NCBI RefSeq assembly: GCF_900083545.1 | Contig: NZ_LT559262.1 | Location: forward strand, 2,513,673 to 2,577,672 | DNA length: 64,000 bases | Source of the DNA: Alistipes provencensis | GTDB lineage: Bacteria; Bacteroidota; Bacteroidia; Bacteroidales; Rikenellaceae | Direction of reading: 5' to 3' | Shown here: positions 1-64,000 of the stretch, in pieces | Numbering within the stretch: position 1 is the stretch's first letter | Layout: the number at the start of each line of letters is the position of its first letter | The notes under the pieces: model-generated | The model's database searches: none | What the model saw: the letters and a program-made list of their open reading frames with translations, nothing else | Told to the model about the DNA's origin: nothing | Program-made: the position numbers and the translations under genes

Positions 1-1
1 C

Positions 2-646
2 CGCGGTTTTGACGCCGAGCCCCGCATGTTCGACATCTATATCACCGACCGTTGGGGAAATCATTCGCAGATGCGTAGCGAGAAACACACTCCTCTTCCG
101 GAAAGTCTGCTCGACAAGTCGAAGTTCGTTGAACTCAAATTAGATGATGATATCAAGTGTGATGCTTGGGGCGGAAGTTTGTCCTATGCTTGGAACGATG
201 ACTTCACACCGGCGCTCTTTGTGCACAGCCCGGGCGGTGATACTTTTCCGATGAGTTTTACTTTCGATATGGGGCAAACCTCCAAACTGAGCCGTTATAA
301 GTTCTATCACCTCTTCAACGAGAGCTATGCTTATCAGCGTGGTAACCTCAAGCGCTGGGAGATATGGGGACGTACCGACACGCCGTCGAAAGACGGTTCG
401 TGGGAGGGCTGGACCAAATTGCTGGATTGCCAGTCGTTTAAACCGTCGGGACTTCCCGTGGGTGAGACCACGGGTGATGACTGGGAATATCTGAAAAAGG
501 GCGAAGATTTTGAATTTCCGCCCACGGCACCCGAAGTGCGATATCTTCGCTTCAAGGTGTTGGAGACTTGGGGCGGTGATGACTTCATTCATTTCCAAGA
601 GTTTACCTTCTGGGGTAATCCCGTCGATGACGACAAAACACTTTAA
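2..646 (+). CDS. DUF5000/DUF5126-type PUL lipoprotein, 5' truncated by window edge
   Basis: The frame is open from base 2, so the true start lies upstream and only the C-terminal part (about 214 residues) is present. The first internal ATG is at 26. The visible part ends an Ig-like segment (ITDRWGNHS) and then holds a discoidin-like DUF5000 domain with SFTFDMGQ, RWEIWG and VRYLRFKV. The last 130 residues closely resemble the C-terminus of the next gene (shared DGSWEGWTKL and KPSGLPVG), so the two are tandem paralogues. Such proteins accompany SusC/SusD pairs and probably bind glycan at the cell surface; that role is family inference. There is no gap to the next gene. Confidence 0.75.
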   Translation, partial: RGFDAEPRMFDIYITDRWGNHSQMRSEKHTPLPESLLDKSKFVELKLDDDIKCDAWGGSLSYAWNDDFTPALFVHSPGGDTFPMSFTFDMGQTSKLSRYKFYHLFNESYAYQRGNLKRWEIWGRTDTPSKDGSWEGWTKLLDCQSFKPSGLPVGETTGDDWEYLKKGEDFEFPPTAPEVRYLRFKVLETWGGDDFIHFQEFTFWGNPVDDDKTL

Positions 647-658
647 TTGAGTACGAGT

Positions 659-1888
659 ATGAAACAGATCATAAAATTGGCTGCAGTAGTCTCTGTGGTT
701 TTGTGTGGGGCATGTACCGATATGTTCCACACCGTACAGGGCTATCTCGACGAGGGTGAGTATCTCTACGCTTCGAAAATTGATTCGCTCAAGGCGCTTT
801 CGGGCGATGAGCGGGCGCTCATCACGGGTCTTCTGATGTACGGCTATGATACCAAGGAGTGCGTTATTCGCTGGCAGCCGGGTGATGGTGAGGCCGTTGT
901 TCCGATTCAGCGGCAGGAACCTGTGGAAAAGTTTGAATACAGCGTTACTGATCTTACTGACGGCTATTACATTTTTGAGGTCACTACCTTCGATAACGAA
1001 GGTACTCCCTCGTTAGTACAGACTCTCAACGCACGGGTCTACGGGGATGTCTATCGCAATTCGCTGCGAGCGCGCGGCGTCGATAATGCGAAGCAGGATG
1101 ATGAGAGTGTCGTCGTGACGCTGACCGGTGTGCTGCAAGACTCCTACAAAAGTGTCATTATCTATCGAGACAAAGCAGGCGCTGAACAGAGGCGAGACAT
1201 TGCCGTAACGGACATGAGTGTTACGATTGAGGACTGGGAGTCGGAGGGCGCCTATGTAATCGAGACCTATTATCTGCCAAACGAAACGGCGGTCGATCTG
1301 TTCAAGGTGGAGTCCGAGACGTTCTATTTCCCGAAGTACGAGCGCATCGCCATGGTACCCAAAGCGGGATTCAAGCCAGTTATTCTGGACAATGATCTGG
1401 CAATGACCGCGTGGGGAGGAGATCTCGCAAAAGCATTCAATGGTACCATTAACAATGACGATTATGCCCACAGTTGGGGTGGTTGGGAGAGCGGATCAGC
1501 ATGGTTTACTTTTGATATGGGTAAATCTGCCGTACTTCAGGCTTTCCGATTGAACGGTAATACGTTGGATAACCGCGCTTTTTCGAGCGGATACATGAAG
1601 CAGTGGGAAGTTTGGGGCTGTAAAGATGCTCCGTCGCAAGATGGCTCATGGGAGGGCTGGACCAAGCTGATGGAATGTCAGTCTGTGAAGCCTTCAGGGT
1701 TACCCGTGGGACAGTTTTCGGAGGACGACCGCGTCCGGGTAGCCGAAGGGGAGACGTTTCTTTTCCCCGAAGATATTCCCGAGGTGCGTTACATCCGCTT
1801 CAAGGTAAACGATGTCTGGAGCGTTGCTGAGGGCCGCTTTCTGACTTTTACCGAGTTGACTTTCTGGGAATATCTGCCTCAGGAGTAA
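659..1888 (+). CDS. DUF4998 / DUF5000 surface lipoprotein
   Basis: The ATG at 659 is preferred over the TTG at 647, which directly follows the previous stop, because it gives a clean lipoprotein signal: KQ, a hydrophobic run and VLCGAC, with the lipidated Cys near residue 20. Residues ~30-220 look like the DUF4998 fibronectin-like region and ~235-410 like a discoidin-type DUF5000 domain (WFTFDMGKS, KQWEVWG, VRYIRFKV). In Bacteroidota such proteins sit downstream of SusCD pairs in polysaccharide-utilisation loci and are thought to bind the target glycan. It is co-directional with the preceding paralogue and the following glycosidases, probably one operon. Confidence 0.78.
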   Translation: MKQIIKLAAVVSVVLCGACTDMFHTVQGYLDEGEYLYASKIDSLKALSGDERALITGLLMYGYDTKECVIRWQPGDGEAVVPIQRQEPVEKFEYSVTDLTDGYYIFEVTTFDNEGTPSLVQTLNARVYGDVYRNSLRARGVDNAKQDDESVVVTLTGVLQDSYKSVIIYRDKAGAEQRRDIAVTDMSVTIEDWESEGAYVIETYYLPNETAVDLFKVESETFYFPKYERIAMVPKAGFKPVILDNDLAMTAWGGDLAKAFNGTINNDDYAHSWGGWESGSAWFTFDMGKSAVLQAFRLNGNTLDNRAFSSGYMKQWEVWGCKDAPSQDGSWEGWTKLMECQSVKPSGLPVGQFSEDDRVRVAEGETFLFPEDIPEVRYIRFKVNDVWSVAEGRFLTFTELTFWEYLPQE

Positions 1889-1958
1889 TCTGTAGGGAGA
1901 ATCCGCCGACTCCCGAAGCCGGCGGATCCTCCCTATATAATCCAAATCAAATAAGGAC

Positions 1959-2957
1959 ATGAACATCAAATATTTCCTGCTTGTTTCACTTGTCGCACTG
2001 ACGGGAACACTCCGCGCACAACTGGTCGAAACACCGTCCGCAACGGGATTCACCAATCCCGTGAGCATGGTCAGTCTGCCCGATCCGAGCGTCATCCGGG
2101 GAGGCGACGGATTCTTCTACCTCTACGCTACGCAGGATATCGGGTTAGTACCGATCATGCGTTCACGCGACCTCACTACTTGGGAACATGTTGGCAATGC
2201 CTTCACTAAGGAGAGCCGCCCGTGTTTCATCGACGGCGGGGGCTATATGTGGGCGCCTGACATCAACCGTATCGGTAACCGCTGGGTACTTTACTATTCG
2301 CTTTCGAAGTGGGGTGAAATTCATAAGAACGGTATCGGAGTGGCGGTAGCCGATTCTCCGTCAGGTCCGTTCAAGGACCTTGGACCGCTTTTCACCAGCG
2401 ATGAGATCGGTGTCGCTAATTCCATAGATCAGTTCTACATGGAGGACGAGGGGCGCAAATACCTTTTCTGGGGCAGTTTTCATGGCCTCTACGGGGTGGA
2501 ACTCGCTCACGACGGGCTCTCGGTCAAACGTGGCGCCGGGAAGCTCCGGATAGCGGGTAATGCTTACGAGGCGGTCTACATCCACCGCAAAGGGGGTTAT
2601 TATTATCTGTTCGCTTCGGTCGACGCCTGCTGCGAAGGGATCAAGAGCACCTATAAATTAGTGGTCGGACGTTCGACTTCGCTTTTCGGTCCCTATCTTG
2701 ATAAGCAGGGACGGCGAATGCTTGAAAATCAGCATGAGGTCGTTTTGCAGGGTAACGGACGCTTCAAGGGGCCGGGGCACAACGCTGAGTTTCTCTCCGA
2801 CAAGGAGGGCGCCGATTGGATTCTGTACCATGCCGTCGATGTTCGTGATCCGCGCGGACGCAAACTGATGCTTGACCGAGTGGAGTGGATTGATGGCTGG
2901 CCGGTGATAGGTAACGGTACACCATCGCTTGATATGTCGCAGAAACCTCAATTCTGA
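1959..2957 (+). CDS. Family 43-like glycoside hydrolase, secreted
   Basis: 332 residues with a signal peptide (hydrophobic run to ALTGTLRA, then QLVE). The five-bladed propeller is recognisable: LPDPSVIR supplies the catalytic-base Asp, MWAPDI the second blade, SIDQFYMEDEG the pKa-modulating Asp region, AYEAVYIHRKGGYYYLF the acid Glu, and GPGHNAEF the conserved His region. The order fits GH43 alpha-L-arabinanase or arabinofuranosidase-like enzymes, and the length is normal for a single-domain member. The substrate cannot be fixed from sequence. It lies 70 bp after the DUF4998 gene in the same orientation. Confidence 0.8.
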   Translation: MNIKYFLLVSLVALTGTLRAQLVETPSATGFTNPVSMVSLPDPSVIRGGDGFFYLYATQDIGLVPIMRSRDLTTWEHVGNAFTKESRPCFIDGGGYMWAPDINRIGNRWVLYYSLSKWGEIHKNGIGVAVADSPSGPFKDLGPLFTSDEIGVANSIDQFYMEDEGRKYLFWGSFHGLYGVELAHDGLSVKRGAGKLRIAGNAYEAVYIHRKGGYYYLFASVDACCEGIKSTYKLVVGRSTSLFGPYLDKQGRRMLENQHEVVLQGNGRFKGPGHNAEFLSDKEGADWILYHAVDVRDPRGRKLMLDRVEWIDGWPVIGNGTPSLDMSQKPQF

Positions 2958-2962
2958 AACCG

Positions 2963-3022
2963 ATGAAATTATACCTGTTCCTTTGGGTGATTGGCTTCCC
3001 TTTGGGTGCCGTTCACGTTTGA
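2963..3022 (+). pseudogene. Orphan signal-peptide-like micro-ORF (possible gene relic)
   Basis: ATG followed by 19 codons and a TGA, encoding MKLYLFLWVIGFPLGAVHV, which reads like a bare secretion signal with nothing after it. It sits in the 95 bp between two PUL glycosidase genes. It could be the 5' stub of a deleted secreted protein or chance; there is no further coding evidence. Confidence 0.25.
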
Positions 3023-3052
3023 GGGTATTGAATAATTCTTAAAGTAACAGAC

Positions 3053-4084
3053 ATGAAAAAATACATGATTTTACTTGCCTGCTCGTTCCTTGCAATATTT
3101 ACGGCATCAGCCGGCAATCCGAAGAGTAGATCCTCTGTTCCGGCTCCGATCTACATGGACAATAATTACCATGGTCCGGCCGATCCCGAGGTGGTGTGGA
3201 ATCCCGTGACAAAAGAATATATGATCTTTTATACGGGACGCAGGCCTTTTCTCGACCAATCGTCGTATGTTGGGACGCCGGTTGGGGTGGCCGTGTCGAA
3301 AGACATGATCCGCTGGAAACATGCAGGTTACTGCTCGTTCGATGGAGTAGGTGGTGCTCCTGACAGTGAGATTACCTATTGGGCGCCCGGTGTCATTATC
3401 GAGGGTGATACGGCACATATGTATGTGACGGTGAAACTCGACTCGACGCCTGTTTGGGGCGGACCGAGCAATATCGTGCACTATGCGGCTCCGGCAACTG
3501 ATATGATCTCGGGCTGGAAACGTCAGGGTGCCGTAGTGACTACTCCGATTTCGATCGATGCTACGGTCGTCCGTAATGGTGACGGCTACGAAATGTGGTA
3601 TCGGGATCGTCCTACGGAAGAGACGGGCGGATTGTATCACGCCCGCAGCAGGAACCTTTACGACTGGGAGCTGCTCGGCTTAGCTAAGGGTGATATCAAT
3701 CGGGTCGATGTGACGGGGCATACCTATCAGGAAGGAGCTTTCGCCTTCCGCTGGAAGGGCTGGTTCTGGATCGTTGCCGATCCGCACAAAGGCTTGGCCG
3801 TCTATCGTTCGAAAGATGCTGTGAACTGGGAATATCAGGGGATTATCATGTATGAACCGGGTAAGCGTTTCGCCGACAATACACGGGCTCGCCATCCGAG
3901 TGTTCTTATCAAGGATGATCGGGCATTCATCGTCTACCATGTGCAGCCGTTCCTTGGCTACAATCCGGGGACACACGAAGCCGGCGATGAAATTTATCAG
4001 AAAATCAGCTTCCTGCAAATGGCTGAACTTAATTACGAAAATGGTAAGTTAACGTGTGATCGAGATAAAACCGTTTATCCTTAA
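3053..4084 (+). CDS. Secreted five-bladed beta-propeller glycosidase (GH43/GH117-like)
   Basis: 343 residues. The signal peptide (MKKYMILLACSFLAIFTASA) is followed by a propeller fold. HGPADPEVVWNP resembles the first-blade catalytic Asp segment of clan GH-F/GH43-like enzymes, EITYWAPGV the second blade, ISIDATVVRNGDGYEMWY a middle blade with Asp, and HTYQEGAFAFRWKGWFW a candidate acid Glu. The late ARHPSVLIKDDRAFIVYHVQP is typical of these folds. It is more divergent than the gene at 1959, so the exact family (GH43, GH117 or an unclassified relative) is uncertain. Six bases separate it from the GH116-like gene, so co-transcription is likely. Confidence 0.7.
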   Translation: MKKYMILLACSFLAIFTASAGNPKSRSSVPAPIYMDNNYHGPADPEVVWNPVTKEYMIFYTGRRPFLDQSSYVGTPVGVAVSKDMIRWKHAGYCSFDGVGGAPDSEITYWAPGVIIEGDTAHMYVTVKLDSTPVWGGPSNIVHYAAPATDMISGWKRQGAVVTTPISIDATVVRNGDGYEMWYRDRPTEETGGLYHARSRNLYDWELLGLAKGDINRVDVTGHTYQEGAFAFRWKGWFWIVADPHKGLAVYRSKDAVNWEYQGIIMYEPGKRFADNTRARHPSVLIKDDRAFIVYHVQPFLGYNPGTHEAGDEIYQKISFLQMAELNYENGKLTCDRDKTVYP

Positions 4085-4089
4085 GCCCC

Positions 4090-6615
4090 ATGTTCCCGAA
4101 AATAGTCATTCGATCCTTTATTCCACTCTTTGCCCTATTGTCGGCACCGGCATGCGGCGATGAATCCGACGGTCGGGCTTTCGATGCCCCCTATGAGGGT
4201 GAGTATCTCTCGCGTATCGCCTTTCCCATCGGCGGTATGGGTGCGGGTATGTTCTGTATTGAAGGGAACGGGACGATCTCCCACATGTCTATTCACCATG
4301 TTCCGGAACTTTTCAATGAACCGTTGATGTTCGCAGCTTTGCATGTTAAAGGCCAAGAAAACGGCTCGAAGGTAATAGAAGGCAATGTTCCTGAGTGGAA
4401 AAAGTACGGTCAACGGGGAGCTACACTCGGCATCAGCAATCCGGCATGGGGCTTTCCGCGCTTTGATCGCACTCGCTTTACTGCACGGTTCCCTTTTGCA
4501 CACATCGAACTCTCGGATGATGATATGCCTTTGGATGCGGAGATCACAGCATGGAGCCCTTTCATTCCCACCAATGAAGATGATTCAGGGCTACCTGCCG
4601 GAACACTCGAATACCATTTTACCAACAATTCGGCAAAAGAGGTGGAGGCTGTATTTTCATACAACAGTAGTAATTTCGCCCATCGCAACCACCAAGCGCA
4701 GGGATCGATCGAACCGATCGAGAACGGATTCGTTCTAACACAGCGTCCCGGAAACCAACCGCGCTATGAACATCGTCAGTTTGCGATCTTTACCGACGAT
4801 ACGACAACTGTAGTGAACCATAGTTGGTTCCGTGGCCAATGGTGGGATCCAGCCACGATGGCATGGAATGATATTGAACAGGGAACGCTATGTAAGAATC
4901 CTCCCAAAGAGGGTGCTCCGGGGGCATCGCTTTATATTCCGTTCACACTTGGTCCCGGTGAATCACATACGATCCGTCTCCACATGGTGTGGTATGTTCC
5001 CTATTCCGGTATAAACTACGGCCCCGATGCCGAGACCGACGCCGATCGCGGAGTGAAGTACAATCCGGCCCAATATGAAAATTATCCAACTGTCTATGAA
5101 CCGTGGTACGGGCATCGCTTCCCCGACATCCGGTCAGTGTGCGATTATTGGTTGAACAACTACGGCCGTCTGAAGAGCGAAACTGAAAGTTTCACCGAGG
5201 CATTTTACAGTTCGACCCTGCCTCCCGAAGTGATCGAAGCCGTAGCGGCGAATCTCACGATCCTGAAATCGCCCACCGTATGGCGGCAACACGACGGCCG
5301 GATGTGGAATTGGGAGGGGAGCGGCGATACATGGGGCAGTTGTCACGGTTCGTGCACCCATGTCTGGAACTATGCTCAGGCATTGCCGCACCTTTTTCCT
5401 GCGATGGAGCGTACGCTGCGCGAGACGGAATTTTTGGTCGGGCAAAATAGTGAGGGACATCAGGTTTTTCGGAATAACCTTCCCATACGTCCTACCCGCC
5501 ACGACTTCCACGCTGCGGCCGACGGACAGCTCGGCGGGATTTTGAAAGCCTACCGCGACTGGCGGATCAGCGGCGACGAGAAATGGATTGCCGGGTTATA
5601 TTCGCTTCTCGTACAAAGTATCGACTACTGTATCCGTACATGGGACCCGCGCGAAACGGGGGCACTCGAAGAACCGCACCACAATACCTATGACATCGAG
5701 TTCTGGGGGCCTGACGGTATGTGTACGAGCATCTATGCCGAGGCGCTCAATGCAATCTCAACGATCGGAAAAGCTCTCGGTCACGATACTTCACGCTACG
5801 ATGCGTTGCTCGGGAAGAGCGTGCGTTACCTCGAAGATCGGCTTTACGATGGCGAATATTTTGCTCAGCGGGTGATGTGGCGGGAGCTCGACGCTCCCGA
5901 TCCGACACAGGCGATGACTTTCCATAGCACCTATTCCGAAGAGGCCCGCGAGATTCTTGATGCCGAAGGACCCAAATACCAATACGGCCACGGCTGTCTG
6001 TCGGACGGAGTGATCGGAAGCTGGATGGCTTGGGCTGCGGGATTGGACGGAATACTCGATCCCGGGAAGGTGCGAAGCCATCTCTGTGCGGTTCACAAAT
6101 ACAATCTGCGTCGAGATCTCTATAACCACATAAATCCGCAGCGGACAACTTATGCACTGGGCAAAGATGGGGGATTGTTGTTATGTAGCTGGCCTAAAGG
6201 GGGTAAACCTCAGCTTCCGTTCGTCTATAGCAACGAAGTCTGGAGCGGCATTGAGTATCAGGTTGCGGCGCATCTGATTGCTGTGGGAGAGGTCGAAAAG
6301 GGGCTGGAGATTGTCCGCGTATGTCGTAATCGCTACGATGGGAGGGTCCGTAATCCGTTCAATGAATACGAATGTGGAAGTTGGTATGCCCGGGCATTGT
6401 CGAGTTATTCATTGTTGCAGGCATTGACGGGGGTCCGTTACGATGCGGTGGATCGGGTGCTTTATATTGTGCCGCGTGTCAAAGGCGATTTTACTACGTT
6501 CCTTTCGACGGCAACGGGATTCGGTACGGTTTCGCTTGTCAACGGCCGGCCTGAAGTCGAGGTCGTATACGGCCGGATCGACATCGGCGAGATACGGTTC
6601 GACATGGAGAAATAA
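4090..6615 (+). CDS. GH116-like (DUF608) glycoside hydrolase lipoprotein
   Basis: 841 residues. Residues 1-23 form a lipoprotein signal ending APAC, followed by GDESD; an acidic stretch right after the Cys is the kind of tag associated with surface export of Bacteroidota lipoproteins. The N-terminal domain has the GBA2/GH116 signature (FPIGGMGAGMF, HHVPELFN). The C-terminal (alpha/alpha)6 domain has WEGSGDTWGSCHGSCTH, HDFHAAADGQLGG, HHNTYDIEFWGPDGMCTS and EYECGSWYARALSSYSLLQA. Known GH116 members are beta-glucosidases, beta-xylosidases or glucosylceramidases; the substrate here is not deducible. Last gene of the PUL segment, followed by a strong terminator. Confidence 0.82.
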   Translation: MFPKIVIRSFIPLFALLSAPACGDESDGRAFDAPYEGEYLSRIAFPIGGMGAGMFCIEGNGTISHMSIHHVPELFNEPLMFAALHVKGQENGSKVIEGNVPEWKKYGQRGATLGISNPAWGFPRFDRTRFTARFPFAHIELSDDDMPLDAEITAWSPFIPTNEDDSGLPAGTLEYHFTNNSAKEVEAVFSYNSSNFAHRNHQAQGSIEPIENGFVLTQRPGNQPRYEHRQFAIFTDDTTTVVNHSWFRGQWWDPATMAWNDIEQGTLCKNPPKEGAPGASLYIPFTLGPGESHTIRLHMVWYVPYSGINYGPDAETDADRGVKYNPAQYENYPTVYEPWYGHRFPDIRSVCDYWLNNYGRLKSETESFTEAFYSSTLPPEVIEAVAANLTILKSPTVWRQHDGRMWNWEGSGDTWGSCHGSCTHVWNYAQALPHLFPAMERTLRETEFLVGQNSEGHQVFRNNLPIRPTRHDFHAAADGQLGGILKAYRDWRISGDEKWIAGLYSLLVQSIDYCIRTWDPRETGALEEPHHNTYDIEFWGPDGMCTSIYAEALNAISTIGKALGHDTSRYDALLGKSVRYLEDRLYDGEYFAQRVMWRELDAPDPTQAMTFHSTYSEEAREILDAEGPKYQYGHGCLSDGVIGSWMAWAAGLDGILDPGKVRSHLCAVHKYNLRRDLYNHINPQRTTYALGKDGGLLLCSWPKGGKPQLPFVYSNEVWSGIEYQVAAHLIAVGEVEKGLEIVRVCRNRYDGRVRNPFNEYECGSWYARALSSYSLLQALTGVRYDAVDRVLYIVPRVKGDFTTFLSTATGFGTVSLVNGRPEVEVVYGRIDIGEIRFDMEK

Positions 6616-6635
6616 TTCGTTATGAGTCTTTTTTC

Positions 6636-6672
6636 ATTCCCGAATGGCTCCGGAGCCGTTCGGGAATTTTTT
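6636..6672 (+). terminator. Intrinsic terminator of the PUL segment
   Basis: A long near-perfect inverted repeat (ATTCCCGAA...TTCGGGAAT with a GGCTCCGGAGCC core) followed by a T-run, 20 bp after the GH116-like gene. Confidence 0.8.
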
Positions 6673-7147
6673 CATGCTGTTTGATTGTGCCCCACCCCTC
6701 TATACAAGCTTTGCCATGCGGTTTTTTCTAGGTGCATAGGGGCGTAATGCAGAACTGCGTGTTGATCGTAGTAACATCTACTCTTAGCGAGCTCCTTTTC
6801 GAAGCAGAGGTCGATGCTTCAGGTGTCGTTGACAAGAACCCGCTGCAACACCTTTTAGATGTCTTCGAAGGAGGGGGCAAATCCAACGGTTTTTCGATGC
6901 GGCCGTCAGCAGGGGAGGGGACTCCGGGTGTCCGCCGCTATTCATTAAAGGGGCTTCGGAGGGCGTACTGCCGTTCGGTTTGAACCATTCCAATCTCACG
7001 TTTCTACCTCCAGTCACAATGTAAAAATATCTAAATTTATGTTCTAAACAAGCCAATATATAACGAAAAAGCCGGTCTGAAGTTGCTGGGCGGCTATTCG
7101 TTCGAGTGCTTGCTACTTCGGTCTGCGGGTGATCGTGTGCTTTACTT
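6673..7147. other. Gene-poor interval, probable island debris
   Basis: About 475 bp with no convincing coding sequence. Short frames on either strand lack recognisable domains and natural start contexts. It lies between the PUL terminator and a truncated integrase, so it may be remnant mobile-element DNA. I found no copy of the tRNA-Lys 3' end here that would mark the far attachment site. Confidence 0.4.
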
Positions 7148-7894
7148 TCAGCACGACAAGGTTGCACTCGATTGTTTTGCCTTGCTGTATTTCTCGATAA
7201 TCCGCATGGCGTTCGGTACGAGTTGAAAGGACAGCAATTTCTGTGTCTTGTGGCGGGAGTCGTAAATCCTGCCGTCCACAATATCGCAGTAACGCAGGGT
7301 AGCCATGTATTTGGTGAATGGGGTGGTTTTTGGCACGAATAATCCCTCGGCGAGTGCGGCCTTAAAGATTGCATATTTGGTGGCTATGCTGTTGTTTGTG
7401 TTGCCCTCTTTGCGCAGGAACAGTTCAAAGTCGTGAAGATATGCAAGGTCTATTTCGTCAAATCGGGTATTCAGCGACCGAAATTGCGAAAGGCGGGATA
7501 ACAACGAGCGGTGTTTGGATGCCGAGCCGTATTTGCCGAGTATTTCCAACCGTTCGATAGTCTGTTTCAGATATTCGCCGACCGTGCAGTTTATTTTCCG
7601 CCCGTTGGTTTCCAAAAGATTGTCGAGCGTAACCTCTACCTCCAATGCTTCAAGGCGTTTGATTTTGCGTCGATACTCGTTTAGTTTGGTGTCGATTCGG
7701 TATTGTAATTCTTGCATTTCGGGGTTGTTTCCCTTAATGCGTTGATTTTCAAAGTCCCAATCGTCAATGTTTAGTGTTACGCCTGTACTGATGAATTTGT
7801 TTTTCCGAGTTTGTGTTAAACGCAGATGGACGGGCGCGGCGTTTTGGCTGTTCAGTCTGTCTTTGCGAAAGACGGTGTTAATGCTGATATTCAT
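7148..7894 (-). pseudogene. Decayed tyrosine recombinase (integrase) next to tRNA-Lys
   Basis: The start is taken at 7894 (MNISINTVFRKDR); an in-frame extension to 7984 has no support. Residues ~1-90 match the arm-binding domain of Bacteroidota integrases (PVHLRLTQTRKNKFISTGV, DWDFENQRIKGNN) and ~105-210 the SAM-like core-binding domain (YGSASKHRSLLSRL, HDFELFLRKEG). Catalytic-domain sequence is then missing: after TPFTKYMA the reading jumps to LRYCDIVDGRIYDSRHKT and stops soon after NAMRIIEKYSK. The first catalytic Arg region and the C-terminal HxxR...Y part are absent, so it is inactive. It points away from a tRNA gene 170 bp upstream, the usual arrangement for an element integrated at a tRNA 3' end. 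Confidence 0.8.
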
Positions 7895-8022
7895 TTGTTT
7901 GCATTGTTGCGCAAACAAGTTTAACCAACCGATTTTGTGTATAACAAAGTGTATAACATTTCCCCTTAAATGTCCCTTTTCCACCCTCGAATTGCTAATA
8001 ACGGAGGCAACGTACTAAAAAC

Positions 8023-8056
8023 AAAAAGACCGATAATCATTGATTATCAGTCTTTT
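8023..8056 (-). terminator. Terminator of tRNA-Lys
   Basis: Inverted repeat around GATAATCA/TGATTATC with flanking AAAAAGAC/GTCTTTT, immediately 3' of the tRNA on the minus strand, ending in a T-run on that strand. Confidence 0.75.
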
Positions 8057-8062
8057 GCTTTG

Positions 8063-8135
8063 TACCCCCTCAGGGGCTCGAACCCTGGACCCCAACATTA
8101 AGAGTGTCGTGCTCTACCAACTGAGCTAAAGAGGC
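8063..8135 (-). tRNA. tRNA-Lys (anticodon CTT)
   Basis: A complete cloverleaf reads on the minus strand: acceptor GCCTCTT/AGGGGGT (with a G1-U72 wobble), D arm GCTC AGTTGGTA GAGC, anticodon stem CGACA/TGTTG around loop CTCTTAA (anticodon CTT), and T arm CAGGG TTCGAGC CCCTG. The 3' CCA is not encoded. The gene lies beside a decayed integrase, and its 3' end faces that side, as expected for an integration target. Confidence 0.95.
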
Positions 8136-8241
8136 ATCAATCGTTATCCGATTGCGAGTGCAAAGGTAGCTATATTTTTTTTATCTCCAAAGATTTTTTC
8201 GGAAAAATTTCATCAAAATTCCGTTTTTTCGGCGTCGGGGG

Positions 8242-9540
8242 TTATTCCAACGCCAGTTTGTCACTGTTCCACTCGCCGCCCGCATCGGGGTAGATGAAGG
8301 GGCGCGTATCGTCGAAACGCTTCATATTCAAATAGCTTTCGTAGAGGTTGATGCCGTTCGCCGACTTCACGGCCAGCGAGAAAGCTACCACCGAGGGGTG
8401 GCGTTTGGTCGTATGGTAACTGTTCTCCGTGCGTTCGAGATAGGCCCCGAGCCATTCCGGGGCATTGGACGGATTGCCGCCCCGACGGCGTGAATCCCCG
8501 CTGCGGCGGGTGTCGATCGGTGCCTGCGCGATTACATAGACTCCCTGCATATCGCAGAAATCCAACAGCGACTCGGGTACGGGCCCCGGCAGCAGTTTGA
8601 GCGTGTTATACCCTTGTTCACGGAGCGCGGCGATCTCGTTCTCGGTGATCGTGGCGGGCACTTCGCGCACGCGCAGCGTCACGGGCTGTCCGTTCACCGA
8701 CATCCGGCCGTCGGTTATCTCCACCGAGCGGAACCCGGGGCGGAACTCCAGATATTCGACATAACGGCCTTCGTGCTGGGTCTTGAGCCGCAGTGTGTAC
8801 TGCGTGGGCAGTTCGGCGCTCCACAGCATGTTCGTGGGGATGCGGGTCAGGAAACGCAGCGTATCTTCGCGCCGCATGTCGAGGGTGAAATCCTTGTGGC
8901 CGGCAGCGGCGCTTTCGCCCGTCGGGGTGAGCAGTTCGTAATGGATGCGCGACGTGCGCGGATTGAGAGCATTGCTTTTCAGCACGATGGCCACTTCGGC
9001 CGTGGCGCTGCCGTCCTCGGCAAGCCGGGTCCGGGTGACGACGTCGCGGATGTACAGCGTCGGCTGGCTCATCACCCAAGCCCCTCCGATGGCGGGCCGG
9101 GGAGCTTCCTTCCAACTCTCGAGCGGAGCCGTGGGGGAGGGCTGTGCAACGATAATCTCAAGCGTGTTCTGTCCCTCTTTCGTTAATTTTGTGAGGTTGA
9201 ACTCCGCCGGAGTGTTGCCGTCGGCGTTGTAGGCCGCCGGATTGCCGTTCACGCGCACCTCATAGTCGCCCGAGGCCCATCCCAAGTGGAACAGGACCTG
9301 ACGGTTGGCCCATGCGAAAGGCACGGTGAAATCGGTCGAAAAGACGTTGCCCTGCAGGTTCCACTCCGTCAGCCGCGTGAAATAACGGTTGTCGCCGCCG
9401 TCGGCCGCCGTGGCCGCTTCGGCCGAAGGGTAGGCGAGCAGTCCGCCGCGCGGCAGTTCGCGTCCGTGCGTAGGCACATACTCCTGAGCGAAGAGCCCGC
9501 AGAGGGAAAAAAGCGCTATGGTCGAAAGGATAGTCCGCAT
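8242..9540 (-). CDS. GH2-fold protein, truncated and lacking the acid/base Glu (probable pseudoenzyme)
   Basis: 432 residues from the ATG at 9540, which gives a signal peptide (MRTILSTIALFSLCGLFA, QEYVP); the longer in-frame extension is rejected. The order is GH2-like: a jelly-roll sugar-binding part (residues ~40-150, FHLGWASGDYEVRVNG), an Ig-like domain, then the start of a TIM barrel (ALREQGYNTLKLLP, LDFCDMQGVYVIAQAPI, KRHPSVVAFSL). Active GH2 enzymes carry Asn-Glu in the strand-4 motif; here it reads SLAVKSANG, with Lys392 where the Glu should be. The chain ends before the nucleophile strand. It may be a binding or scaffold protein, or a decaying enzyme. Divergent from the HsdR_N gene. 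Confidence 0.72.
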   Translation of the reverse strand: MRTILSTIALFSLCGLFAQEYVPTHGRELPRGGLLAYPSAEAATAADGGDNRYFTRLTEWNLQGNVFSTDFTVPFAWANRQVLFHLGWASGDYEVRVNGNPAAYNADGNTPAEFNLTKLTKEGQNTLEIIVAQPSPTAPLESWKEAPRPAIGGAWVMSQPTLYIRDVVTRTRLAEDGSATAEVAIVLKSNALNPRTSRIHYELLTPTGESAAAGHKDFTLDMRREDTLRFLTRIPTNMLWSAELPTQYTLRLKTQHEGRYVEYLEFRPGFRSVEITDGRMSVNGQPVTLRVREVPATITENEIAALREQGYNTLKLLPGPVPESLLDFCDMQGVYVIAQAPIDTRRSGDSRRRGGNPSNAPEWLGAYLERTENSYHTTKRHPSVVAFSLAVKSANGINLYESYLNMKRFDDTRPFIYPDAGGEWNSDKLALE

Positions 9541-9547
9541 AAGTTCG

Positions 9548-9555
9548 TATATTTG
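9548..9555 (+). promoter_or_regulatory. -7 promoter box TATATTTG for the HsdR_N gene
   Basis: Matches the Bacteroidota -7 consensus TAnnTTTG, 36 bp upstream of the ATG at 9592, within the 51 bp divergent gap. Confidence 0.55.
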
Positions 9556-9591
9556 TCCTCCGTAAAGGTACAGAAATTTTTCAAAACTGCG

Positions 9592-10056
9592 ATGTCCGAA
9601 CTGCCTAAACTCAATTTTCCGGCCATCCGGCTGCGTGCCCGCCGCCGGGGCGACGGTGTGGAGGTCTGGGACGCCCTGCGGGGCATCTACCTCGTGCTGA
9701 CGCCCGAGGAGTGGGTGCGGCAGCACCTCATCGCCTACCTGACGGGACACTGCGGGGTTCAGCCCAAGCGTGTCGTTCAGGAGTATGCCGTGGCGCTCAA
9801 CGGGCAGCCCCAGCGGGCCGATGTGGTGGTCGTGGGCGACCGTGCCGAGCCGCTGCTGCTGGCCGAATGCAAGGCCCCGGGCATTCCGATCAACAGCCGG
9901 ACGCTCGCACAGGCCGTGCGTTACAATTCGGTGCTCAACGCCCGTTATCTCATCCTGACCAACGGCCTGAGGCATTACTGCTGCGAATGCCGCGACGGGG
10001 AGTACATCCAGCTCGACGGATTCCCGGACCTCTCCGCAGCGTCGTCCCGCCCGTAA
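9592..10056 (+). CDS. Orphan HsdR N-terminal-domain protein
   Basis: 154 residues from ATG 9592. The fold is that of the type I restriction R-subunit N-terminal nuclease domain: EEWVRQHLIAYL, then RADVVVVGDRAEPLLLAECKAPG. The D...ExK arrangement (Asp of RADVVV, Glu-Cys-Lys of AECKAP) is the PD-(D/E)XK core, followed by the QAVRYN helix and a YLILTNG strand. No HsdM, HsdS or helicase part is nearby, so this is a stand-alone nuclease-like protein, of a kind common in Bacteroidota with unknown role. It converges on the LytTR regulator gene. Confidence 0.75.
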   Translation: MSELPKLNFPAIRLRARRRGDGVEVWDALRGIYLVLTPEEWVRQHLIAYLTGHCGVQPKRVVQEYAVALNGQPQRADVVVVGDRAEPLLLAECKAPGIPINSRTLAQAVRYNSVLNARYLILTNGLRHYCCECRDGEYIQLDGFPDLSAASSRP

Positions 10057-10068
10057 GCCGGAACCTGC

Positions 10069-10809
10069 TTAGAGGTTCTTGAAATTCTTGTCGATATACG
10101 CCTGAAAAACCTCCTTGTAATTCTCGCCGATCGGTACATACTCCGTGTCGCTCAGGAAGATGCGCCCCTTGACGTAGGCTTTTATCATGCGCAGGTTGAC
10201 GATGTACGACCGGTGCACGCGCATGAACAGCTCCGACGGAAGCGCCGTCTCCATGTTCTTGAGCCGGAACAGCGTGGTGATGGTCGTGCCGTCGGTGAGG
10301 TGCATGCGCACATATTCGCCCTCGCTTTCGAGGTAGACGATGTCGCAGATCTTCACCAGCGAAACCTTGTAGTCGGCCTTTACGGAGATATACTCCTTGT
10401 CCTTGGGCAGCGCCTCCGATTCGCCCTCCTGAGGCGTGCGCTGGTTGTGGCGCAGCTCGTAGAGCGAGTTGGCTTTGGCGGCCGAGCGGCTGAAATCGGC
10501 GAATCCGAAGGGTTTGAGCAGGTAGTCCACGGCATCGAGCTTGAATCCCTCGACGGCATATTCCGAATAGGCCGTCGTGAAGATGATCATCGGGCGTTCG
10601 ATCAGCCCGCGGACGAAATCCACACCGCTCAGGTCGGGCATGTTGATGTCCACGAAGATCAGGTCCACACGCTGCCCGGTCAGCATCTGCTGCGCGTCGA
10701 GGGCGTTGTTGAACGTTGCCGCGAGTTCCAGATAGGGAATCTTCGAGATGTAGCTTGTCAGTTGACGCAGAGCCAGCGGCTCGTCATCGATGGCGATACA
10801 TTTAAGCAT
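10069..10809 (-). CDS. LytTR-family response regulator
   Basis: 246 residues. Receiver domain at residues 1-120 with acidic pocket IDDEP (Asp8, Asp9), phospho-acceptor Asp54 in FVDINMPD, the Thr/Ser switch in IIFTTAYSEYAVEGF and Lys in LLKPF. A LytTR DNA-binding domain covers ~140-246 (DIVYLESEGEYVRMHL, FMRVHRSYIVNL). The start overlaps the 3' end of the upstream kinase gene by 8 bp, so the two are translationally coupled and form a two-component system. Targets cannot be told from sequence. Confidence 0.9.
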   Translation of the reverse strand: MLKCIAIDDEPLALRQLTSYISKIPYLELAATFNNALDAQQMLTGQRVDLIFVDINMPDLSGVDFVRGLIERPMIIFTTAYSEYAVEGFKLDAVDYLLKPFGFADFSRSAAKANSLYELRHNQRTPQEGESEALPKDKEYISVKADYKVSLVKICDIVYLESEGEYVRMHLTDGTTITTLFRLKNMETALPSELFMRVHRSYIVNLRMIKAYVKGRIFLSDTEYVPIGENYKEVFQAYIDKNFKNL

Positions 10810-11869
10810 TGAGCGTCGGTATTACAAGTTTTACGGTATAGGTTCGCTCCTCCTCGCGGATGTCGAGCGTGTAGTTCTTTTCGCCGTAGATCAGGGCAAG
10901 GCGTTTGCGGACGTTGTCCAGTCCGATGCCGGCCTCCTTGGAGGGGGCCGCCGGGTGGCGGCTGTTAACGAGCGTGGCGGAGACCGTCTTGTCGGCATAG
11001 TCGATCCGCAGGTGGATGAACGACGGACGGTTGTAGCTGATGCCGTGCTTGAAGGCGTTCTCGACGAATACGATCAGCAGCAGCGGGGGGATCGACACCT
11101 GCTCGGGCAGGTCGCGGGGATACTCCACGCGGATGTCCACGTCGTCGGTGTAGCGGATGCGCATCAGTTCGATGTAGTTCTTCAGGAACTGGATGTCGCG
11201 GTTGAGCGAGATGATCTCGCGGCCCGAGTCGTAGAGCACATAGCGCATCATCTTCGAGAGCTCGATCACGGCGTTCTTGGCCGATTCGGTGTCGATGTCG
11301 ATCAGCGCGTGGATGTTGTTGAGCGTGTTCATGAAGAAGTGCGGGTTGATCTGGTACTTGAGGTAGTCCATCTCGGCCTGCAGGTTCTGGCGCTTGAGCA
11401 CCTCCATCTGCTGTTCGTCGCGCATCGACTGGTAGATGAGTTTGATACCCGTGTTGGCGCCGGTCATGAAGAAACCCAGCACCACGCTCCAGTACATTTC
11501 CAGATTGGAGAACGATGCCTTGCGGTAGGCGTCGAGCGCTTCGGGATCGGCCTGCTTGAGGAGGTGGTCCGATAAGTGGTCCTCGTAGACCTGCACCAGC
11601 CAGAAGACGCTGATAATCAGTGCGAGGTTGCTCACGAGGTATTTTCCGTACTTGCGCCGGAGCATGTAGCGCGGCGCGATGATGGCGTTGTGGATGAGGA
11701 AGATGATCAGATAGGGGGCGATCTGCCGCCAAGCGATCAGCACGTTCTCCAGATTGACGTGCATCTCCGACATCATCTGGGAGTTGAGCACGGGCACCAG
11801 AATGATGGCCGCCCAGACCATCACATAGAGCAGGTTTTCGCCGATGGCTTGCTTTTTCTGGATTTTCAT
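10802..11869 (-). CDS. LytS/YehU-type sensor histidine kinase
   Basis: 355 residues. Four hydrophobic membrane segments lie in residues ~15-150 (for example LLYVMVWAAIILVPVL and YLVSNLALIISVFWLV). Then comes a His_kinase domain with QINPHFFMNTLNNIHALI (phospho-acceptor His) and an ATPase domain with VFVENAFKHG and GIGLDNVRKRL. This is the usual partner of LytTR regulators, and the regulator gene overlaps its stop. The -7 box TATCTTTG lies only 5 bp upstream of the ATG, so the mRNA may be leaderless. Confidence 0.9.
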   Translation of the reverse strand: MKIQKKQAIGENLLYVMVWAAIILVPVLNSQMMSEMHVNLENVLIAWRQIAPYLIIFLIHNAIIAPRYMLRRKYGKYLVSNLALIISVFWLVQVYEDHLSDHLLKQADPEALDAYRKASFSNLEMYWSVVLGFFMTGANTGIKLIYQSMRDEQQMEVLKRQNLQAEMDYLKYQINPHFFMNTLNNIHALIDIDTESAKNAVIELSKMMRYVLYDSGREIISLNRDIQFLKNYIELMRIRYTDDVDIRVEYPRDLPEQVSIPPLLLIVFVENAFKHGISYNRPSFIHLRIDYADKTVSATLVNSRHPAAPSKEAGIGLDNVRKRLALIYGEKNYTLDIREEERTYTVKLVIPTLNA

Positions 11870-11873
11870 GCTT

Positions 11874-11881
11874 CAAAGATA
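11874..11881 (-). promoter_or_regulatory. -7 box TATCTTTG directly before the LytS-type gene
   Basis: Reads TATCTTTG on the minus strand and ends 5 bp before the start codon, so initiation would fall at or next to the ATG. Confidence 0.5.
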
Positions 11882-11966
11882 ATAAAAAAAGCCGAACGGT
11901 TCCAAAACCGAATTGCATACGGTCAGGCAAAGTTTTCCGGCAAATAAAAGTACCGCGTTGCGGCAC

Positions 11967-11996
11967 AAAAAATCCCCGGCTCTTGCTGAACCGGGG
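11967..11996 (-). terminator. Intrinsic terminator upstream of the LytS-type gene
   Basis: CCCCGG/CCGGGG hairpin with an 11-base loop, followed on the minus strand by a run of T. Second of two tandem terminators after the acyl-CoA ligase gene. Confidence 0.65.
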
Positions 11997-11999
11997 AGT

Positions 12000-12102
12000 A
12001 AAAAAAGCAGGTAACCGAACTAATTAGTGACGCCTCATTTGTTAGAAATGGATTCAAGTGACTATGAAGAATTTGGGATAGAGAATCCAAGTGGTTACCT
12101 GC
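12000..12102 (-). ncRNA. Candidate structured RNA with its own terminator tail
   Basis: After the ligase stop, the minus strand has GCAGGTAACC (12102-12093) pairing perfectly with GGTTACCTGC (12016-12007), which is followed by seven T. The roughly 76 nt enclosed hold an inner pair TGGATTC/GAATCCA and a perfect ACTAATTAGT palindrome. A 10 bp closing stem plus T-run around a structured insert looks more like a small RNA or 3'-UTR-derived RNA than a plain terminator. No known family was recognised. Confidence 0.45.
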
Positions 12103-12111
12103 CTGGGTCGT

Positions 12112-13833
12112 TTATTTGTTCAATAGCGATGGTGCATATAAGTAGCGTTTGATACTCCGTTTGGGGGTCTTTTCGAATTCCGTGGGGTAGATCGTGATCT
12201 CCGCGACCCGTTCGTAGGCGGCCAGTTGCGCGTTGAGCTCCTGCAGGTTGTTCTGCATGATCTGCGGCAGTTCCAGTTTGTCCACGCCTTCGTTTTCGGC
12301 CTGCTCGTAATCGGGGACCACCAGCGCCTTGAGACGGCCGTTGTCGCCTTCGAGGATCAGCGATTCGAGTACGAGGTACATGTTGTTTAACTTGTCCTCG
12401 ATCTCCTCGGGGTAGATATTCTGTCCGTTGCCCGAGAGGATCATGGTCTTCGAACGGCCGCGGATGTAAAGCGTGCCGTCGGGGTCCATCGTGGCCATGT
12501 CGCCCGTGTGGAGCCATCCCTCCTCGTCGAGAACTTTTTTGGTGTCCTTGTCGTTCTTGTAATACCCCTTCATCACATGTTCGCCGCGGACGAGGATCTC
12601 GCCGGCCTCGTGTTCGGGGTCCGCCGAGTCGATCTTCACTTCGAGCAGCCCTTTCAGATAACGGCCGCACGAACCCGCCTTGAATTCGTTGTCGGGGGTG
12701 AAGCTGATGAGCGGGGCGCACTCGGTCATGCCGTAGCCGATGGTGATCGGGAACTTGATCTTCATCAGGAACGATTCGGTCTCCTGATTCATGGGGGCGC
12801 CTCCGACGATGAAAATTCCGACGTTGCCGCCGAAAGCGTCCATCAGTTTCTTGCGGATCACCGAGTAGATGGCCGAGTTGAGCAGCGGAATCTTCATGGC
12901 GATCGACATCGGGCCCTTCTCCAGCATCGGGAGCACCTGCTTGCGGTAGACCTTCTCGAGGATCATCGGCACGCAGCAGATGATCGTGGGTTTCACGACG
13001 GCCATGGCTTCGAGCAGGATCTTCGCCGCCGGGATCTTGCCCAGCAGGGTGATGTGCCCGCCGACGGCCAGCGGCGCCAGAAAATCGAAGGCGCAGCCGT
13101 AGGCGTGTGCCAGCGGCAGGAACGACAGCGTGCGTCCGCCTTTCTGGAAATAGCGCTGCCCGGTCTGGGTGTTGACCATCGTCATGGCGAACACCACGTT
13201 GCCCGTGAGGTTGTTCACCGTGAGCATCACGCCCTTGGAGTATCCCGTCGTTCCGGAGGTGTAGTTGAGCAGGACGACCTGATCGTTGGGAATTTCGGGG
13301 TATTTGATGTCGTTGATGCTGAATCCGCGCGGGTATTTTGCGCGGTAGTTCTTCACGATGTCGCGCTGGAACTTGGAGAGCGACTTGCCGTCGCGCTCGT
13401 ATATCACATGGAAATCCGTGAGCGAAAAGACGGCTTCGATTCGTTTGATCTGGTCCTCCTCGATCACGTCCCAGAAATTGTCGCCCAGAAACAGCAGGCG
13501 GCTTTCCGAGTGGTTGATGATGTGGATGATGTCGGCGGGGGTGAAATCCTGCAGGATCGGCACGATCACGGCGCCGTAGGTGATGGTTCCTATGTAGGTG
13601 ATGCACCAGCGGGGATTGTTGCGGCCGATCAGCGCGATCTTGTCGCCCTGCTTGATGCCGGCTTTCTTGAAGAGCAGGTGCAGCTTGGCAATCTCCTTGG
13701 CCATTTCATAATACGAAAAGGTCTCGTCCTTGAAATAGTCGGTGAGGGCCGGCATTTCACGGTTTTCCCGAAAGCTCGTTTCGTATATTTTCAGCAGGTT
13801 CTCCTGTAACATATCACTTGCATTGAGTGCCAA
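12112..13833 (-). CDS. Long-chain acyl-CoA synthetase / AMP-binding enzyme
   Basis: 573 residues. ANL-superfamily adenylation enzyme: P-loop motif LLNYTSGTTGYSKGVML near residue 195, FLPLAHAYG, GYGMTECAPLISF around the A5 motif, GWLHTGDMA (A7 Asp) and a C-terminal Lys in KTPKRSIKRYLY. The length and the AMP-binding order fit long-chain fatty acid-CoA ligases (FadD/FAA-like). It activates fatty acids with ATP and CoA; the exact chain length is unknown. plsY, for phospholipid synthesis, lies upstream on the same strand, separated by its own promoter gap. Confidence 0.85.
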   Translation of the reverse strand: MALNASDMLQENLLKIYETSFRENREMPALTDYFKDETFSYYEMAKEIAKLHLLFKKAGIKQGDKIALIGRNNPRWCITYIGTITYGAVIVPILQDFTPADIIHIINHSESRLLFLGDNFWDVIEEDQIKRIEAVFSLTDFHVIYERDGKSLSKFQRDIVKNYRAKYPRGFSINDIKYPEIPNDQVVLLNYTSGTTGYSKGVMLTVNNLTGNVVFAMTMVNTQTGQRYFQKGGRTLSFLPLAHAYGCAFDFLAPLAVGGHITLLGKIPAAKILLEAMAVVKPTIICCVPMILEKVYRKQVLPMLEKGPMSIAMKIPLLNSAIYSVIRKKLMDAFGGNVGIFIVGGAPMNQETESFLMKIKFPITIGYGMTECAPLISFTPDNEFKAGSCGRYLKGLLEVKIDSADPEHEAGEILVRGEHVMKGYYKNDKDTKKVLDEEGWLHTGDMATMDPDGTLYIRGRSKTMILSGNGQNIYPEEIEDKLNNMYLVLESLILEGDNGRLKALVVPDYEQAENEGVDKLELPQIMQNNLQELNAQLAAYERVAEITIYPTEFEKTPKRSIKRYLYAPSLLNK

Positions 13834-13841
13834 TCGCGGCG

Positions 13842-13849
13842 CAAATATA
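13842..13849 (-). promoter_or_regulatory. -7 box TATATTTG of the acyl-CoA ligase gene
   Basis: Matches TAnnTTTG on the minus strand, 8 bp upstream of the start at 13833. Confidence 0.5.
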
Positions 13850-13930
13850 ACGCAAAAAAACGTTCTTGCCGCATGTCGCTGTAAAAATTATCCTTTTTTA
13901 CCGATAATTTCGCCCGAAAGGGCGGCGGAA

Positions 13931-14629
13931 CTATTTCTGGTCGGGTTCCTTATTTTCCTCTTTCGGCTTTTCGCCGGACATCGTGCGCCGGGGTTTCCAG
14001 ATGTATATTTTCGATTCGGTGCCGGCTTTCAGACGCTCGATGTTCTTGCGGTGGGTGTAGATCAGCAGGATGGCGATCACGAACGAGAAGACCACGAAAG
14101 CGACCGATCCGTTGACCTTGGGCGAGATGAGCGTGAAGGCCGGGAAGCAGCATCCGGCGACCATCGACGAGAGCGACACATAGTGCGAAATCATCAGCAT
14201 CACGAACCAGACGCCGAAGCAGAGCAGCGCCACGGGCGGATAGATGCCCGTTACGGCTCCGACGAGCGTCGCCACGCCCTTGCCGCCGCGGAATCCGGCG
14301 AATATCGGGAAGATGTGGCCCAGTACGGCGGCGAAGACGGCTACGATCTTGAGGTTGATGAGGTCGTTCTGCCCGATCAGGTCGTCGTACTGCATCAGTT
14401 CGATGATGGTCACGGCCACGAACCCTTTGAGGAAGTCGAGTGCGAAGACCGGCAGGGCGGCCCGGCGGCCCAGCACGCGGAGCATGTTGGTCGTCCCGGC
14501 GTTCTTCGAACCGTGTTCGCGGATGTCGATCCCGTAGTATTTCTTGCCGATCCACACGGCGCTCGGAATCGAGCCCAGCAGATAGGCGATGATAATCATG
14601 GTGGTAGCCGTATAAATAGTCAGAATCAT
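13931..14629 (-). CDS. plsY: Glycerol-3-phosphate acyltransferase PlsY
   Basis: 232 residues from ATG 14629, chosen over a TTG at 14641 because the signature then begins near residue 13. It transfers acyl from acyl-phosphate to glycerol-3-phosphate at the inner membrane, the first step of phospholipid synthesis. Family motifs: AYLLGSIPSAVWIGK, DIREHGSKNAGTTNMLRVLG, and FRGGKGVATLVG. Five or so membrane helices. The charged tail (GEKPKEENKEPDQK) is an ordinary C-terminal extension. Confidence 0.92.
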   Translation of the reverse strand: MILTIYTATTMIIIAYLLGSIPSAVWIGKKYYGIDIREHGSKNAGTTNMLRVLGRRAALPVFALDFLKGFVAVTIIELMQYDDLIGQNDLINLKIVAVFAAVLGHIFPIFAGFRGGKGVATLVGAVTGIYPPVALLCFGVWFVMLMISHYVSLSSMVAGCCFPAFTLISPKVNGSVAFVVFSFVIAILLIYTHRKNIERLKAGTESKIYIWKPRRTMSGEKPKEENKEPDQK

Positions 14630-14655
14630 CGTCGTTCGCAAATTGATTGTTAATG

Positions 14656-14663
14656 CAAATATA
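14656..14663 (-). promoter_or_regulatory. -7 box TATATTTG of plsY
   Basis: TAnnTTTG match on the minus strand, 26 bp upstream of the plsY ATG. Confidence 0.55.
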
Positions 14664-14735
14664 ATAAAAAAATTCAGATATGGCCCGGGGACCGGAAAAT
14701 TCCTGCCCCGGCGTCTGCATTTCCGGAGAATTTAG

Positions 14736-14816
14736 TATCTTTGGCTTCGCCGAAGATACTTCCGCTCGGCAATGTTCAAATAAATTTGACATTGCTCTCG
14801 CTTATTCGTATCTTTG
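14736..14816 (+). repeat. Repeated promoter module, copy A (upstream of the YitT gene)
   Basis: 81 bp bounded by two TATCTTTG boxes. The order is TATCTTTGGCTTCGCC, CCGCTCGG, a hairpin (GCAATGT...ACATTGC), then CTTATTCGTATCTTTG. Nearly identical to copy B at 45904-45984; ends shared with copy C at 23490-23573. The distal box lies 19 bp before the ATG at 14836 and can serve as its -7 element. Confidence 0.8.
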
Positions 14817-14835
14817 CACCTTAAATACATAGTAT

Positions 14836-15825
14836 ATGAACACAAAGGCTTTGCTCGAACCGATGGGCTCGTGGGCGTGGTGGCGCTCGTGGTTTCTGAT
14901 TTTCCTCGGCTGCTCGATCATGGGCGCGGGGTTCGTGCTTTTCGTCAATCCCTACAAGTTCGTCCCGGGCGGGGTCTACGGCATGGGTATCGTGCTGCAC
15001 AACATCTTCCCCTCGATTCAGGTCGGAACGTTCGGTTATATGTTCGACATCCCGCTGATGCTGACGGCCATGCTGGTCTTCGGCGGCGGATTCGGGACGC
15101 GTACGGTGCTGGCGGCGCTCTATACGCCGGGCTTCATGAACATCCTGACGCGGCTGGTCTACCCCGATTCCGAGGCGGTCGAGTCGCTGGACCCTTCGCT
15201 GCTGCTGGGCGGACGGCTCGACCTTTCGAACGACCTGCTGCTGACGTGCGTCATCGGCGCCGTGGTGATCGGTGTCGGGCAGGGCATTGTCGTGCGGCAG
15301 CAGGCCACCACGGGCGGCACCGACATCGTGGGTATGCTGTTGCAGAAGTTCGCCGGGATCAAGTTCTCGACGGGCATCCTGCTGGCCGACGGGTTCGTCG
15401 TGCTGTCGGGATTGGCGGTCATCGGCTTCGGACTGGGTACGGGCGAGGCGGCCGCCAACGGCTGGATGCTGACGCTCTATTCGCTCATCACGATCTACAT
15501 CTCCTCGCGGGTGATCGCCTACCTGCTCGACGGAGCTTCGTATGATAAGCTGCTGTTCATCATCAGCGACCACCACGAAGAGTTGAAGCGTTTCATCATC
15601 GATGACCTCGACCGCAGCGCCACCTATATCAAGTCGAAGGGCATGTACACCGATTCGCTGCGCGACATGATCTTTCTGGTGGTAAGCCGCAAGGAGGTGC
15701 GTTTGGTGCAGCATAAGATCAAGGAGATCGATCCCAAGGCTTTCGTCGTGGTGACGGACGCCTATGAAACCTTCGGGGAGGGCTTCAAGCAGTTCCCCGA
15801 GAAGAACGAGATACACGCGGAATAA
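14836..15825 (+). CDS. YitT/DUF161 family membrane protein with DUF2179 domain
   Basis: 329 residues. About five membrane helices in the first 220 residues (FLIFLGCSIMGAGFVLFVNP, with PGGVYGMGIVLHN and QATTGGTDIVGMLLQ, typical of YitT/UPF0750), then a cytoplasmic DUF2179 domain (YDKLLFIISDHHEELKRFII, RDMIFLVVSRKEVRLVQHKI, AFVVVTDAYETFGEGF). The function of the family is unknown; a transport role is often assumed. The miaB start follows immediately after the stop, so the two are coupled. Confidence 0.85.
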   Translation: MNTKALLEPMGSWAWWRSWFLIFLGCSIMGAGFVLFVNPYKFVPGGVYGMGIVLHNIFPSIQVGTFGYMFDIPLMLTAMLVFGGGFGTRTVLAALYTPGFMNILTRLVYPDSEAVESLDPSLLLGGRLDLSNDLLLTCVIGAVVIGVGQGIVVRQQATTGGTDIVGMLLQKFAGIKFSTGILLADGFVVLSGLAVIGFGLGTGEAAANGWMLTLYSLITIYISSRVIAYLLDGASYDKLLFIISDHHEELKRFIIDDLDRSATYIKSKGMYTDSLRDMIFLVVSRKEVRLVQHKIKEIDPKAFVVVTDAYETFGEGFKQFPEKNEIHAE

Positions 15826-17178
15826 ATGAATTTCAACATCAACACGCTGCGCCCGCTCGAGGGTGCCGGGCGCAGGCTTTTCGTTGAGACCTACGGCTGC
15901 CAGATGAACGTCGGCGACACGGAGATCGTCGTGTCGCTCATGCAGCGCGAGGGTTACGTCTATACGGAGACGATCGGCGAGGCCGATGTCATACTGATCA
16001 ATACCTGCTCGATTCGGGACAATGCCGAGCAGCGCATCTGGGGCCGGCTGGCCGAGATGAAGCGCTACCGGCGCGAACGTCCGGGGCTCGTCGTGGGGGT
16101 CATCGGCTGTATGGCCGAACGGCTGCGCGAGAAGCTGGTCGAAGGACCCCACGGCGTCGATGTCGTGGCCGGGCCTGACGCTTACCGCGACCTCCCGCGT
16201 CTGGTCCGCGAGGCCGAGGCGGGCGGCAAGGGCGTCAACGTCCTGCTCTCGACCGAGGAGACCTATGCCGAGATCGCTCCCGTGCGCCTCGACCGCAACG
16301 GCGTGAGCGCTTTCGTGGCCATCATGCGCGGATGCAACAATTTCTGTTCCTACTGCGTGGTCCCCTATACGCGGGGCCGCGAGCGGAGCCGCGATGCGGA
16401 GACCATTCTGGCCGAGGTGCGGAGCCTCTTCGAAAACGGCTACCGCGAGGTGACGCTGCTGGGCCAGAACGTCAACTCCTACCGTGCCGGGGAGACCGGT
16501 TTCCCCGAACTGATCCGTCGTGTGGCGGAGGTTTCGCCGCTGCTGCGCGTGCGTTTCGCCACGTCGCATCCCAAGGACATGAGCGACCGCCTGCTGGAGG
16601 TCATGGCCGCAATGCCCAACATCTGCCGTTCGATCCATCTCCCGGCCCAGTCGGGCTCTACGGCGATGCTCGAACGCATGAATCGTAAATACAGCCGCGA
16701 ATGGTATCTCGATCGCATCGCCGCCATCCGCCGCTACCTGCCCGACTGTGCGATCACCACCGACCTGATCGCGGGTTTTTCGGGCGAGACCGAGGAGGAG
16801 CATGCCGAAACCCTGTCGCTGATGCGTGAGGTGGGGTATGAATTCGCCTATATGTTCAAATATTCGGAGCGTCCCGGGACTTTCGCTGAGAAGCATCTTC
16901 CGGACGACGTGCCGGACGAGGTGAAGTCGCGCCGGCTGCAGGAGATCATCGCCCTGCAGAACGAATTGGGGCATGCGAGCAACCTGCGCGACGTGGGCCG
17001 TGAGTTCGAGGTGCTGGTCGAGGGCGAGTCGAAGCGCGACCGGAACCAGCTTTCGGGCCGTACCTCGCAGAACAAGGTGGTGGTGTTCGACCGCGGGGAC
17101 CACAAGGTCGGCGACTATGTAAAGGTGCGCATCACGGGCTGTACGTCCGCGACATTATTCGGAGAAGAGATATTTTAG
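15826..17178 (+). CDS. miaB: tRNA-2-methylthio-N6-dimethylallyladenosine synthase MiaB
   Basis: 450 residues. A radical-SAM methylthiotransferase that adds the methylthio group to i6A37 of tRNA. The N-terminal UPF0004 domain has VETYGCQMNVGDTE, INTCSIRDNAEQR and GCMAERL, supplying three cluster Cys. The radical-SAM motif is GCNNFCSYCVVPYTRGRERSR (CxxxCxxC). The C-terminal TRAM domain covers ~385-450 (VLVEGESKR, GDYVKVRITGCTSATLFGE). The start is the ATG right after the YitT stop. Confidence 0.95.
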   Translation: MNFNINTLRPLEGAGRRLFVETYGCQMNVGDTEIVVSLMQREGYVYTETIGEADVILINTCSIRDNAEQRIWGRLAEMKRYRRERPGLVVGVIGCMAERLREKLVEGPHGVDVVAGPDAYRDLPRLVREAEAGGKGVNVLLSTEETYAEIAPVRLDRNGVSAFVAIMRGCNNFCSYCVVPYTRGRERSRDAETILAEVRSLFENGYREVTLLGQNVNSYRAGETGFPELIRRVAEVSPLLRVRFATSHPKDMSDRLLEVMAAMPNICRSIHLPAQSGSTAMLERMNRKYSREWYLDRIAAIRRYLPDCAITTDLIAGFSGETEEEHAETLSLMREVGYEFAYMFKYSERPGTFAEKHLPDDVPDEVKSRRLQEIIALQNELGHASNLRDVGREFEVLVEGESKRDRNQLSGRTSQNKVVVFDRGDHKVGDYVKVRITGCTSATLFGEEIF

Positions 17179-17201
17179 GTTAAAATTTAATAGGACAAGT
17201 T

Positions 17202-18728
17202 ATGCGTTTTGACGAACTCGACTTGGAGGATGAAATCCTCGACGGTCTTGAGGATATGAATTTCCACGAAATGACTCCCGTGCAGGAGCATACGATCCCG
17301 GTGATTCTGGAGGGCCGCGACATCATCGGCTGCGCCCAGACCGGCACGGGAAAGACGGCGGCCTATACGCTGCCGCTGCTGAACAAACTGCTGCTGGACG
17401 GCAATCCCGACAACGTGGTGAAATCGCTCATCATCGTGCCGACGCGCGAGCTGGCGCAGCAGATCGACCAGCAGTTTCAGGGTTTCTCCTACTATGCCCC
17501 CATATCCACCACCGTTGTTTACGGCGGCGGCGACGGCAAGGGCTGGGACGTCCAGAAGAACGGCATGCTGAGCGGCTCCGACGTGGTGATCGCCACTCCG
17601 GGCCGCATGATCGCCCACCTGCAGAACAGCGGCGTAGACCTTTCGCATGTCGAATACCTGATCCTCGACGAGGCCGACCGCATGCTGGACATGGGTTTCT
17701 CGGAGGACATCATGAAGATCGTGTCGTATATGCCCAAGGAGCGGCAGACGATCATGTTCTCGGCCACGCTGCCCCCGAAGATCCGCGAGCTGGCCAAGAC
17801 CATCCTGCGCAACCCCGCGGAGGTCAACATCGCCATTTCGAAGCCCAACGAGGCCATCGACCAGTCGGCCTATATCTGTTACGAAAATCAAAAACTGGGC
17901 ATCATCCGCGAGCTGTTCGCCGAGCCGACCGATTCGAAGACGATCATCTTCTCGTCGTCGAAACTCAAGGTCAAGGAGCTGGCCCACACGCTCAAGCGGA
18001 TGAAACTCGACGTGGCGGCCATGCACTCCGATCTGGAGCAGAGCGAGCGCGAGGAGGTGATGCTCAATTTCCGCAATAACAAGATTCGCATTCTTGTCGC
18101 CACGGACATCGTTGCCCGGGGTATCGACATCGAGGATATCGGCTTGGTGCTCAACTACGACGTGCCGCATGACCCCGAGGATTACATCCACCGCATCGGC
18201 CGTACTGCCCGCGCGGCGGCTACGGGCAGTGCCGTGACGTTCGTCAGCGAGGAGGAGCAGGGCAAGTTCCACCAGATCGAGAAGTTCATCGAGCGCGACA
18301 TCCGCAAGGCCGAACTGCCCGAAAGCGTCGGTGCGGGACCGAAATACGCTCCCGACGAGAACCGCGGCCGTTTCGGACGCGGCGGCCGGGGCGGGGGACG
18401 TTCCGGGGCCGGAGGCCGCGGGCGAGGTGGCCGGAGCGACCGTTCGGGCCGCAACAGCCGGGATCGTCGGCGGTCCGCGCGACCGCCGCCGTCACCGCGG
18501 GGGCCGCAACCGTCGCCGCGGCGACAAGCCGCAGGGCGGAGAACCGACTCCGCAGGCATAAACCGAAAAATCCCCGGAACGGCTAAGTTCCGGGGATTTT
18601 TGTCTGTCTACTATTTCTTGTTGCGGGGGTCCCAAGAGGGATGCGCGGGGTCTTCGGCCGTGAGGGCCTCTTCGAGCGAGATTCCGAGCGCCTCGGCCAC
18701 GCCTTTGCCGTATGCCGGATCTGCATAG
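17202..18728 (+). CDS. DEAD-box RNA helicase (RhlE-like); C-terminus looks frameshifted
   Basis: The helicase core is complete: [47 protein letters not shown], the C-terminal [11 protein letters not shown] and [11 protein letters not shown]. An ATP-dependent RNA unwinder, probably for ribosome assembly or cold. The Gly/Arg tail starts normally to RNSRDRRRS, then this frame turns Pro-rich and runs through the terminator at 18566 into the opposite 3' end of catalase. The +1 frame instead reads [20 protein letters not shown] and stops at 18561, just before the terminator. One surplus base near 18477-18482 would explain this, so the native end is probably 18561. Confidence 0.85.
18566..18601. terminator. 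Bidirectional terminator between helicase and catalase
   Basis: AAAAATCCCCGGAAC and GTTCCGGGGATTTTT form a 15 bp stem with A/T runs on both sides, serving the convergent genes. Confidence 0.85.
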
Positions 18729-20113
18729 TAGCAGTGGCGCACATGGCGCTGCTTGATGAACAGTTCGGCATCGCCCATGGCGCGCGCCGTGTTCTCGCAG
18801 GTCACCTGCCGGTCTTCGGGCGACATCACGCGCCACAGCAGTCCGGGCTGGGTGAAATAGTCGTCGTCCAACTCGCGCTCGTCGTAGTTGAACACGTCGC
18901 CGTTCACGGCCAGAGGCGGCTCCTTGAGGGCGGGGTTGTCCTGCCACTCGCCGTAGCTGTTGGGTTCGTAACCCTTGGCCGAGCCGTAGTTGCCGTCGGT
19001 GCGCATCTGCCCGTCGCGGTGGAAGGCGTGGAACGGACAGCGGGGCTTGTTCACGGGGATCTCCGTGTGATTCACGCCCAGACGGTAGCGCTGTGCGTCG
19101 CCGTAGGAGAACAGGCGGCCCTGCAGCATCTTGTCGGGCGAGAAACCGATGCCCTCGACGATGTTCATGGGGTTGAACGCCGACTGTTCGACATCCGCAT
19201 AATAGTTTTCCGGATTGCGGTTCAGCTCCAGAACGCCCACCTCGTGCAGCGGGAAATCCTTGTGGTACCAAACTTTCGTCAGGTCGAACGGATTGAGCTT
19301 GTAGTTGCGGGCCTCCTCCTCGGTCATCAGTTGCACATACATCGTCCAGCGCGGGAAATCGCCGCGCTCGATGGCGTCGTACAAGTCCCTCTGGTGCGAT
19401 TCGCGGTCCCTGCCCACGAGTGCCTCGGCCTCGGCGTCCGTCAGGTTCTTGATACCCTGCTGGGTCGTGAGGTGGAACTTCACCCAGATGCGCCGGTTGT
19501 CCTTGTTGTAGAAACTGTAGGTGTGGCTTCCGAATCCGTGCATGTGGCGGTAGGAGGCCGGAATTCCGCGCGGCGACATCGTGATGGTCACCTGATGCAG
19601 CGCCTCGGGCAGCAGGGTCCAGAAATCCCAGTTGTTGTTGGCCGAACGCAGGTTGGTGCGCGGGTCGCGCTTCACGGCGTGGTTCAAATCGGGGAACTTC
19701 AGCGGGTCGCGCAGGAAGAACACCGGGGTGTTGTTGCCCACGAGGTCCCAGTTGCCCGCGTCGGTGTAGAACTTCATGGCGAAGCCGCGGATGTCGCGCT
19801 CGGCATCGGCCGCGCCGCGCTCTCCGGCGACGGTCGAGAAACGCACGAAGCATTCGGTCTTCTTGCCGACTTGGGCGAAGATCGAGGCGCGCGTATATTG
19901 GGTGATGTCCTTCGTGACCGTGAAGGTGCCGAACGCGCCGGAGCCTTTGGCGTGCATGCGGCGTTCGGGAATGACCTCGCGGTCGAAGTGTGCGAGTTTT
20001 TCGAGGAACCACGGATCCTGCAGCGTCACGGGGCCGCGGACGCCTGCGGTCTGAATGTTCTGATTGTCGGCGATCGGCCGGCCGTTCTCGGCTGTCAGTT
20101 GTTTTTTGTCCAT
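18611..20113 (-). CDS. katA: Monofunctional haem catalase
   Basis: 500 residues, clade 3-like small-subunit size. Converts hydrogen peroxide to water and oxygen in the cytoplasm. Catalytic residues are all present: His54 in [12 protein letters not shown], Asn127 in [11 protein letters not shown] and the haem-ligand Tyr337 in [14 protein letters not shown]. Upstream, two overlapping palindromes at 20165-20190 are operator candidates. Divergent from an AraC-type regulator gene, with a DUF417 gene beyond it, which suggests an oxidant-response group. Confidence 0.95.
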
Positions 20114-20164
20114 TGTCGTTTATTTTGGTGTGACGAATCTGTTATAAAAGTACGACGGAATTCT

Positions 20165-20190
20165 TTGATTTGCAAATCAATAATATTGAT
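20165..20190. promoter_or_regulatory. Overlapping palindromes upstream of catalase (operator candidate)
   Basis: TTGATTTGCAAATCAA (20165-20180) is a perfect 16 bp palindrome, and ATCAATA-A-TATTGAT (20176-20190) is a 7-1-7 palindrome overlapping it. They lie 52-77 bp before the catalase start and 118 bp before the divergent AraC gene. The binding protein is unknown; the AraC regulator or an OxyR/Fur-type factor are possible. Confidence 0.5.
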
Positions 20191-20295
20191 GACTCCATAA
20201 TAGAAACTTATGTTTGCCAAAATCATGCCCGGACGGAACGGGCTTCCTGACGGAAATTTTCCGGCCGATCGTGCGGAATTTCGGGTCCGGGGTGT

Positions 20296-20303
20296 TATCT
20301 TTG
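20296..20303 (+). promoter_or_regulatory. -7 box TATCTTTG next to the AraC start
   Basis: TAnnTTTG match ending 4 bp before the ATG at 20308, so the transcript may be leaderless. Confidence 0.5.
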
Positions 20304-20307
20304 GAAT

Positions 20308-21141
20308 ATGAACATTGCATTCAGCACTCCACTGCAAGGCAACCTCGTCCTGTGCCGCGACCTCCGCGAGGCGGAGTTGATGCGTTGGGGCGGTCTTTAC
20401 AAATTCCTCTGGGTGCGGCAGGGCAGCCTGTCGCTGGAGGTCGACCATGTCCCGATGCAGCTCGCCGCCGGGGAGATCGTTTCGCTGACACCCCTGCACC
20501 GTATCGGCAACCTCCGCTGTGACGGCGACTGCCTTTCGCTGTTGTTCGACAGCAATTTCTACTGCATCTTCGGCCACGACGGCGAGGTTTCGTGCAACGG
20601 CCTGCTGTTCAACGGCTCCTCCGAGCCCTTGCGGCTGGCGCTCTCCGCCCGGCGGCAGGAGGCCCTCGGACGTATCGTCGAGGAATTGTGCGCCGAATAC
20701 GAGGTGAACGACGGACTGCGCGAGGAGATGCTCCGCATGCAGCTCAAACGCTTCATCATCGTCTGCACGCGCGCCGCGCGTGAGCATTTCGGGGTCGACG
20801 GCCCGCAGGAACAGTTGTTCGACACCGTGCGGCGTTTCCATGTGCTTGTCGACGAGCATTTCCGCACCCGCAAACGGGTGCAGGATTATGCCGAGCTGCT
20901 GCACCGTTCGCCCAAGACCCTTTCCAACCTTTTCGCCGCCTGCGGGCATGCGTCGCCGCTGAGCGTCATCCACGACCGCGTCAACGCCGAAGCGCGCCGG
21001 CTGCTGCTCTATACCGGTAAGAGCGCCAAGGAGGTCGGCTATCTGCTGGGGTACGAGGATACGGCGGCATTCAGCCGTTTCTTCGCCAAGATGAACGGCG
21101 AGAGCATCACCTCGTTCCGTTCCCGCCTGCAAAGGGAATAA
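20308..21141 (+). CDS. AraC-family transcriptional regulator
   Basis: 277 residues. The N-terminal cupin-like sensor domain covers ~1-150. The C-terminal double helix-turn-helix covers ~180-277 (RVQDYAELLHRSPKTLSNLF, SAKEVGYLLGYEDTAAFSRFFAKMNG). The sensor has Cys16, Cys71 and Cys75, which could be redox-active, but this is inference. It is divergent from catalase and followed 88 bp later by a DUF417 gene; the AraC plus DUF417 pairing recalls E. coli rclR/rclC (reactive chlorine response), though sequence alone does not prove equivalence. Confidence 0.88.
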   Translation: MNIAFSTPLQGNLVLCRDLREAELMRWGGLYKFLWVRQGSLSLEVDHVPMQLAAGEIVSLTPLHRIGNLRCDGDCLSLLFDSNFYCIFGHDGEVSCNGLLFNGSSEPLRLALSARRQEALGRIVEELCAEYEVNDGLREEMLRMQLKRFIIVCTRAAREHFGVDGPQEQLFDTVRRFHVLVDEHFRTRKRVQDYAELLHRSPKTLSNLFAACGHASPLSVIHDRVNAEARRLLLYTGKSAKEVGYLLGYEDTAAFSRFFAKMNGESITSFRSRLQRE

Positions 21142-21229
21142 TCGCCAAGTCATCCGGCACTCCTGCCATCGTGCGGACGGGCGGAAATGCGGAACTTTGC
21201 ATCATCGAAACTTTTAAAACCGAATAACG

Positions 21230-21823
21230 ATGATGCAAAAACTTTCCGGCCTGTTTTACGGCTTTCTGAAAATCGCCGCCGATGCGCAGCGGCTCGGCCT
21301 CGGTATGCTCCGGGTCGCCATTCTGGTGATCTTCGTCTGGATCGGGGGACTCAAATTCTGGAACTACGAGGCCGAGGGCATCGTGCCCTTCGTCGCCAAC
21401 AGCCCCTTCATGAGCTTCTTTTACAACACGAAGGCGCCCGAATACAAACAGTACAAGATGCCCGAAGGCAGTTTCAACGCCGACAAGCACGCGTGGCATG
21501 TGGCGAACAACACCTACGGGTTTTCGCACGGACTGGGCCTGCTGATCATGTCGATCGGCATCCTGACCTTCTTCGGATTTTTCTCTGCGCGTGTGGGGCT
21601 GGTGGGTGAACTGCTGGCCATCGCGATGACGCTCGGAACCCTCTCGTTTCTGGTCACCACGCCCGAGGTGTGGGTCCCCGACTTGGGCAGCGGGGAGTAC
21701 GGATTTCCGCTGCTGTCGGGCGCGGGACGGCTGGTCATCAAGGATACGGCCATTCTTGCCGGCGCAGTGGTGCTGCTCTCGGACACGGCCCGAAAGCTGC
21801 TTGCGCGGCGGAAAAATGCATAA
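21230..21823 (+). CDS. DUF417 (YkgB/RclC-like) inner-membrane protein
   Basis: 197 residues with about four membrane helices: GMLRVAILVIFVWIGGLKFW, a second around GLGLLIMSIGILTFFGFF, a third around GELLAIAMTLGTLSFLV, and a last at IKDTAILAGAVVLLSD. The FVWIGGLKFWNYEAEGIVPFVANSPF segment and TPE (in TTPEVW) are typical of DUF417. In E. coli the family member RclC belongs to the reactive-chlorine operon. Located after an AraC regulator and near catalase, so an oxidant-defence role is a reasonable inference. Confidence 0.82.
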   Translation: MMQKLSGLFYGFLKIAADAQRLGLGMLRVAILVIFVWIGGLKFWNYEAEGIVPFVANSPFMSFFYNTKAPEYKQYKMPEGSFNADKHAWHVANNTYGFSHGLGLLIMSIGILTFFGFFSARVGLVGELLAIAMTLGTLSFLVTTPEVWVPDLGSGEYGFPLLSGAGRLVIKDTAILAGAVVLLSDTARKLLARRKNA

Positions 21824-21827
21824 TAAA

Positions 21828-21855
21828 AATCCCCTCCGATTTTCCGGAGGGGATT
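21828..21855 (+). terminator. Terminator of the DUF417 gene
   Basis: AATCCCCTCCG paired with CGGAGGGGATT just after the stop, flanked by an A-run and T-rich sequence; can act in both directions. Confidence 0.7.
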
Positions 21856-21888
21856 CTGATTTGTGGCGGAAGAGGATCGACTTTATTT

Positions 21889-22204
21889 CTGTCTGAAATA
21901 GATTTGCATCGGGGGTCCCGGTATACAAAAGTCCCCCTTTTCAAAGGGGGATTTAGGGGGATTGTCGGTACTGGATTTTTCGGGGATTGTATGGCGTTTT
22001 AGGGGGCAATCCCGTCTGGATGCTTACTTCTGTCGGAAATAAATCTGCATGGGGTGTCCCGGTATACAAAAGTCCCCCTTTTCAAAGGGGGATTTAGGGG
22101 GATTGTCGGTACTGGATTTTTCGGGGATTGCATGGCGTTTTAGGGTGCAATTCCGTCTGGATGCTTATTTCTGTCGGAAATAAATCTGCATCGGGACTCC
22201 CGAA
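21889..22204. repeat. 141 bp tandem repeat carrying copies of the der 3' end
   Basis: Exact 141 bp period: the CTGTC of the der tail recurs at 21889, 22030 and 22171. Two full units and the start of a third, which is the real end of der. In each copy the minus strand encodes the peptide MQIYFRQK and a TAA stop, with only synonymous differences between copies. The ~105 bp spacers are nearly identical and hold the hairpin CCCCCTTT-TC-AAAGGGGG followed by ATTTAGGGGG. This fills the 341 bp between the DUF417 gene and der; no other gene is seen. Confidence 0.85.
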
Positions 22205-23469
22205 AAATCCCACTTGTCGCGCATGTTGTTCTCGAGGAAGCGGCGGTAGGGCTCCTTGATGTACTGCGGCAGGTTGACGAAGAACGCGAACTGCGGCGTC
22301 GGCGTCGGCAACTGGGTGACGTACTTGATCTTGATGTACTTGCCCTTTGTCGCAGGGGGCGGGTAGTTCTCGATCAGCGGCAGCATGTAGTCGTTGAGTT
22401 CCGAGGTCGAAATGCGCCGCTTGCGCGACTGGTAGACGCGGATCGAGGTCTGGAGCACGTCGAAGATGCGCTGTTTGTTCATCACCGAGGTGAAGATGAT
22501 CGGAATGTCGTTGAACGGCGCGAGTTTCTTCTTGAGGAACTCGGTCCACTCCTTCATCGTGTTGCTGTCCTTTTCGATGAGGTCCCATTTGTTGACCACG
22601 ATCACGCATCCCTTGCGGTTGCGGACGATCAGGTTGTGGATGTTCAGGTCCTGCGACTCGAGCCCCTGCTGGGCGTCGAGCATCAGGATGCAGACGTCCG
22701 AATTTTCGATGGCCCGGATCGAGCGCATCACCGAGTAGAATTCGAGGTCCTCCATCGTCTTGCCCTTCTTGCGCATGCCGGCCGTGTCGACGAGGTAGAA
22801 ATCCATCCCGAACTTGTTGTAGCGCGTGTGGATCGAGTCGCGCGTGGTTCCGGCGATTGAGGTCACGATGTTGCGCTCCTCGCCCAGCAGGGCGTTGGTG
22901 AGCGACGATTTCCCGACGTTGGGACGGCCCACGATGGTGATGTGGGGCAGGTCGTCGTCCACCTCGGCGGCGGCTTCGGCCGGGAGCGCGGCAAGGATGG
23001 CATCCATCAGGTCGCCCGTGCCGGTGCCCGACATCGACGAGATGCAGTAGGGATCGCCCAGTCCGAGGGCGTAGAACTCGTGCGAGGAGTATATCTGGTC
23101 GTTGTTGTCGACCTTGTTGCAGACGAGGATCACCTTTTTCGAAGTGCGGCGCAGGATGTCGGCCATCAGCATGTCGAGGTCGGTGATGCCGGTCTTGACC
23201 TCCACGAGGAACAGAATGACATCGGCCTCGTCGATGGCCAGCAGCACCTGACGGCGGATTTCGTCCTCGAAGATGTCCTCCGAGTTGACGGTGTATCCGC
23301 CCGTGTCGATCACGGAGAATTCCTTGCCGTTCCAGTCCGTTTTACCGTAGTGGCGGTCACGGGTGGTTCCAGCCGTCGCATCGACGATCGCCTTCCGTTC
23401 GCCCACGAGACGGTTGAAGAGGGTGCTTTTGCCGACGTTCGGACGGCCCACAATTGCTACGAGGCTCAT
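22165..23469 (-). CDS. der: Ribosome-assembly GTPase Der (EngA)
   Basis: 434 residues with two tandem GTPase domains and a KH-like C-terminal domain, the hallmark of Der, which acts in 50S subunit assembly. First G domain: [14 protein letters not shown] near residue 8, DTGGYT and NKVDN. Second: [14 protein letters not shown] near residue 181, DTAGMR and NKWDL. The KH-like end is [15 protein letters not shown]...[10 protein letters not shown]. The last codons recur twice downstream in a 141 bp tandem repeat. Its -7 box belongs to promoter module copy C. Confidence 0.95.
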
Positions 23470-23489
23470 ATTTCTTTTTTATTTTACTG

Positions 23490-23573
23490 CAAAGATACGA
23501 ATAAGCCGAGAGAAAAAAGCAAGTTCGCTTGCATTTTTTCCGAGGCGTATTATCTAAGGCAAAGCCAAAGATA
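23490..23573 (-). repeat. Repeated promoter module, copy C (upstream of der)
   Basis: 84 bp on the minus strand with the same ends as copies A and B (TATCTTTGGCTTTGCC at the start; CTTATTCGTATCTTTG at the end) but a different central hairpin (GCAAGCGAACTTGC with an A-run before and a T-run after). The proximal box 23490-23497 sits 20 bp before the der start. Confidence 0.75.
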
Positions 23574-23672
23574 CGAAAAAACGGATGGGTCAAAACGCTC
23601 GTCCTCTTTCTAAAAGTGCCGTTACGGCACCAAAGATAGCGCAAACCGGGCGCACTGCCAAATTTATTTCCG

Positions 23673-25784
23673 TCAGATATACCGGCTTTCGGTATCGCCG
23701 GCCTGCACGGGGTAGAGCAGTACGGAACTGTATGCGGCGAAAAGGTGCTCGAGCATGGCGGGGATGCGGCTCATGGCGGGGTGGTAGGAGACCCTTTCGC
23801 GGCGGCTCATCACGAACCACAGGCAGTCGTCGTCGCGCAGGTCGTGTTCGAGCGAGGGCAGGTCGTCCCACAGTTCGAACGGCACGAAATCGAGATTTGC
23901 CGTGCGTTTGCGGCCTTTCGGACGCAGGTATTCCATCGTCGTCGCCGGGGCGAAGACCACGATTTTGATCCCTGAATTCTCGGCCAGATGGCGGATGCGG
24001 CGCAGCCACATCTGGAATCCCGCCTCCTGCTCGGCCTTCTCGGGCACCACGATCAGGTGGCGCTTGATGGTCGTCAGGGGTTGCACGGGGTTGTAGATGA
24101 AGGTCGTGACGTTGCTCCGCGCCAGCACGTCGGCGGCCATCTTGCCGATGCCCGTGCCCGTGCCGCCGTGGATGCCCGGAATCGCCGGGATGCCCGGGAC
24201 GGCGGGCGCTCCGTGGTGCATGCCCATCACGATGTCGGTGATGTTGCGTTCGCGGACCACGCTGACGATGGCGTTGGAGATGTTCACGTCGTAGCGCAAC
24301 AACTCCTGCAGGTAGATGTCGCCCGCGGCGGCGGCCGTGGCCGCCACATCGAGAATCTTCTGGGCCCGTTTTTCGACGTTGGGGTCCTCGACCTGATTGT
24401 CGACGGCGTGCAGGGCGTAGAGCCCGTTGGGCTCCTTGGCGCGTTTGAGCATCGCGCTCAGGCCGACCAGTTCGTCGGCCGTGCGCTCGTCGGCCACCGG
24501 GATCAGGATGTGGTCCTCCTGCTTGGGGGCTTTGTCGTCGGCGTCGTGCGTGTGGCGGACGGCGATGTTGTGTGCGCCGCGCTGCGTGGCGAAGGTCGAA
24601 ATGGTGCAGGTGGCCAGAATCATCAGGATCGTGCCGTTGAGCACGCTCTCGTTCAGCAGGCGGATGGGTTCGCCGTCGGGCGTGTGGCCCAGAATGACGT
24701 TGTAGCCGACCATCACGGCGGCCAGCGTCGCGGCCACATGGGCCGAACTCAGGCCGAAGATCACCGTCCGCTGGTCGCGCGAGAGGCGGAATGTCTTTTG
24801 GGTGAGCCACGCCGCAATGAATTTCGCGGCCGTAATCAGCACGATCATGATGGCCGCCACCTCGATGCTCTCCCAGTCGCGGAAGAAGGCGCGGTAGTCG
24901 ATGAGCATGCCCACGCCGATCAGGAAGAAGGGGATGAAGATGGCGTTGCCGACGAACTCGATGCGGTTCATCAGCGGCGAGGTGCGGGGGATCAGGCGGT
25001 TGAGGGCCAGCCCCGAGAGGAATGCGCCGATGATCGGCTCCAGTCCCGCCAGCTGGGCGAGGTAGGCGCCCAGAAAGACCATCACCAGCACGAAGATGTA
25101 CTGCGAGACGTTGTCGCTGCACTGCTTGAAGAACCAGTGGGCGATCAGCGGAAAGAGAAAGACGATGATGACGATGCAGAGGAGGACCGAGCCGCCGAGC
25201 CGCCACCAGAACATCTCGTCGACGTTGCCCGTGGCCATGCCGACGATCACGGTGAGCAGCAGCAGGGCCAGCGTGTCGGTGATGACCGTGCCGCCGACGG
25301 CGATGGTCACGGCCTTGTCGCGGGCGATGCCGAGTTTGCTGACGATGGGGTAGGCGATGAGCGTCTGCGAGGCGAAGAGTCCGGCCAGCAGGATCGAGGA
25401 GTAGATCGAGAATCCCATGACGTAATACCCGGCCAGAATACCGAGGCCCAATGGAACGCAGAAGGTGTAGAGTCCGAAGATGAGGCTTCGCCAACTGTTT
25501 TTCTTGAAGTCGGACATGTCCATGTCGAGCCCCGAGAGGAACATGATGTAGAGGAGGCCGGCCGTTCCCGAGAGGATGATGCTGCTGTCGCGCAGCACGA
25601 GGTTCAGGCCGTGGGGACCGATCACCGCACCCGCGATGATGAGCCCCAGCAGATAGGGGATTTTGAGTTTGTTCAGCAGCAGCGGAGCCGCGAGGATGAT
25701 GACCAGAATCAGCATGAACTTCAGGATCGGGTCCTCGAGCGGCAGCGTCAGATTTATATTGTGTGCGAATAGCAGCATGGGCAT
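23673..25784 (-). CDS. CPA2-family cation/proton antiporter with UspA-like C-terminal domain
   Basis: 703 residues from the ATG at 25784 (MPMLLFAHNINLTLP); the longer in-frame N-terminal stretch is probably untranslated because a -7 box lies at 25804-25811. Residues ~20-420 contain around twelve membrane helices of the Na+/H+ exchanger type (IPYLLGLIIAGAVIGPHGL, SQTLIAYPIVSKLG, TVIFGLSSAHVAATLAAVMVG). The soluble remainder holds two universal-stress-like segments (ILIPVADERTADELVGL, HLIVVPEKAEQEAGFQMW). It exchanges K+ or Na+ for H+; the ion is not deducible. Head-to-head with an MFS transporter gene. Confidence 0.85.
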   Translation of the reverse strand: MPMLLFAHNINLTLPLEDPILKFMLILVIILAAPLLLNKLKIPYLLGLIIAGAVIGPHGLNLVLRDSSIILSGTAGLLYIMFLSGLDMDMSDFKKNSWRSLIFGLYTFCVPLGLGILAGYYVMGFSIYSSILLAGLFASQTLIAYPIVSKLGIARDKAVTIAVGGTVITDTLALLLLTVIVGMATGNVDEMFWWRLGGSVLLCIVIIVFLFPLIAHWFFKQCSDNVSQYIFVLVMVFLGAYLAQLAGLEPIIGAFLSGLALNRLIPRTSPLMNRIEFVGNAIFIPFFLIGVGMLIDYRAFFRDWESIEVAAIMIVLITAAKFIAAWLTQKTFRLSRDQRTVIFGLSSAHVAATLAAVMVGYNVILGHTPDGEPIRLLNESVLNGTILMILATCTISTFATQRGAHNIAVRHTHDADDKAPKQEDHILIPVADERTADELVGLSAMLKRAKEPNGLYALHAVDNQVEDPNVEKRAQKILDVAATAAAAGDIYLQELLRYDVNISNAIVSVVRERNITDIVMGMHHGAPAVPGIPAIPGIHGGTGTGIGKMAADVLARSNVTTFIYNPVQPLTTIKRHLIVVPEKAEQEAGFQMWLRRIRHLAENSGIKIVVFAPATTMEYLRPKGRKRTANLDFVPFELWDDLPSLEHDLRDDDCLWFVMSRRERVSYHPAMSRIPAMLEHLFAAYSSVLLYPVQAGDTESRYI

Positions 25785-25803
25785 AAAAAGTGTCGTTATG
25801 AGA

Positions 25804-25811
25804 CCAAATAT
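25804..25811 (-). promoter_or_regulatory. -7 box TATATTTG of the antiporter gene
   Basis: TAnnTTTG match 19 bp before the chosen ATG; it supports the short start. A second match lies at 25898-25905. Confidence 0.5.
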
Positions 25812-25957
25812 ACGAAAATCCGCGGTTATTTCCAAACGGGCGGGACGCTTTGTGCGGACAGGGCGTATCTTGCACGTTTTTTGTTCATTGTCGGCAGCAA
25901 AGATACGCAATTGGGAAATAAACGGTGTCCCGAACGCGTTTTTTAGAGAAAAAAACG

Positions 25958-25965
25958 TAACTTTG
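25958..25965 (+). promoter_or_regulatory. -7 box TAACTTTG of the MFS gene
   Basis: TAnnTTTG match 30 bp before the ATG at 25996; supports that start. Confidence 0.55.
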
Positions 25966-25995
25966 AAAAATTTGAAACCCGAAATTCCGCCTCGG

Positions 25996-27147
25996 ATGAG
26001 CGTAGACAAAGTCGATAAGAAGTTGCTCGGGCCCGTGCTTGCGGGCTTTTTCATCATGGGATTCTGCGACATGGTGGCGCCCATCACGGGCCGCATCGCC
26101 GCCGAATTCCCGGCCGAACGGCAGGCTGCCGTGAGTTTCCTGCCGACGATGGTGTTCCTCTGGTTTCTGGTGCTCTCGACCCCCGTCGCCGCGCTGATGA
26201 ACCGCTGGGGCCGGAAGGCCACGGCGCTGGTCGGCTACGGATTCACGATCGCGGGGCTGACGGTGCCTTTCGCCGCGGGCGCCGACTGCGCGCTGGGGTG
26301 GTATTTCGCAGGCTTCGGACTGCTGGGCATCGGCAATACGGCGATTCAGGTGGCCGTCAACCCCCTGCTGGCGACCATCGTTCCCGGCGAGCGGATGACC
26401 AGCTACCTGACCGTCGGCCAGATATTTCGCAACACCTCGCTCCTGCTGCTGGCCCCGATCGTCACGGGGCTCGTCGCCCTGACGGGGTCGTGGCGGCTCC
26501 TGCTGCCCATCTACGCCGGACTGACCGTTGTGGGCGGCATCTGGCTGCAACTGACCGCGGTGCCGGAACCCGCGCAGATGGGACGCGCCGCGTCGCTGGC
26601 CGACTGTTTCCGCCTGCTGAAAAACCGCGCCGTACTGCTCTCGACGCTGGGCGTGGCGGCGTTCATCGCCGCCGACGTGGGTATCGGATTCCTCTCGGTG
26701 CGGCTGATCGACAACCCCTCGTCGATCCTCACCACCACGGGATTCTACGCCTGCCGCATCGTCGGAACACTCATCGGCGCATGGGTGCTGGTGCACGTCT
26801 CCGACGTGAAATACCTCGGCTGGAACATGGCCGGGGCGCTGGCGCTGTGCATCGCGCTGCTGTTCGTGCGCAACGAGGCGGCGATCTATGCCGCCGTCGG
26901 GCTGCTGGGCTTCGGCATGGCGTGCGTCTTTGCCACATTCTATGCCGTGGCGACCAAGGCCGTGCCCGGGAGCGCCAACGAAGTGGCCGGGCTGATGATT
27001 ATGGCCATCTCGGCCGGAGCGGTCTCGGGACCCGTCTGCGGCGCGATCATCCGCGCTTCGGGCAATCCGCATCTGGGGATGCTGTTCGTCGCCGCATGCG
27101 TCGGCTACATGCTCTGGGCCTCCGTCAAACTGAAAACCAAACGCTGA
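25996..27147 (+). CDS. Major facilitator superfamily transporter
   Basis: 383 residues from ATG 25996, chosen because a -7 box lies just upstream and the upstream in-frame part overlaps the divergent gene. Twelve predicted membrane helices, with MFS-type loop RWGRKATALVGYG between helices 2 and 3. Helices include GPVLAGFFIMGFCDMVAPI and FLPTMVFLWFLVLSTPVAAL. The general shape resembles sugar permeases of the FucP/GluP type, but the substrate is not determinable. The next gene starts 2 bp after the stop. Confidence 0.8.
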   Translation: MSVDKVDKKLLGPVLAGFFIMGFCDMVAPITGRIAAEFPAERQAAVSFLPTMVFLWFLVLSTPVAALMNRWGRKATALVGYGFTIAGLTVPFAAGADCALGWYFAGFGLLGIGNTAIQVAVNPLLATIVPGERMTSYLTVGQIFRNTSLLLLAPIVTGLVALTGSWRLLLPIYAGLTVVGGIWLQLTAVPEPAQMGRAASLADCFRLLKNRAVLLSTLGVAAFIAADVGIGFLSVRLIDNPSSILTTTGFYACRIVGTLIGAWVLVHVSDVKYLGWNMAGALALCIALLFVRNEAAIYAAVGLLGFGMACVFATFYAVATKAVPGSANEVAGLMIMAISAGAVSGPVCGAIIRASGNPHLGMLFVAACVGYMLWASVKLKTKR

Positions 27148-27149
27148 CT

Positions 27150-27746
27150 ATGATACGCAAGATCGTACTGACCCTGTTGCTTGGAGGCGCCGTGCTGAGC
27201 GCCGCCGCGCAGAAACCCCGCGCCCGGGTGGAATGGGGCGTCGTCGGGGGTATCAACATTCCCGACTACACGACCAACATGAAAGCCGCCGACGTGAAGA
27301 ACAAACTGGGCTGGCAGGCCGGTATCGTCACGGCCGTCAACCTCGGGGCTTTCGCCGTCGAGCCGCAGATACTCTACGTCCGGCAGGGGCTCCGCATCCG
27401 TCCCGAAGGGGCGAAGGAGATCAACCTCAAGTCGAACTCGATCGACGTTCCGGTGCTGGCGTCGTTCCGCCTGCTGAAGCCCGTGCGCATCTATGCCGGT
27501 CCGGTCTTCACGGTGATGAACGACTGCAAGCAGAAGTCGGGCGGCGATCTGCTCGACTTCGGGCGCATCCGTCCGACGCTCTCCTACACGGTGGGGGCCG
27601 GGGTGGTGCTGATGCGCCACCTGCTGATCGACCTGCGTTACAACGGCCAGTTCCGTTCGAAGCACGAGGTGGTGCTGCCCGACGGAAGCCAGCTCGATAA
27701 ACTTCGTACCTATAATGTTGCGCTCAGCTTCGGCTATCTATTCTGA
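27150..27746 (+). CDS. PorT-like outer-membrane beta-barrel protein
   Basis: 198 residues from ATG 27150; the longer upstream frame is a shadow of the MFS gene. Signal peptide MIRKIVLTLLLGGAVLSAAA then QKPRARVEWGVVGGINIPDY. Alternating strands (AGIVTAVNLGAFAVEPQILYV, KSNSIDVPVLASFRLLKPVRIYAGPVF, HLLIDLRYNGQF) and a C-terminal aromatic (FGYLF) mark an eight-stranded barrel of the PorT/OMP_b-brl_2 type. Role unknown. Closely spaced between an MFS transporter and phoH. Confidence 0.78.
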   Translation: MIRKIVLTLLLGGAVLSAAAQKPRARVEWGVVGGINIPDYTTNMKAADVKNKLGWQAGIVTAVNLGAFAVEPQILYVRQGLRIRPEGAKEINLKSNSIDVPVLASFRLLKPVRIYAGPVFTVMNDCKQKSGGDLLDFGRIRPTLSYTVGAGVVLMRHLLIDLRYNGQFRSKHEVVLPDGSQLDKLRTYNVALSFGYLF

Positions 27747-27749
27747 TCT

Positions 27750-28727
<978 letters not shown>

Positions 28728-28730
28728 GCT

Positions 28731-30188
28731 ATGGATCGTAATTTAACGGCGCTGAAACCGGCGCTCGTCTGGAAACATTTTGCGGAGATCGTCCGCATTC
28801 CGCGTCCCTCGTACCACGAGGAGAAGATCCGCAAATACATCCTCGATTTCGCCCGCGCGCAGGGCCTCGAATGCAAGGAGGACGCGGCGCACAACGTCTA
28901 TGTCTCGAAACCCGCCTCGAAGGGGATGGAGAACCGCAAGGGCGTGATCCTGCAGGCGCACCTCGACATGGTGCCGCAGAAGAACAACGACAAGCAGTTC
29001 GACTTCACGAAAGACCCCATCGACGCCTACATCGACGGCGACTGGGTGACGGCCGACGGCACGACGCTCGGGGCCGACAACGGCATCGGCGCGGCGGCGA
29101 TCCTCGCGGTGCTGGAGGACAAGACCTTGAAACACGGCCCGCTGGAGGCGCTCTTCACGGCCACCGAGGAGACCGGCATGGACGGCGCTTTCGGGCTGAA
29201 AAAGGGACTTCTCAAAGGCGACATCCTGCTGAACCTCGACTCCGAGGAGGAGGGCGAACTCTATGTGGGCTGCGCCGGAGGACTCGACGCCAACGTCACG
29301 TTCAAGTACAAGGCCGAGCCGACGCCCGCCCGCAACTATACCGCTGCAAAGATCACGGTGAAAGGGCTCAAGGGCGGCCACTCGGGCATTCAGATCGTCT
29401 GCCAGCGCGCCAACGCCAACAAGGTGCTGTTCCGTTTCCTGAACGCCTCGCCGTGCGACGTACTGCTGGCGTCGGTGGACGGCGGCGGTCTGCGCAATGC
29501 CATTCCGCGCGAGGCCGAGGCCGTAGTGCTGGTCAGGACCAAGGACTACGACGGGTTCGCCAAGGCGCTGAAAGCCTATGAAAAGGTCGTCAAGGCCGAA
29601 TACGCCGGTATCGAGGATGCAGTGTCGATCAAGGTCAAGGAGTGCGACAAACCGGCGGAGATGCTTCCGAAGGAGGTCGCCGCCAATCTCACGAAGGCCG
29701 TGGTCGCCTGCCCCGACGGGGTGCAGAAGATGTCGATGGCGATGCCCGGACTGGTGCAGACCTCGACGAACCTTGCGCGCGTGGTGTCGGACGGCAAGAC
29801 CGTGAAACTCCAATGCCTGCTGCGCAGTTCGGTGGGTACGGAGAAGGCGGCGCTGGGCGAGGCCATGGCCGCGGTCTTCGCGCTGGCCGGTGCCAAGACC
29901 GACCTGACGGGCTCCTACGACGGCTGGAACCCCAATATGGAGTCGCCGATCCTGAAAGCCATGACCGCCTCCTACGAAGCGCTCTACGGCAAGAAACCCG
30001 CCGTGACGGCCATTCACGCCGGACTGGAGTGCGGCATCATCGGCAGCAAATACCCCAAGATGGACATGATCTCGTTCGGTCCGACGATCTGCTATCCCCA
30101 CTCGCCCGACGAAAAGGTTCAGATCGCTTCGGTCGGCAAGTTCTACGACTTTCTGGTAGACACGCTGCGCAACATTCCCGAAAAGTAG
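28731..30188 (+). CDS. pepD: Aminoacyl-histidine dipeptidase (M20 family)
   Basis: 485 residues, the normal size for PepD. A zinc dipeptidase that cleaves Xaa-His dipeptides and similar substrates in the cytoplasm. Metal and catalytic motifs: QAHLDMVPQKN (His and Asp), TLGADNGIGAAA (bridging Asp), FTATEETGMDGAFG (catalytic Glu-Glu) and a late CYPHSPDEKV (His ligand). The dimerisation lid GGHSGIQI is in the middle. In a tight same-strand run from the MFS gene to the lipid kinase. Confidence 0.92.
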   Translation: MDRNLTALKPALVWKHFAEIVRIPRPSYHEEKIRKYILDFARAQGLECKEDAAHNVYVSKPASKGMENRKGVILQAHLDMVPQKNNDKQFDFTKDPIDAYIDGDWVTADGTTLGADNGIGAAAILAVLEDKTLKHGPLEALFTATEETGMDGAFGLKKGLLKGDILLNLDSEEEGELYVGCAGGLDANVTFKYKAEPTPARNYTAAKITVKGLKGGHSGIQIVCQRANANKVLFRFLNASPCDVLLASVDGGGLRNAIPREAEAVVLVRTKDYDGFAKALKAYEKVVKAEYAGIEDAVSIKVKECDKPAEMLPKEVAANLTKAVVACPDGVQKMSMAMPGLVQTSTNLARVVSDGKTVKLQCLLRSSVGTEKAALGEAMAAVFALAGAKTDLTGSYDGWNPNMESPILKAMTASYEALYGKKPAVTAIHAGLECGIIGSKYPKMDMISFGPTICYPHSPDEKVQIASVGKFYDFLVDTLRNIPEK

Positions 30189-30195
30189 ACGCAGC

Positions 30196-31158
30196 GTGGC
30201 AGCCAATTCCGAAACTTGGTTCGTCATCGTCAATCCCGTGGCCGGAGGCGGCCGCGGGCTCGACCATTTTCCGCAGATCTCGAAGCACCTGCGCGATGCG
30301 CATATCCTTTGCGAACCGGTCTTCACGGAGCATAAGTTCCACGCCACGGAACTCACCGTGTGGGCCGTGCGCGAGGGCTACCGCCGCATCATCGTCGTGG
30401 GCGGCGACGGTACGCTGCACGAGGTGGTGAACGGGCTGTTCATCCAGCAGGAGGTGTGCCCCAGCGATGTGCTGCTGGCTGTGGTGGCCGTCGGCACGGG
30501 CAACGACTGGGTCCGCACGTTCGGCATTTCGAACCGTTATCAGGACGCCGTGAAAGCCATCAGCGAGGGCTGTTCGTTCCTGCAGGACGTCGGGGTGGTC
30601 TCCTACGAGGAGGCTCACTACCGCCAGAGCCGCTACATGGCCAATGTCGCCGGAGCGGGCTTCGACGCCCATGTCGTGCGCAAGCTCTCGCACCTGAAAA
30701 AGAAGGGCCACAAGAGCCGCTGGCGCTATACGTGGTGTCTGGTGAAGAATTTCTTCCGTTACAAGTCCACGGGTGTCAAGGTCTGGGTCGACGACCGGCT
30801 GGTCTACAACAACCTGCTGCTGTCGGCGGCTGTGGGCATCTGTAAATTCAACGGCGGCGGCATCCAGCAGTTGCCCGAGGCGGTTGCCGACGACGGTATG
30901 CTCGACCTGTCGCTGATCCGCCCGGTGCATTTCTGGCACCTGCTGTTCCGCTTCCACTACCTCTTCAACGGCGGCATCTACCGCATCCGCCACATCTTGC
31001 AGGAGCGCGGCAGCCGCATCCGCATCGAATCGTCGCCCGAGGGGTCGGTCGAGATCGACGGCGAGCCGCTGGGGCATACGCCCCTCGAATTCTCGGTGCT
31101 CCATCAGGCCGTGCGGATCGTTGTAGGGCGCGATTTCTTCGAGAAAGCCTCTTGTTAA
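30196..31158 (+). CDS. Diacylglycerol kinase-family lipid kinase
   Basis: 320 residues from a GTG start. DAGK catalytic domain: FVIVNPVAGGGRG, the VVGGDGTLHEVVNG glycine-rich nucleotide site near residue 75, and VAVGTGNDWVRTFG. The YegS/BmrU-like C-terminal half ends with the lipid-binding sandwich (VEIDGEPLGHTPLEF). It phosphorylates a membrane lipid such as diacylglycerol or a sphingoid base; the substrate is unknown, and Bacteroidota do make sphingolipids. Eight bases after pepD, then a strong terminator. Confidence 0.85.
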   Translation: MAANSETWFVIVNPVAGGGRGLDHFPQISKHLRDAHILCEPVFTEHKFHATELTVWAVREGYRRIIVVGGDGTLHEVVNGLFIQQEVCPSDVLLAVVAVGTGNDWVRTFGISNRYQDAVKAISEGCSFLQDVGVVSYEEAHYRQSRYMANVAGAGFDAHVVRKLSHLKKKGHKSRWRYTWCLVKNFFRYKSTGVKVWVDDRLVYNNLLLSAAVGICKFNGGGIQQLPEAVADDGMLDLSLIRPVHFWHLLFRFHYLFNGGIYRIRHILQERGSRIRIESSPEGSVEIDGEPLGHTPLEFSVLHQAVRIVVGRDFFEKASC

Positions 31159-31173
31159 GTATACCATGTAAAG

Positions 31174-31211
31174 AAACGGGGACCTGACATCAGTCAGGTC
31201 CCCGTTTCTCA
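31174..31211. terminator. Bidirectional terminator between lipid kinase and uxuA
   Basis: AGAAACGGGGACCTGAC and GTCAGGTCCCCGTTTCT pair over 17 bp with a 4-base loop, serving convergent genes. Confidence 0.85.
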
Positions 31212-31222
31212 TATAGGCGGGA

Positions 31223-32401
31223 TTACTTGTCGGCGTAGAGCGATCGGGCGATGCCCAGCTCCAGACCGCGCAGCTCGGCCAGACCGCGCAGGCGGCCCAG
31301 ACACGAATAACCCGGATTGGTCTTCTTTTTCAGGTCGTCGATCATCTGATGACCGTGGTCGGGACGCATCGGGATCGAGATGCCGCGGCGCTGCTGAATC
31401 TCCAGCAGGGCTTTCATCACGTCGTACATCGGCACGTCGCCTTCGAGGTGGTTGGCTTCGTAGAAATTGCCCTCGGCATCGCGCTGCGTCGAGCGCAGGT
31501 GGACGAAATTCACCCGGTCGCCCTGACGGAGCATCATCCCCGGCAGGTCGTTCTTCGCCGAGACGCCGAACGATCCCGTGCAGAGGCACAGACCGTTCGA
31601 AATGTTGGGAACGGCCGCTACCAGCTTCTCGAAATCGGATTCCGTGGAGAGGATGCGCGGCAGGCCGAGAATCGGGTAGGGGGGATCGTCGGGGTGGATG
31701 GCCAGCACGGCGCCCGCCTCGTCGGCGACAGGGGCTACTTCCTTGAGGAACGCGATGAGGTTCGCACGGAGGGTCTCCGCATCGACGCCCTTGTAGCGGT
31801 CCAGTTCCTGCTGGAACTGCTCCAGCGTGAAACTCTCCTCCGAACCGGGCAGGCCCGCGATCATGTTGCGGGTGATGAGTTCGATCTCCGCGGCGTCCAT
31901 CTGCTCGAAACGGGCCTTGGCGATGGCGCGCTCGGCCTCGGTGTACTCCTGCTCGGCGCCGGGACGCTTGAGGATGTGGAGGTCGAAGGCGAGGAACGCC
32001 GCACGCTCGAAGCGCAGGGCGCGCGATCCGTCGGGCAGCTCGTAGGCGAGGTTCGTGCGCGTCCAGTCCAGAACGGGCATGAAGTTATAGGTGATGACCT
32101 TCACGCCGCAGGCCGCGAGGTTGCGGATCGACTGTTTGTAGTTCTCGATATAGCGCTGGAAGTCGCCCGTGCGGGTCTTGATGTGCTCGTGAACGGGAAC
32201 GCTCTCGACGACCGACCATGTGAGGCCCGCGTCGGCGACCGTCTGCTGGCGTTTTTGAATCTCCTCGACGGTCCATACTTCGCCGTTGGGAATGTGGTGG
32301 AGGGCGGTCACGATGTCCGTGGCTCCGGCTTGGCGGATATCCTCCAGCGATACGGGGTCGTTCGGACCGTACCACCGCCAAGATTGCTTACATAGATACA
32401 T
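31223..32401 (-). CDS. uxuA: Mannonate dehydratase UxuA
   Basis: 392 residues from the ATG at 32401 ([15 protein letters not shown]); the 19-residue upstream extension ([13 protein letters not shown]) is low-quality. It dehydrates D-mannonate to 2-keto-3-deoxy-D-gluconate in hexuronate breakdown. Family features: [43 protein letters not shown] (metal His/Asp), [14 protein letters not shown] and a C-terminal [10 protein letters not shown]. Followed upstream on the same strand by an SDR reductase and a LacI regulator, so one hexuronate module. Confidence 0.93.
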
Positions 32402-32557
32402 GGCTGAATGCAGTTTTAAAGCTCGTCCCTCCGATCGCTCCGGGCGGTTTCGACTCACGGCCTCTGGCCGTGTTTACAAGTCTGACCCCACCCTAAACCC
32501 CTCCCTCGGGAGGGGCTTGTCGCACGCGACCGGAATGACGCGCCGATTGGTTATTCA
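32402..32557. repeat. Short gap with a G/C hairpin
   Basis: Contains CTAAACCCCTCCCTCGGGAGGGG, a hairpin preceded by CTAAA. Similar CTAAA-plus-G/C-stem pieces recur near 36070 and 36130, and in reverse near 21945 and 22095. Probably a degenerate repeat; no gene is seen. Confidence 0.35.
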
Positions 32558-33370
32558 CTAAATAGAGAATGCGTCGAAACCGCCGTCGACGACGGCCAGC
32601 GCGCCCGTCACGAACGACGAAGCGTCGCTGATGAGGTAGTGGATCGTACCCAGCAGCTCCTCGGGCTCGGCGAAGCGGCCGGCGGGGGTGTGGGCGATGA
32701 TCGTCCGCGCACGGTCGGTGTACGAACCGTCGGGGTTCGTCAGCAGCGTGCGGTTCTGGTTCGTCAGCAGGAAGCCCGGGACGATGGCGTTAACGCGCAT
32801 TTCGGGGCTGAACTTCATGGCCAGCTCGGCAGCCATGTATTTCGTGTAGTTGCCGATGGCGGCTTTCGCGGCGCCGTAGCCCACCACGCGGGTCAGCGGA
32901 CGCAGGGCCGATTCGGAGCAGAAGTTGACGATCACGCCCTTCTTGCGGGCCGTCATGGCCTCGCCGAAGACCGTCGTGGGCAGCACCGTGCCGAAGAGGT
33001 TGAGGTCCACGACCTTCTTGAAGGCGTCGATCTCCAGATCGAGGAACGACTTGTCGGGGGCGATCGTCGCGCCGCCCATGTTGCCGCCGGCGGCATTCAG
33101 GAGGATGTCGATGCAGCCGTAAGCCTTGAGGATCGCCTCGCGGTTCGAAACGAGCACTTCGCGGTTCAGTACGTCGGTCACGAGGAACAGCGCCTCGCCG
33201 CCCTTCTCGCGGATCGACGACGCAAGCGCCTCGCCCGACTGCTCGTCGCGGTCGAGAACGACGACTTTAGCCCCCTGCTCGGCGAGGTATTCGCAGATCG
33301 AGCGGCCCAGAATGCCGGCCCCGCCCGTCACGACGACGACGCGGCCACGGATGTCAAACAGATTTTTCAT
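32558..33370 (-). CDS. SDR-family oxidoreductase, probable fructuronate reductase
   Basis: 270 residues. Classical short-chain dehydrogenase: TGGAGILGRSICEYLAEQGA (nucleotide-binding Gly motif), NAAGGNMGG and YGAAKAAIGNY (catalytic Tyr-x-x-x-Lys). The long central segment DKSFLDLEIDAFKKVVDLNL and VPGFLLTNQNRTLL are typical of D-mannonate oxidoreductases of the SDR class found with UxuA in Bacteroidota, where it interconverts fructuronate and mannonate. The role rests on context; other sugar-acid SDRs are possible. Confidence 0.85.
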   Translation of the reverse strand: MKNLFDIRGRVVVVTGGAGILGRSICEYLAEQGAKVVVLDRDEQSGEALASSIREKGGEALFLVTDVLNREVLVSNREAILKAYGCIDILLNAAGGNMGGATIAPDKSFLDLEIDAFKKVVDLNLFGTVLPTTVFGEAMTARKKGVIVNFCSESALRPLTRVVGYGAAKAAIGNYTKYMAAELAMKFSPEMRVNAIVPGFLLTNQNRTLLTNPDGSYTDRARTIIAHTPAGRFAEPEELLGTIHYLISDASSFVTGALAVVDGGFDAFSI

Positions 33371-33376
33371 GGTTTT

Positions 33377-34453
33377 TCAGATAAGGTTGTTTTTATAATA
33401 TTGAATGTTCTCTTTCAGCAGAATGTCGATCGGCATGTGGTTGACCGGCGCCTCGGGGCGGCGTCCCTCGACCAGCCATTCGCACAAGGCCATCACCCCG
33501 CGGTAGCCCTGCGCCTCGGGGCGCTGGGCTACCAAGGCCGTCACCACGCCCGCGTCGAGCATCTGCCCGTTGCGGCGGATGACGTCGTAGCCCACCAGCC
33601 GGACGTCCGTGCGGCGGCGTGCCGCGAGGTAGCCCGCCAGAATGTAGCACGTCGAATTGAAAGTCACGGCTCCGGCGATCGCGTGGTGTTTGAGGAACAG
33701 GTCGTCGAGCACCTCGCGGTTGTAATCCTCGTCGTCGAGCCGCAGCGCGGCGTAGTGGAGCTGTCCCCGGAATCCTTTTTCCCGGAGGTAGCTGCGGAAT
33801 CCCTCCTCGCGGCTGCGGCCCTGATTCGAACCTCCGTCGCCGCGGTGGATGATGTTGCCCACGACGATGTCGGAACCGGGGTCGAGACGGTCGAACAGCA
33901 ATCTCGCGGCGACCACTCCGGCATCGAACGACGAAGTGCCGAAATAGGCCAGTTGGTTGCATTCCGGGATGTTCGAATCGACAAACACATAGGGGATGCC
34001 CCTCCGGTCGAGTTCGTGTGCGAAGGGGGCGACCGTCTCGGCAAAAAGCGTGGCGATCACTGCGCCGTCGAACGCTTCGTCGCGCAGTTGCGCGAGCAGT
34101 TTCTCGCACGACGAGCGGTCGTATTGGTCGAAGACGAACTTGCGGACCGCGATGTTGTAACGCCGGGCTTCGGCCTCGGCACGGACGATTCCGGCGTCGA
34201 AATCGGCCCAGTATTCGCCCTGCGCGAAGCGGGGCATCACCACGGCCAGCGTATATTGGCGGCCCGAGGCCAGCGAACGGGCGATCAGGTTGGGGCGGTA
34301 GTTCACGGCGTGAAGCACTTCGTTGATGCGTGCGAGGTTCTCCTCCGAGACCTTGCCGCGGTTGTGGATCACGCGGTCGACGGTAGCTACCGACACCCCC
34401 GCCATGCGGGCGATGTCGACGATGCGGACCGTCGTATTTTCGTTGTCAGCCAT
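33377..34453 (-). CDS. LacI-family transcriptional regulator
   Basis: 358 residues. N-terminal HTH and hinge: VRIVDIARMAGVSVATVDRVIHNRGKVSEEN. The periplasmic-binding-like sensor domain covers ~65-340 (LAVVMPRFAQGEYWADFDAGI, VFVDSNIPECNQLAYFG). Six bases precede the SDR gene, so it is probably in one transcript with that gene and uxuA and senses a uronate-derived sugar. A -7 box at 34484-34491 and a 14 bp palindrome at 34516-34529 lie upstream, which suggests autoregulation. Confidence 0.88.
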   Translation of the reverse strand: MADNENTTVRIVDIARMAGVSVATVDRVIHNRGKVSEENLARINEVLHAVNYRPNLIARSLASGRQYTLAVVMPRFAQGEYWADFDAGIVRAEAEARRYNIAVRKFVFDQYDRSSCEKLLAQLRDEAFDGAVIATLFAETVAPFAHELDRRGIPYVFVDSNIPECNQLAYFGTSSFDAGVVAARLLFDRLDPGSDIVVGNIIHRGDGGSNQGRSREEGFRSYLREKGFRGQLHYAALRLDDEDYNREVLDDLFLKHHAIAGAVTFNSTCYILAGYLAARRRTDVRLVGYDVIRRNGQMLDAGVVTALVAQRPEAQGYRGVMALCEWLVEGRRPEAPVNHMPIDILLKENIQYYKNNLI

Positions 34454-34483
34454 GATTCGGCAGCGGGTTTGAAGTTTCTACCG

Positions 34484-34491
34484 CAAATCTA
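34484..34491 (-). promoter_or_regulatory. -7 box TAGATTTG of the LacI gene
   Basis: TAnnTTTG match on the minus strand, 30 bp before the start. Confidence 0.5.
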
Positions 34492-34515
34492 CGCATAATT
34501 TTCCAAAATCGCAAG

Positions 34516-34529
34516 TGTGTGCGCACACA
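34516..34529. promoter_or_regulatory. LacI-type operator candidate (TGTGTGCGCACACA)
   Basis: Perfect 14 bp palindrome with a central CG, as in many LacI-family operators, located about 25 bp upstream of the -7 box and so overlapping the -33 region. Confidence 0.55.
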
Positions 34530-34815
34530 TCGCATTTTTTAGGGTAAAAAAGCATTGGTCGCGGTTGTTACCGCGAGATTTTGCCGCTTTTTGGTCGGCA
34601 AAAAGCGGCGTAAAAACCGACCGGCAGACGAAAAAAGCTAAAAGACGCGGCCTAACGCTGACTCCGGGCGACTATTCGCGGGTTTGCAAGCAAACCGTCC
34701 CCTCCGTTCGCGCTTTTAGTCCGCATCTTTCTTGACGCTTTTTTCGCCGGGCCGGATTATTCGCCGCCGTTGGCGGCGGGGAGCAATCTGCGTTATTGCT
34801 TACAACCGCAAAAAA
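34530..34815. other. Unexplained intergenic stretch with hairpins
   Basis: About 285 bp without a credible gene. It contains GCCGCTTTTT/AAAAAGCGGC (34583-34609) and a GCGGT...ACCGC hairpin at 34561-34574, but no promoter-plus-terminator pattern. The 72-residue frame at 34517-34735 has no domain and a coding-poor composition. Confidence 0.35.
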
Positions 34816-34845
34816 ATGACGCGCCCTAAAATAAGGGACGCGCCG
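34816..34845 (-). terminator. Terminator of the small lipoprotein gene
   Basis: Imperfect hairpin (CGCGCCCT paired with AGGG-A-CGCG) ending in a run of seven T on the minus strand. Confidence 0.6.
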
Positions 34846-34866
34846 TTTTATCGTATTGAACCCCGG

Positions 34867-35475
34867 CTATTTCTTTTGGGCCGGAGCTGCTGCCGGGGCG
34901 GCGGGAATGGTTTCGGTGATATCCACCTCGGTCACCACCCAACTGAAAAGATCGTTGGCGCACTGGCTCTCCATTTGGCGGATCTGCGACAGGTCGGTCG
35001 TGTCGGCCAGAATGGCGTTGAAGAACTGGTCCGTCGTGGCGTAGGCCGCGTTGACCTTTCCGGCGAAGCATTCGTAGAACGCCTTCTGCTGGGAGCGGTC
35101 CAGACCCGCCGGAAGCACGCCCTGTGCGACGAGGGTGCTGTAAGGATAGATGTGGCGCATGTTGTGGGCGTCGGCATCGAGTTCATCGACGATGGTCGAT
35201 ACGACGACCATATCGACCGTGTCGTCCACGCCCTGCATCTCGACGAATTCCACATAGACCGGATAGCTGTTTTCGAGCTGACCGGCCACGTCGTCGGTGA
35301 ACACTACGAATTCGGCGTCGGTCAGGTCGTCGAGGTAAACCATCTGGCGGTAGCTGCGCAGCGCTTCGCGCATGGCTTTGCGCTGTTCGTGGTTCCATTG
35401 GCGTTGCTGCGAGCAGCCGACGAGGCCTGCGGCGAACATGGCCAGCAGGGGGACACAGAGGAGAATTTTTTTCAT
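34867..35475 (-). CDS. Lipoprotein of unknown function
   Basis: 202 residues from ATG 35475. A lipoprotein signal: MKKILLCVPLLAMFAAGLVGC with lipidated Cys near residue 21; the in-frame upstream extension lacks one. The mature part is acidic, mixed alpha/beta, with TDAEFVVFTDDVAGQLENS and a Pro/Ala-rich tail (ETIPAAPAAAPAQKK). The Cys is followed by SQQRQ, no acidic export tag, so it may stay at the inner leaflet. I recognise no family. Divergent from an MmcQ-like gene. Confidence 0.75.
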   Translation of the reverse strand: MKKILLCVPLLAMFAAGLVGCSQQRQWNHEQRKAMREALRSYRQMVYLDDLTDAEFVVFTDDVAGQLENSYPVYVEFVEMQGVDDTVDMVVVSTIVDELDADAHNMRHIYPYSTLVAQGVLPAGLDRSQQKAFYECFAGKVNAAYATTDQFFNAILADTTDLSQIRQMESQCANDLFSWVVTEVDITETIPAAPAAAPAQKK

Positions 35476-35559
35476 TTTTACCTTGATTTTGGTTTTACTT
35501 CTGAGAGAACGCAATCCGTGTGCCAAAAAAATCGCTATATTCGCACAAAATAGCTTGTT

Positions 35560-35943
35560 ATGGATGTTTTGAGTTTCCGCGACTACTGCCTGTCGCTGCC
35601 CCTGACCGAAGAGACGACCCCTTTCGACGAGACCACACTGGTCTATAAGATCGGCGGCAGGATGTACGCCTGCGCCGATATGGAGGCGTTCGAGTGGATT
35701 GCCGTGAAGTGCGACCCCGACGAGGCCATTGCGCTGCGCGAGCGGTATGCGGAGGTGAATCCGGCGTTTCATTTCAACAAGGTGCACTGGAACGGCATCG
35801 GCACCACGGGCGACCTGCCCGACGCTTTCATCCGCGAACAGATCCGCAACTCCTACCTGCTGGTCCTGCGGCAGAACGTCACGCCCCGGGCCCGCCGCGA
35901 GGAGATTCTGCGCTATATAGACCAACACGGCCTGCCCGTCTAA
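35560..35943 (+). CDS. MmcQ/YjbR family protein
   Basis: 127 residues, compact. The fold is the CyaY-like MmcQ/YjbR double-stranded-DNA-binding-like family: N-terminal FRDYCLSLPLTEETTPFD, VYKIGGRMYACADME, the strand EWIAVKCDPDEAIALRERYAEVNPAFHFNKVHWNGI, and helix EQIRNSYLLVL. The function is unclear. The stop (35941-35943) lies inside the beginning of the inverted-repeat element that surrounds the thiamine transporter gene. Confidence 0.82.
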   Translation: MDVLSFRDYCLSLPLTEETTPFDETTLVYKIGGRMYACADMEAFEWIAVKCDPDEAIALRERYAEVNPAFHFNKVHWNGIGTTGDLPDAFIREQIRNSYLLVLRQNVTPRARREEILRYIDQHGLPV

Positions 35944-36019
35944 GAGGCGGGATTTAGGGGCTGCGGAGACTTTTGCACATCAGACGCGATTTCCGCTACG
36001 ACCCACGCTAAATCCCGCG
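35934..36019. repeat. Left arm of the inverted repeat around the PnuC-family gene
   Basis: AAGAGGCGGGATTTAGGGG... through TTTCCGCTACGACCCAC to AAATCCCGCG. The reverse complement of 36768-36849 aligns along its length with few mismatches. Both arms also share a GCCCG(T/C)CTAAGAGGCGGG end. It begins within the last codons of the MmcQ gene. Confidence 0.75.
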
Positions 36020-36059
36020 TTTTACGCAGGTAGGCGGTATCCGGCCCGGAACCATCCGA

Positions 36060-36160
36060 AGGTCGGTCGCCCCCTAAAACCCGCCTTTTAGGCGGGTAGC
36101 GCAACTCTTGCTCCGATACGGGAACTCCTGCCGCCGCCCCTAAAACCCGCGTCTTACGCG
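36060..36160. repeat. Two further CCCCTAAAACCCGC hairpin units
   Basis: CCCCTAAAACCCGC occurs at 36071 and again at about 36137, each followed by a complementary arm (CCCGCCTTTTAGGCGGG; CCCGCGTCTTACGCGGG). The second one supplies the last codons of the PnuC-family gene. Confidence 0.6.
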
Positions 36161-36748
36161 GGCTTGTTTCCTCCAGCGGAGATAACCTGCGACGGCCAGC
36201 GCCGAATAGAGGGCGTAGAGCCCTGCGGTGAGCGGAATCTCCTTATATAAATAAAGCCCCGCCGTCACGACGTCTACGGCCAGCCACACGAGCCATTGTT
36301 CGACCTGTTTGCGCGAGAGCATCCACATCGCCACGATGCTGGCGGCCGTGGTCCCGGCGTCCCAGAAGGGTACGGTGCTGTTGGTGAAATACACCAGCAG
36401 CAGGTAGATGGCCGCATGGGCCGCGGCGTAGACCCCGACGAGCCCCGGAATCTGCCGCAGGGGCGTGTGAACGATCTCCGCAGGGACTTTCTTCGGAGCT
36501 TTCGGAGCAGCGTGCCGCCGCGCACGGCGCCATACCGCCCAACCGTACAGCCCGGCCAGCACATAGTAGACCTGCATCGAGCAGTCGGCATACAACCCCG
36601 CCTTGAAATAGAGCGTGCCGTGTACCACGGGCATCACGAGACCCACGATCCACAGCCGGATGTCGGCGCGGTATTCGAGCCAGAGATAGGTAAGTCCCAG
36701 CAAGACCCCTGCGATTTGCAGGATGAGTTTCCAATCCATCGTTATCAT
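36140..36748 (-). CDS. PnuC-family transporter, probably thiamine (PnuT-like)
   Basis: 202 residues with seven membrane helices, the size of PnuC/PnuT facilitators (LTYLWLEYRADIRLWIVGLVMP, WAVWRR, VPFWDAGTTAASIVAMWMLSRKQVEQWLVWLAVDVV). PnuC proteins move vitamin precursors, with the vitamin set by context; here the gene follows a TPP-riboswitch-controlled TonB receptor, so thiamine is likely. Alternative start at 36739. The last residues (QARVRRGF) are encoded inside a repeat hairpin. The thiamine pyrophosphokinase often found next in Bacteroidota thiamine operons is absent here. Confidence 0.8.
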   Translation of the reverse strand: MITMDWKLILQIAGVLLGLTYLWLEYRADIRLWIVGLVMPVVHGTLYFKAGLYADCSMQVYYVLAGLYGWAVWRRARRHAAPKAPKKVPAEIVHTPLRQIPGLVGVYAAAHAAIYLLLVYFTNSTVPFWDAGTTAASIVAMWMLSRKQVEQWLVWLAVDVVTAGLYLYKEIPLTAGLYALYSALAVAGYLRWRKQARVRRGF

Positions 36749-36755
36749 TTATTAT

Positions 36756-36849
36756 CCGCCCGCCTAAGAGGCGGGTTTTAGAGTGGGTCGTAGCGGAAAT
36801 TGCGTTCTGATGTGCAATAGGCCGCCGCAGCCCCTAAATCCCGCTTCTT
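36756..36849. repeat. Right arm of the inverted repeat, between TonB receptor and transporter
   Basis: Opposite-orientation copy of 35934-36019. It sits in the 129 bp gap between the transporter start and the receptor stop, so the whole transporter gene is enclosed. A GCCGGCGTAAGACGCCGGC hairpin at 36856-36874 follows, just after the receptor stop on the minus strand. Confidence 0.75.
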
Positions 36850-36877
36850 AAGCGGGCCGGCGTAAGACGCCGGCGGG

Positions 36878-39232
36878 CTAAAATTTCACCGTTACGTTCG
36901 CCAGTACGTTGAGCGGCGCCTGCGGGAAGTAGAACGCGTTGTCGATCTGCTTTCCTCCGGTATATTCCGAATAGCCGTATCCGTTGCTTTCGTACTCGGT
37001 GTTGAAGAGGTTGTTGACCAGCAGTCCCAGCCGCACGCTGCGCGCCGCCTTCGTGCGGAACGTATAGGCGAGGTTGAGGTTGGTCACGCAGTAGGCGTCG
37101 AGCATCATGTCGGGATTCTCGTAGTTGGTGAAATACTGCTTGCTGACATACTGCGTGTGTAACACGGCCTCGAACCCTTTGTGGTGGAAGTCGAGCAGCA
37201 GCGCGGCGATGGTCTTGGGCGAGTAGGAGAGGCGCGTGGTCCCCATCTCGACGGTGTGATAGCCGTAATACCCGGCCACGTCGCCCGAAGTGTCGTAATC
37301 GACCACCCGGTGCACATAGTTTTCGATGCGGTTCTGCGAGAAGGTGGCGTTGGCTCCCACGGTGAACCATCCCGTCGCGCGCCACGCCGCCGACAGCTCC
37401 ACGCCCCGGCGGTAGCTGTCCGCCACGTTGTCGTTCAGCGAGTCGTAGCCGTCGTTGATGCGGCCCGTCGGCACCAGTTGGTCCTTGTACTTCATGTAGT
37501 AGAAGTTCACGCCCAGCGAAAGGCGCGGAGCCGTGTACTGGTAGCCCAGCTCCCAGTCGTAGAGCTTCTCCGACGAGGGGTAGGTGTTGGCCTCGGCGAA
37601 CATGTAGCGGTCGGTGAAGTCGCTGCGCGTGGGTTCCTTCTGGGCCACGGCGAACGAGAGGTAGAAGTTGTTGCACTCGGCGAGCGTGTAACTGATGCCC
37701 ACACGGGGATTGAAGAAGTGATAGGTCTTGTCCACGTCGATGGGCTGCATGCCGACCTCCTCCGAAACGAAGTTGTCGTTGACGCCCCACGCCTGATAGC
37801 TGACATAACGGTACTGGAGGTCGCCGAAAAGGCGCAGTCCCCGGGCGACGGTCCACGATGCGCGGGCGAAGACGTTGGCGTCGTGCTTGTCCACGTCGTT
37901 GTCGTACCAGCGGCCGCCGATCTGACTGCTTTCCAGTCCGTCCACCCAGTCGAGCGTACCCCAGTGGGGGCAGGAGTAGTAGCTGTACGACGCTCCGAAG
38001 GTGAGATCGAGGTTGCGTACCGAATAGGACGCCGAGGCGTTCAGACCTCCTAAGTGGTTGCGCATCAGCTTTTCGCGGATGAGGTCGGCCTCTTTCCCGG
38101 CCGCGACTTCGGTCGGGATGTTGAGGTATTCGGACAGCGTGCGCCCGTCCTTATATTGTTTGTAGAAACCGTAGCCGTAGGTGTAGAATCCCGTGGCGTT
38201 CAAGGTCCACTTCTCGTTGAAACGGTGGGAGAGCACCAGCTGGTTGTTGATCTGCAGGTAGTTGTCCGTCTGGTCGTCGTAATAGCCTACCGTGGCGCGC
38301 TCCACCTTGTCGTCGTCCATGTAATAATAGGAGTGCGGGCCGTTGGAGGTGTAATACATGCCTTCGGTCTGGAACCGCCGGCCGTTGAGGCGCATCTGCT
38401 CCTTCGTAACGCCCGTGTAGGTGAGGCCGGTCTTGGCCTTGCCGCCGAACGAAAGGAATTTGAGCATCGTGTTGCCGTTGTAATACCCGGCCTGAAACAT
38501 GTAGGATTTGAGGTCCGTGGCTCCGCGGTCGATGTAGCCGTCCGATCCGATGTGCGTCAGCCGTGCATCGAGGGTCCAGTGACCGCCCATCAGACCCGAC
38601 GAGAGGTGTACGGCCTGCTTGTTGGTGTTGTATGAGCCGTAGGAGAGCGATGCGTCGCCTCCGAATTCGGTCTGCAGGGCGTCGGTCGACATATTGATAG
38701 CGCCGCCGAAGGCTCCCGTGCCGTTGGTCGAAATACCCGCGCCGCGTTGCACCTGCACGGTCCCCACCGACGAAATCAGGTCGGGGGTGTCGTACCAGTA
38801 CATCGAGTGCGAATCGGGGTTGTTCATCGCCACGCCGTTGATCGTGACGTTGATGCGCGTGGCGTCCGTGCCGCGCAGGCGGATGGCCGTTCCGCCGATG
38901 CCGATGCCGGTCTCGTTCGTCGCCACGACCGAGGGGGTGAAAGCGATCAGCGAGGGAATGTCGAACCCGTAGCTGTTGCGGGCGATCTCGCTGCGCGTGA
39001 TGTCGGAATAGGCTACGGGAGTGTTTCGGGAGGCCCGCGTGGCGGTCACCTCGACCTCCTGCAAACGGTACATCCGCACCGAATCATCGGCACCGGACGC
39101 CGGTTTTTCGGGCGTCGGAGCCGTTGTGCCGTTCGGAGCCGCATTTCCGCTCCGTTCGGGTAAATCTTCCGCGTGCAGTTGTGCGGCCGGGCAGAGCGCG
39201 GCAGCCGCAAGAATCAGAAAAATCCTTTTCAT
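36878..39232 (-). CDS. TonB-dependent outer-membrane receptor, probable thiamine receptor
   Basis: 784 residues. Signal peptide MKRIFLILAAAALCPAAQLHA. A TonB-box-like region and plug domain follow: LQEVEVTATRASRNTPVAYSDI, IAFTPSVVATNETGIGIGGTAIRLRG, GVAMNNPDSHSMYWYDTPDL, VQVQRGAGISTNGTGAFGGAINM. The 22-strand barrel runs to a terminal aromatic-type end (NVLANVTVKF). It carries a nutrient across the outer membrane using TonB energy. A TPP riboswitch precedes it, so thiamine or a derivative is the likely cargo. Confidence 0.92.
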   Translation of the reverse strand: MKRIFLILAAAALCPAAQLHAEDLPERSGNAAPNGTTAPTPEKPASGADDSVRMYRLQEVEVTATRASRNTPVAYSDITRSEIARNSYGFDIPSLIAFTPSVVATNETGIGIGGTAIRLRGTDATRINVTINGVAMNNPDSHSMYWYDTPDLISSVGTVQVQRGAGISTNGTGAFGGAINMSTDALQTEFGGDASLSYGSYNTNKQAVHLSSGLMGGHWTLDARLTHIGSDGYIDRGATDLKSYMFQAGYYNGNTMLKFLSFGGKAKTGLTYTGVTKEQMRLNGRRFQTEGMYYTSNGPHSYYYMDDDKVERATVGYYDDQTDNYLQINNQLVLSHRFNEKWTLNATGFYTYGYGFYKQYKDGRTLSEYLNIPTEVAAGKEADLIREKLMRNHLGGLNASASYSVRNLDLTFGASYSYYSCPHWGTLDWVDGLESSQIGGRWYDNDVDKHDANVFARASWTVARGLRLFGDLQYRYVSYQAWGVNDNFVSEEVGMQPIDVDKTYHFFNPRVGISYTLAECNNFYLSFAVAQKEPTRSDFTDRYMFAEANTYPSSEKLYDWELGYQYTAPRLSLGVNFYYMKYKDQLVPTGRINDGYDSLNDNVADSYRRGVELSAAWRATGWFTVGANATFSQNRIENYVHRVVDYDTSGDVAGYYGYHTVEMGTTRLSYSPKTIAALLLDFHHKGFEAVLHTQYVSKQYFTNYENPDMMLDAYCVTNLNLAYTFRTKAARSVRLGLLVNNLFNTEYESNGYGYSEYTGGKQIDNAFYFPQAPLNVLANVTVKF

Positions 39233-39282
39233 CGTTAAACTTTTTAAGTTAATAGACTGAAAAGGGGTATGAGTTGTTGATT

Positions 39283-39361
39283 ACGCTTCGTCCCGGTCTC
39301 GGCATTACCCGTCTCCGGTTCAATGGGTATAATCTCAGCCTGACAGTAAGGCACCCCTTTG
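39283..39361 (-). promoter_or_regulatory. TPP riboswitch (THI element) controlling thiamine uptake
   Basis: The minus strand carries the THI-box core: AAAGGGGTGCC, CAGGCTGAGATTATACCC, GAACC, GGGTAATGCCGA and a closing GGGACGAAGC. The highly conserved CUGAGA and UAAUGCC segments are present and correctly ordered. It lies about 50 bp before the TonB receptor start, with a -7 box immediately upstream at 39373-39380. It should lower expression when TPP is abundant. Confidence 0.93.
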
Positions 39362-39372
39362 AAATATCGGGG

Positions 39373-39380
39373 CAAAGATA
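39373..39380 (-). promoter_or_regulatory. -7 box TATCTTTG of the thiamine uptake transcript
   Basis: TAnnTTTG match on the minus strand, 12 bp before the riboswitch, placing the transcription start next to the aptamer. Confidence 0.65.
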
Positions 39381-39413
39381 GTGTTTTTGGGGCGGATTTT
39401 GAAATTTTTTGAT

Positions 39414-39421
39414 TAATTTTG
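39414..39421 (+). promoter_or_regulatory. -7 box TAATTTTG of the SulP gene
   Basis: TAnnTTTG match 28 bp before the ATG at 39450. Confidence 0.5.
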
Positions 39422-39449
39422 CGGCTTCATTGAAAATTACCCGTTACAG

Positions 39450-41141
39450 ATGAAAGTCATGTCATTCAGACCCAAGCTCTTCGATACGCTGAAGGGTTAT
39501 TCCCGCGCGGATTTCCTGCGCGACCTGATGGCCGGCGTCATTGTCGGCATCGTCGCCCTGCCGCTGGCCATCGCCTTCGGCATCGCCTCGGGCGTCTCGC
39601 CCGAAAAGGGCATCATCACCGCCGTGATCGCCGGATTCGTCGTTTCGCTGCTGGGCGGCAGCCGCGTGCAGATCGGAGGCCCCACGGGCGCCTTCATCAT
39701 CATCATCTACGGCATCGTCCAGCAATACGGCGAGGCGGGACTTCTGGTCGCCACGCTCATGGGCGGCGTCCTGCTGCTGGTCATGGGCCTCTGCCGGCCG
39801 GGCACGGTCATCAAATTCATCCCCTATCCGATCATCGTGGGCTTCACGAGCGGTATTGCCGTGACGATCTTCACCACGCAGGTCGCCGACCTCCTCGGGC
39901 TCGACTTCGGGGGCGAGGCCGTTCCGGGCGATTTCGCCGGGAAGTGGATGCTCTATTTCCGCCATTTTGGTTCGGTCAACGGCTGGGAGGTGGCGGTGAG
40001 CGCCGCGAGTATCCTGCTGATCGCCCTCACGCCGCGCGTCATGCGCCGCATTCCCGGATCGCTCGTGGCCATCGTCGTGATGACCGTCGCGGTATGGCTT
40101 CTGCGTACCTATGCTGGTGTCGAGGGCATCGACACCATCGGCGACCGCTTCACCATCCGCGCCGAACTTCCCGCCGCCGCCCTTCCGGCGATCGACTGGG
40201 AGGCGATCCGCAACCTCTTCCCCGTGGCTGTCACCATCGCCATTCTGGGCGCCATCGAATCGCTGTTGTCGGCGACGGTGGCCGACGGCGTGATCGACGA
40301 CCGCCACGACTCCAACACCGAACTCATCGCGCAGGGCGCCGCCAACCTGCTGACGCCGCTCTTCGGCGGCATCCCGGCCACGGGCGCCATCGCCCGCACG
40401 ATGACCAACATCAACAACGGCGGCCGCACGCCCGTCGCGGGTATCGTCCACGCCGTGGTGCTGCTGCTGATCCTCGTGCTGTTCATGCCGCTGGCGCAAT
40501 ATATCCCGATGGCTTGTCTGGCGGGCGTACTGGCTGTCGTGGCCTATAATATGAGCGGCTGGCGAACTTTCCGGGCTCTGCTTCGCAACCCCCGCTCGGA
40601 TGTCGCGGTGCTGCTGCTGACCTTCTTCCTGACGGTGGTCTTCGACCTGACGATCGCTATCGAGGTGGGCCTGCTGATCGCCTGCGTGCTCTTTATGAAA
40701 CGGGTGATGGAGACCACCGAAATCTCGGTCATCCGCGACGAGATCGACCCTTCGGCGGGGCTCGACGTGGCTACGCACGAGGAACCCCTCGCGGTGCCCG
40801 AGGGAGTGGAGGTCTACGAGATCAACGGACCCTATTTCTTCGGTATCGCCACACGTTTCGAGGAGCTGATGGCTCAGATCGGCGACCGTCCCCGGGTGCG
40901 GATCATCCGCATGCGCAAGGTGCCGTTCATCGACTCCACGGGCATTCACAACCTCACGACGCTGTGCGAAATGTCGCACCGCAACAAGATCACGGTGGTG
41001 CTTTCGGGCGTCAACGACGATGTCCGCGCCGCGCTCGAACGCTCGGGTCTCTACGAACTTCTCGGAGGCGATAATGTCTGTCCCCACATCAATGCCGCGC
41101 TGGCGCGGGCCGGTCAGATCATCGCACAGACGGAGCAGTAA
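39450..41141 (+). CDS. SulP-family anion transporter with STAS domain
   Basis: 563 residues (a second ATG at 39459 is also possible). About twelve membrane helices with the SulP signatures: GVIVGIVALPLAIAFGIASGVSPEKGIITAVIAGF, GGSRVQIGGPTGAFIIIIYG and GAIESLLSATVADGVIDDRHDSN. The cytoplasmic STAS domain covers ~455-555 (VEVYEINGPYFFGIATRFEEL, IIRMRKVPFIDSTGIHNL). Such proteins move sulfate, bicarbonate or other anions; the substrate is not fixed by sequence. Confidence 0.92.
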   Translation: MKVMSFRPKLFDTLKGYSRADFLRDLMAGVIVGIVALPLAIAFGIASGVSPEKGIITAVIAGFVVSLLGGSRVQIGGPTGAFIIIIYGIVQQYGEAGLLVATLMGGVLLLVMGLCRPGTVIKFIPYPIIVGFTSGIAVTIFTTQVADLLGLDFGGEAVPGDFAGKWMLYFRHFGSVNGWEVAVSAASILLIALTPRVMRRIPGSLVAIVVMTVAVWLLRTYAGVEGIDTIGDRFTIRAELPAAALPAIDWEAIRNLFPVAVTIAILGAIESLLSATVADGVIDDRHDSNTELIAQGAANLLTPLFGGIPATGAIARTMTNINNGGRTPVAGIVHAVVLLLILVLFMPLAQYIPMACLAGVLAVVAYNMSGWRTFRALLRNPRSDVAVLLLTFFLTVVFDLTIAIEVGLLIACVLFMKRVMETTEISVIRDEIDPSAGLDVATHEEPLAVPEGVEVYEINGPYFFGIATRFEELMAQIGDRPRVRIIRMRKVPFIDSTGIHNLTTLCEMSHRNKITVVLSGVNDDVRAALERSGLYELLGGDNVCPHINAALARAGQIIAQTEQ

Positions 41142-41144
41142 AAC

Positions 41145-41177
41145 GAAGCGGCGGCCCATCGGGCCGCCGCTTTTTCT
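41145..41177. terminator. Bidirectional terminator between SulP and galM
   Basis: AAGCGGCGGCCC and GGGCCGCCGCTT with a T-run, a 12 bp stem between convergent genes. Confidence 0.85.
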
Positions 41178-41179
41178 GT

Positions 41180-42235
41180 TTAGAACGTTCCGAAGCGGAA
41201 CACGATCTTCTGGCAGTAGAGTTCGCCGGGCCGGAGCAGCGGCGAGGGGAACTCGGGGTGGTTCACGGCGTCGGGGTAGTTCTGGCACTCCATCGCCACG
41301 CCGTCGTAGTCGGCATAACGGCCTCCGGTCTTGGTCTCGGGACATCCGCCCGCGAGCCAGTTGCCCGTGTAGATCATCACGCTGGGCTGCGACGAGAGCA
41401 CCTTCACCGAACGGCCCGACTTGGCTTCGCGCAGTTCGCCGACCTCGCCCAAAATGTTGGGCTTCCAGTTGTCGACGACGAACGGATGGTCGTAACCCTT
41501 GAAGTCGCGGATGTGGTTGAATTCCGAGTCGATGCCGGGGCGGAACGTCCGGAATTCCCGAAAGTCCTGCGGCGTGCCGGCTGCGTCGAGCAGTTTGCCC
41601 GTGGGAATCTGCTTGTCGTTCATCTCCAGCACCTTCGAGCTGTTGAGCCGCAGTTCGTGGTCGAGGACCGACCCGCTGCCGTCGCCCGCGAGGTTGAAAT
41701 AGACGTGGTTGGTGAGGTTCACGACCGTCGTTTTGTCGGTTTTGGCCAGATAGGTGATCTCCAGCGCGTTGTCGTCGTCGAAGTCGAAAACGGCCTCGAC
41801 GCACAGCTCTCCGGGATAGCCTTGGTCGCCGTCTTCCGAGACGAGCGACATCACCACACGGTTGGTCTCCACACGGCTCTCCCAGACGCGGTTGGCGAAT
41901 CCTTTCGTGCCGCCGTGCAGGTGGTTTACGCCGTTGTTGACCTCCAGCCGGTATTCCTTGCCTTCGACCATCATCTGCCCGTAGGCGATGCGGTTGGCGC
42001 AGCGGCCTACGCTCTTGCCCGAGGCGGCTCCGTCGAAGAAATAACCTTCGGGATGCTTGTAGCCCAGCACCACGTCGGCCATGCGGCCCTCGCGGTCGGG
42101 CATCGTCACCGAGACGATCGCGGCGCCGTAGTTCGAAAGCCGGACCTCGGCTCCCGAGTCGTTGCGCAGCGTGTAGAGGATGATCGCCTCGCCTTCCGGG
42201 GTCATGCCCCAGACGTTCTGTTCGATTGCTACCAT
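41180..42235 (-). CDS. galM: Aldose 1-epimerase (galactose mutarotase)
   Basis: 351 residues, normal GalM length. It interconverts alpha and beta anomers of hexoses. Motifs: LSNYGAAIVSV at the start, NRIAYGQMMVEGKEY, NNGVNHLHGGTKGF (catalytic-pocket His), NLTNHVYFNLAGDG (second His) and a late AMECQNYPDAVNHPEF with the acidic catalytic residue. One base separates its start from the gltX stop, so both are probably in one transcript. Confidence 0.92.
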   Translation of the reverse strand: MVAIEQNVWGMTPEGEAIILYTLRNDSGAEVRLSNYGAAIVSVTMPDREGRMADVVLGYKHPEGYFFDGAASGKSVGRCANRIAYGQMMVEGKEYRLEVNNGVNHLHGGTKGFANRVWESRVETNRVVMSLVSEDGDQGYPGELCVEAVFDFDDDNALEITYLAKTDKTTVVNLTNHVYFNLAGDGSGSVLDHELRLNSSKVLEMNDKQIPTGKLLDAAGTPQDFREFRTFRPGIDSEFNHIRDFKGYDHPFVVDNWKPNILGEVGELREAKSGRSVKVLSSQPSVMIYTGNWLAGGCPETKTGGRYADYDGVAMECQNYPDAVNHPEFPSPLLRPGELYCQKIVFRFGTF

Positions 42236-42236
42236 T

Positions 42237-43769
42237 TTATTCAGCGGGTTTTAGGTTGTTCAATAGGTTGTCGATGCGTTTCAGGCACTCCTCTTTGCCG
42301 ATGAACGACGTCACATCGTACATCCCGGGGCCTTTCCCGGCGCCCACGAGCGCCAGCCGCAGGGTGTTCATCACCTGTCCCATGCCGTAGCCTTTCTCCT
42401 CGATCCAGCCGTGGACGATGCGCTCGGTGTTCTCCAGCGAGAAGTCGTCGATACCCTCCAATACGCCGCGCAGTTCGCGCAGGATGGCGGGATTCTGGCC
42501 TTTCCAGTACTTTTTGGCCTGCTTCTCCTCGTACTCGGCGGGAGCCACGAAGAAGAACGACGTGAGGTCCCACAGGTCGGTCGTGAACGTCGCGCGCTCC
42601 TTCATGATGCCCGCGGCCCGTCCGGCCAGCTCGTCCGACACCTCGATGCCGTGCTCGCGCAGGACAGGCTGGTAGAGGACAGCCAGCTCGGCGTCCGTCT
42701 TGCGGTGCATGTACTGGGCGTTGAACCACTTGGCCTTGTCGGGCTGGAAGCGGGCGCCCGATTTCGAGACCCTCTCCAGCGAAAAGTTGTCGATCAGCTC
42801 CTGCATCGAGAACAGCTCCTGCTCCGTGCCGGGGTTCCAGCCCAGCAGAGCCAGCATGTTGATGAACGCCTCGGGGAAATAGCCGTCCTCGCGGTATCCG
42901 TGGGCGGTCTCCCCGGTCGGGGAGGTCCAGAAAAGCGGAAATACCGGAAATCCCATCTTGTCGCCGTCGCGCTTCGAGAGCTTGCCGCCGCCCGTGGGCT
43001 TCAGCAGCAGGGGCAGGTGGGCGAACTGCGGCTGTGCGTCCGTCCATCCGAAGGCCTTGTACAAAAGATAGTGCAGGGGCAGCGACGGGAGCCACTCCTC
43101 GCCGCGGATGACGTGCGACACCTCCATCAGACGGTCGTCGACGATGTTCGCCAGATGGTAGGTGGGCAGTGCGTCGGCCGACTTGTAGAGCACCTTGTCG
43201 TCCAGCGTCGAGGTGTTGACCTCCACATGGCCGCGGATCAGGTCGTCCATTTCGACCACCTCGTTCTCGGGCATCCTGAAGCGGATGACCCACTGGTCCC
43301 CGCGGTCGATGCGGGCCTTGACCTCCTCGGCCGGCAGAGCCAGCGACGTGGCCAGTTTTTCGCGCACGGCGTAATTATAGGCGAACGCCTCGCCGCGCGC
43401 CTCGGCCTCCTTGCGCAGGGCGTCGAGCTCTTCGGCGGTGTCGAAGGCGTAGTAGGCCCACCCGGCTTCGACGAGTTGCAGGGCGTATTTGAGGTATATC
43501 TCGCGCCGTTCGCTCTGGCGGTAGGGGGCGTGGGGCCCTCCGACGCCGACGCCCTCGTCGATCTCGATGCCGCACCATTTGAGCGATTCCAGAATGTAAT
43601 CCTCGGCGCCCGGCACGAAGCGCTGCGAGTCGGTGTCCTCGATGCGGAGGATCATCGTGCCTTTGTGCCGGCGGGCGAACAGGTAGTTATACAGTGCCGT
43701 GCGGACGCCCCCGATGTGCAGGGGCCCGGTGGGGCTGGGTGCGAAACGCACCCGAACGGGTCTTTCCAT
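42237..43769 (-). CDS. gltX: Glutamyl-tRNA synthetase
   Basis: 510 residues. Class I synthetase charging tRNA-Glu. The HIGH-type motif lies in [21 protein letters not shown], the KMSKS-type loop is [10 protein letters not shown], and the IRPFKP-like insert with [12 protein letters not shown] is typical. The anticodon-binding region (helical, ~350-505) is complete. Expressed toward galM, which follows almost directly. Confidence 0.96.
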
Positions 43770-43882
43770 GATTATGTTACTGTTTTTTTACTTTAGTTGT
43801 TACGACATGCGGGAGTGCCGGGGTTGGACGGAGGATGGCCGGTCCGACCATCGCCCCTAACCCCCCCCCTCTCTCGGACGGG
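43770..43882. other. Short gap with a nine-C tract
   Basis: Contains CCCCTAAC followed by nine C (43861-43869). No gene seen. Confidence 0.4.
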
Positions 43883-44611
43883 TTATTTTATGCGGTATTC
43901 GATCCGCATGGTGATGCGGGCCTTCTTGTTGCGGTTGGCGGTGTTGAACGAACCTCCGGCCGAGAACTCCTCGTTGGAGTTGGCTCCGGTGATCTGGAAA
44001 ACGCCCATGCGCGCCGACGAGACGCTGCCGATCTTCGCCCCGGCATTCACGGCGATCTTCTCGGCCCGCAGGCGGGCATCGGCCGAAGCCTTCTCGATCA
44101 GCCCCATCTTCACATCGTCGAGTTTCGTGTAGTAGTAGTCCGGGGCGTATGCCTCGATCGACACGCCTTGAGCGATCAGCGACGAGATTTCGCGCGAGAT
44201 GGTCTCCACCTTCTCCACGTCGGACGATTCGACCGTGAAGCGCTGGCGCAACTGGTAACCCGCAAAACGCTGCCCGGCCCAGTTGCCCGAGGCGTTGTAG
44301 ACAGGGGTGTACTGCTTGTCGACGTTCACGAACGCAAAGACCACCGCCCCGGCGGGCACACCCTTGTCTGCGAGGTATTTCTGCACCTTCTGCTTGCTCT
44401 GCTCGATCCGGGCGTAGCCCGCGGCGACGTTCTCCGCCTCGGCGGTCAGCGTCCCCGACCAGACGATCAGGTCCGAAGTGAATTCCGTTTCGCCCAGCCC
44501 GGTTACGACAATGGTGTCCTGCGACCGGTATTTGTAGGTGTAGGCGCGTGCGAGCACGACGGCGCAGACGATGGCGGCGATGCCCAGAAGGATGTACTTC
44601 GAATTTTTCAT
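43883..44611 (-). CDS. SIMPL (DUF541) domain protein
   Basis: 242 residues. One N-terminal membrane anchor (YILLGIAAIVCAVVLARAYTY), then a SIMPL domain (TIVVTGLGETEFTSDLIVWSG, YARIEQSKQKVQKYLADKGV, RFTVESSDVEKVETISREISSLIAQG). Ends in RITMRIEYRIK. SIMPL proteins are extracytoplasmic proteins of poorly known role, some linked to oxidative stress. The upstream neighbour on the same strand is ychF, 33 bp away. Confidence 0.85.
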   Translation of the reverse strand: MKNSKYILLGIAAIVCAVVLARAYTYKYRSQDTIVVTGLGETEFTSDLIVWSGTLTAEAENVAAGYARIEQSKQKVQKYLADKGVPAGAVVFAFVNVDKQYTPVYNASGNWAGQRFAGYQLRQRFTVESSDVEKVETISREISSLIAQGVSIEAYAPDYYYTKLDDVKMGLIEKASADARLRAEKIAVNAGAKIGSVSSARMGVFQITGANSNEEFSAGGSFNTANRNKKARITMRIEYRIK

Positions 44612-44644
44612 GGCGGTATGTTTTTTAAGGTTCTCTCCCGTGTG

Positions 44645-45745
44645 TCAGACGTTGAACAGGAAGTGCATGATGTCGCCGTCCTGCACGACGTATTCCTTGC
44701 CTTCGATGCCGATTTTTCCCGCATCGCGGCACGCTTTCTCCGACCCCAGCGTCACATAGTCGTCGTACTTGATGACCTCGGCGCGGATGAATCCCTTCTC
44801 GAAGTCGGTGTGGATGATTCCGGCCGTCTGCGGGGCTTTCATGCCGCGCGAGTAGGTCCATGCACGGGTCTCGTCGGCTCCGGTGGTGAAGAACGTTTCA
44901 AGATTGAGCAATTTGTAGGCCGATTTTATCAGACGAGCGACACCCGACTCCTCCAGCCCGAGGTCCTCGAGGAACATCTGGCGCTCCTCGTAGCTCTCCA
45001 GCTCGGCGATGTCGGCTTCCGTGGCGGCGGCGATGACGAGCATTTCAGCTTTCTCTCCGGCGATGGCGGCCCGGACGGCTTCGGTGTAGGCATTGCCCGT
45101 CGCGGCGCTCTTCTCATCGACGTTGCAGACGTAGAGCACCGGTTTGTCGGTCAGCAGGTTGAGGTCGGCGACCAGCTTGCGGTCCTCTTTGTCGAGTTCG
45201 ACCGTGCGGGCCGAGAGACCCTGCTCCAGCGCCGACTTGTATTGTAACAACAGCTCCACGGCGCGCTTGGCGTTCTTGTCGCCGCCCGAGGTGGCCTGTT
45301 TCTGGATTTTGCCCAGACGCCCCTCGACGGTCTCGAGGTCTTTCAACTGCAATTCGGTGTCGATGATGCCCTTGTCGCGCACGGGATCGATTGTGCCATC
45401 GACGTGGGTGATGTTGCCGTTGTCGAAGCAGCGCAGGACGTGGATGATCGCGTGGGTGTTGCGGATGTTGCCGAGGAATTTGTTGCCCAGCCCTTCGCCT
45501 TTCGAAGCGCCTTTCACCAGCCCCGCGATGTCGACGATCTCGATCGTCGTGGGGACCACGCGCTTGGGATTGTCGATCTCGGCCAGCCGGATCAGCCGCT
45601 GGTCGGGGACCGTGATGACGCCCACGTTGGGCTCGATGGTGCAAAAGGGGAAATTCGCCGCCTGCGCCTTTGCGTTGGACAGGCAGTTGAAAAGGGTCGA
45701 TTTACCGACGTTCGGCAAACCGACTATGCCGCATTGTAATGCCAT
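44645..45745 (-). CDS. ychF: YchF/Obg-like ATPase
   Basis: 366 residues. The GTPase-like domain has [14 protein letters not shown] (P-loop), NFPFCTIEPNVG and DIAGLVKGASKGEGLGN. The expected NKxD motif is NVDE, the family-typical change that makes YchF prefer ATP. The TGS domain is at the end (TFFTTGADETRAWTYSRGMKAPQTAGIIH...GKEYVVQDGDIMHFLFNV). It acts on the ribosome or stress response in other bacteria. A -7 box is at 45792-45799. Confidence 0.95.
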   Translation of the reverse strand: MALQCGIVGLPNVGKSTLFNCLSNAKAQAANFPFCTIEPNVGVITVPDQRLIRLAEIDNPKRVVPTTIEIVDIAGLVKGASKGEGLGNKFLGNIRNTHAIIHVLRCFDNGNITHVDGTIDPVRDKGIIDTELQLKDLETVEGRLGKIQKQATSGGDKNAKRAVELLLQYKSALEQGLSARTVELDKEDRKLVADLNLLTDKPVLYVCNVDEKSAATGNAYTEAVRAAIAGEKAEMLVIAAATEADIAELESYEERQMFLEDLGLEESGVARLIKSAYKLLNLETFFTTGADETRAWTYSRGMKAPQTAGIIHTDFEKGFIRAEVIKYDDYVTLGSEKACRDAGKIGIEGKEYVVQDGDIMHFLFNV

Positions 45746-45791
45746 TGGTTCGTTGTTCGTTTAAAAATTGTCGCACTTGAAAATAAGTTCA

Positions 45792-45799
45792 CAAAGATA
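45792..45799 (-). promoter_or_regulatory. -7 box TATCTTTG of ychF
   Basis: TAnnTTTG match on the minus strand, 46 bp before the start. Confidence 0.5.
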
Positions 45800-45903
45800 G
45801 CTATTTCTTTTTATTTCGGAGCGCGCAGACGCCAGAAAAGTCCGCTCCGGATTCGTTTCGGGCAAAAGGTTTCCGCAGGTGCCGGACATTCCTGAATTTT
45901 TTC

Positions 45904-45984
45904 TATCTTTGGCTTCGCCTTGGATACTCCCGCTCGGCAATGTTCAAATAAATTTGACATTGCCCTCACTTATTCGTATCTTTG
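45904..45984 (+). repeat. Repeated promoter module, copy B (upstream of the Pro/Glu-rich gene)
   Basis: 81 bp almost identical to copy A at 14736-14816, including the same hairpin GCAATGTTCAAAT/ATTTGACATTGC and both terminal TATCTTTG boxes. The distal box (45977-45984) lies 22 bp before the ATG at 46007. Confidence 0.8.
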
Positions 45985-46006
45985 GTGCTTGAAATTGGAT
46001 GGAACT

Positions 46007-47167
46007 ATGGATTTGAAAACGATACAAGGCGAATTGCGGCAGCTCTCGGCCCTCGTCGAAGGATGGGCGCAGACGGACGGAATCCCGGCCCTCGAACGCG
46101 ATCTGGCGCTCGAAAAATTGCGGTCGCTCTATGACAAGGTGCGCTTCGGTGCTGTGGATTCCGATGCGGTAATTGCTGATGCAGAGGATGTTGCGGTAGT
46201 TGCAGAGGCCATCGACTTGGGCGATGTGCTCTCGCTCGATCCTTCTGCCGGGGAGGACGAACCGGTGTCGGAAGCCGCGGAAGAGGAACCTGCGGAGGAG
46301 GTTGCCGAAGAGGTGATCCCGGGACCGGCGATTCCCGAGCCCGTTGCCGAATCCGAGTCTGCCGAACCCGAGCCCGTTGTGGAACCTGCCTCTGTCGAGC
46401 CCGCGCCGGTTGCAGAGCCGGTTGAGGAGCCCGCTTCGGAGCCTGTTCCAGTATCCGAGCCGGAACCCGAACCGGAACCGATCGCTGAGTCTAAGCCTGA
46501 AAAGCCCAGTTATGTGGCGCCTACGCTGTTCGGGCTGGAGGAGGAGACCATCCGCCACCGCAACAAACAGCGCGTCATCATGTCGCTTTACGATACGGCC
46601 GCCGAAACGCCCGCCCGTCCCGAACCGGCTCCCGAACCGGCTCCGAAGCCTGCGGAAACTCCGGCTCCTGTCCCCGTGGAAATACCTGCTCCGGAACCCG
46701 AGGCCGAAGAACCGGCCGCAGTTCCGGAAGAGCCCGCCGAAATACCTGAAACCCGGGAAACGTCCGCTGCGCCGCAATCTGCGGCAGAGGAGGATGACGA
46801 ACCCGGCTTCGAGGAGATTACGCTAGAGGCGGCCGCTCCCGCCGGGGTCGTGCTGGGCGACGTCATCAACCACGACGTGCAGACGCTGGCCGACACGCTC
46901 GCCGCGCCGCGCGACCGGGCTTCGGAACTGCGGCGCAGCGAGCCCGTCACCGACCTGCGCAAAGCGATCGGCATCAACGACAAGTTTCTGTTGATCCGCG
47001 ATCTGTTCGGGGGCGACGGCGAGGCTTACGAGCGGGCGATCGGGACGCTCAACGACTGCGCCGATTTCGACGACTGCATGATCTATATCGCCGAAAACTA
47101 TGCGTGGAACCCCAATTCCGACGGGGTGAAACTGCTGATGGAACTGCTCGAACGCAAATTTGCCTGA
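46007..47167 (+). CDS. Uncharacterised protein with Pro/Glu-rich linker and conserved C-terminal domain
   Basis: 386 residues from ATG 46007, placed 22 bp after the promoter box. Residues 1-70 are a helical segment (MDLKTIQGELRQLSALV). About residues 85-290 are low-complexity, dominated by Pro, Glu, Val and Ala (for example EPEPEPEPIAES), likely disordered. The last ~105 residues are ordered (RKAIGINDKFLLIRDLFGGDGEAYERAIGTLND...WNPNSDGVKLLMELLERKF), of a kind seen in Bacteroidota hypothetical proteins. Function unknown. rsmI starts 5 bp after the stop. Confidence 0.7.
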   Translation: MDLKTIQGELRQLSALVEGWAQTDGIPALERDLALEKLRSLYDKVRFGAVDSDAVIADAEDVAVVAEAIDLGDVLSLDPSAGEDEPVSEAAEEEPAEEVAEEVIPGPAIPEPVAESESAEPEPVVEPASVEPAPVAEPVEEPASEPVPVSEPEPEPEPIAESKPEKPSYVAPTLFGLEEETIRHRNKQRVIMSLYDTAAETPARPEPAPEPAPKPAETPAPVPVEIPAPEPEAEEPAAVPEEPAEIPETRETSAAPQSAAEEDDEPGFEEITLEAAAPAGVVLGDVINHDVQTLADTLAAPRDRASELRRSEPVTDLRKAIGINDKFLLIRDLFGGDGEAYERAIGTLNDCADFDDCMIYIAENYAWNPNSDGVKLLMELLERKFA

Positions 47168-47172
47168 CAGCG

Positions 47173-47877
47173 ATGGCCAAACTCTATATCGTACCTACGC
47201 CGATCGGCAATCTCGACGACATCACGCTGCGTGCGGTGAATGTCCTGCGCAGTGTGGATTTCATTCTGGCGGAGGATACGCGCACGACGTCGTTCCTTTT
47301 GAAGCACCTCGGCATCGAGCAGAAGCTCCGTTCGCACCATAAGTTCAACGAACACGCCACGGTGCAACTGGTCGCCGAGTCGATTGCTGCGGGACGCGAT
47401 GCGGCTCTGGTGTCGGATGCCGGGACGCCCGGTATCTCGGACCCCGGATTCCTGCTCGTGCGCACATGCGTCGAGGCGGGGATCGAGGTCGAGACGCTGC
47501 CCGGGGCCACGGCGCTGATTCCGGCGCTGGTGCAGAGCGGATTTCCCTGCGACCGCTTCTGCTTCGAGGGCTTCCTGCCCCAGAAAAAGGGTCGCAGCAA
47601 GCAGTTGCAGACATTGGCCGACGAGGAGCGGACGATGATCTTCTACGAATCGCCCTACCGGGTGGTGAAGTGTCTGGAACAGTTCGCCGAGGTCTTCGGT
47701 CCCGAACGCCGGGTCTCGGTGTCGCGGGAGCTGACCAAGAAATTCGAACAGACCGTGCGCGGCACCGTCGCCGAGGTGCTGGAGCATTTCCGGGCGACCG
47801 AGCCCAAGGGGGAGTTCGTGATCGTCGTGGCCGGAAAGCCCAAGGCCCGGCGCGCGCAGGAGTTGCAGGAGGAGTAA
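47173..47877 (+). CDS. rsmI: 16S rRNA (cytidine1402-2'-O)-methyltransferase RsmI
   Basis: 234 residues from ATG 47173. A SAM-dependent methyltransferase of the tetrapyrrole-methylase fold. Motifs: YIVPTPIGNLDDITLRA, AEDTRTTSFLLKH, ALVSDAGTPGISDPGFLLVR, LPGATALIPALVQSG and YESPYRVVKCLEQ. The catalytic fold is complete; this methylation fine-tunes decoding at the P site. Closely follows the Pro/Glu-rich gene, so probably cotranscribed. Confidence 0.94.
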   Translation: MAKLYIVPTPIGNLDDITLRAVNVLRSVDFILAEDTRTTSFLLKHLGIEQKLRSHHKFNEHATVQLVAESIAAGRDAALVSDAGTPGISDPGFLLVRTCVEAGIEVETLPGATALIPALVQSGFPCDRFCFEGFLPQKKGRSKQLQTLADEERTMIFYESPYRVVKCLEQFAEVFGPERRVSVSRELTKKFEQTVRGTVAEVLEHFRATEPKGEFVIVVAGKPKARRAQELQEE

Positions 47878-47899
47878 TTTAATATGGAACAGACCGGTT

Positions 47900-49285
47900 A
47901 TGGAAAATAATCCTACGGACAATACACAGCAGGTGCGGCGCTCGTTCTCGGCATGGATCGGGGAGCTGCGCGAGTTTATGAAGGGACGTTTCAGTCTCGA
48001 GGAGGATCAGGCGCAGCGCGACGAGGTCGTGGCCGCCATTTCGAAGGGCGTGGTGTTCCGCGGCGTCAACCTCTGGGTGCTGATCTTCGCCACGATGATC
48101 GCGTCGCTGGGCCTGAACGTCAATTCGGCCGCCGTGATTATCGGCGCGATGCTCATCTCGCCGATCATGGGCCCGATCATGGGCGTGGGCCTGTCGCTGG
48201 GCATCAACGATTTCGACCTGCTGAAAAAGTCGCTGCGCAACCTGACGCTGATGTTCATCGTTGCGATCATCACCTCGACGGTCTATTTCTTCATCTCGCC
48301 CCTTTCGTCGAACAGCAGCGAACTGCTGGCGCGCACCGTGCCCACGACCTACGACGTGCTGATCGCCCTCTTCGGCGGTCTGGCGGGCATCGTGGCGCAG
48401 ACGCGGCAGGACCGCACCTCGACGGTGATTCCCGGCGTGGCCATCGCCACGGCGCTGATCCCGCCCCTCTGTACGGCGGGCTTCGGACTGGCTACGGGGC
48501 AGTTCCGCTTCTTCTTCGGGGCGTTCTACCTCTTCTTCATCAACTCGGTCTTCATCGCGCTGGCGACCTATGCCATGGTGCGGTTCCTGAAATACGAAAA
48601 GAAAGCCTTCATCGACAAGAACCGCGAACGCACGGTCAAGCGGCTGATGATGGTCATCACGTTGGTGACCTTCATCCCGAGCGTCGTCATCGGGTTCCAC
48701 ATGGTCCGGGTCTCGGTGTTCGAGGCCGTGGCCGACAAATATGTGTCGCAGGTCTTCAATTTCCCGCATACGCGCGTGATCGAGTGCAACAAGCACTACG
48801 CGCAGGGCAAGAATCCGTCGCAGATCGAACTGCTGCTGGTGGGCGAACCGCTGGGTGAGGAGGTGATCGAGAATGCCCGGACGCAGATGGGCGGTTTCGG
48901 GCTGGAGAATGCCGAACTGGTCGTCCGGCAGGCCAACACCGAGGACAAGATCGACGTGGCGTCGCTGCAGCAGAGCTACAAGGAGCTGCTGGAGGAGAAA
49001 AACCGTCGTATCGGCGAGATGTCCGCACAATTGAAACGCTACCGGGTGACCAACGTCGAGGTGGACGACATCTCGCGCGAGGTGGGGGCCATGATGGAGA
49101 ACATCGGCGCTATTTCGCTGATGAAGGGCATCACGTTCGACGTGAAGGGCACGCCCGGCGACACGACGCTCGTGTGCGTGGTGACGCCCAAGGACCCTGC
49201 GGAGGCGATCGACCGGGAGACGCTCTCCCGCTGGCTGAGGATCCGCACTAAGGTCGAGAACGTGAAACTTTTCGTAGAACCGTAA
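47900..49285 (+). CDS. DUF389 family membrane protein
   Basis: 461 residues. The first ~270 residues carry six or so membrane helices of the DUF389/TIGR00341 type: LWVLIFATMIASLGLNVNSAAVIIGAMLISPIMGPIMGVGLSLG, GIVAQTRQDRTSTVIPGVAIATALIPPLCTAGFG and FFGAFYLFFINSVFIAL. The rest is a soluble region with a coiled segment (QQSYKELLEEKNRRIGEMSAQLKR). The family has no firm function. Starts 22 bp after rsmI. Confidence 0.85.
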   Translation: MENNPTDNTQQVRRSFSAWIGELREFMKGRFSLEEDQAQRDEVVAAISKGVVFRGVNLWVLIFATMIASLGLNVNSAAVIIGAMLISPIMGPIMGVGLSLGINDFDLLKKSLRNLTLMFIVAIITSTVYFFISPLSSNSSELLARTVPTTYDVLIALFGGLAGIVAQTRQDRTSTVIPGVAIATALIPPLCTAGFGLATGQFRFFFGAFYLFFINSVFIALATYAMVRFLKYEKKAFIDKNRERTVKRLMMVITLVTFIPSVVIGFHMVRVSVFEAVADKYVSQVFNFPHTRVIECNKHYAQGKNPSQIELLLVGEPLGEEVIENARTQMGGFGLENAELVVRQANTEDKIDVASLQQSYKELLEEKNRRIGEMSAQLKRYRVTNVEVDDISREVGAMMENIGAISLMKGITFDVKGTPGDTTLVCVVTPKDPAEAIDRETLSRWLRIRTKVENVKLFVEP

Positions 49286-49298
49286 CCGCACGGCAGGT

Positions 49299-50216
49299 AT
49301 GAAAACGACGGAACTGACCCTCATGCAGCGAATCGGACTGGAGTCTCTCTGGCTCGGGGCGCGTGTGTTCGCCGTGATGCCGTATTGGTTCAAGTATTAT
49401 GTGGTCGAGAACCTGATCTTCGCGCTGCTCTATTACTGCCTGCGCTACCGCATGAAGGTCGTGAAGACCAACCTCCGGAACTCATTTCCCGAGAAGGACG
49501 AACGCGAACTGGCCGTCATCCGGCGGAAGTTCTACCGCACGCTGGCCGAGATTTTCGTCGATACGATCAATCTGGCCGACCTGACGCCCGAGAAGGGCCG
49601 CTCCCTGCTGACCGTCAAGGGGCTGGAGGAGCAGAAAGAGCGGGTCGGAGGCCGCGACTGGATCGCCATGACGGCCCATTTCGGCTGCTGGGAATACTGC
49701 TCGTTCTGGGGTCTGTACGACCCGACGCAGATCGTCGTCGCGGTCTACCATCCGCTGCGGAGCAAGATCGTGGAGGCGCTGTACCAGCGGCTCCGCAACG
49801 GGGATTACGCCACGACGGTCTCGATGAAGGAGAGCCTGCGCTTCTACCTGCGCAACCGGGAAAAGGGCATCGACGGCAAGAACCTCGCCATGGGACTCAT
49901 CGCCGACCAGAATCCCCCGCGGCGTCCCGACAGCCATTGGTTCCGCTTCCTCAATCAGGATACGATCTTCTTCGACGGGGGCGAAAAACTGGCCCTGCGC
50001 TGTCGGCTCCCGGTTTATTTCGTGAAAATGGACCGCGTGCGGCGGGGCCGTTATGAAATGTCTTTCGAGCAGATCTACGACGGTAAAGAGGAGGTCGCCG
50101 AATACGAAATCACGGAGCGGTACGTTCGTATGCTGGAGACGGAGATTCGCCGGCGTCCCGAACTCTGGATGTGGTCGCACCGCCGCTGGAAACACAAACG
50201 AAATGCCAGTCGCTAA
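49299..50216 (+). CDS. LpxL/HtrB-like lysophospholipid acyltransferase
   Basis: 305 residues. Acyltransferase of the HtrB/LpxL type: the catalytic HxxxxE motif lies in TAHFGCWEYCSFWG near residue 130, and LRNREKGIDGKNLAMGLIADQNPPR and FFDGGEKLALRCRLPVYFV are further family blocks. One hydrophobic segment near the N-terminus anchors it in the inner membrane. It probably adds the late acyl chain of lipid A. Overlaps the next gene by 14 bp. Confidence 0.87.
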   Translation: MKTTELTLMQRIGLESLWLGARVFAVMPYWFKYYVVENLIFALLYYCLRYRMKVVKTNLRNSFPEKDERELAVIRRKFYRTLAEIFVDTINLADLTPEKGRSLLTVKGLEEQKERVGGRDWIAMTAHFGCWEYCSFWGLYDPTQIVVAVYHPLRSKIVEALYQRLRNGDYATTVSMKESLRFYLRNREKGIDGKNLAMGLIADQNPPRRPDSHWFRFLNQDTIFFDGGEKLALRCRLPVYFVKMDRVRRGRYEMSFEQIYDGKEEVAEYEITERYVRMLETEIRRRPELWMWSHRRWKHKRNASR

Positions 50217-51219
50217 AATCGTCATATTGAATTGGAACGGCGCCGGACACCTGCGCCGTTTTCTGCCGTCGGTCGTGGCCGCGGCTCCCGAAGGGGTCGA
50301 AGTTGTGGTGGCCGACAACGGATCGACGGACGATTCCGTGGCGATCCTCGCCGCCGAATTCCCTACGGTCTCGGTGCTGCGCATGGATGCCAATTACGGC
50401 TTTGCCGGCGGTTACAACCGGGCGCTGGAGCAGATCGAGGCCGACTATTACCTGCTGCTCAACTCCGATATCGAGACGCCTCCGGGGTGGCTCGGGCCGA
50501 TCTTGGACTGCCTAAGCAAAAATCCCGACGTGGCGGTCGTCGCGCCGAAACTGATCTCCTATGCCGACCGGACGATGTTCGAATACGCCGGGGCTTCGGG
50601 CGGATTCATCGACTTTCTGGGCTATCCCTTCTGCCGGGGCCGCATCCTGCGCTGCGTGGAGGAGGACCGGGGACAGTACGACGACGCCCGCGACGTATTC
50701 TGGGTGAGCGGCGCGGCTTTCTGCTGCCGGGCCGACGTGTTCCGGGCGCTGGGAGGCTTCGACGCCGATTTCTTCGCCCACATGGAGGAGATCGACCTCT
50801 GCTGGCGGATGCAGTTGGCGGGCTACCGCGTGCGGGTCGTTCCCCAAAGCACGGTCTACCACCTCGGTGGCGGTACGCTCCAGACCGATTCGCCGACCAA
50901 GGTCTTCTACAATCACCGGAACAATCTGGCGATGCTTTATAAATGTACCTCCACCGGGCAGCGGCTTTTCGTGGCCGTGGCGCGTCCGGCGCTCGACCTG
51001 CTGGCGGCTTTCTCCTATCTGGTGCAGGGACGCGGGGATAATTTCCGGGCCGTGTTCCGTGCCTACCGCGATTTTTTCCGCTGGCATAAGATGCTCTCCC
51101 GCAAGCGGCGCACGATCCGTGCGACCCGCAAAGGTTCCGCCGCGGAGCATATTTACCGCGGTTCGGTGGTCCTGCGCTACCTTTTCGGGCGGCGCACTTT
51201 CGCCAAGATGATGCCTTGA
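50203..51219 (+). CDS. Glycosyltransferase family 2 (GT-A)
   Basis: 338 residues from ATG 50203, chosen because it restores the nucleotide-sugar start KIVILNWNGAGHLRRFLPSV. GT-A features: VVVADNGSTDDSVAIL, YLLLNSDIETPPGWLG (DxD-type motif) and WVSGAAFCCRADVFRALGGFDADFFAHMEEIDLCWR, typical of rhamnosyl- or sugar transferases of surface polysaccharides. Overlap with the acyltransferase suggests a surface-glycolipid pair. The sugar is not determinable. Confidence 0.87.
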   Translation: MPVAKIVILNWNGAGHLRRFLPSVVAAAPEGVEVVVADNGSTDDSVAILAAEFPTVSVLRMDANYGFAGGYNRALEQIEADYYLLLNSDIETPPGWLGPILDCLSKNPDVAVVAPKLISYADRTMFEYAGASGGFIDFLGYPFCRGRILRCVEEDRGQYDDARDVFWVSGAAFCCRADVFRALGGFDADFFAHMEEIDLCWRMQLAGYRVRVVPQSTVYHLGGGTLQTDSPTKVFYNHRNNLAMLYKCTSTGQRLFVAVARPALDLLAAFSYLVQGRGDNFRAVFRAYRDFFRWHKMLSRKRRTIRATRKGSAAEHIYRGSVVLRYLFGRRTFAKMMP

Positions 51220-51265
51220 AGCTGAAATCCGCAAAATCGGAAAAGTCCGTTCGTCCCGCAGGCGG

Positions 51266-51273
51266 TACCTTTG
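51266..51273 (+). promoter_or_regulatory. -7 box TACCTTTG near the AraC/GyrI start
   Basis: TAnnTTTG match ending 7 bp before the ATG at 51281, so the transcript leader would be very short. Confidence 0.45.
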
Positions 51274-51280
51274 TCCCGAG

Positions 51281-52147
51281 ATGAAGAACAAACCAGCCAC
51301 CACGAACGACTATCAGCAGCGCATCAACCGGGTCGTCGAGTACATCCGGATGCACCTCGACGAAGATATCGACCTGCGCGCCTTAGCCGAACTGTCGGCA
51401 TTCTCCCCGTACCATTTCCACCGCATCGTGTCGGCCCTGCTGGGGGAGCCGCTCGGTGAATTCATCGCCCGCACGCGGATCGAAACGGCCGCCCGGCTGC
51501 TGTGCTATACGGACGTTCCCGTCGCGGAGATCGCCTACCGCGTGGGTTACGACACGCCCTCGTCGCTGAGCAAGGCGTTCCGGCGGTTTTTCGGCATCTC
51601 GCCCAAAGCGTATCGAATCACTAAAAACCGTCCGATGATGAAAACCGACATCCAACCCGACGCCGAAATCCGGCTGTCGAAACCCCGGATCAGCGAGATT
51701 CCCGCCAAAACCGTGGCTTACATCCGCGCACAGGGAAATTACAGCAAGGTCGATTACGGCTCCTATTTCACCCGGCTGTGGGGTTACGTCAGGGAGCATA
51801 AGCTCTTTACTGCGGGGATCGAAAACCTCGTGATCTACCACAACGACCCCGACATTTCGCAGGCGGGCGACCTGCGCTGCGACGTATGTCTCGCACTGCC
51901 CGGAGGAAGGGCGGTTGCCGACGGCGATATCGGCGTGAAGGAGATCGCCGGGGGCAAATATGCCGTGTTTCTCTATACGGGGCCTTATACCGGACTGGGG
52001 AGTGCCTACCGGAAAATCTGCGGCGAATGGCTCCCGGAAAGCGGCTGCGCGCTGCGCGACAGCCCTTGTTTCGAGAAATACATCAACCATCCCGACCGGG
52101 TCCCGGCCGGGAAACTGAAAACCGAGATTTACGTTCCGCTGATGTGA
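51281..52147 (+). CDS. AraC-family regulator with GyrI-like sensor domain
   Basis: 288 residues, the Rob/SoxS-like arrangement reversed from ordinary AraC proteins: the HTH comes first (DIDLRALAELSAFSPYHFHRIVSALLGEPLGEFIARTRIETAARLL, VAEIAYRVGYDTPSSLSKAFRRFFGISPKAYR) and the GyrI-like small-molecule domain follows (~130-285: KPRISEIPAKTVAYIRAQGNY, GKYAVFLYTGPYTGLGSAY). Such proteins sense hydrophobic drugs or metabolites and activate efflux genes. Convergent with the histidine kinase gene. Confidence 0.9.
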   Translation: MKNKPATTNDYQQRINRVVEYIRMHLDEDIDLRALAELSAFSPYHFHRIVSALLGEPLGEFIARTRIETAARLLCYTDVPVAEIAYRVGYDTPSSLSKAFRRFFGISPKAYRITKNRPMMKTDIQPDAEIRLSKPRISEIPAKTVAYIRAQGNYSKVDYGSYFTRLWGYVREHKLFTAGIENLVIYHNDPDISQAGDLRCDVCLALPGGRAVADGDIGVKEIAGGKYAVFLYTGPYTGLGSAYRKICGEWLPESGCALRDSPCFEKYINHPDRVPAGKLKTEIYVPLM

Positions 52148-52153
52148 CGGGAA

Positions 52154-53374
52154 TTACTGCCGGGGTTCGTAAGGCAGCGTGAACCAGAAGGTCGAGCCTT
52201 TCCCGACCTCGGACTCCACGCCGATCTCTCCGCCCAGCGCCTTGACGATCGATTTCGAGATCGCCAGCCCGATGCCGATGCCCTGCTTGTGCGACCCGGC
52301 CTTGACGAAGCGTTTGAACAACTGTCCCCGTACCTCCTCGGGAATACCCGTTCCGGTGTCCGAGACATAAATGCGGATTTCCCCCCCCCGGATGTCGTAT
52401 CCGAAATCGATACTGCCCCGGGCCGTGAATTTCACGGCGTTGCTCAGGAAGTTGGCCATCACCTGCGACAACCGGTTGCGGTCGGTGCGGAGGTAGCACG
52501 AGGGATATTTCCGGTGGAACGTGATCGTCGTGGGACTGTCTTCGGACTGCCGCAGCCGGCAGAGGTGCTCCTGCTCCTCCATGATGGTATTCAGTTCGAT
52601 GTCGGAGTATTCGTATTCGAGTTCCCCGGCTTCGATCTTCGAGAGGTCGAGGATGTCGTTCACCAGTTGCAGCAGCAGTTCGTTGTTGGTCCGGATGATG
52701 CGGAGATACTCCTGCTTCTCCTCGGGGGTGGGGTCGGTTGCGAGGAGTTCCGAGAATCCGACGATGGCATTGAGCGGCGTGCGCAGTTCGTGGCTCGTGT
52801 TGGCCAGAAAGAACGTTTTCATACGGTCTGCTTCCTCGGCACGCCTGCGCGCTTTTTCCAACTCGCGCTGGGCGTTTTTCTGGTTCGTGATGTCGTTGAC
52901 GGTCAGTACCATCCGGACCGTACTGCCGAAGGTCAGGTAATTGCCGGCCACCGATACGTCGCAATCGACGGTCTGCGTGCGGTCGTCGGAGGTGTAAAGG
53001 ACCATCGGGGCCTCGACTCCCGAGAAATTCCGTCCCGTGCGGAACGCTTCGGCAATGGCCGACCGCACGGGGCAGTCGGCGCAGAGGTCGTGGGTGCCGC
53101 AGACGCCGGCATCTTCGCCGTTCTTGCACCGCAACAGGTTCCCGACCTTGGGAGGCACGGCTTTCGGAGCCGTACCCGTCACGGTGTAGTAATTGGTCTG
53201 GTGGACATTGAAGTCGGGATCGATCAGCAGGACATAGGCTGCGACACTGCGGAATATCTCGTCGTTGACACGGCTGCTTATCCGAACGTAACGACGCTGC
53301 CAGATGATACGGCCGGTCAGGAGAACACACGCCACTGCCAACACCGCCGTACTGATTATCCCCGATAAGCACAT
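52154..53374 (-). CDS. Sensor histidine kinase with a four-Cys PAS segment
   Basis: 406 residues. One N-terminal membrane helix (ISTAVLAVACVLLTGRIIW), then a PAS-like domain (residues ~40-160) with the cysteine cluster C83-x8-C92-x5-C98-x2-C101 (LRCKNGEDAGVCG, DLCADCPVR). The HisKA motif is ANTSHELRTPLNAIVGFSELL with His195; the ATPase domain has ANFLSNAVKFT, DTGTGIPEE and GIGIGLAISKSIVKALGG. The response-regulator partner is not adjacent. A G9 tract (52381-52389) encodes Arg-Gly-Gly in the ATPase domain. Confidence 0.9.
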   Translation of the reverse strand: MCLSGIISTAVLAVACVLLTGRIIWQRRYVRISSRVNDEIFRSVAAYVLLIDPDFNVHQTNYYTVTGTAPKAVPPKVGNLLRCKNGEDAGVCGTHDLCADCPVRSAIAEAFRTGRNFSGVEAPMVLYTSDDRTQTVDCDVSVAGNYLTFGSTVRMVLTVNDITNQKNAQRELEKARRRAEEADRMKTFFLANTSHELRTPLNAIVGFSELLATDPTPEEKQEYLRIIRTNNELLLQLVNDILDLSKIEAGELEYEYSDIELNTIMEEQEHLCRLRQSEDSPTTITFHRKYPSCYLRTDRNRLSQVMANFLSNAVKFTARGSIDFGYDIRGGEIRIYVSDTGTGIPEEVRGQLFKRFVKAGSHKQGIGIGLAISKSIVKALGGEIGVESEVGKGSTFWFTLPYEPRQ

Positions 53375-53401
53375 CCTGTTCCTGTTTTTCGATTATGCCA
53401 C

Positions 53402-53409
53402 CAAAGATA
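53402..53409 (-). promoter_or_regulatory. -7 box TATCTTTG of the histidine kinase gene
   Basis: TAnnTTTG match on the minus strand, 27 bp before the start. Confidence 0.5.
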
Positions 53410-53441
53410 GGCAAAATCCGGTGAGGTGGAAAGGAAAGTGC

Positions 53442-53479
53442 AAAAAAAAGACATCCGAATTGCTCCGGATGTCTTTTTT
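53442..53479. terminator. Terminator after glnS
   Basis: AAAAGACATCCG paired with CGGATGTCTTTT with A/T runs on both sides. Confidence 0.8.
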
Positions 53480-53496
53480 ATTGGCGAAAACAGTTT

Positions 53497-55173
53497 TTAC
53501 TTGTTGATCTTGGCCCACGAATCCTTGAGCGTCACCGTGCGGTTGAAGACGAGGTGTTCGGGGGTCGAGTCGGTGTCGGGGCAGAAATAGCCCACGCGCT
53601 CGAACTGCACGGCCTGTCCGACGGGAATCTCGCGCAGCGAGGGTTCCAGATAGCCCGTGACCTTGACCATCGACTCGGGGTTGAGGTTGTCCTCCCACGT
53701 CTGTCCCTCCTCCACGTCGTCGGGGTCCGCCTTGGTGAAGAGCGGGTTGAACAGCCGGACTTCGGCTTCCACGGCGTCCTTGGCCGACACCCAGTGGATG
53801 ACGCCCTTCACCCGGCGGCCGTCGCTCGACGAACCTTGGCCCGACATCGGGTCGTAGGTGCAGCGCAGCTCCGTGATATTGCCTTCGGCGTCCTTCACGA
53901 CCTCCTCGCACTTGATGAGGTAGGAGTAGCGCAGGCGCACCTCGCCGCCCGGCGAGAGGCGGTAGAACTTCTTGGGTGGCTCCTCCATGAAGTCGTCGCG
54001 CTCGATGTAGATCACCTTCGAGAACGGAACCTGACGCGTTCCCGCGGCTTCGTCCTCGGGGTTGTTCACGGCCGTGAACAGCTCGGTCTTATCGTCGTCG
54101 TAGTTGGTGATGACCACCTTCAGCGGATTGAGCACGGCCATGCGGCGCTCGGCGACCTTGTTCAGATCCTCGCGCACGCAGTATTCCAGCTTGCCGAGGT
54201 CGATTACGTTGTCGCGCTTGGCGACACCCACCATCTCGGCGAAATTACGCACCGAAGCCGGCGTGTAACCCTTGCGGCGCAGGGCGCAGATGGTCGGCAT
54301 GCGGGGATCGTCCCAGCCCATCACGGCGCCTTCCTGCACGAGTTTCAGCAGTTTGCGCTTCGACATCATCGTGTAGGTGAGGTTCAGCCGCGCGAACTCG
54401 TACTGGTGCGAGGGGAAAATCTCCAACGCCTGGATGAACCAGTCGTAAAGCGGACGGTGCACGTCGAATTCCAGCGTGCAGATCGAGTGGGTGATCTGCT
54501 CGATCGAGTCGCTCTGGCCGTGGGCGTAGTCGTACATCGGGTAGATGCACCACTTGTCGCCCGTGCGGTGGTGGCTGGTGTGGATGATGCGGTACATCAG
54601 CGGGTCGCGGAACAGCATGTTCGGGTGTGCCATGTCGATCTTGGCACGCAGCACCTTGGCGCCGTCGGGGAATTCGCCGTTCTTCATGCGTTCGAACAGG
54701 TCGAGGTTCTCCTCGACCGTCCGGTCGCGCCACGGCGACGGGGTTCCCGGCACGGACACCGTGCCGCGGTTCTCGCGGATCTGCTCCTGCGTTTGGTCAT
54801 CGACGTAGGCCAGTCCCTTTTTGATAAGCTCCACGGCCCACTCGTAGAGCTGGTCGAAATAGTCCGACGCATAACGCTCCAGTTCCCACTGGAAGCCGAG
54901 CCACTGGATGTCGCGCTTGATCGAGTCGACATACTCCACATCCTCCTTCACGGGGTTCGTGTCGTCGAAGCGCAGGTTGCACTTACCGCCGTATTTCTTG
55001 GCCAGGCCGAAGTTGATGCAGATGCTCTTGGCATGGCCGATATGGAGGTAGCCGTTCGGTTCGGGCGGGAAACGGGTCTGTACGCGTGTTTCGCCCTTGG
55101 CGATCGACTCTTCGATGATCTCTTCGAGGAAGTTCAGCGACTTCTCCCGGATTTCGGTTGTTTCGCTTGCCAT
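53497..55173 (-). CDS. glnS: Glutaminyl-tRNA synthetase
   Basis: 558 residues. Class I synthetase charging tRNA-Gln directly, acting with its own tRNA rather than the GatCAB route. The HIGH-type motif is [25 protein letters not shown], the KMSKS-like loop is [11 protein letters not shown], and the C-terminal two-barrel anticodon-binding domain covers ~340-550. All pieces are full length. Nine bases separate the end of the upstream outer-membrane-like gene (stop at 55182) from the glnS start. Confidence 0.96.
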
Positions 55174-55181
55174 ATAGTTGT

Positions 55182-56297
55182 CTATTTTTTGTGATTCTTA
55201 CTGTTGTAAACCGTTTTGAGCAGCTTCACGCCGACCACCAGCATCTGCTGGGTTCCCAGCGCCGTGCCGTCGTGATGGGCGGAGAATTCGGCGCGCACCG
55301 AGACCGTGTCGTCGAAGAACGACCGGCGGTAGGAGAGCGCCGTGCGGCTGTATACCTTCTGGTCGGTGCGGAAAAAGCTCTCGCCCGGATAGAGTTCGCG
55401 CCCGTAGGGCAGCGGCGTGCCGTCTTCCAGCGTGTGCCCCATGAAGAACGGATGGATGTTGTCACCTATGTACAACCGCTCGTCGAGCGAAAGGCCCCAG
55501 CGGCTAATTCGGAAAGCGAACTCACCCATGCAGGGAGTTTCCCACGAATGGCCGAAACTGCGGTCGCGCTGGGCCGTCAGCAGCGCCCCTAACTTGATGT
55601 CGAAATCGAAGAATGCGTTGAATTTCACGCCGACGCAGGGGTTCAGCAGTTGCAGGTCCACGACGTTTTCCAGTTCCGCGCCTTTCTGTCCCGCGAAGTG
55701 GAACATCGAGTAGTTGAAGCCGTAGTAGAACATATTGAAGTAGTGGCGTCCGGCCAGCAGGATGCGGAATTTTTCACGCGAGAGCTCCGAATACATGCCC
55801 TCCCAGTCGCAGACGAACTCCACATAGGAGTTCCGCTTGCCGTTGTACTGCGCCAGCACACCGTTCATCCGGTTGTGGCGGAAGCGCTCCGACTCGGAGA
55901 AAAAGGCCGTCGAATAATCGTCGTCATGCATCATGTCGCGCGTGAAGATACCGGCCACGGCCGTCACCTTGGGTGTCTGGAACTGGTAGTAGAAGACGGG
56001 TTTCACCTCCGAGAGATAGGACGATTCGGCCGAACCGAAGTTCTTGACCATGTCCGCCGCAATGAAAAGCGTGTTCTTCTCGTCCCACCGGATGCCGACA
56101 CGGGGCGTCAGGCGCGCTGCGAAATCCGTGCCCGAATCGATGTCCAGCCCCGGAACGGCGAATTCGTTGCTGCCGAACTCCTTGTTGTCGAAGTACATCT
56201 TGAAATCGGCGCCCAACAGAATCTCCTGAGCGTATCCTGAGACAGCCCCCCCCCATGAGAGGATGAGTAAAAATAAAAGTCTTTTCATGCGATTCAT
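55182..56297 (-). CDS. Putative outer-membrane beta-barrel protein with G9 tract in signal peptide
   Basis: 371 residues (second ATG at 56288). Signal peptide [24 protein letters not shown], then many alternating aromatic strands ([68 protein letters not shown]) suggesting a barrel. No catalytic motif or known family. Codons for Trp-Gly-Gly in the signal are a run of nine G (56246-56254 as C on the plus strand), a candidate slipped-strand switch. Only nine bases precede glnS. Confidence 0.65.
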
Positions 56298-56378
56298 CTG
56301 AATATAGTTGACAAAAGTAAGGAAAAGATTTTAATTTTATTTATTTTTGACCCCGAAATAAACCATTCCGAACCCATT

Positions 56379-56915
56379 ATGCGCAAAATCACCAACGAAG
56401 AACTCGGCAGGCCATCGGCAGAGGAGTTTGCCGCGATGGAGAAAATGCCCGTCACGGTGGTCTTGGACAATGTCCGTTCGGCCCAGAACGTCGGGGCTTT
56501 TTTCCGCACGTCCGACGCTTTCGCCGCGGAGCGGATCGCCCTGTGCGGCATCACCGCCGTGCCGCCCTCCCGCGACATCCACAAAACGGCTTTGGGGGCC
56601 GAGCTGACCGTGCCGTGGAGCCGTCATGCGACCACCGCGGAGTGCCTCGCGCAGCTTCGGGCCGAGGGGTACGAAATCCATGCCGTGGAGCAGGTCGAGG
56701 GGGCCGTGATGCTCGATGCGTTCCGTCCCCGGCCGGGGGTGAAATACGCGCTGGTCTTCGGCAACGAGGTCGACGGCGTGGGGCAGGAGGCGGTCGATAT
56801 GTGCGACGGGGCCATCGAGATTCCGCAGTCCGGGACCAAGCATTCGATCAACGTCTCGGTCGCCGGGGGTGTCGTTTTATGGAATTTCTTTTGCCAAATC
56901 CGACCGAAGCGTTAA
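56379..56915 (+). CDS. TrmH/SpoU-family RNA 2'-O-methyltransferase
   Basis: 178 residues, the short single-domain SpoU type. Motifs: [24 protein letters not shown] (motif 1, Asn-Arg), [16 protein letters not shown] (motif 2) and [25 protein letters not shown] (motif 3, the SAM-knot end). It methylates a ribose in tRNA or rRNA; the target is not deducible. The stop codon TAA is part of a TAACTTTG box that probably drives panB. Confidence 0.88.
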
Positions 56916-56920
56916 CTTTG
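56913..56920 (+). promoter_or_regulatory. -7 box TAACTTTG of panB, overlapping the spoU stop
   Basis: TAnnTTTG match whose first three bases are the spoU stop codon; 30 bp before panB. Confidence 0.5.
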
Positions 56921-56950
56921 CCCCGATTTAAAAACTTAAAACCTGAAAAA

Positions 56951-57766
56951 ATGTCAGTAGAAAGCACCGTTCGTGCGGTAACGACTTACCGCCTTACGGA
57001 GATGAAACAGCGGGGCGAGAAGATCGCCATGCTTACCTCTTACGACTATTCGATGGCGAAGATCGTCGATGCCGCGGGCGTCGACGTGATTCTCGTGGGT
57101 GACTCGGCGGCCAACGTCATGGCCGGTTACGAGACCACGGTTCCCATTACCCTCGATATGATGATCTACCACGCACGTTCGGTCGTGCGCGCCGTCGAGC
57201 GTGCGCTGGTCGTCGTCGACCTGCCGTTCGGAGCCTATCAGGGCAACTCGAAGGTGGCACTCGACTCGGCCATCCGCATCATGAAGGAGACCGAGGCCGA
57301 CGCTGTGAAGATGGAGGGCGGCGAGGAGATTCTCGAATCGGTCCAGCGCATTCTTTCGGCCGGCATTCCCGTCATGGGGCACCTCGGCCTGACGCCCCAG
57401 TCGATCCACAAGTTCGGCACCTATGCCGTCCGTGCCAAGGAGGAGGCCGAGGCCGGGAAACTGGTGCGCGACGCCCGCCTGCTGAGCGATGCGGGGTGCT
57501 TCGGCATCGTGCTGGAAAAGATTCCCGCAGCGCTGGCCGAGCGGGTGACGAAGGAGATTTCGGCCCCGACGATCGGTATCGGCGCCGGCGGCTGCTGCGA
57601 CGGGCAGGTGCTCGTGATCCACGACATGCTGGGCATCAACAAGGGCTTTTCGCCCCGTTTTCTGCGCCGCTATGCCGATCTGCATACCGTGATGACCGGA
57701 GCCGTGGAGCAGTATGTCCGCGATGTGAAGGAGTGCGATTTCCCCAACGAGAGCGAGCAGTATTAA
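56951..57766 (+). CDS. panB: 3-methyl-2-oxobutanoate hydroxymethyltransferase
   Basis: 271 residues from ATG 56951. First committed step of pantothenate synthesis: adds a hydroxymethyl group from 5,10-methylene-THF to ketoisovalerate. Motifs: [37 protein letters not shown] (metal Asp), [29 protein letters not shown] and [20 protein letters not shown]. No other pan gene is nearby, so the pathway genes are scattered. Confidence 0.94.
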
Positions 57767-57787
57767 TATAAGGAGTGTTCTCCGTAC

Positions 57788-57826
57788 AGACAGGGCGCAA
57801 CGGAATTCCGTCTGCGCCCTGTCTGT
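57788..57826 (+). terminator. Hairpin after panB
   Basis: ACAGACAGGGCGCA paired with TGCGCCCTGTCTGT over 14 bp; the T-tail is weak, so termination efficiency is unclear. Confidence 0.55.
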
Positions 57827-57911
57827 ATGTATCCGAAACTCCGATTGATAAATTGTTGATAAAAAAATCGGCGGATCGGCCCGGAAATTAGGCCGTTTCG
57901 AAAAAAATGAT

Positions 57912-57919
57912 TACTTTTG
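57912..57919 (+). promoter_or_regulatory. -7 box TACTTTTG of guaB
   Basis: TAnnTTTG match 25 bp before the guaB ATG. Confidence 0.55.
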
Positions 57920-57944
57920 CGAGCAACAAAAATCCACGTTCATT

Positions 57945-59423
57945 ATGTCTTTTATCAATGAAAGGGTTCAGCCCGAAGGACTTACCTTCGACGACGTGCT
58001 GCTTATACCCGCCTATTCGGAAGTGTTGCCGCGAGAGGTCAATATCCAGACCCGTTTCTCGCGAAATATCAAACTCAACATCCCCATCGTGTCCGCCGCC
58101 ATGGACACCGTCACCGAGGCGCCGCTGGCTATCGCTCTGGCCCGTGAAGGGGGTATCGGCGTGATTCACAAGAACATGTCCATTGCCGAACAGGCCGCGC
58201 AGGTGCGCCGGGTGAAACGCGCCGAGAACGGCATGATCTACGACCCGGTGACCATCTCCAAGGAGAACACCGTCGGCGATGCGCTGAACCTGATGAAGGA
58301 GAACAAGATCGGAGGCATTCCGGTCGTGGATTCGGATAAGATCCTCATCGGCATCGTCACCAACCGTGACCTGCGCTTCCAGCGCGACATGTCGCGCCGC
58401 ATCGAGGAGGTGATGACTCCCGGCGACCGCCTGATCACGACCCGGAACCCCGAACTCGAACATGCATCGGAAATCCTGCTCAACAGCAAGATCGAGAAGC
58501 TCCCCGTGGTGGACGACGCAGGCCGTCTGGTGGGGCTTATTACCTATAAGGACATTACCAAGGTACAGGACCATCCCAACGCCTGCAAGGACTCCAAGGG
58601 GCGTCTGCGCGTGGCTGCCGGCGTGGGTATCACGCCCGATGCGCTGGACCGCGTGAGGGCGCTGGTCGCCGAGGACGTCGATGCCGTGGTGCTCGACTCC
58701 GCACACGGCCATTCGGTCGCCATGGTCCGCAAACTGCGCGAGATCAAGGCCGAATTTCCGTCGCTCGAGGTTGTCGCCGGCAACGTGGCTACGGCCGAGG
58801 CTGCGAAGTTCCTGATCGAGAACGGCGCCGACGGCGTGAAGGTCGGCATCGGTCCGGGTTCGATCTGTACGACGCGCATCATCGCCGGAGTGGGCGTTCC
58901 CCAGCTTTCGGCCATCTTCGACGCCGCATCGGCCGCTGCCGGAACGGGCGTGCCCGTCATCGCCGACGGCGGCTTGCGCTATTCGGGCGATCTGGTGAAG
59001 GCGCTGGCTGCGGGCGGTGACTGCGTGATGATCGGCTCGATGTTCGCCGGTACGGAGGAGGCTCCGGGCGAGACGATCATCTACAACGGCCGCAAGTTCA
59101 AGAGCTACCGCGGCATGGGTTCGATCGACGCCATGAAGGCCGGGTCGGCCGACCGCTATTTCCAGAAAGGCTGTGAAAACAACTTCAGCAAGCTCGTTCC
59201 CGAGGGTATCGCCGCGCGCGTTCCGTTCAAGGGTTCCCTCTCCGAGACGGTCTACCAGTTGATCGGCGGCGTCCGCGCCGGCATGTTCTACTGCGGTGCG
59301 AAGGATATTCAGACGCTGCAACAGGCGCGGTTCGTCCGCATCACCGCTTCGGGCATGCACGAAAGCCATCCGCACGACGTAGCCATCACGAGCGAGGCGC
59401 CCAACTATTCGAGCGAACGATAA
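57945..59423 (+). CDS. guaB: IMP dehydrogenase
   Basis: 492 residues, full length with CBS pair. It oxidises IMP to XMP, the first GMP-specific step. The barrel core has [28 protein letters not shown], and the catalytic Cys loop [15 protein letters not shown] (Cys near residue 308). CBS domains cover ~95-215 ([41 protein letters not shown]). guaA follows 13 bp after the stop, so both GMP steps are in one operon. Confidence 0.97.
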
Positions 59424-59436
59424 ACAACCTACGATA

Positions 59437-60966
59437 ATGCAGGAAAAAATTCTCATTCTCGACTTCGGATCGCAGTACACGCAGCTTATCGCACGGCGTG
59501 TCCGCGAACTGAGCGTCTATTGCGAAATCCACCCCTTCAACAAAATTCCGGCGCTCGACGCTTCGGTGCGGGGTGTGATCCTTTCGGGCAGCCCCTACTC
59601 CGTGCGGGATGCTCAGGCCCCGACCCCCGATCTTTCGGCCATCAAGGGCAAACTGCCGCTGCTGGGCGTCTGTTACGGTGCCCAGTTCCTCGCGTCGGCC
59701 TTTGGCGGCGAGGTGCAGCCCGCACCCAGCCGCGAATACGGCCGTGCGATGCTCACCGTCGGCGACCCGTCGGATGCGCTGATGCGCGACCTGCCGGCCA
59801 AGACGCAGGTGTGGATGTCGCACGGCGACACCATCACGCGCGTGCCCGATACCTATAAACTGGTCGCCAGCACCGAGGACGTGCGCGTCGCCGCATTCCA
59901 TGTCGAGGGTGAGCAGACGTGGGGTATCCAGTTCCATCCGGAGGTCTACCACTCGACCGACGGCACGCAGTTGCTGAAAAATTTCGTCGTCGGCATCTGC
60001 GGCTGCGAGCAGTCGTGGACCTCGGAGAGCTTCGTGGAGTCCACCGTGCGCGAGCTGCGCGAAAAGCTGGGCGACGACAAGGTCGTGCTGGGGCTCTCGG
60101 GCGGTGTCGATTCGTCGGTCGCCGCCGTGCTGCTGCACAAGGCCATCGGCAAGAACCTCTACTGCATCTTCGTCGATTCGGGACTGCTGCGCAAGAACGA
60201 GTTCGAAGATGTGCTGGAATCCTATAAGAACATGGGCCTGAACGTCAAGGGCGTGAAAGCCGGCGCCAAGTTTCTGGGCGATCTGGCGGGCGTCACCGAC
60301 CCCGAGCGGAAACGCAAGATCATCGGCCGCGACTTCGTGGAGGTGTTCAACGAAGAGGCTATCCAGATCAAGGACGTCAAGTGGCTGGCGCAGGGTACGA
60401 TCTACCCGGACGTGATCGAGTCGTGCTCGGTCAACGGTCCCTCGGCCACGATCAAGTCGCACCACAACGTGGGCGGACTTCCCGAGAAGATGCACCTCGG
60501 GATCGTCGAGCCGCTGCGCCTGCTGTTCAAAGACGAGGTGCGGCGTGTGGGACGTTCGCTGGGCATTTCCGAACAACTGATCGGCCGCCATCCCTTCCCG
60601 GGACCGGGCCTCGCTATCCGCATTCTGGGCGACATCACCCCCGAGAAGGTCGAGATTCTGCAAAACGTGGACAAAATCTATATCGATTCGCTGCGCGCCG
60701 CCGGGCTGTACGACAAGGTATGGCAGGCCGGAGCGATCCTGCTTCCGGTGAAGAGCGTCGGCGTGATGGGCGACGAGCGCACCTACGAGAGCTGCGTGGC
60801 CCTGCGTGCCGTGACCTCGACGGACGGCATGACGGCCGACTGGGTGCACCTGCCCTATGAGTTTCTGGCCAATGTCTCGAACGATATCATCAACAAGGTC
60901 AAGGGGGTCAACCGCGTCGTCTACGACATCTCCTCGAAACCGCCCGCAACGATCGAGTGGGAGTAG
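59437..60966 (+). CDS. guaA: GMP synthase (glutamine-hydrolysing)
   Basis: 509 residues. Class I glutaminase domain first ([27 protein letters not shown] with catalytic Cys, FHPEVYHS with His), then the ATP-pyrophosphatase domain ([17 protein letters not shown]) and the GMP synthase C-terminal dimer domain ([46 protein letters not shown]). Converts XMP to GMP. A terminator follows at 60987. Confidence 0.97.
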
Positions 60967-60984
60967 GGTATTCCCCATATCGAT

Positions 60985-61018
60985 AGCGAACCGCATCCTT
61001 CGGGAATGCGGTTTTTTT
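60985..61018 (+). terminator. Terminator of the guaBA transcript
   Basis: ACCGCATCC paired with GGAATGCGGT followed by seven T. Confidence 0.8.
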
Positions 61019-61066
61019 GTCATTGAGATGTCATCCGCCTGTCGTTGCGGTGAAACGGCGGCGGGG

Positions 61067-61074
61067 TAATTTTG
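61067..61074 (+). promoter_or_regulatory. -7 box TAATTTTG of a candidate small RNA
   Basis: TAnnTTTG match in the guaA-exonuclease gap with a TTG about 19 bp upstream as a plausible -33 element. Confidence 0.5.
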
Positions 61075-61079
61075 CCGTG

Positions 61080-61161
61080 TGATCAGATGAAACCTCACAC
61101 ACCTGATAACCATACCCTTGAAACTTCACCGGCCCCGCCTGTACCAAGCGGGGCTTTTTTT
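61080..61161 (+). ncRNA. Candidate intergenic small RNA (~82 nt)
   Basis: The stretch starts just after a -7 box and ends in a strong intrinsic terminator: GCCCCGC (61132-61138), a nine-base loop, GCGGGGC (61148-61154) and seven T. The guaBA terminator lies upstream and a separate -7 box (61196) serves the exonuclease, so this is an isolated transcription unit. It has a 48-codon open frame from 61087 running past the terminator, judged non-coding. No known RNA family recognised. Confidence 0.5.
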
Positions 61162-61195
61162 GCGTTCTGTGTGTACGCCGATCCGCCGAATTGCG

Positions 61196-61203
61196 TATAT
61201 TTG
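61196..61203 (+). promoter_or_regulatory. -7 box TATATTTG of the exonuclease gene
   Basis: TAnnTTTG match 23 bp before the ATG at 61227; supports that start over the frame opening further upstream. Confidence 0.55.
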
Positions 61204-61226
61204 CAGGACGAACAGCATCCGATCGA

Positions 61227-61721
61227 ATGAAAGATTTTGCAGCCATAGATTTTGAAACGGCCAACGGAAAGCGCACGAGCGTCTGCTCGGTGGGTGTCGT
61301 CGTCGTGCGCGGCGGTGAGGTTACCGACACGTTCTACCGCCTGATCCGTCCCCGTCCCAACTATTACAGCCATTTCACCACGGCCATCCACGGCCTGCGC
61401 TATGAGGATACGGCCGAGGCTCCCGATTTCGCCTCCGTGTGGCACGAGATCGAACCCCGTATCGAGGGTCTGCCGCTCGTGGCGCACAATTCGCCTTTCG
61501 ACGAAGGGTGTCTGAAGGCGGCTTTCGACCTCTACGGCATGCCTTATCCCGGCTACACGTTCTATTGTACCTGCCGGGCTTCGCGGCGCATCTTCGGCAG
61601 CCGCCTGCCCAACCACCAACTGCATACCGTCTCCGCCGCCTGCGGCTATGAACTGGAAAACCACCACCATGCGCTGGCCGATGCCGAAGCCTGCGCGCAG
61701 ATCGCACTCAAACTCCTCTGA
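61227..61721 (+). CDS. DnaQ-like DEDD 3'-5' exonuclease
   Basis: 164 residues from ATG 61227. Exonuclease motifs: Exo I AAIDFETANGKR (Asp, Glu), Exo II around LVAHNSPFDEGCLK (Asp) and Exo III HHALADAEACAQIAL (His, Asp), a DEDDh type. Stand-alone size fits PolIII epsilon-like nucleases that trim DNA or RNA. Partner polymerase not implied. Converges on the porin gene across a shared terminator. Confidence 0.9.
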   Translation: MKDFAAIDFETANGKRTSVCSVGVVVVRGGEVTDTFYRLIRPRPNYYSHFTTAIHGLRYEDTAEAPDFASVWHEIEPRIEGLPLVAHNSPFDEGCLKAAFDLYGMPYPGYTFYCTCRASRRIFGSRLPNHQLHTVSAACGYELENHHHALADAEACAQIALKLL

Positions 61722-61724
61722 ATA

Positions 61725-61756
61725 AAAATCCCGGAACATTTGTTCCGGGATTTTTC
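61725..61756. terminator. Bidirectional terminator between exonuclease and porin
   Basis: AAAATCCCGGAAC paired with GTTCCGGGATTTT plus A/T runs on both sides, between convergent genes. Confidence 0.85.
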
Positions 61757-61758
61757 AA

Positions 61759-63021
61759 TCAAAGCCCCAGTTCCAGTTGGAACCGAATCTCCCAGCGGTT
61801 GTAATTCGGGTCTGCGGACCGGCTGCGGGTGTTGTACGACATGTCGGCCTGTACTTTCAGACTGTGGCCGATGATGTAGCGCGTGACGCCCAGCGTGGTC
61901 TGGTTCCAGTTCCGGTATCCGGCCAGCGGCTGCACCTTCTCCTCGGGGAAAAGCGTCGAGTTGCGCAGGGCCACCTCCCATTTGTTGCGGAACAGGTAGC
62001 TGGCCTGGATGTTGAGGCCCTGCCCGCTGTACACGAAGGCATTCCGGTCGCCGTCGAACAGCGGTTCGTCGCAGGTGCGTCCCATATAATCGGTGTAAAA
62101 GGCGAATCCGCGGTATTTGAGGATGAAGTCGGCGAAGTAGGAGCCGAGGTTGCGCGTGGCGTCGTCGGGCATGATTGCGCCCCGCTGGCCTTTCAGGCGC
62201 GAAGCCTTGTGGTTGTAGGAGTAGGCCCCGGCGATCAGGATGCGGGGACGTTCCTCGAAGTCGAAATCGCCTTCCAGCAGGTCGCCCTTGGCCGAGAAGC
62301 GCCCCAGTGGGTAGAGCTCCAGACGCCCCGTGTAGGCCATTCCGCCGTTCGACGAGCTGCCCCAGTTGCGGCCCTCGCCGAGTGTCACGGAGCCTTTGGC
62401 CGAGAGGTCGAAGCCACTTTTGCGGTCGAGGTTGTACTCGCCGAAGAACCCGAAATCGCGGTCGAGGTTGAACTCGCTGTTGACGATGCTGCGGTCGACG
62501 AACTGCAGGGCGCTCGACGAGTTGATCCGCGCCCGGTTGGCCTTGATCTTGGTCTGTCCGAACCCGATGTTCCATTTGGCGCTCGGGACGTAGTAGACGA
62601 TGGCGTCGCGCACGATGTTCATGCTCCCGTTGGGCAGCACCTCGGTGTCGTATCCCGTGAATCCCAACTGGACCGAGTAGACCAGTTTGGGCGAGTAGAT
62701 GTAACCGTCGAACCGCAGCCGGAGGCGCTTGACGCGGGCGTCGGTCTTGGTGAGCGTGAAATCGTCGTCGAACGACAGCGACAGGAGGTTCTGCATCCGA
62801 AAACGCATCGTCAGCTCGAACCAGTTGTTTTTGGGGCGGAACGTGATTCCCTTGCCGACCTCGATGTTGGGCATGTTGCGCAGTTGCTCGATCAGTTCGT
62901 AGGTCGAATCGGCCGTAATGATTTCGGTCTGCGGCTGGACGGTTCGGGGTTGCGGCTCCCGGGCCTCGGCCAGTGACCAGCAGGCGGTGAGCAGGAGCAG
63001 GATCGGTAATTTTTTCATCAT
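61759..63021 (-). CDS. Phosphate-selective porin-like (OprO/OprP) outer-membrane protein
   Basis: 420 residues from the ATG at 63021 (MMKKLPILLLLTACWSLAEA signal); the longer frame upstream is low quality. The barrel carries FELTMRFRMQNLLSLSF, RVKRLRLRFDGYIYSPKLVYSVQLGFTG and IVYYVPSAKWNIGFGQTKIKANRARINSS, which fit the OprO/OprP porin family, and ends in WEIRFQLELGL. The specific solute is unknown; the family name does not prove phosphate here. Confidence 0.82.
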   Translation of the reverse strand: MMKKLPILLLLTACWSLAEAREPQPRTVQPQTEIITADSTYELIEQLRNMPNIEVGKGITFRPKNNWFELTMRFRMQNLLSLSFDDDFTLTKTDARVKRLRLRFDGYIYSPKLVYSVQLGFTGYDTEVLPNGSMNIVRDAIVYYVPSAKWNIGFGQTKIKANRARINSSSALQFVDRSIVNSEFNLDRDFGFFGEYNLDRKSGFDLSAKGSVTLGEGRNWGSSSNGGMAYTGRLELYPLGRFSAKGDLLEGDFDFEERPRILIAGAYSYNHKASRLKGQRGAIMPDDATRNLGSYFADFILKYRGFAFYTDYMGRTCDEPLFDGDRNAFVYSGQGLNIQASYLFRNKWEVALRNSTLFPEEKVQPLAGYRNWNQTTLGVTRYIIGHSLKVQADMSYNTRSRSADPNYNRWEIRFQLELGL

Positions 63022-63387
63022 CTGTGTTTCTGTTTGTTTCCCTTCGGGGACGTGCCGGACAAAAATACAAAAAATGTGCACGCCTTGAAGATTCCGGTGC
63101 AAAGTTGGGGCGTAAATCTGAAATAAACTTGAAATCACGGCTTTTGCAGCTCCGGAAACGCGATAAAAAACGGAAAAAATAGGATTTGTGGAATAAAATG
63201 TGTATGTTTGTACCGAAAACAATCGAGTTTTGTTTTGAATCTTCTTTGGCAAGTGTCTGATACTGCATCTGTATAGCAGTTTCCCCAATTCTCAAAATCG
63301 ACCTCATCCCTTACTCTTTTGTTCTGTGCGATGCGTTTGCGGCGTATTGCAGTTGTTTTCCGAATCCGCAAAAAACAAATAGATTGA
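63022..63387. other. 366 bp gap: long 5' leader of the cold-shock-domain gene
   Basis: No gene seen. A -7 box TATGTTTG at 63203-63210 would give a leader of about 170 nt before the ATG at 63388. That length suits a regulated (for example temperature-responsive) leader, but no fold was shown. Confidence 0.45.
63203..63210 (+). promoter_or_regulatory. -7 box TATGTTTG of the cold-shock-domain gene
   Basis: TAnnTTTG match about 178 bp before the ATG. Confidence 0.45.
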
Positions 63388-63834
63388 ATGGCCAAACGAA
63401 TTACATCGGGAAAGCGAGAAAGAGAAAAACTAAAACAGACAAAGCGTCAGGACAAGCAGAAGAAAAAGGAGGAGCGCACGAGCGGCGGCAGTCGCAGCTT
63501 CGAGGATATGCTGGCTTACGTCGATGAGAACGGCGTGCTTCATACCTCGCAGGAGGACGTAAAACCCCGGGAGGAGATCGACATCTCCGAGATCGAGGTT
63601 TCGGTGCCCCGGCAGTCGGAGATCGAGGACGAGGAGCCCCTGAGCGGACGGGTGGAGTATTTCACCTCTTCGAAGGGATACGGCTTCATCAAGGACGCCT
63701 CGGACGGCGAAAAATACTTTTTCCACGTCACCAACGCCCCGGCGGGGATCGCCGAAGGCGACCGGGTGACCTTCGAGCTTGAGCGCGGCACGCGCGGAAT
63801 GAACGCAGTACGGATAGCTATTATCAACAAATAG
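63388..63834 (+). CDS. Cold-shock-domain protein with basic N-terminal extension
   Basis: 148 residues. Residues 1-30 are extremely Lys/Arg-rich (KREREKLKQTKRQDKQKKKEE), then an acidic linker and a cold-shock domain (~85-145): GRVEYFTSSKGYGFIKD (RNP1-type) and YFFHVTNAP (RNP2-type), GDRVTFELERGTRGMNAVRI. Ordinary CspA proteins are about 70 residues, so this is an extended form that likely binds RNA. The RRM gene follows 35 bp later, so they may be a cold-response pair. Confidence 0.88.
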   Translation: MAKRITSGKREREKLKQTKRQDKQKKKEERTSGGSRSFEDMLAYVDENGVLHTSQEDVKPREEIDISEIEVSVPRQSEIEDEEPLSGRVEYFTSSKGYGFIKDASDGEKYFFHVTNAPAGIAEGDRVTFELERGTRGMNAVRIAIINK

Positions 63835-63869
63835 GCATTTTTTAACTTTTATTTTAATTTTTTAGCAGA

Positions 63870-64000
63870 ATGAACATTTATGTTTCGCATCTGAGCTGGG
63901 GCACGAGCAGTGAAGGCTTAGGAAATTTATTCGCACAGTTTGGCGAAGTCGCTTCGGCCAACGTCATCACTGACCGGGAAACGGGTCGTTCGCGCGGTTT
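63870..64000 (+). CDS. RRM-type RNA-binding protein, 3' truncated by window edge
   Basis: Starts at ATG 63870 and runs off the window. The visible 43 residues are the first half of a single RRM: NIYVSHLSWG (RNP2), GNLFAQFGEVASANVITDRETGRSRGF (start of RNP1). Bacterial short RRM proteins of this type are common in Bacteroidota and bind RNA. Co-directional with the cold-shock-domain gene. Confidence 0.85.
   Translation, partial: MNIYVSHLSWGTSSEGLGNLFAQFGEVASANVITDRETGRSRG

Follow-up and report, generated by a model that had tools for sequence, protein, structure and literature searches.

We propose that the hairpin on the minus strand at positions 12000-12102 of the window, by which we mean the whole 64,000-nucleotide stretch analysed (G000:C5:2513673-2577672 of the 3.8-Mb genome G000), is the window's member of an Alistipes family of sibling trans-acting antisense small RNAs that would pair with the translation start of an araC mRNA, a reading to which we assign a probability of roughly 0.73. 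The family itself, its stems and U-runs, the complementarity to araC, the stem covariation in a core relative named k and the co-occurrence of k with a word in the araC leader are the parts of this proposal that can be read from the genomes. A first-pass annotation of the same DNA had described a structured, terminator-ended minus-strand RNA after an acyl-CoA ligase gene and had emphasized the insert within its closing stem. The sequences support that description as the best reading, and the insert is the part that matters; beyond the earlier reading, it bears antisense seeds against the araC mRNA and the hairpin belongs to a multicopy family.

A long-loop terminator hairpin behind an acyl-CoA ligase gene

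By direct reading, the closing stem is perfect over 10 bp and is followed by T7 on the minus strand (Table 1), exactly as first annotated; the insert, previously put at about 76 nt, is 76 nt (12092-12017), and the second, normal terminator that had been placed downstream is an ordinary hairpin. RNA folding of the hairpin gave -26.9 kcal/mol with a z of -2.35. A 10-bp perfect inverted repeat with a loop of 50-100 nt and at least six T in the next eight bases occurs once in the 64-kb window, and none was found in 10 shuffles of the window. The hairpin has the stem and U-run of an intrinsic terminator but, with its 76-nt insert, not the short loop of an ordinary one.

Within the insert, the TGGATTC/GAATCCA pair of the first-pass annotation, here helix A, can form in each of the 12 aligned copies, and both partners have changed at one of its base pairs. 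The strands of helix B (CUUCAU/AUGAGG) likewise pair in all 12 but hardly vary across the copies and, therefore, this pairing is weak evidence. Together the two helices would form an H-type pseudoknot. The palindrome noted earlier is present in the window (ACTAATTAGT at 12019-12028) and is not kept in orthologues, which read ACTAATAGT (G076) and ACTAAAAT (G061).

The stop codon of the ligase gene lies about 10 nt upstream of the hairpin, and no promoter box of the TAnnTTTG type, which we take to be the -7 box of Bacteroidota, was found within 200 nt upstream of the window hairpin's seeds. Because there is no recognizable promoter and the hairpin starts this close behind the stop codon, the window copy is most likely the terminator and 3' end of the acyl-CoA ligase mRNA. 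The same site carries the hairpin behind the orthologous ligase gene in seven genomes (G000, G086, G054, G152, G076, G045, and G061), or seven of the 48 ligase 3' flanks that were readable (30 flanks in one set, 17 of 20 in a second set, plus G076). REP-like repeats (GGTGCCGTAACGGCAC... and CAGCCCCTAAATCGGGCTTCTTAAGCCCG) lie in many intergenic regions of the Alistipes genomes examined, often directly behind hairpins, and in A. montrealensis a direct repeat of GGCAAAGCCC.AACAAGTTTGGCTTTGCCCGCAACTTTCACTATATTT lies between hairpin and kinase gene (L006:1640-1760).

Table 1 Positions of the hairpin elements, neighbouring genes, predicted target and related loci (window positions unless a genome or locus is named)
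Feature	Position	Strand	Basis or comment
Closing stem, 5' arm GCAGGTAACC	12093-12102	-	Read directly; identical in 7 orthologues
Closing stem, 3' arm GGTTACCTGC	12007-12016	-	Read directly and RNA folding
U7 tract 3' of stem, intrinsic terminator tail	12000-12006	-	Read directly; rarity computed
Helix A, 5' strand UGGAUUC	12083-12089	-	Pairing in aligned copies
Helix A, 3' strand GAAUCCA	12049-12055	-	Pair counts on aligned copies
Seed 1 AAUUCUUCAUAGU	12061-12073	-	Perfect 13-nt antisense to araC start region of same genome
Seed 2 GCGUCACU	12026-12033	-	8-nt antisense to AGUGACGC of araC leader
Helix B, 3' strand AUGAGG	12033-12038	-	Able to pair with CUUCAU
AMP-binding (acyl-CoA ligase) gene	12112-13833	-	PF00501; presumed parent transcript
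Second, ordinary terminator hairpin	11967-11998	-	Read directly
Promoter-like box TATCTTTG, directly before histidine kinase ATG	11874-11881	-	Sequence
Histidine kinase gene, downstream of hairpin	10802-11869	-	PF06580
LytTR response regulator gene, after kinase gene	10069-10809		PF04397
Predicted target gene, araC	G000:C5:1286818-1287738	-	
k of window genome	G000:C5:1997142-1997211		
18-nt match	G000:C5:315396-315413 (L039); G086:C15:193844-193861 (L038)		
XRE-type regulators	L241:11864-12097; L240:16676-16903; L137:5201-5476		HTH_3 in the two searched
230-nt RNA-like loci	L134:5122-5345; L136:5860-6085; L138:595-829	-; +; +	
230-nt RNA-like loci, further	L139:614-846; L140:500-715; L141:520-741	+; -; -	
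REP-like repeats	L005:1640-1800; L084 after ligase; window 11900-11960; L137:5683-5794		

A multicopy family sharing two loop motifs

Several further hairpins of the window genome, and others in related Alistipes, carry the same loop motifs, AAUUCUUCAUAGU and GCGUCACU; their closing stems differ, and they usually have a U-run. A BLAST search of the window's own genome gave two more partial copies, and the paralogues found by BLAST have the loop core in common, closing stems that differ and yet still pair, and T-run ends. A covariance model of the core (R1) found 15 places in eight of 180 genomes of the genus, and a strict pattern, run against 84,980 species genomes in a scan that may leave out the window's own genome, found 12 places, all in Alistipes. 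In the window genome alone there are several paralogues, namely copies a (the window copy), b, c, d, e1, e2, and k. Copy d has a different helix A that is also able to pair (read by eye), and a copy in G170 has a promoter box of its own, with three places in its closing stem where both partners have changed. The two motifs are found in both orders among the copies, as expected for separate seeds. We therefore demoted our first reading of a fixed H-type pseudoknot once copies with permuted motif order had appeared.

The first-pass annotation had proposed covariation of the closing stem as a check on the RNA. Because the stem is identical in all seven orthologous hairpins, the direct orthologues neither support nor refute it by this route; the stems of the paralogues differ throughout and still pair, and in k four stem pairs are changed on both sides. 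Of note, a whole-element MAFFT alignment misplaced the outer stems and one sequence; we therefore counted pairs in the alignments of the core (A4) and of k (A8).

How the copies were found bears on how their matches to araC are to be read. Copies a, b, and c came from BLAST and model R1 and copy d from local motif reading in a BLAST side match, in both cases when the target was not yet known. Copies e, g, h, i, and j and the G012 copy came from two-motif patterns, whereas k came first from TTGCGTCACT (four of five seed sequences) and afterwards from model R2. Direct reading of sequence gave G152k and the element at L140. For the copies chosen by motif, through the two-motif patterns or the TTGCGTCACT search, a match to araC is partly circular. 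L158 and e3, both in the window genome, share both motifs and were rejected as firm members because neither has a clear terminator stem; L149, L166, and L178, from the two-motif patterns, were rejected as copies because, judged by eye, they look like chance matches in coding sequence.

At the gathering threshold, Rfam 15 matched neither the hairpin nor the related loci, and in the window gave only one tRNA elsewhere; matches below this threshold in the region (NsiR1, PyrR, anti-hemB, and TarB) overlap terminator hairpins. The strict hairpin pattern had 0 matches in viral contigs, and neither the window copy nor k matched a phage collection.

The core relative k is predicted to be a small RNA in its own right: it bears both seeds, has a promoter box of its own and shows covariation in its stem. 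Searching four further genomes with TTGCGTCACT led to hairpins with both seeds and G172 gave another, and the five-sequence covariance model (R2) then found k in 23 of 268 genomes of the taxonomic family; of its 22 genera, only that of the window was represented among the 23. A TAnnTTTG box lies 49-98 nt before the k hairpin at 22 of these 23 loci (0.92 expected by shuffling), and all 23 have a T-rich tail on the seed strand. Across 22 distinct sequences the 15-pair structure is 97.2% paired and the outer stem 99.1%, with four of its 10 pairs changed on both sides; none of 500 shuffles reached the paired percentage or the covariation score, a comparison in which relatedness alone can lift sequences above their shuffles even if they have no structure. 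In several genomes among those that we read, k adjoins a gene that, judging from its motif, looks like a patatin-like phospholipase.

Several further observations concern the surroundings of these loci. Both sister genomes contain, next to AAGCGTCACT, an 18-nt stretch identical to part of the hairpin (around CTTGGATTCTCTATCC), which is a possible remnant. Small XRE-type regulators of about 75-80 aa lie divergent to the seed-bearing hairpins e1, e2, and G086d, and one neighbour of the XRE-linked seed hairpins looks like a second acyl-CoA ligase gene. A second conserved RNA-like sequence of about 230 nt (GGTTAAGACAACC ... CTTGGGCGTAAGG ... CCTGCGCCCTTGC-T5, with a TAnnTTTG box) has no Rfam match and is present in two copies in some genomes; at several loci this sequence lies close to a small XRE gene and has a hairpin bearing the two seeds after it.

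Complementarity to the araC translation start

In a strand-symmetric search of 180 genomes for both motifs in either order, we obtained 13 and 31 matches versus 1 and 2 in reversed controls, and 16 of the 31 were not hairpins but lay at the beginning of a single conserved gene, on its complementary strand. This gene encodes an AraC-family regulator (PF12833, PF00165, and PF02311) and was found in 126 of the 180 genomes at E 1e-60; its leader was read in 50 of the 126. The leader carries AGUGACGCAAC soon after the predicted promoter, and the start region is ACUAUGAAGAAUUC. In G000, a TAnnTTTG box is followed by about ten bases, AGTGACGCAAC, about 45 bases and the start ACTATGAAGAATTC. By this layout, UUCUUCAU is antisense to and faces the start codon region, and GCGUCACU is antisense to and faces the leader near the predicted 5' end.

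At the araC start site the window copy matches over 13 nt, and its match to the leader spans 8 nt. Against 112 other gene starts of the same genome, taken by a crude rule as the first ATGs of long ORFs in the window and seven further pieces, its longest match was 8 nt in either region, with a mean of 5.4 nt at the start; because other leaders also reach 8 nt, the leader seed of the window copy is by itself not above background. None of 2000 shuffles of the window copy reached 13 nt at the araC start (maximum 11), and by duplex energy araC ranked 1st of 113. The other copies found when the target was not known matched the araC start over 11 (b), 10 (c), and 9 nt (d), compared with maxima over the 112 other starts of 8, 9, 9, and 9 for a, b, c, and d; copy d, therefore, only ties with background. 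Copy b has one more co-linear block, TTTTTCTGAA (10 nt), whose position follows the order of this araC leader. At the araC start, the matches of the motif-chosen copies of this genome were 14 (e1), 12 (e2), 16 (e3), and 11 nt (k). In the single-duplex energy model, araC ranked 4th of 113 for copy c and 60th, 16th, and 41st for the permuted copies e1, e2, and e3. Summed over eight small RNAs of the genome, among them e3 although it is not a firm member, araC scored 170 and the best of the 112 other genes 109.

In other genomes, the G012 small RNA from the two-motif search has a 12-nt match to its own araC start and matches of at most 8 nt to those of eight other genomes, and G152j matches its own araC leader over 15 nt. 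In the 22 k genomes with a leader, the longest matches of k to araC spanned 8-13 nt in the leader and likewise at the start; those of G012, G060, and G109 at the start and of G172 in the leader consist only of words outside the seeds. GACGCAA is present in the araC leader of all 22 k genomes versus six of 28 without k (Fisher 5e-9, a value that ignores shared ancestry). Complementarity to the translation start region, as expected of sibling small RNAs, was thus found with the exception of G076a, G045a, and G152b, which match their own araC start over 5, 6, and 7 nt and the leader over 8-10 nt. G170 has a copy, yet its nearest AraC (54% identity) is without both motifs.

These matches suggest how the RNA would act. 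The strong stem and U-run would end the transcript, so that the transcript of the ligase gene, or a piece cleaved from that transcript, would most likely end at 12000 with the hairpin, and the long loop would display the two short seeds. Seed 1 would then pair with the araC start codon region and seed 2 with the leader near its predicted 5' end, and this pairing would block translation of the AraC regulator. Seed 1 contains the helix B 5' strand CUUCAU and is, therefore, partly occluded; with some of the seed region tied up in helix B, the loop may have to open, or a helper protein may have to assist, before the seed is free. We infer that this RNA is transcribed, freed from its mRNA and paired with its target inside the cell, and that its effect is repression.

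Competing readings, known systems and significance

Among other explanations, an ordinary ligase-gene terminator whose insert is neutral fares best, and we consider it unlikely. It agrees with a stem and U7 about 10 nt behind the stop codon and with the absence of the hairpin from 41 of the 48 readable ligase 3' flanks; a neutral insert is at odds with a loop that is better conserved than the stem across paralogues, whose two motifs recur in other hairpins and match araC far above background. Less probable again is a ligand- or protein-binding RNA, either a pseudoknot riboswitch or a binding site, to which the araC match would be secondary. The two helices, kept in 12 of 12 copies, do fit an H-type pseudoknot, but the permuted motif order in other copies breaks any fixed one, and Rfam offers no match. 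Moreover, the hairpin does not lie in the 5' UTR of a controlled gene as a riboswitch would, because the second terminator and TATCTTTG, which is promoter-like by the TAnnTTTG consensus, intervene before the kinase gene; with this box of its own, the kinase gene need not be read through the hairpin.

Because copies occupy different sites in sister genomes, we also considered a small mobile or repeat element of the MITE type dispersed in Alistipes intergenic regions. G000c is missing at its site in G086 and G086c at its site in G000, although the two are close relatives, and similarity among c-type copies begins at the stem. Conserved terminal inverted repeats are, however, not found, as the closing stems differ among types a, b, c, d, e, and k; no target duplication was seen by eye at the copies, most copies end, on the strand that bears the seeds, with a U-run, and covariation is present in the stem of the core copy k, so that we regard a MITE-like element as very improbable as a full explanation. 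Dispersal and antisense function are compatible and not exclusive. Finally, that the motifs are double-stranded protein sites shared by araC and the small-RNA loci is hardly credible, for even though AGTGACGC lies close to the araC promoter box, a DNA site should appear in both orientations, whereas in copies that end in a U-run it is the transcribed strand that carries the motif antisense to araC (e.g. at 23 of 23 k loci), and the second motif covers the start codon.

The preferred reading, a sibling antisense family, has parallels elsewhere. Small RNAs derived from 3' UTRs end in the terminator of their parent mRNA, and the window copy resembles them in starting about 10 nt after a stop codon and ending in a terminator stem; their seeds lie 5' of the terminator hairpin, whereas those of the window copy lie inside its loop. 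The Qrr RNAs of Vibrio are sibling, multicopy small RNAs sharing one target set. LhrC of Listeria and NgncR_162/163 of Neisseria are likewise described as several similar small RNAs with one target set, as in the Alistipes family; these two and Qrr belong to other hosts and are compared by description, and the Alistipes copies share seeds but not stems. In a limited literature search we found no Alistipes small-RNA family. The closest published system that we saw is FopS of Bacteroides thetaiotaomicron, which comprises 14 paralogous small RNAs, mostly intergenic with one 3'-UTR-derived member, that are bound by the RRM protein RbpB and repress translation of susC-like mRNAs by pairing near the start codon (PMC11697453). 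By analogy, the Alistipes family may work like FopS: both are multicopy paralogous small RNAs in Bacteroidota with pairing, predicted in Alistipes, near the start codon of the target. They differ in that the RbpB-bound FopS RNAs act on susC-like transporter mRNAs via one extended seed and the Alistipes family would act on a single predicted regulator mRNA via two order-free seeds; the hosts belong to different bacterial families, and FopS was compared by description. Sibling small RNAs as such are already known; what appears to be new, judging from sequence, is siblings with two order-free seeds inside terminator loops.

More tentatively, and with the odds somewhat against it, we speculate that terminator loops of unrelated transcripts, in the window a fatty-acid CoA ligase mRNA, and XRE-linked small-RNA modules bearing the same two seeds form a distributed antisense network that jointly silences one AraC regulator, the seeds being selected while their order and the stems are free; if so, the AraC level would report on many operons at once. 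For Alistipes, a common gut genus, the analysis provides a predicted small-RNA family with a named target and makes a two-seed, order-free antisense design testable. It also suggests that long-loop 'odd' terminators could be read as regulators.

Follow-up and report, generated by a model that had tools for sequence, protein, structure and literature searches.

REP-like palindromic repeats around pnuT in Alistipes provencensis supply the ends of some of its proteins and are probably kept at gene ends by their own stop codons

The stretch analysed here (the window; 64,000 nt of Alistipes provencensis contig NZ_LT559262.1, positions 2,513,673–2,577,672) carries around the gene pnuT several copies of a family of short DNA repeats that is probably REP-like, moved by an enzyme that was lost or went unrecognised, and retained at gene ends by means of its own stop codons. 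Such REP/REPIN-like palindromes would have expanded within a part of the genus Alistipes, the new copies around pnuT having probably arrived as one set in the gap between the convergent genes mmcQ and pnuT and as another doublet between pnuT and the gene of a TonB-dependent receptor. Each unit has stops in two of the three forward frames—TAA in the loop and TAG in the head—so that a copy landing in the last codons would terminate the gene within a few element-coded residues and not destroy it; since landing at a gene end would be tolerated, copies would be kept mostly there, with the C-termini rewritten. A trans-acting nuclease, lost or unrecognised, would have moved the repeats in the form of DNA, and selection may be the reason for the retention at gene ends.

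The mmcQ/yjbR gene (35560–35943, plus strand) has its stop TAA (35941–35943) in the loop of hairpin 1, and its product ends with ...QHGLPV as opposed to ...HGLPE in relatives. Hairpin 1 with its head (CCCGTC-TAAGA-GGCGGG-ATTTAGGGGC, 35935–35961, plus strand, 44.1 bits) and hairpin 2 (CCTGCG-TAAAA-CGCGGG-ATTTAGCGTG, 36004–36030, minus strand) make up arm 1 (35935–36030), one head-to-head doublet of 96 bp. The tandem hairpin 3 (CCCGCC-TAAAA-GGCGGG-TTTTAGGGGG, 36070–36096, minus strand), located 66 bp from its neighbours, and hairpin 4 (CCCGCG-TAAGA-CGCGGG-TTTTAGGGGC, 36136–36162, minus strand) follow, the mmcQ–pnuT gap being composed of repeat units throughout (35935 on the plus strand; 36030, 36096 and 36162 on the minus strand, these three spaced by 66 bp). 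Hairpin 4 codes for the PnuT end ...ARVRRGF, the stop codon TAG of pnuT (36140–36748, minus strand) lying within TTTTAG. Arm 2 (36759–36856), the second doublet of 98 bp and inverted with respect to arm 1, is situated between the TonB receptor gene and pnuT, both belonging to one operon, and consists of hairpin 5 (CCCGCC-TAAGA-GGCGGG-TTTTAGAGTG, 36759–36785, plus strand) and hairpin 6 (CCCGCT-TAAGA-AGCGGG-ATTTAGGGGC, 36830–36856, minus strand); all six hairpins are matches to the covariance model described below. A headless hairpin, CCGGCG-TAAGA-CGCCGG (36858–36874, plus strand), read by eye and not counted as a copy, adjoins the stop codon of the TonB receptor gene (36878–39232, minus strand), which is the first gene of the operon.

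With regard to function, Pfam and NCBIfam assign PnuT to the PnuC family (NMN_transporter, PF04973) and to nothing narrower. From its context, a thiamine role of the operon and the label of thiamine transporter seem reasonable, because a TPP riboswitch (RF00059, 39274–39368, minus strand, E 2.5e-8), at 47.6 bits just under the Rfam gathering score of 54.3, is found upstream of the TonB receptor gene and heads the operon, and because the gene after pnuT in some Rikenellaceae resembles, as read from its sequence by eye, a thiamine pyrophosphokinase.

The inverted repeats around pnuT that had been pointed out in an earlier note on this DNA do exist, 83 of 98 aligned columns being identical between 35935–36030 and the reverse complement of 36759–36856; their limits need correction, arm 1 ending at 36030 and arm 2 starting at 36759. 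The inverted pairs seen in the window comprise 47 nt at 85%, 37 nt at 89% and 15 nt at 93% identity. The arms also occur elsewhere: arm 1, used as a query against the own genome, hit 17 places and recovered arm 2 on the opposite strand (E 2.6e-24, 84%). The related hairpins reported between the arms are present between mmcQ and pnuT, and the window has 10 occurrences of the motif CTAAAWCCCGC (up to one mismatch), compared with an expectation of 2.3; in 100 shuffles a count of 10 was never attained. Concerning the codons placed inside the arms, this is correct for the stop of mmcQ (arm 1, loop of hairpin 1) but not for the end of pnuT, which lies in the separate hairpin at 36136–36162.

The unit of the family is a 17-nt hairpin (loop TAAGA) followed by the head WTTTAGGGGC and a spacer of ~40 nt, and it occurs singly, in tandem (spacings of 59–70 bp, n=24) or as a head-to-head doublet (95–100 bp end to end, n=9, with one more of 97 bp having a weaker second hairpin), each arm around pnuT being one such doublet. 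The doublets thus have the architecture of REPINs/BIMEs, i.e. two inverted units at a fixed spacing, and they bear terminal inverted repeats as MITEs do. From 28 copies a 27-nt covariance model was made, comprising the 6-bp stem, the TAAGA loop and the WTTTAGGGGC head. Its matches in the own genome up to E 0.1 number at least 102, 69 of them below 1e-4; fetching and scanning them yielded at least 101 copies at 65 loci of the chromosome, which is a lower bound since scoring covered 150 of the 1034 candidates of the first look. Exact matches to CCCCTAAAWCCCGC number 11 in the own genome versus none for the reversed control. Covariation of the stem pairs is reflected in 24 two-sided changes against 5.0 in shuffles, the first sequence set having been partly preselected for pairing, and in stem cells that are paired in 100% versus at most 49% when slid. 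Called genes are free of internal copies except at their 3' ends, and the repeats are, like REPs, short extragenic palindromes in dozens of copies. No match for the family was obtained from Rfam in 88 kb comprising the window and copy-bearing loci, where only a tRNA exceeded the gathering score, and keyword and sequence-string searches of the literature gave no description of it.

Several other repeats were seen in passing. Four nearly identical 65-bp tandem units lie at 1149512–1149733 of the own genome, in a gap of more than 1 kb where no gene is called with confidence. Another hairpin of the same design (CCCCCTTTTCAAAGGGGGATTTAGGGGGAT), matched weakly by the covariance model, is present in two copies 141 bp apart at 21920–22110 of the window, and the intergenic, hairpin-rich segment 34519–34800 (TTTTTGCCGCTTTTTGGTCGGCAAAAAGCGGC) has the appearance of a further repeat. 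The family is often adjoined by a third repeat (GCCCCTCCCGAGGGAGGGGTTTAGGGTGGGGTCAGACTTGTAAAC and its relatives), e.g. near 486912, 1960665, 2080338, 2363251, 2709247 and 3781161 of the own genome.

As far as the distribution is concerned, the family is matched in 26 of the 180 Alistipes genomes; the 16 genomes sampled from other families of the order gave no match. A. provencensis is close to Alistipes sp. Zagget8 and A. montrealensis. The arrangement of the TonB receptor gene followed by pnuT, convergent with mmcQ, exists in many Alistipes genomes without repeats, several relatives having a plain bidirectional terminator in the mmcQ–pnuT gap; at such repeat-free loci the C-termini are ordinary (PnuT ...RKQATV or ...RRQVTE; MmcQ ...HGLPE). 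In that gap the model matches only in Zagget8, the closest relative, and at one other locus (L105). The Zagget8 PnuT ends with ...LARVRRGF, as in A. provencensis, while its MmcQ ends with ...GLPEPA, encoded by GAA|CCCGCC-TAA-GAGGCGGG, where the unit is joined exactly at the point at which the native stop would begin; the ...GLPV of A. provencensis may reflect a later deletion between two CCCG runs. In the same gap of Zagget8 (L097:6593–8350) an AAA_25 ATPase gene and a small ORF lie between two direct 222-bp composite repeats, each made of a hairpin, a GAACGTGCGAACGCACGAACA palindrome region and a hairpin. The ATPase was rejected as associated machinery, being absent from the own genome and present at one locus only in Zagget8.

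Using the last 130 nt before 23 outermost hairpins at gene ends as queries, 60 orthologous places were located and fetched in seven relatives. A model match is missing at 49 of them, several sites being empty in every relative sampled, and present at 11 (Zagget8 8/16, A. montrealensis 3/20, other relatives none). The clean insertion at locus 3491340 is evident from TTGA|TATAAGC in Zagget8 versus TGA|69 bp|TATAAGC in A. montrealensis, and A. provencensis has there a unit with the stem CACGCC/GGCGTG, its CACGCC being the final two codons of the gene in A. montrealensis. At locus 2347665 the left join comes directly after TAA and much of the sequence of the following gene is gone, and at locus 243014 the last codons and the stop have been replaced. 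The search for target-site duplications revealed none beyond a possible single base at 3491340 (A. montrealensis versus Zagget8), the other sites showing deletions; many insertions are thus accompanied by local sequence loss, unlike clean transposition. At two further Zagget8 loci (L220 and L225), the 5' arm and loop are partly duplicated directly before the hairpin (CAGGCGTAAGACG|CAGGCGTAAAACGCCTG and CAGGCTTAA|CAGGCTTAAGAAGCCTG). A spread of repeats that reshaped C-termini, one of the two readings offered earlier, is therefore supported: the arms are found at dozens of other sites, their presence varies between close relatives, and the last codons of PnuT, of MmcQ and of some dozen further proteins come from the repeat, the gain of which changed these C-termini.

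The positions relative to stop codons fall into distinct classes, the counts of which are approximate, as gene ends were taken from a home-made hexamer gene caller that missed mmcQ and made a few doubtful calls, e.g. 1964233 and 3615059, seemingly antisense; 32 loci were inspected one by one. Among the 76 outermost hairpins, 47 have a same-strand gene upstream (sense orientation). In eight of these 47 the hairpin begins on the base after the stop (offset 0) and in one it overlaps the stop by one base; the stop is in the loop (offset -9) in ten and in the head (offset -23) in six, mmcQ being an additional case of the loop class outside the 47. The offset-0 class, in which TAA, TGA and TAG are all represented, is enriched with P ~1e-11 under a uniform model over 0–100 nt and P ~1e-13 relative to placement at random in the intergenic parts of the same segments. 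The repeat-coded tails at offset -23 loci share a pattern (such as HLRGGF, RLKDGI, HLKGGI, RVRRGF, RLKSGL). At the compared loci the proteins end within a few residues of their native length, as selection against damaging insertions would be expected to leave them. Such selection explains the -9 and -23 classes, but not offset 0.

The closest known systems include REP sequences and REPINs/BIMEs of the GTAG family associated with RAYT/TnpA_REP (PMC3733652, PMC6006769, PMC3116915), which resemble the Alistipes family as extragenic palindromes of 20–40 bp in high copy number, with inverted doublets of ~100 bp, arrays and differences between relatives. The Alistipes repeats differ from them by the constant WTTTAGGGGC beside the stem and by carriers without RAYT, and the GTAG/CGTC tag is found in none of 101 copies when the 6 nt on the 5' side of the stem and the 10-nt head are inspected. 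The family thus works like REP/REPIN, yet it departs from the GTAG/RAYT type in two defining features, the tag and the gene. A survey (PMC6006769) described Bacteroidetes TnpA_REP genes (subclass 2.6) with atypical untagged REP-like structures, i.e. from the same phylum and likewise without the GT[AG]G tag; here, however, the transposase gene is absent in the carriers and WTTTAGGGGC was not found beside the inspected Y1_Tnp genes. Similar palindromes directly downstream of stop codons are those E. coli REPs that lie within 15 nt of the stop and are reported to stall ribosomes (as described in PMC12306157), whereas in Alistipes the stop codon is often followed by the hairpin without any base between or lies within it. 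A precedent for the reshaped C-termini is provided by QMITE1 and QMITE2 of Coxiella, small repeats that overlap gene 3' ends and give new C-terminal residues and stops (PMC5896051); QMITE2, of ~190 bp, has flanking direct repeats of 7–9 bp (PMC5896051), the Alistipes repeats being without such duplications.

Concerning the machinery, Pfam Y1_Tnp/TnpA_REP (PF01797) has no match in the own genome or in the carrier genomes; matches exist in two of the 180 Alistipes genomes, neither of them a carrier, the full-length one adjoining a TnpB-like gene, an arrangement as in IS200/IS605. Eight Bacteroidales Y1_Tnp genes belonging to other families do not show the WTTTAGGGGC head in their flanks, and together with the RAYT-free carriers this led to rejection of a RAYT association, although hairpins beside three of the eight have similarly short stems. 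As a lead, the family could be a relic of an untagged Bacteroidetes TnpA_REP system.

The best surviving alternative, itself unlikely, sees in the hairpins transcription terminators or mRNA 3'-end structures under selection, which recombination would have spread for their use at gene ends. It would fit the GC-rich hairpin followed after most stems by TTTTA or ATTTA, the commoner sense orientation after a gene (47/76) and the window hairpins occupying the place of a bidirectional terminator of several relatives. The T-run is, however, of 3–4 only, a consensus scan of the region gave no excess (2 found, 1.6 expected), native terminators are often still downstream (loci 243014 and 3053511), and many units are reversed, in the middle of arrays or inside the TonB receptor–pnuT operon. 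Selection on a transcribed hairpin should, moreover, favour GT on one strand; stem mismatches of the GT (15) and AC (13) type are about equal, without RNA-strand bias, and an RNA role consequently gets no support, which speaks against RNA-level selection on the hairpin strand, although the hairpins may still act in RNA.

That the repeats are MITEs from a conventional insertion sequence whose ends they form is distinctly unlikely: the terminal inverted repeats of the doublets and the presence varying between relatives agree with it, but the sole clean filled/empty site lacks a target-site duplication, the genes between neighbouring copies, read by eye, have an ordinary chromosomal look with no transposase noticed, and phage and plasmid records gave no match to the repeats, an origin from either being rejected as well. 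The exact joining of so many copies at the stop codon might point to an undescribed RAYT-independent process, improbable as it is, that recognises the end of an ORF and joins the element beside any stop codon, the 3' arm of the hairpin being later rewritten to the host gene's last codons; such rewriting is suggested by CACGCC and CGGGCC, two unique stems that start with the final codons of the gene itself. Finally, a mobile cassette or composite element with pnuT moving between its flanking inverted repeats of ~97 bp, the other reading of the earlier note, is highly improbable in spite of the different gene held between the direct composite repeats of Zagget8, since in repeat-free relatives, which share the gene order, pnuT stands at the same position and in the same direction after the TonB receptor gene, the operon is headed by the TPP riboswitch, and the arms are two individually dispersed copies of a ~97-bp doublet; pnuT is not their cargo.

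REP-like repeats are usually attributed to a resident RAYT. The Alistipes family, with ~100 copies, recent gains and a different constant tag, has no RAYT gene in any of the 26 carrier genomes, and it therefore either outlived its enzyme or uses another. Its anchoring at stop codons has produced a natural set of proteins with repeat-coded C-termini, PnuT and MmcQ included, for which the relatives with empty sites may serve as ready controls.
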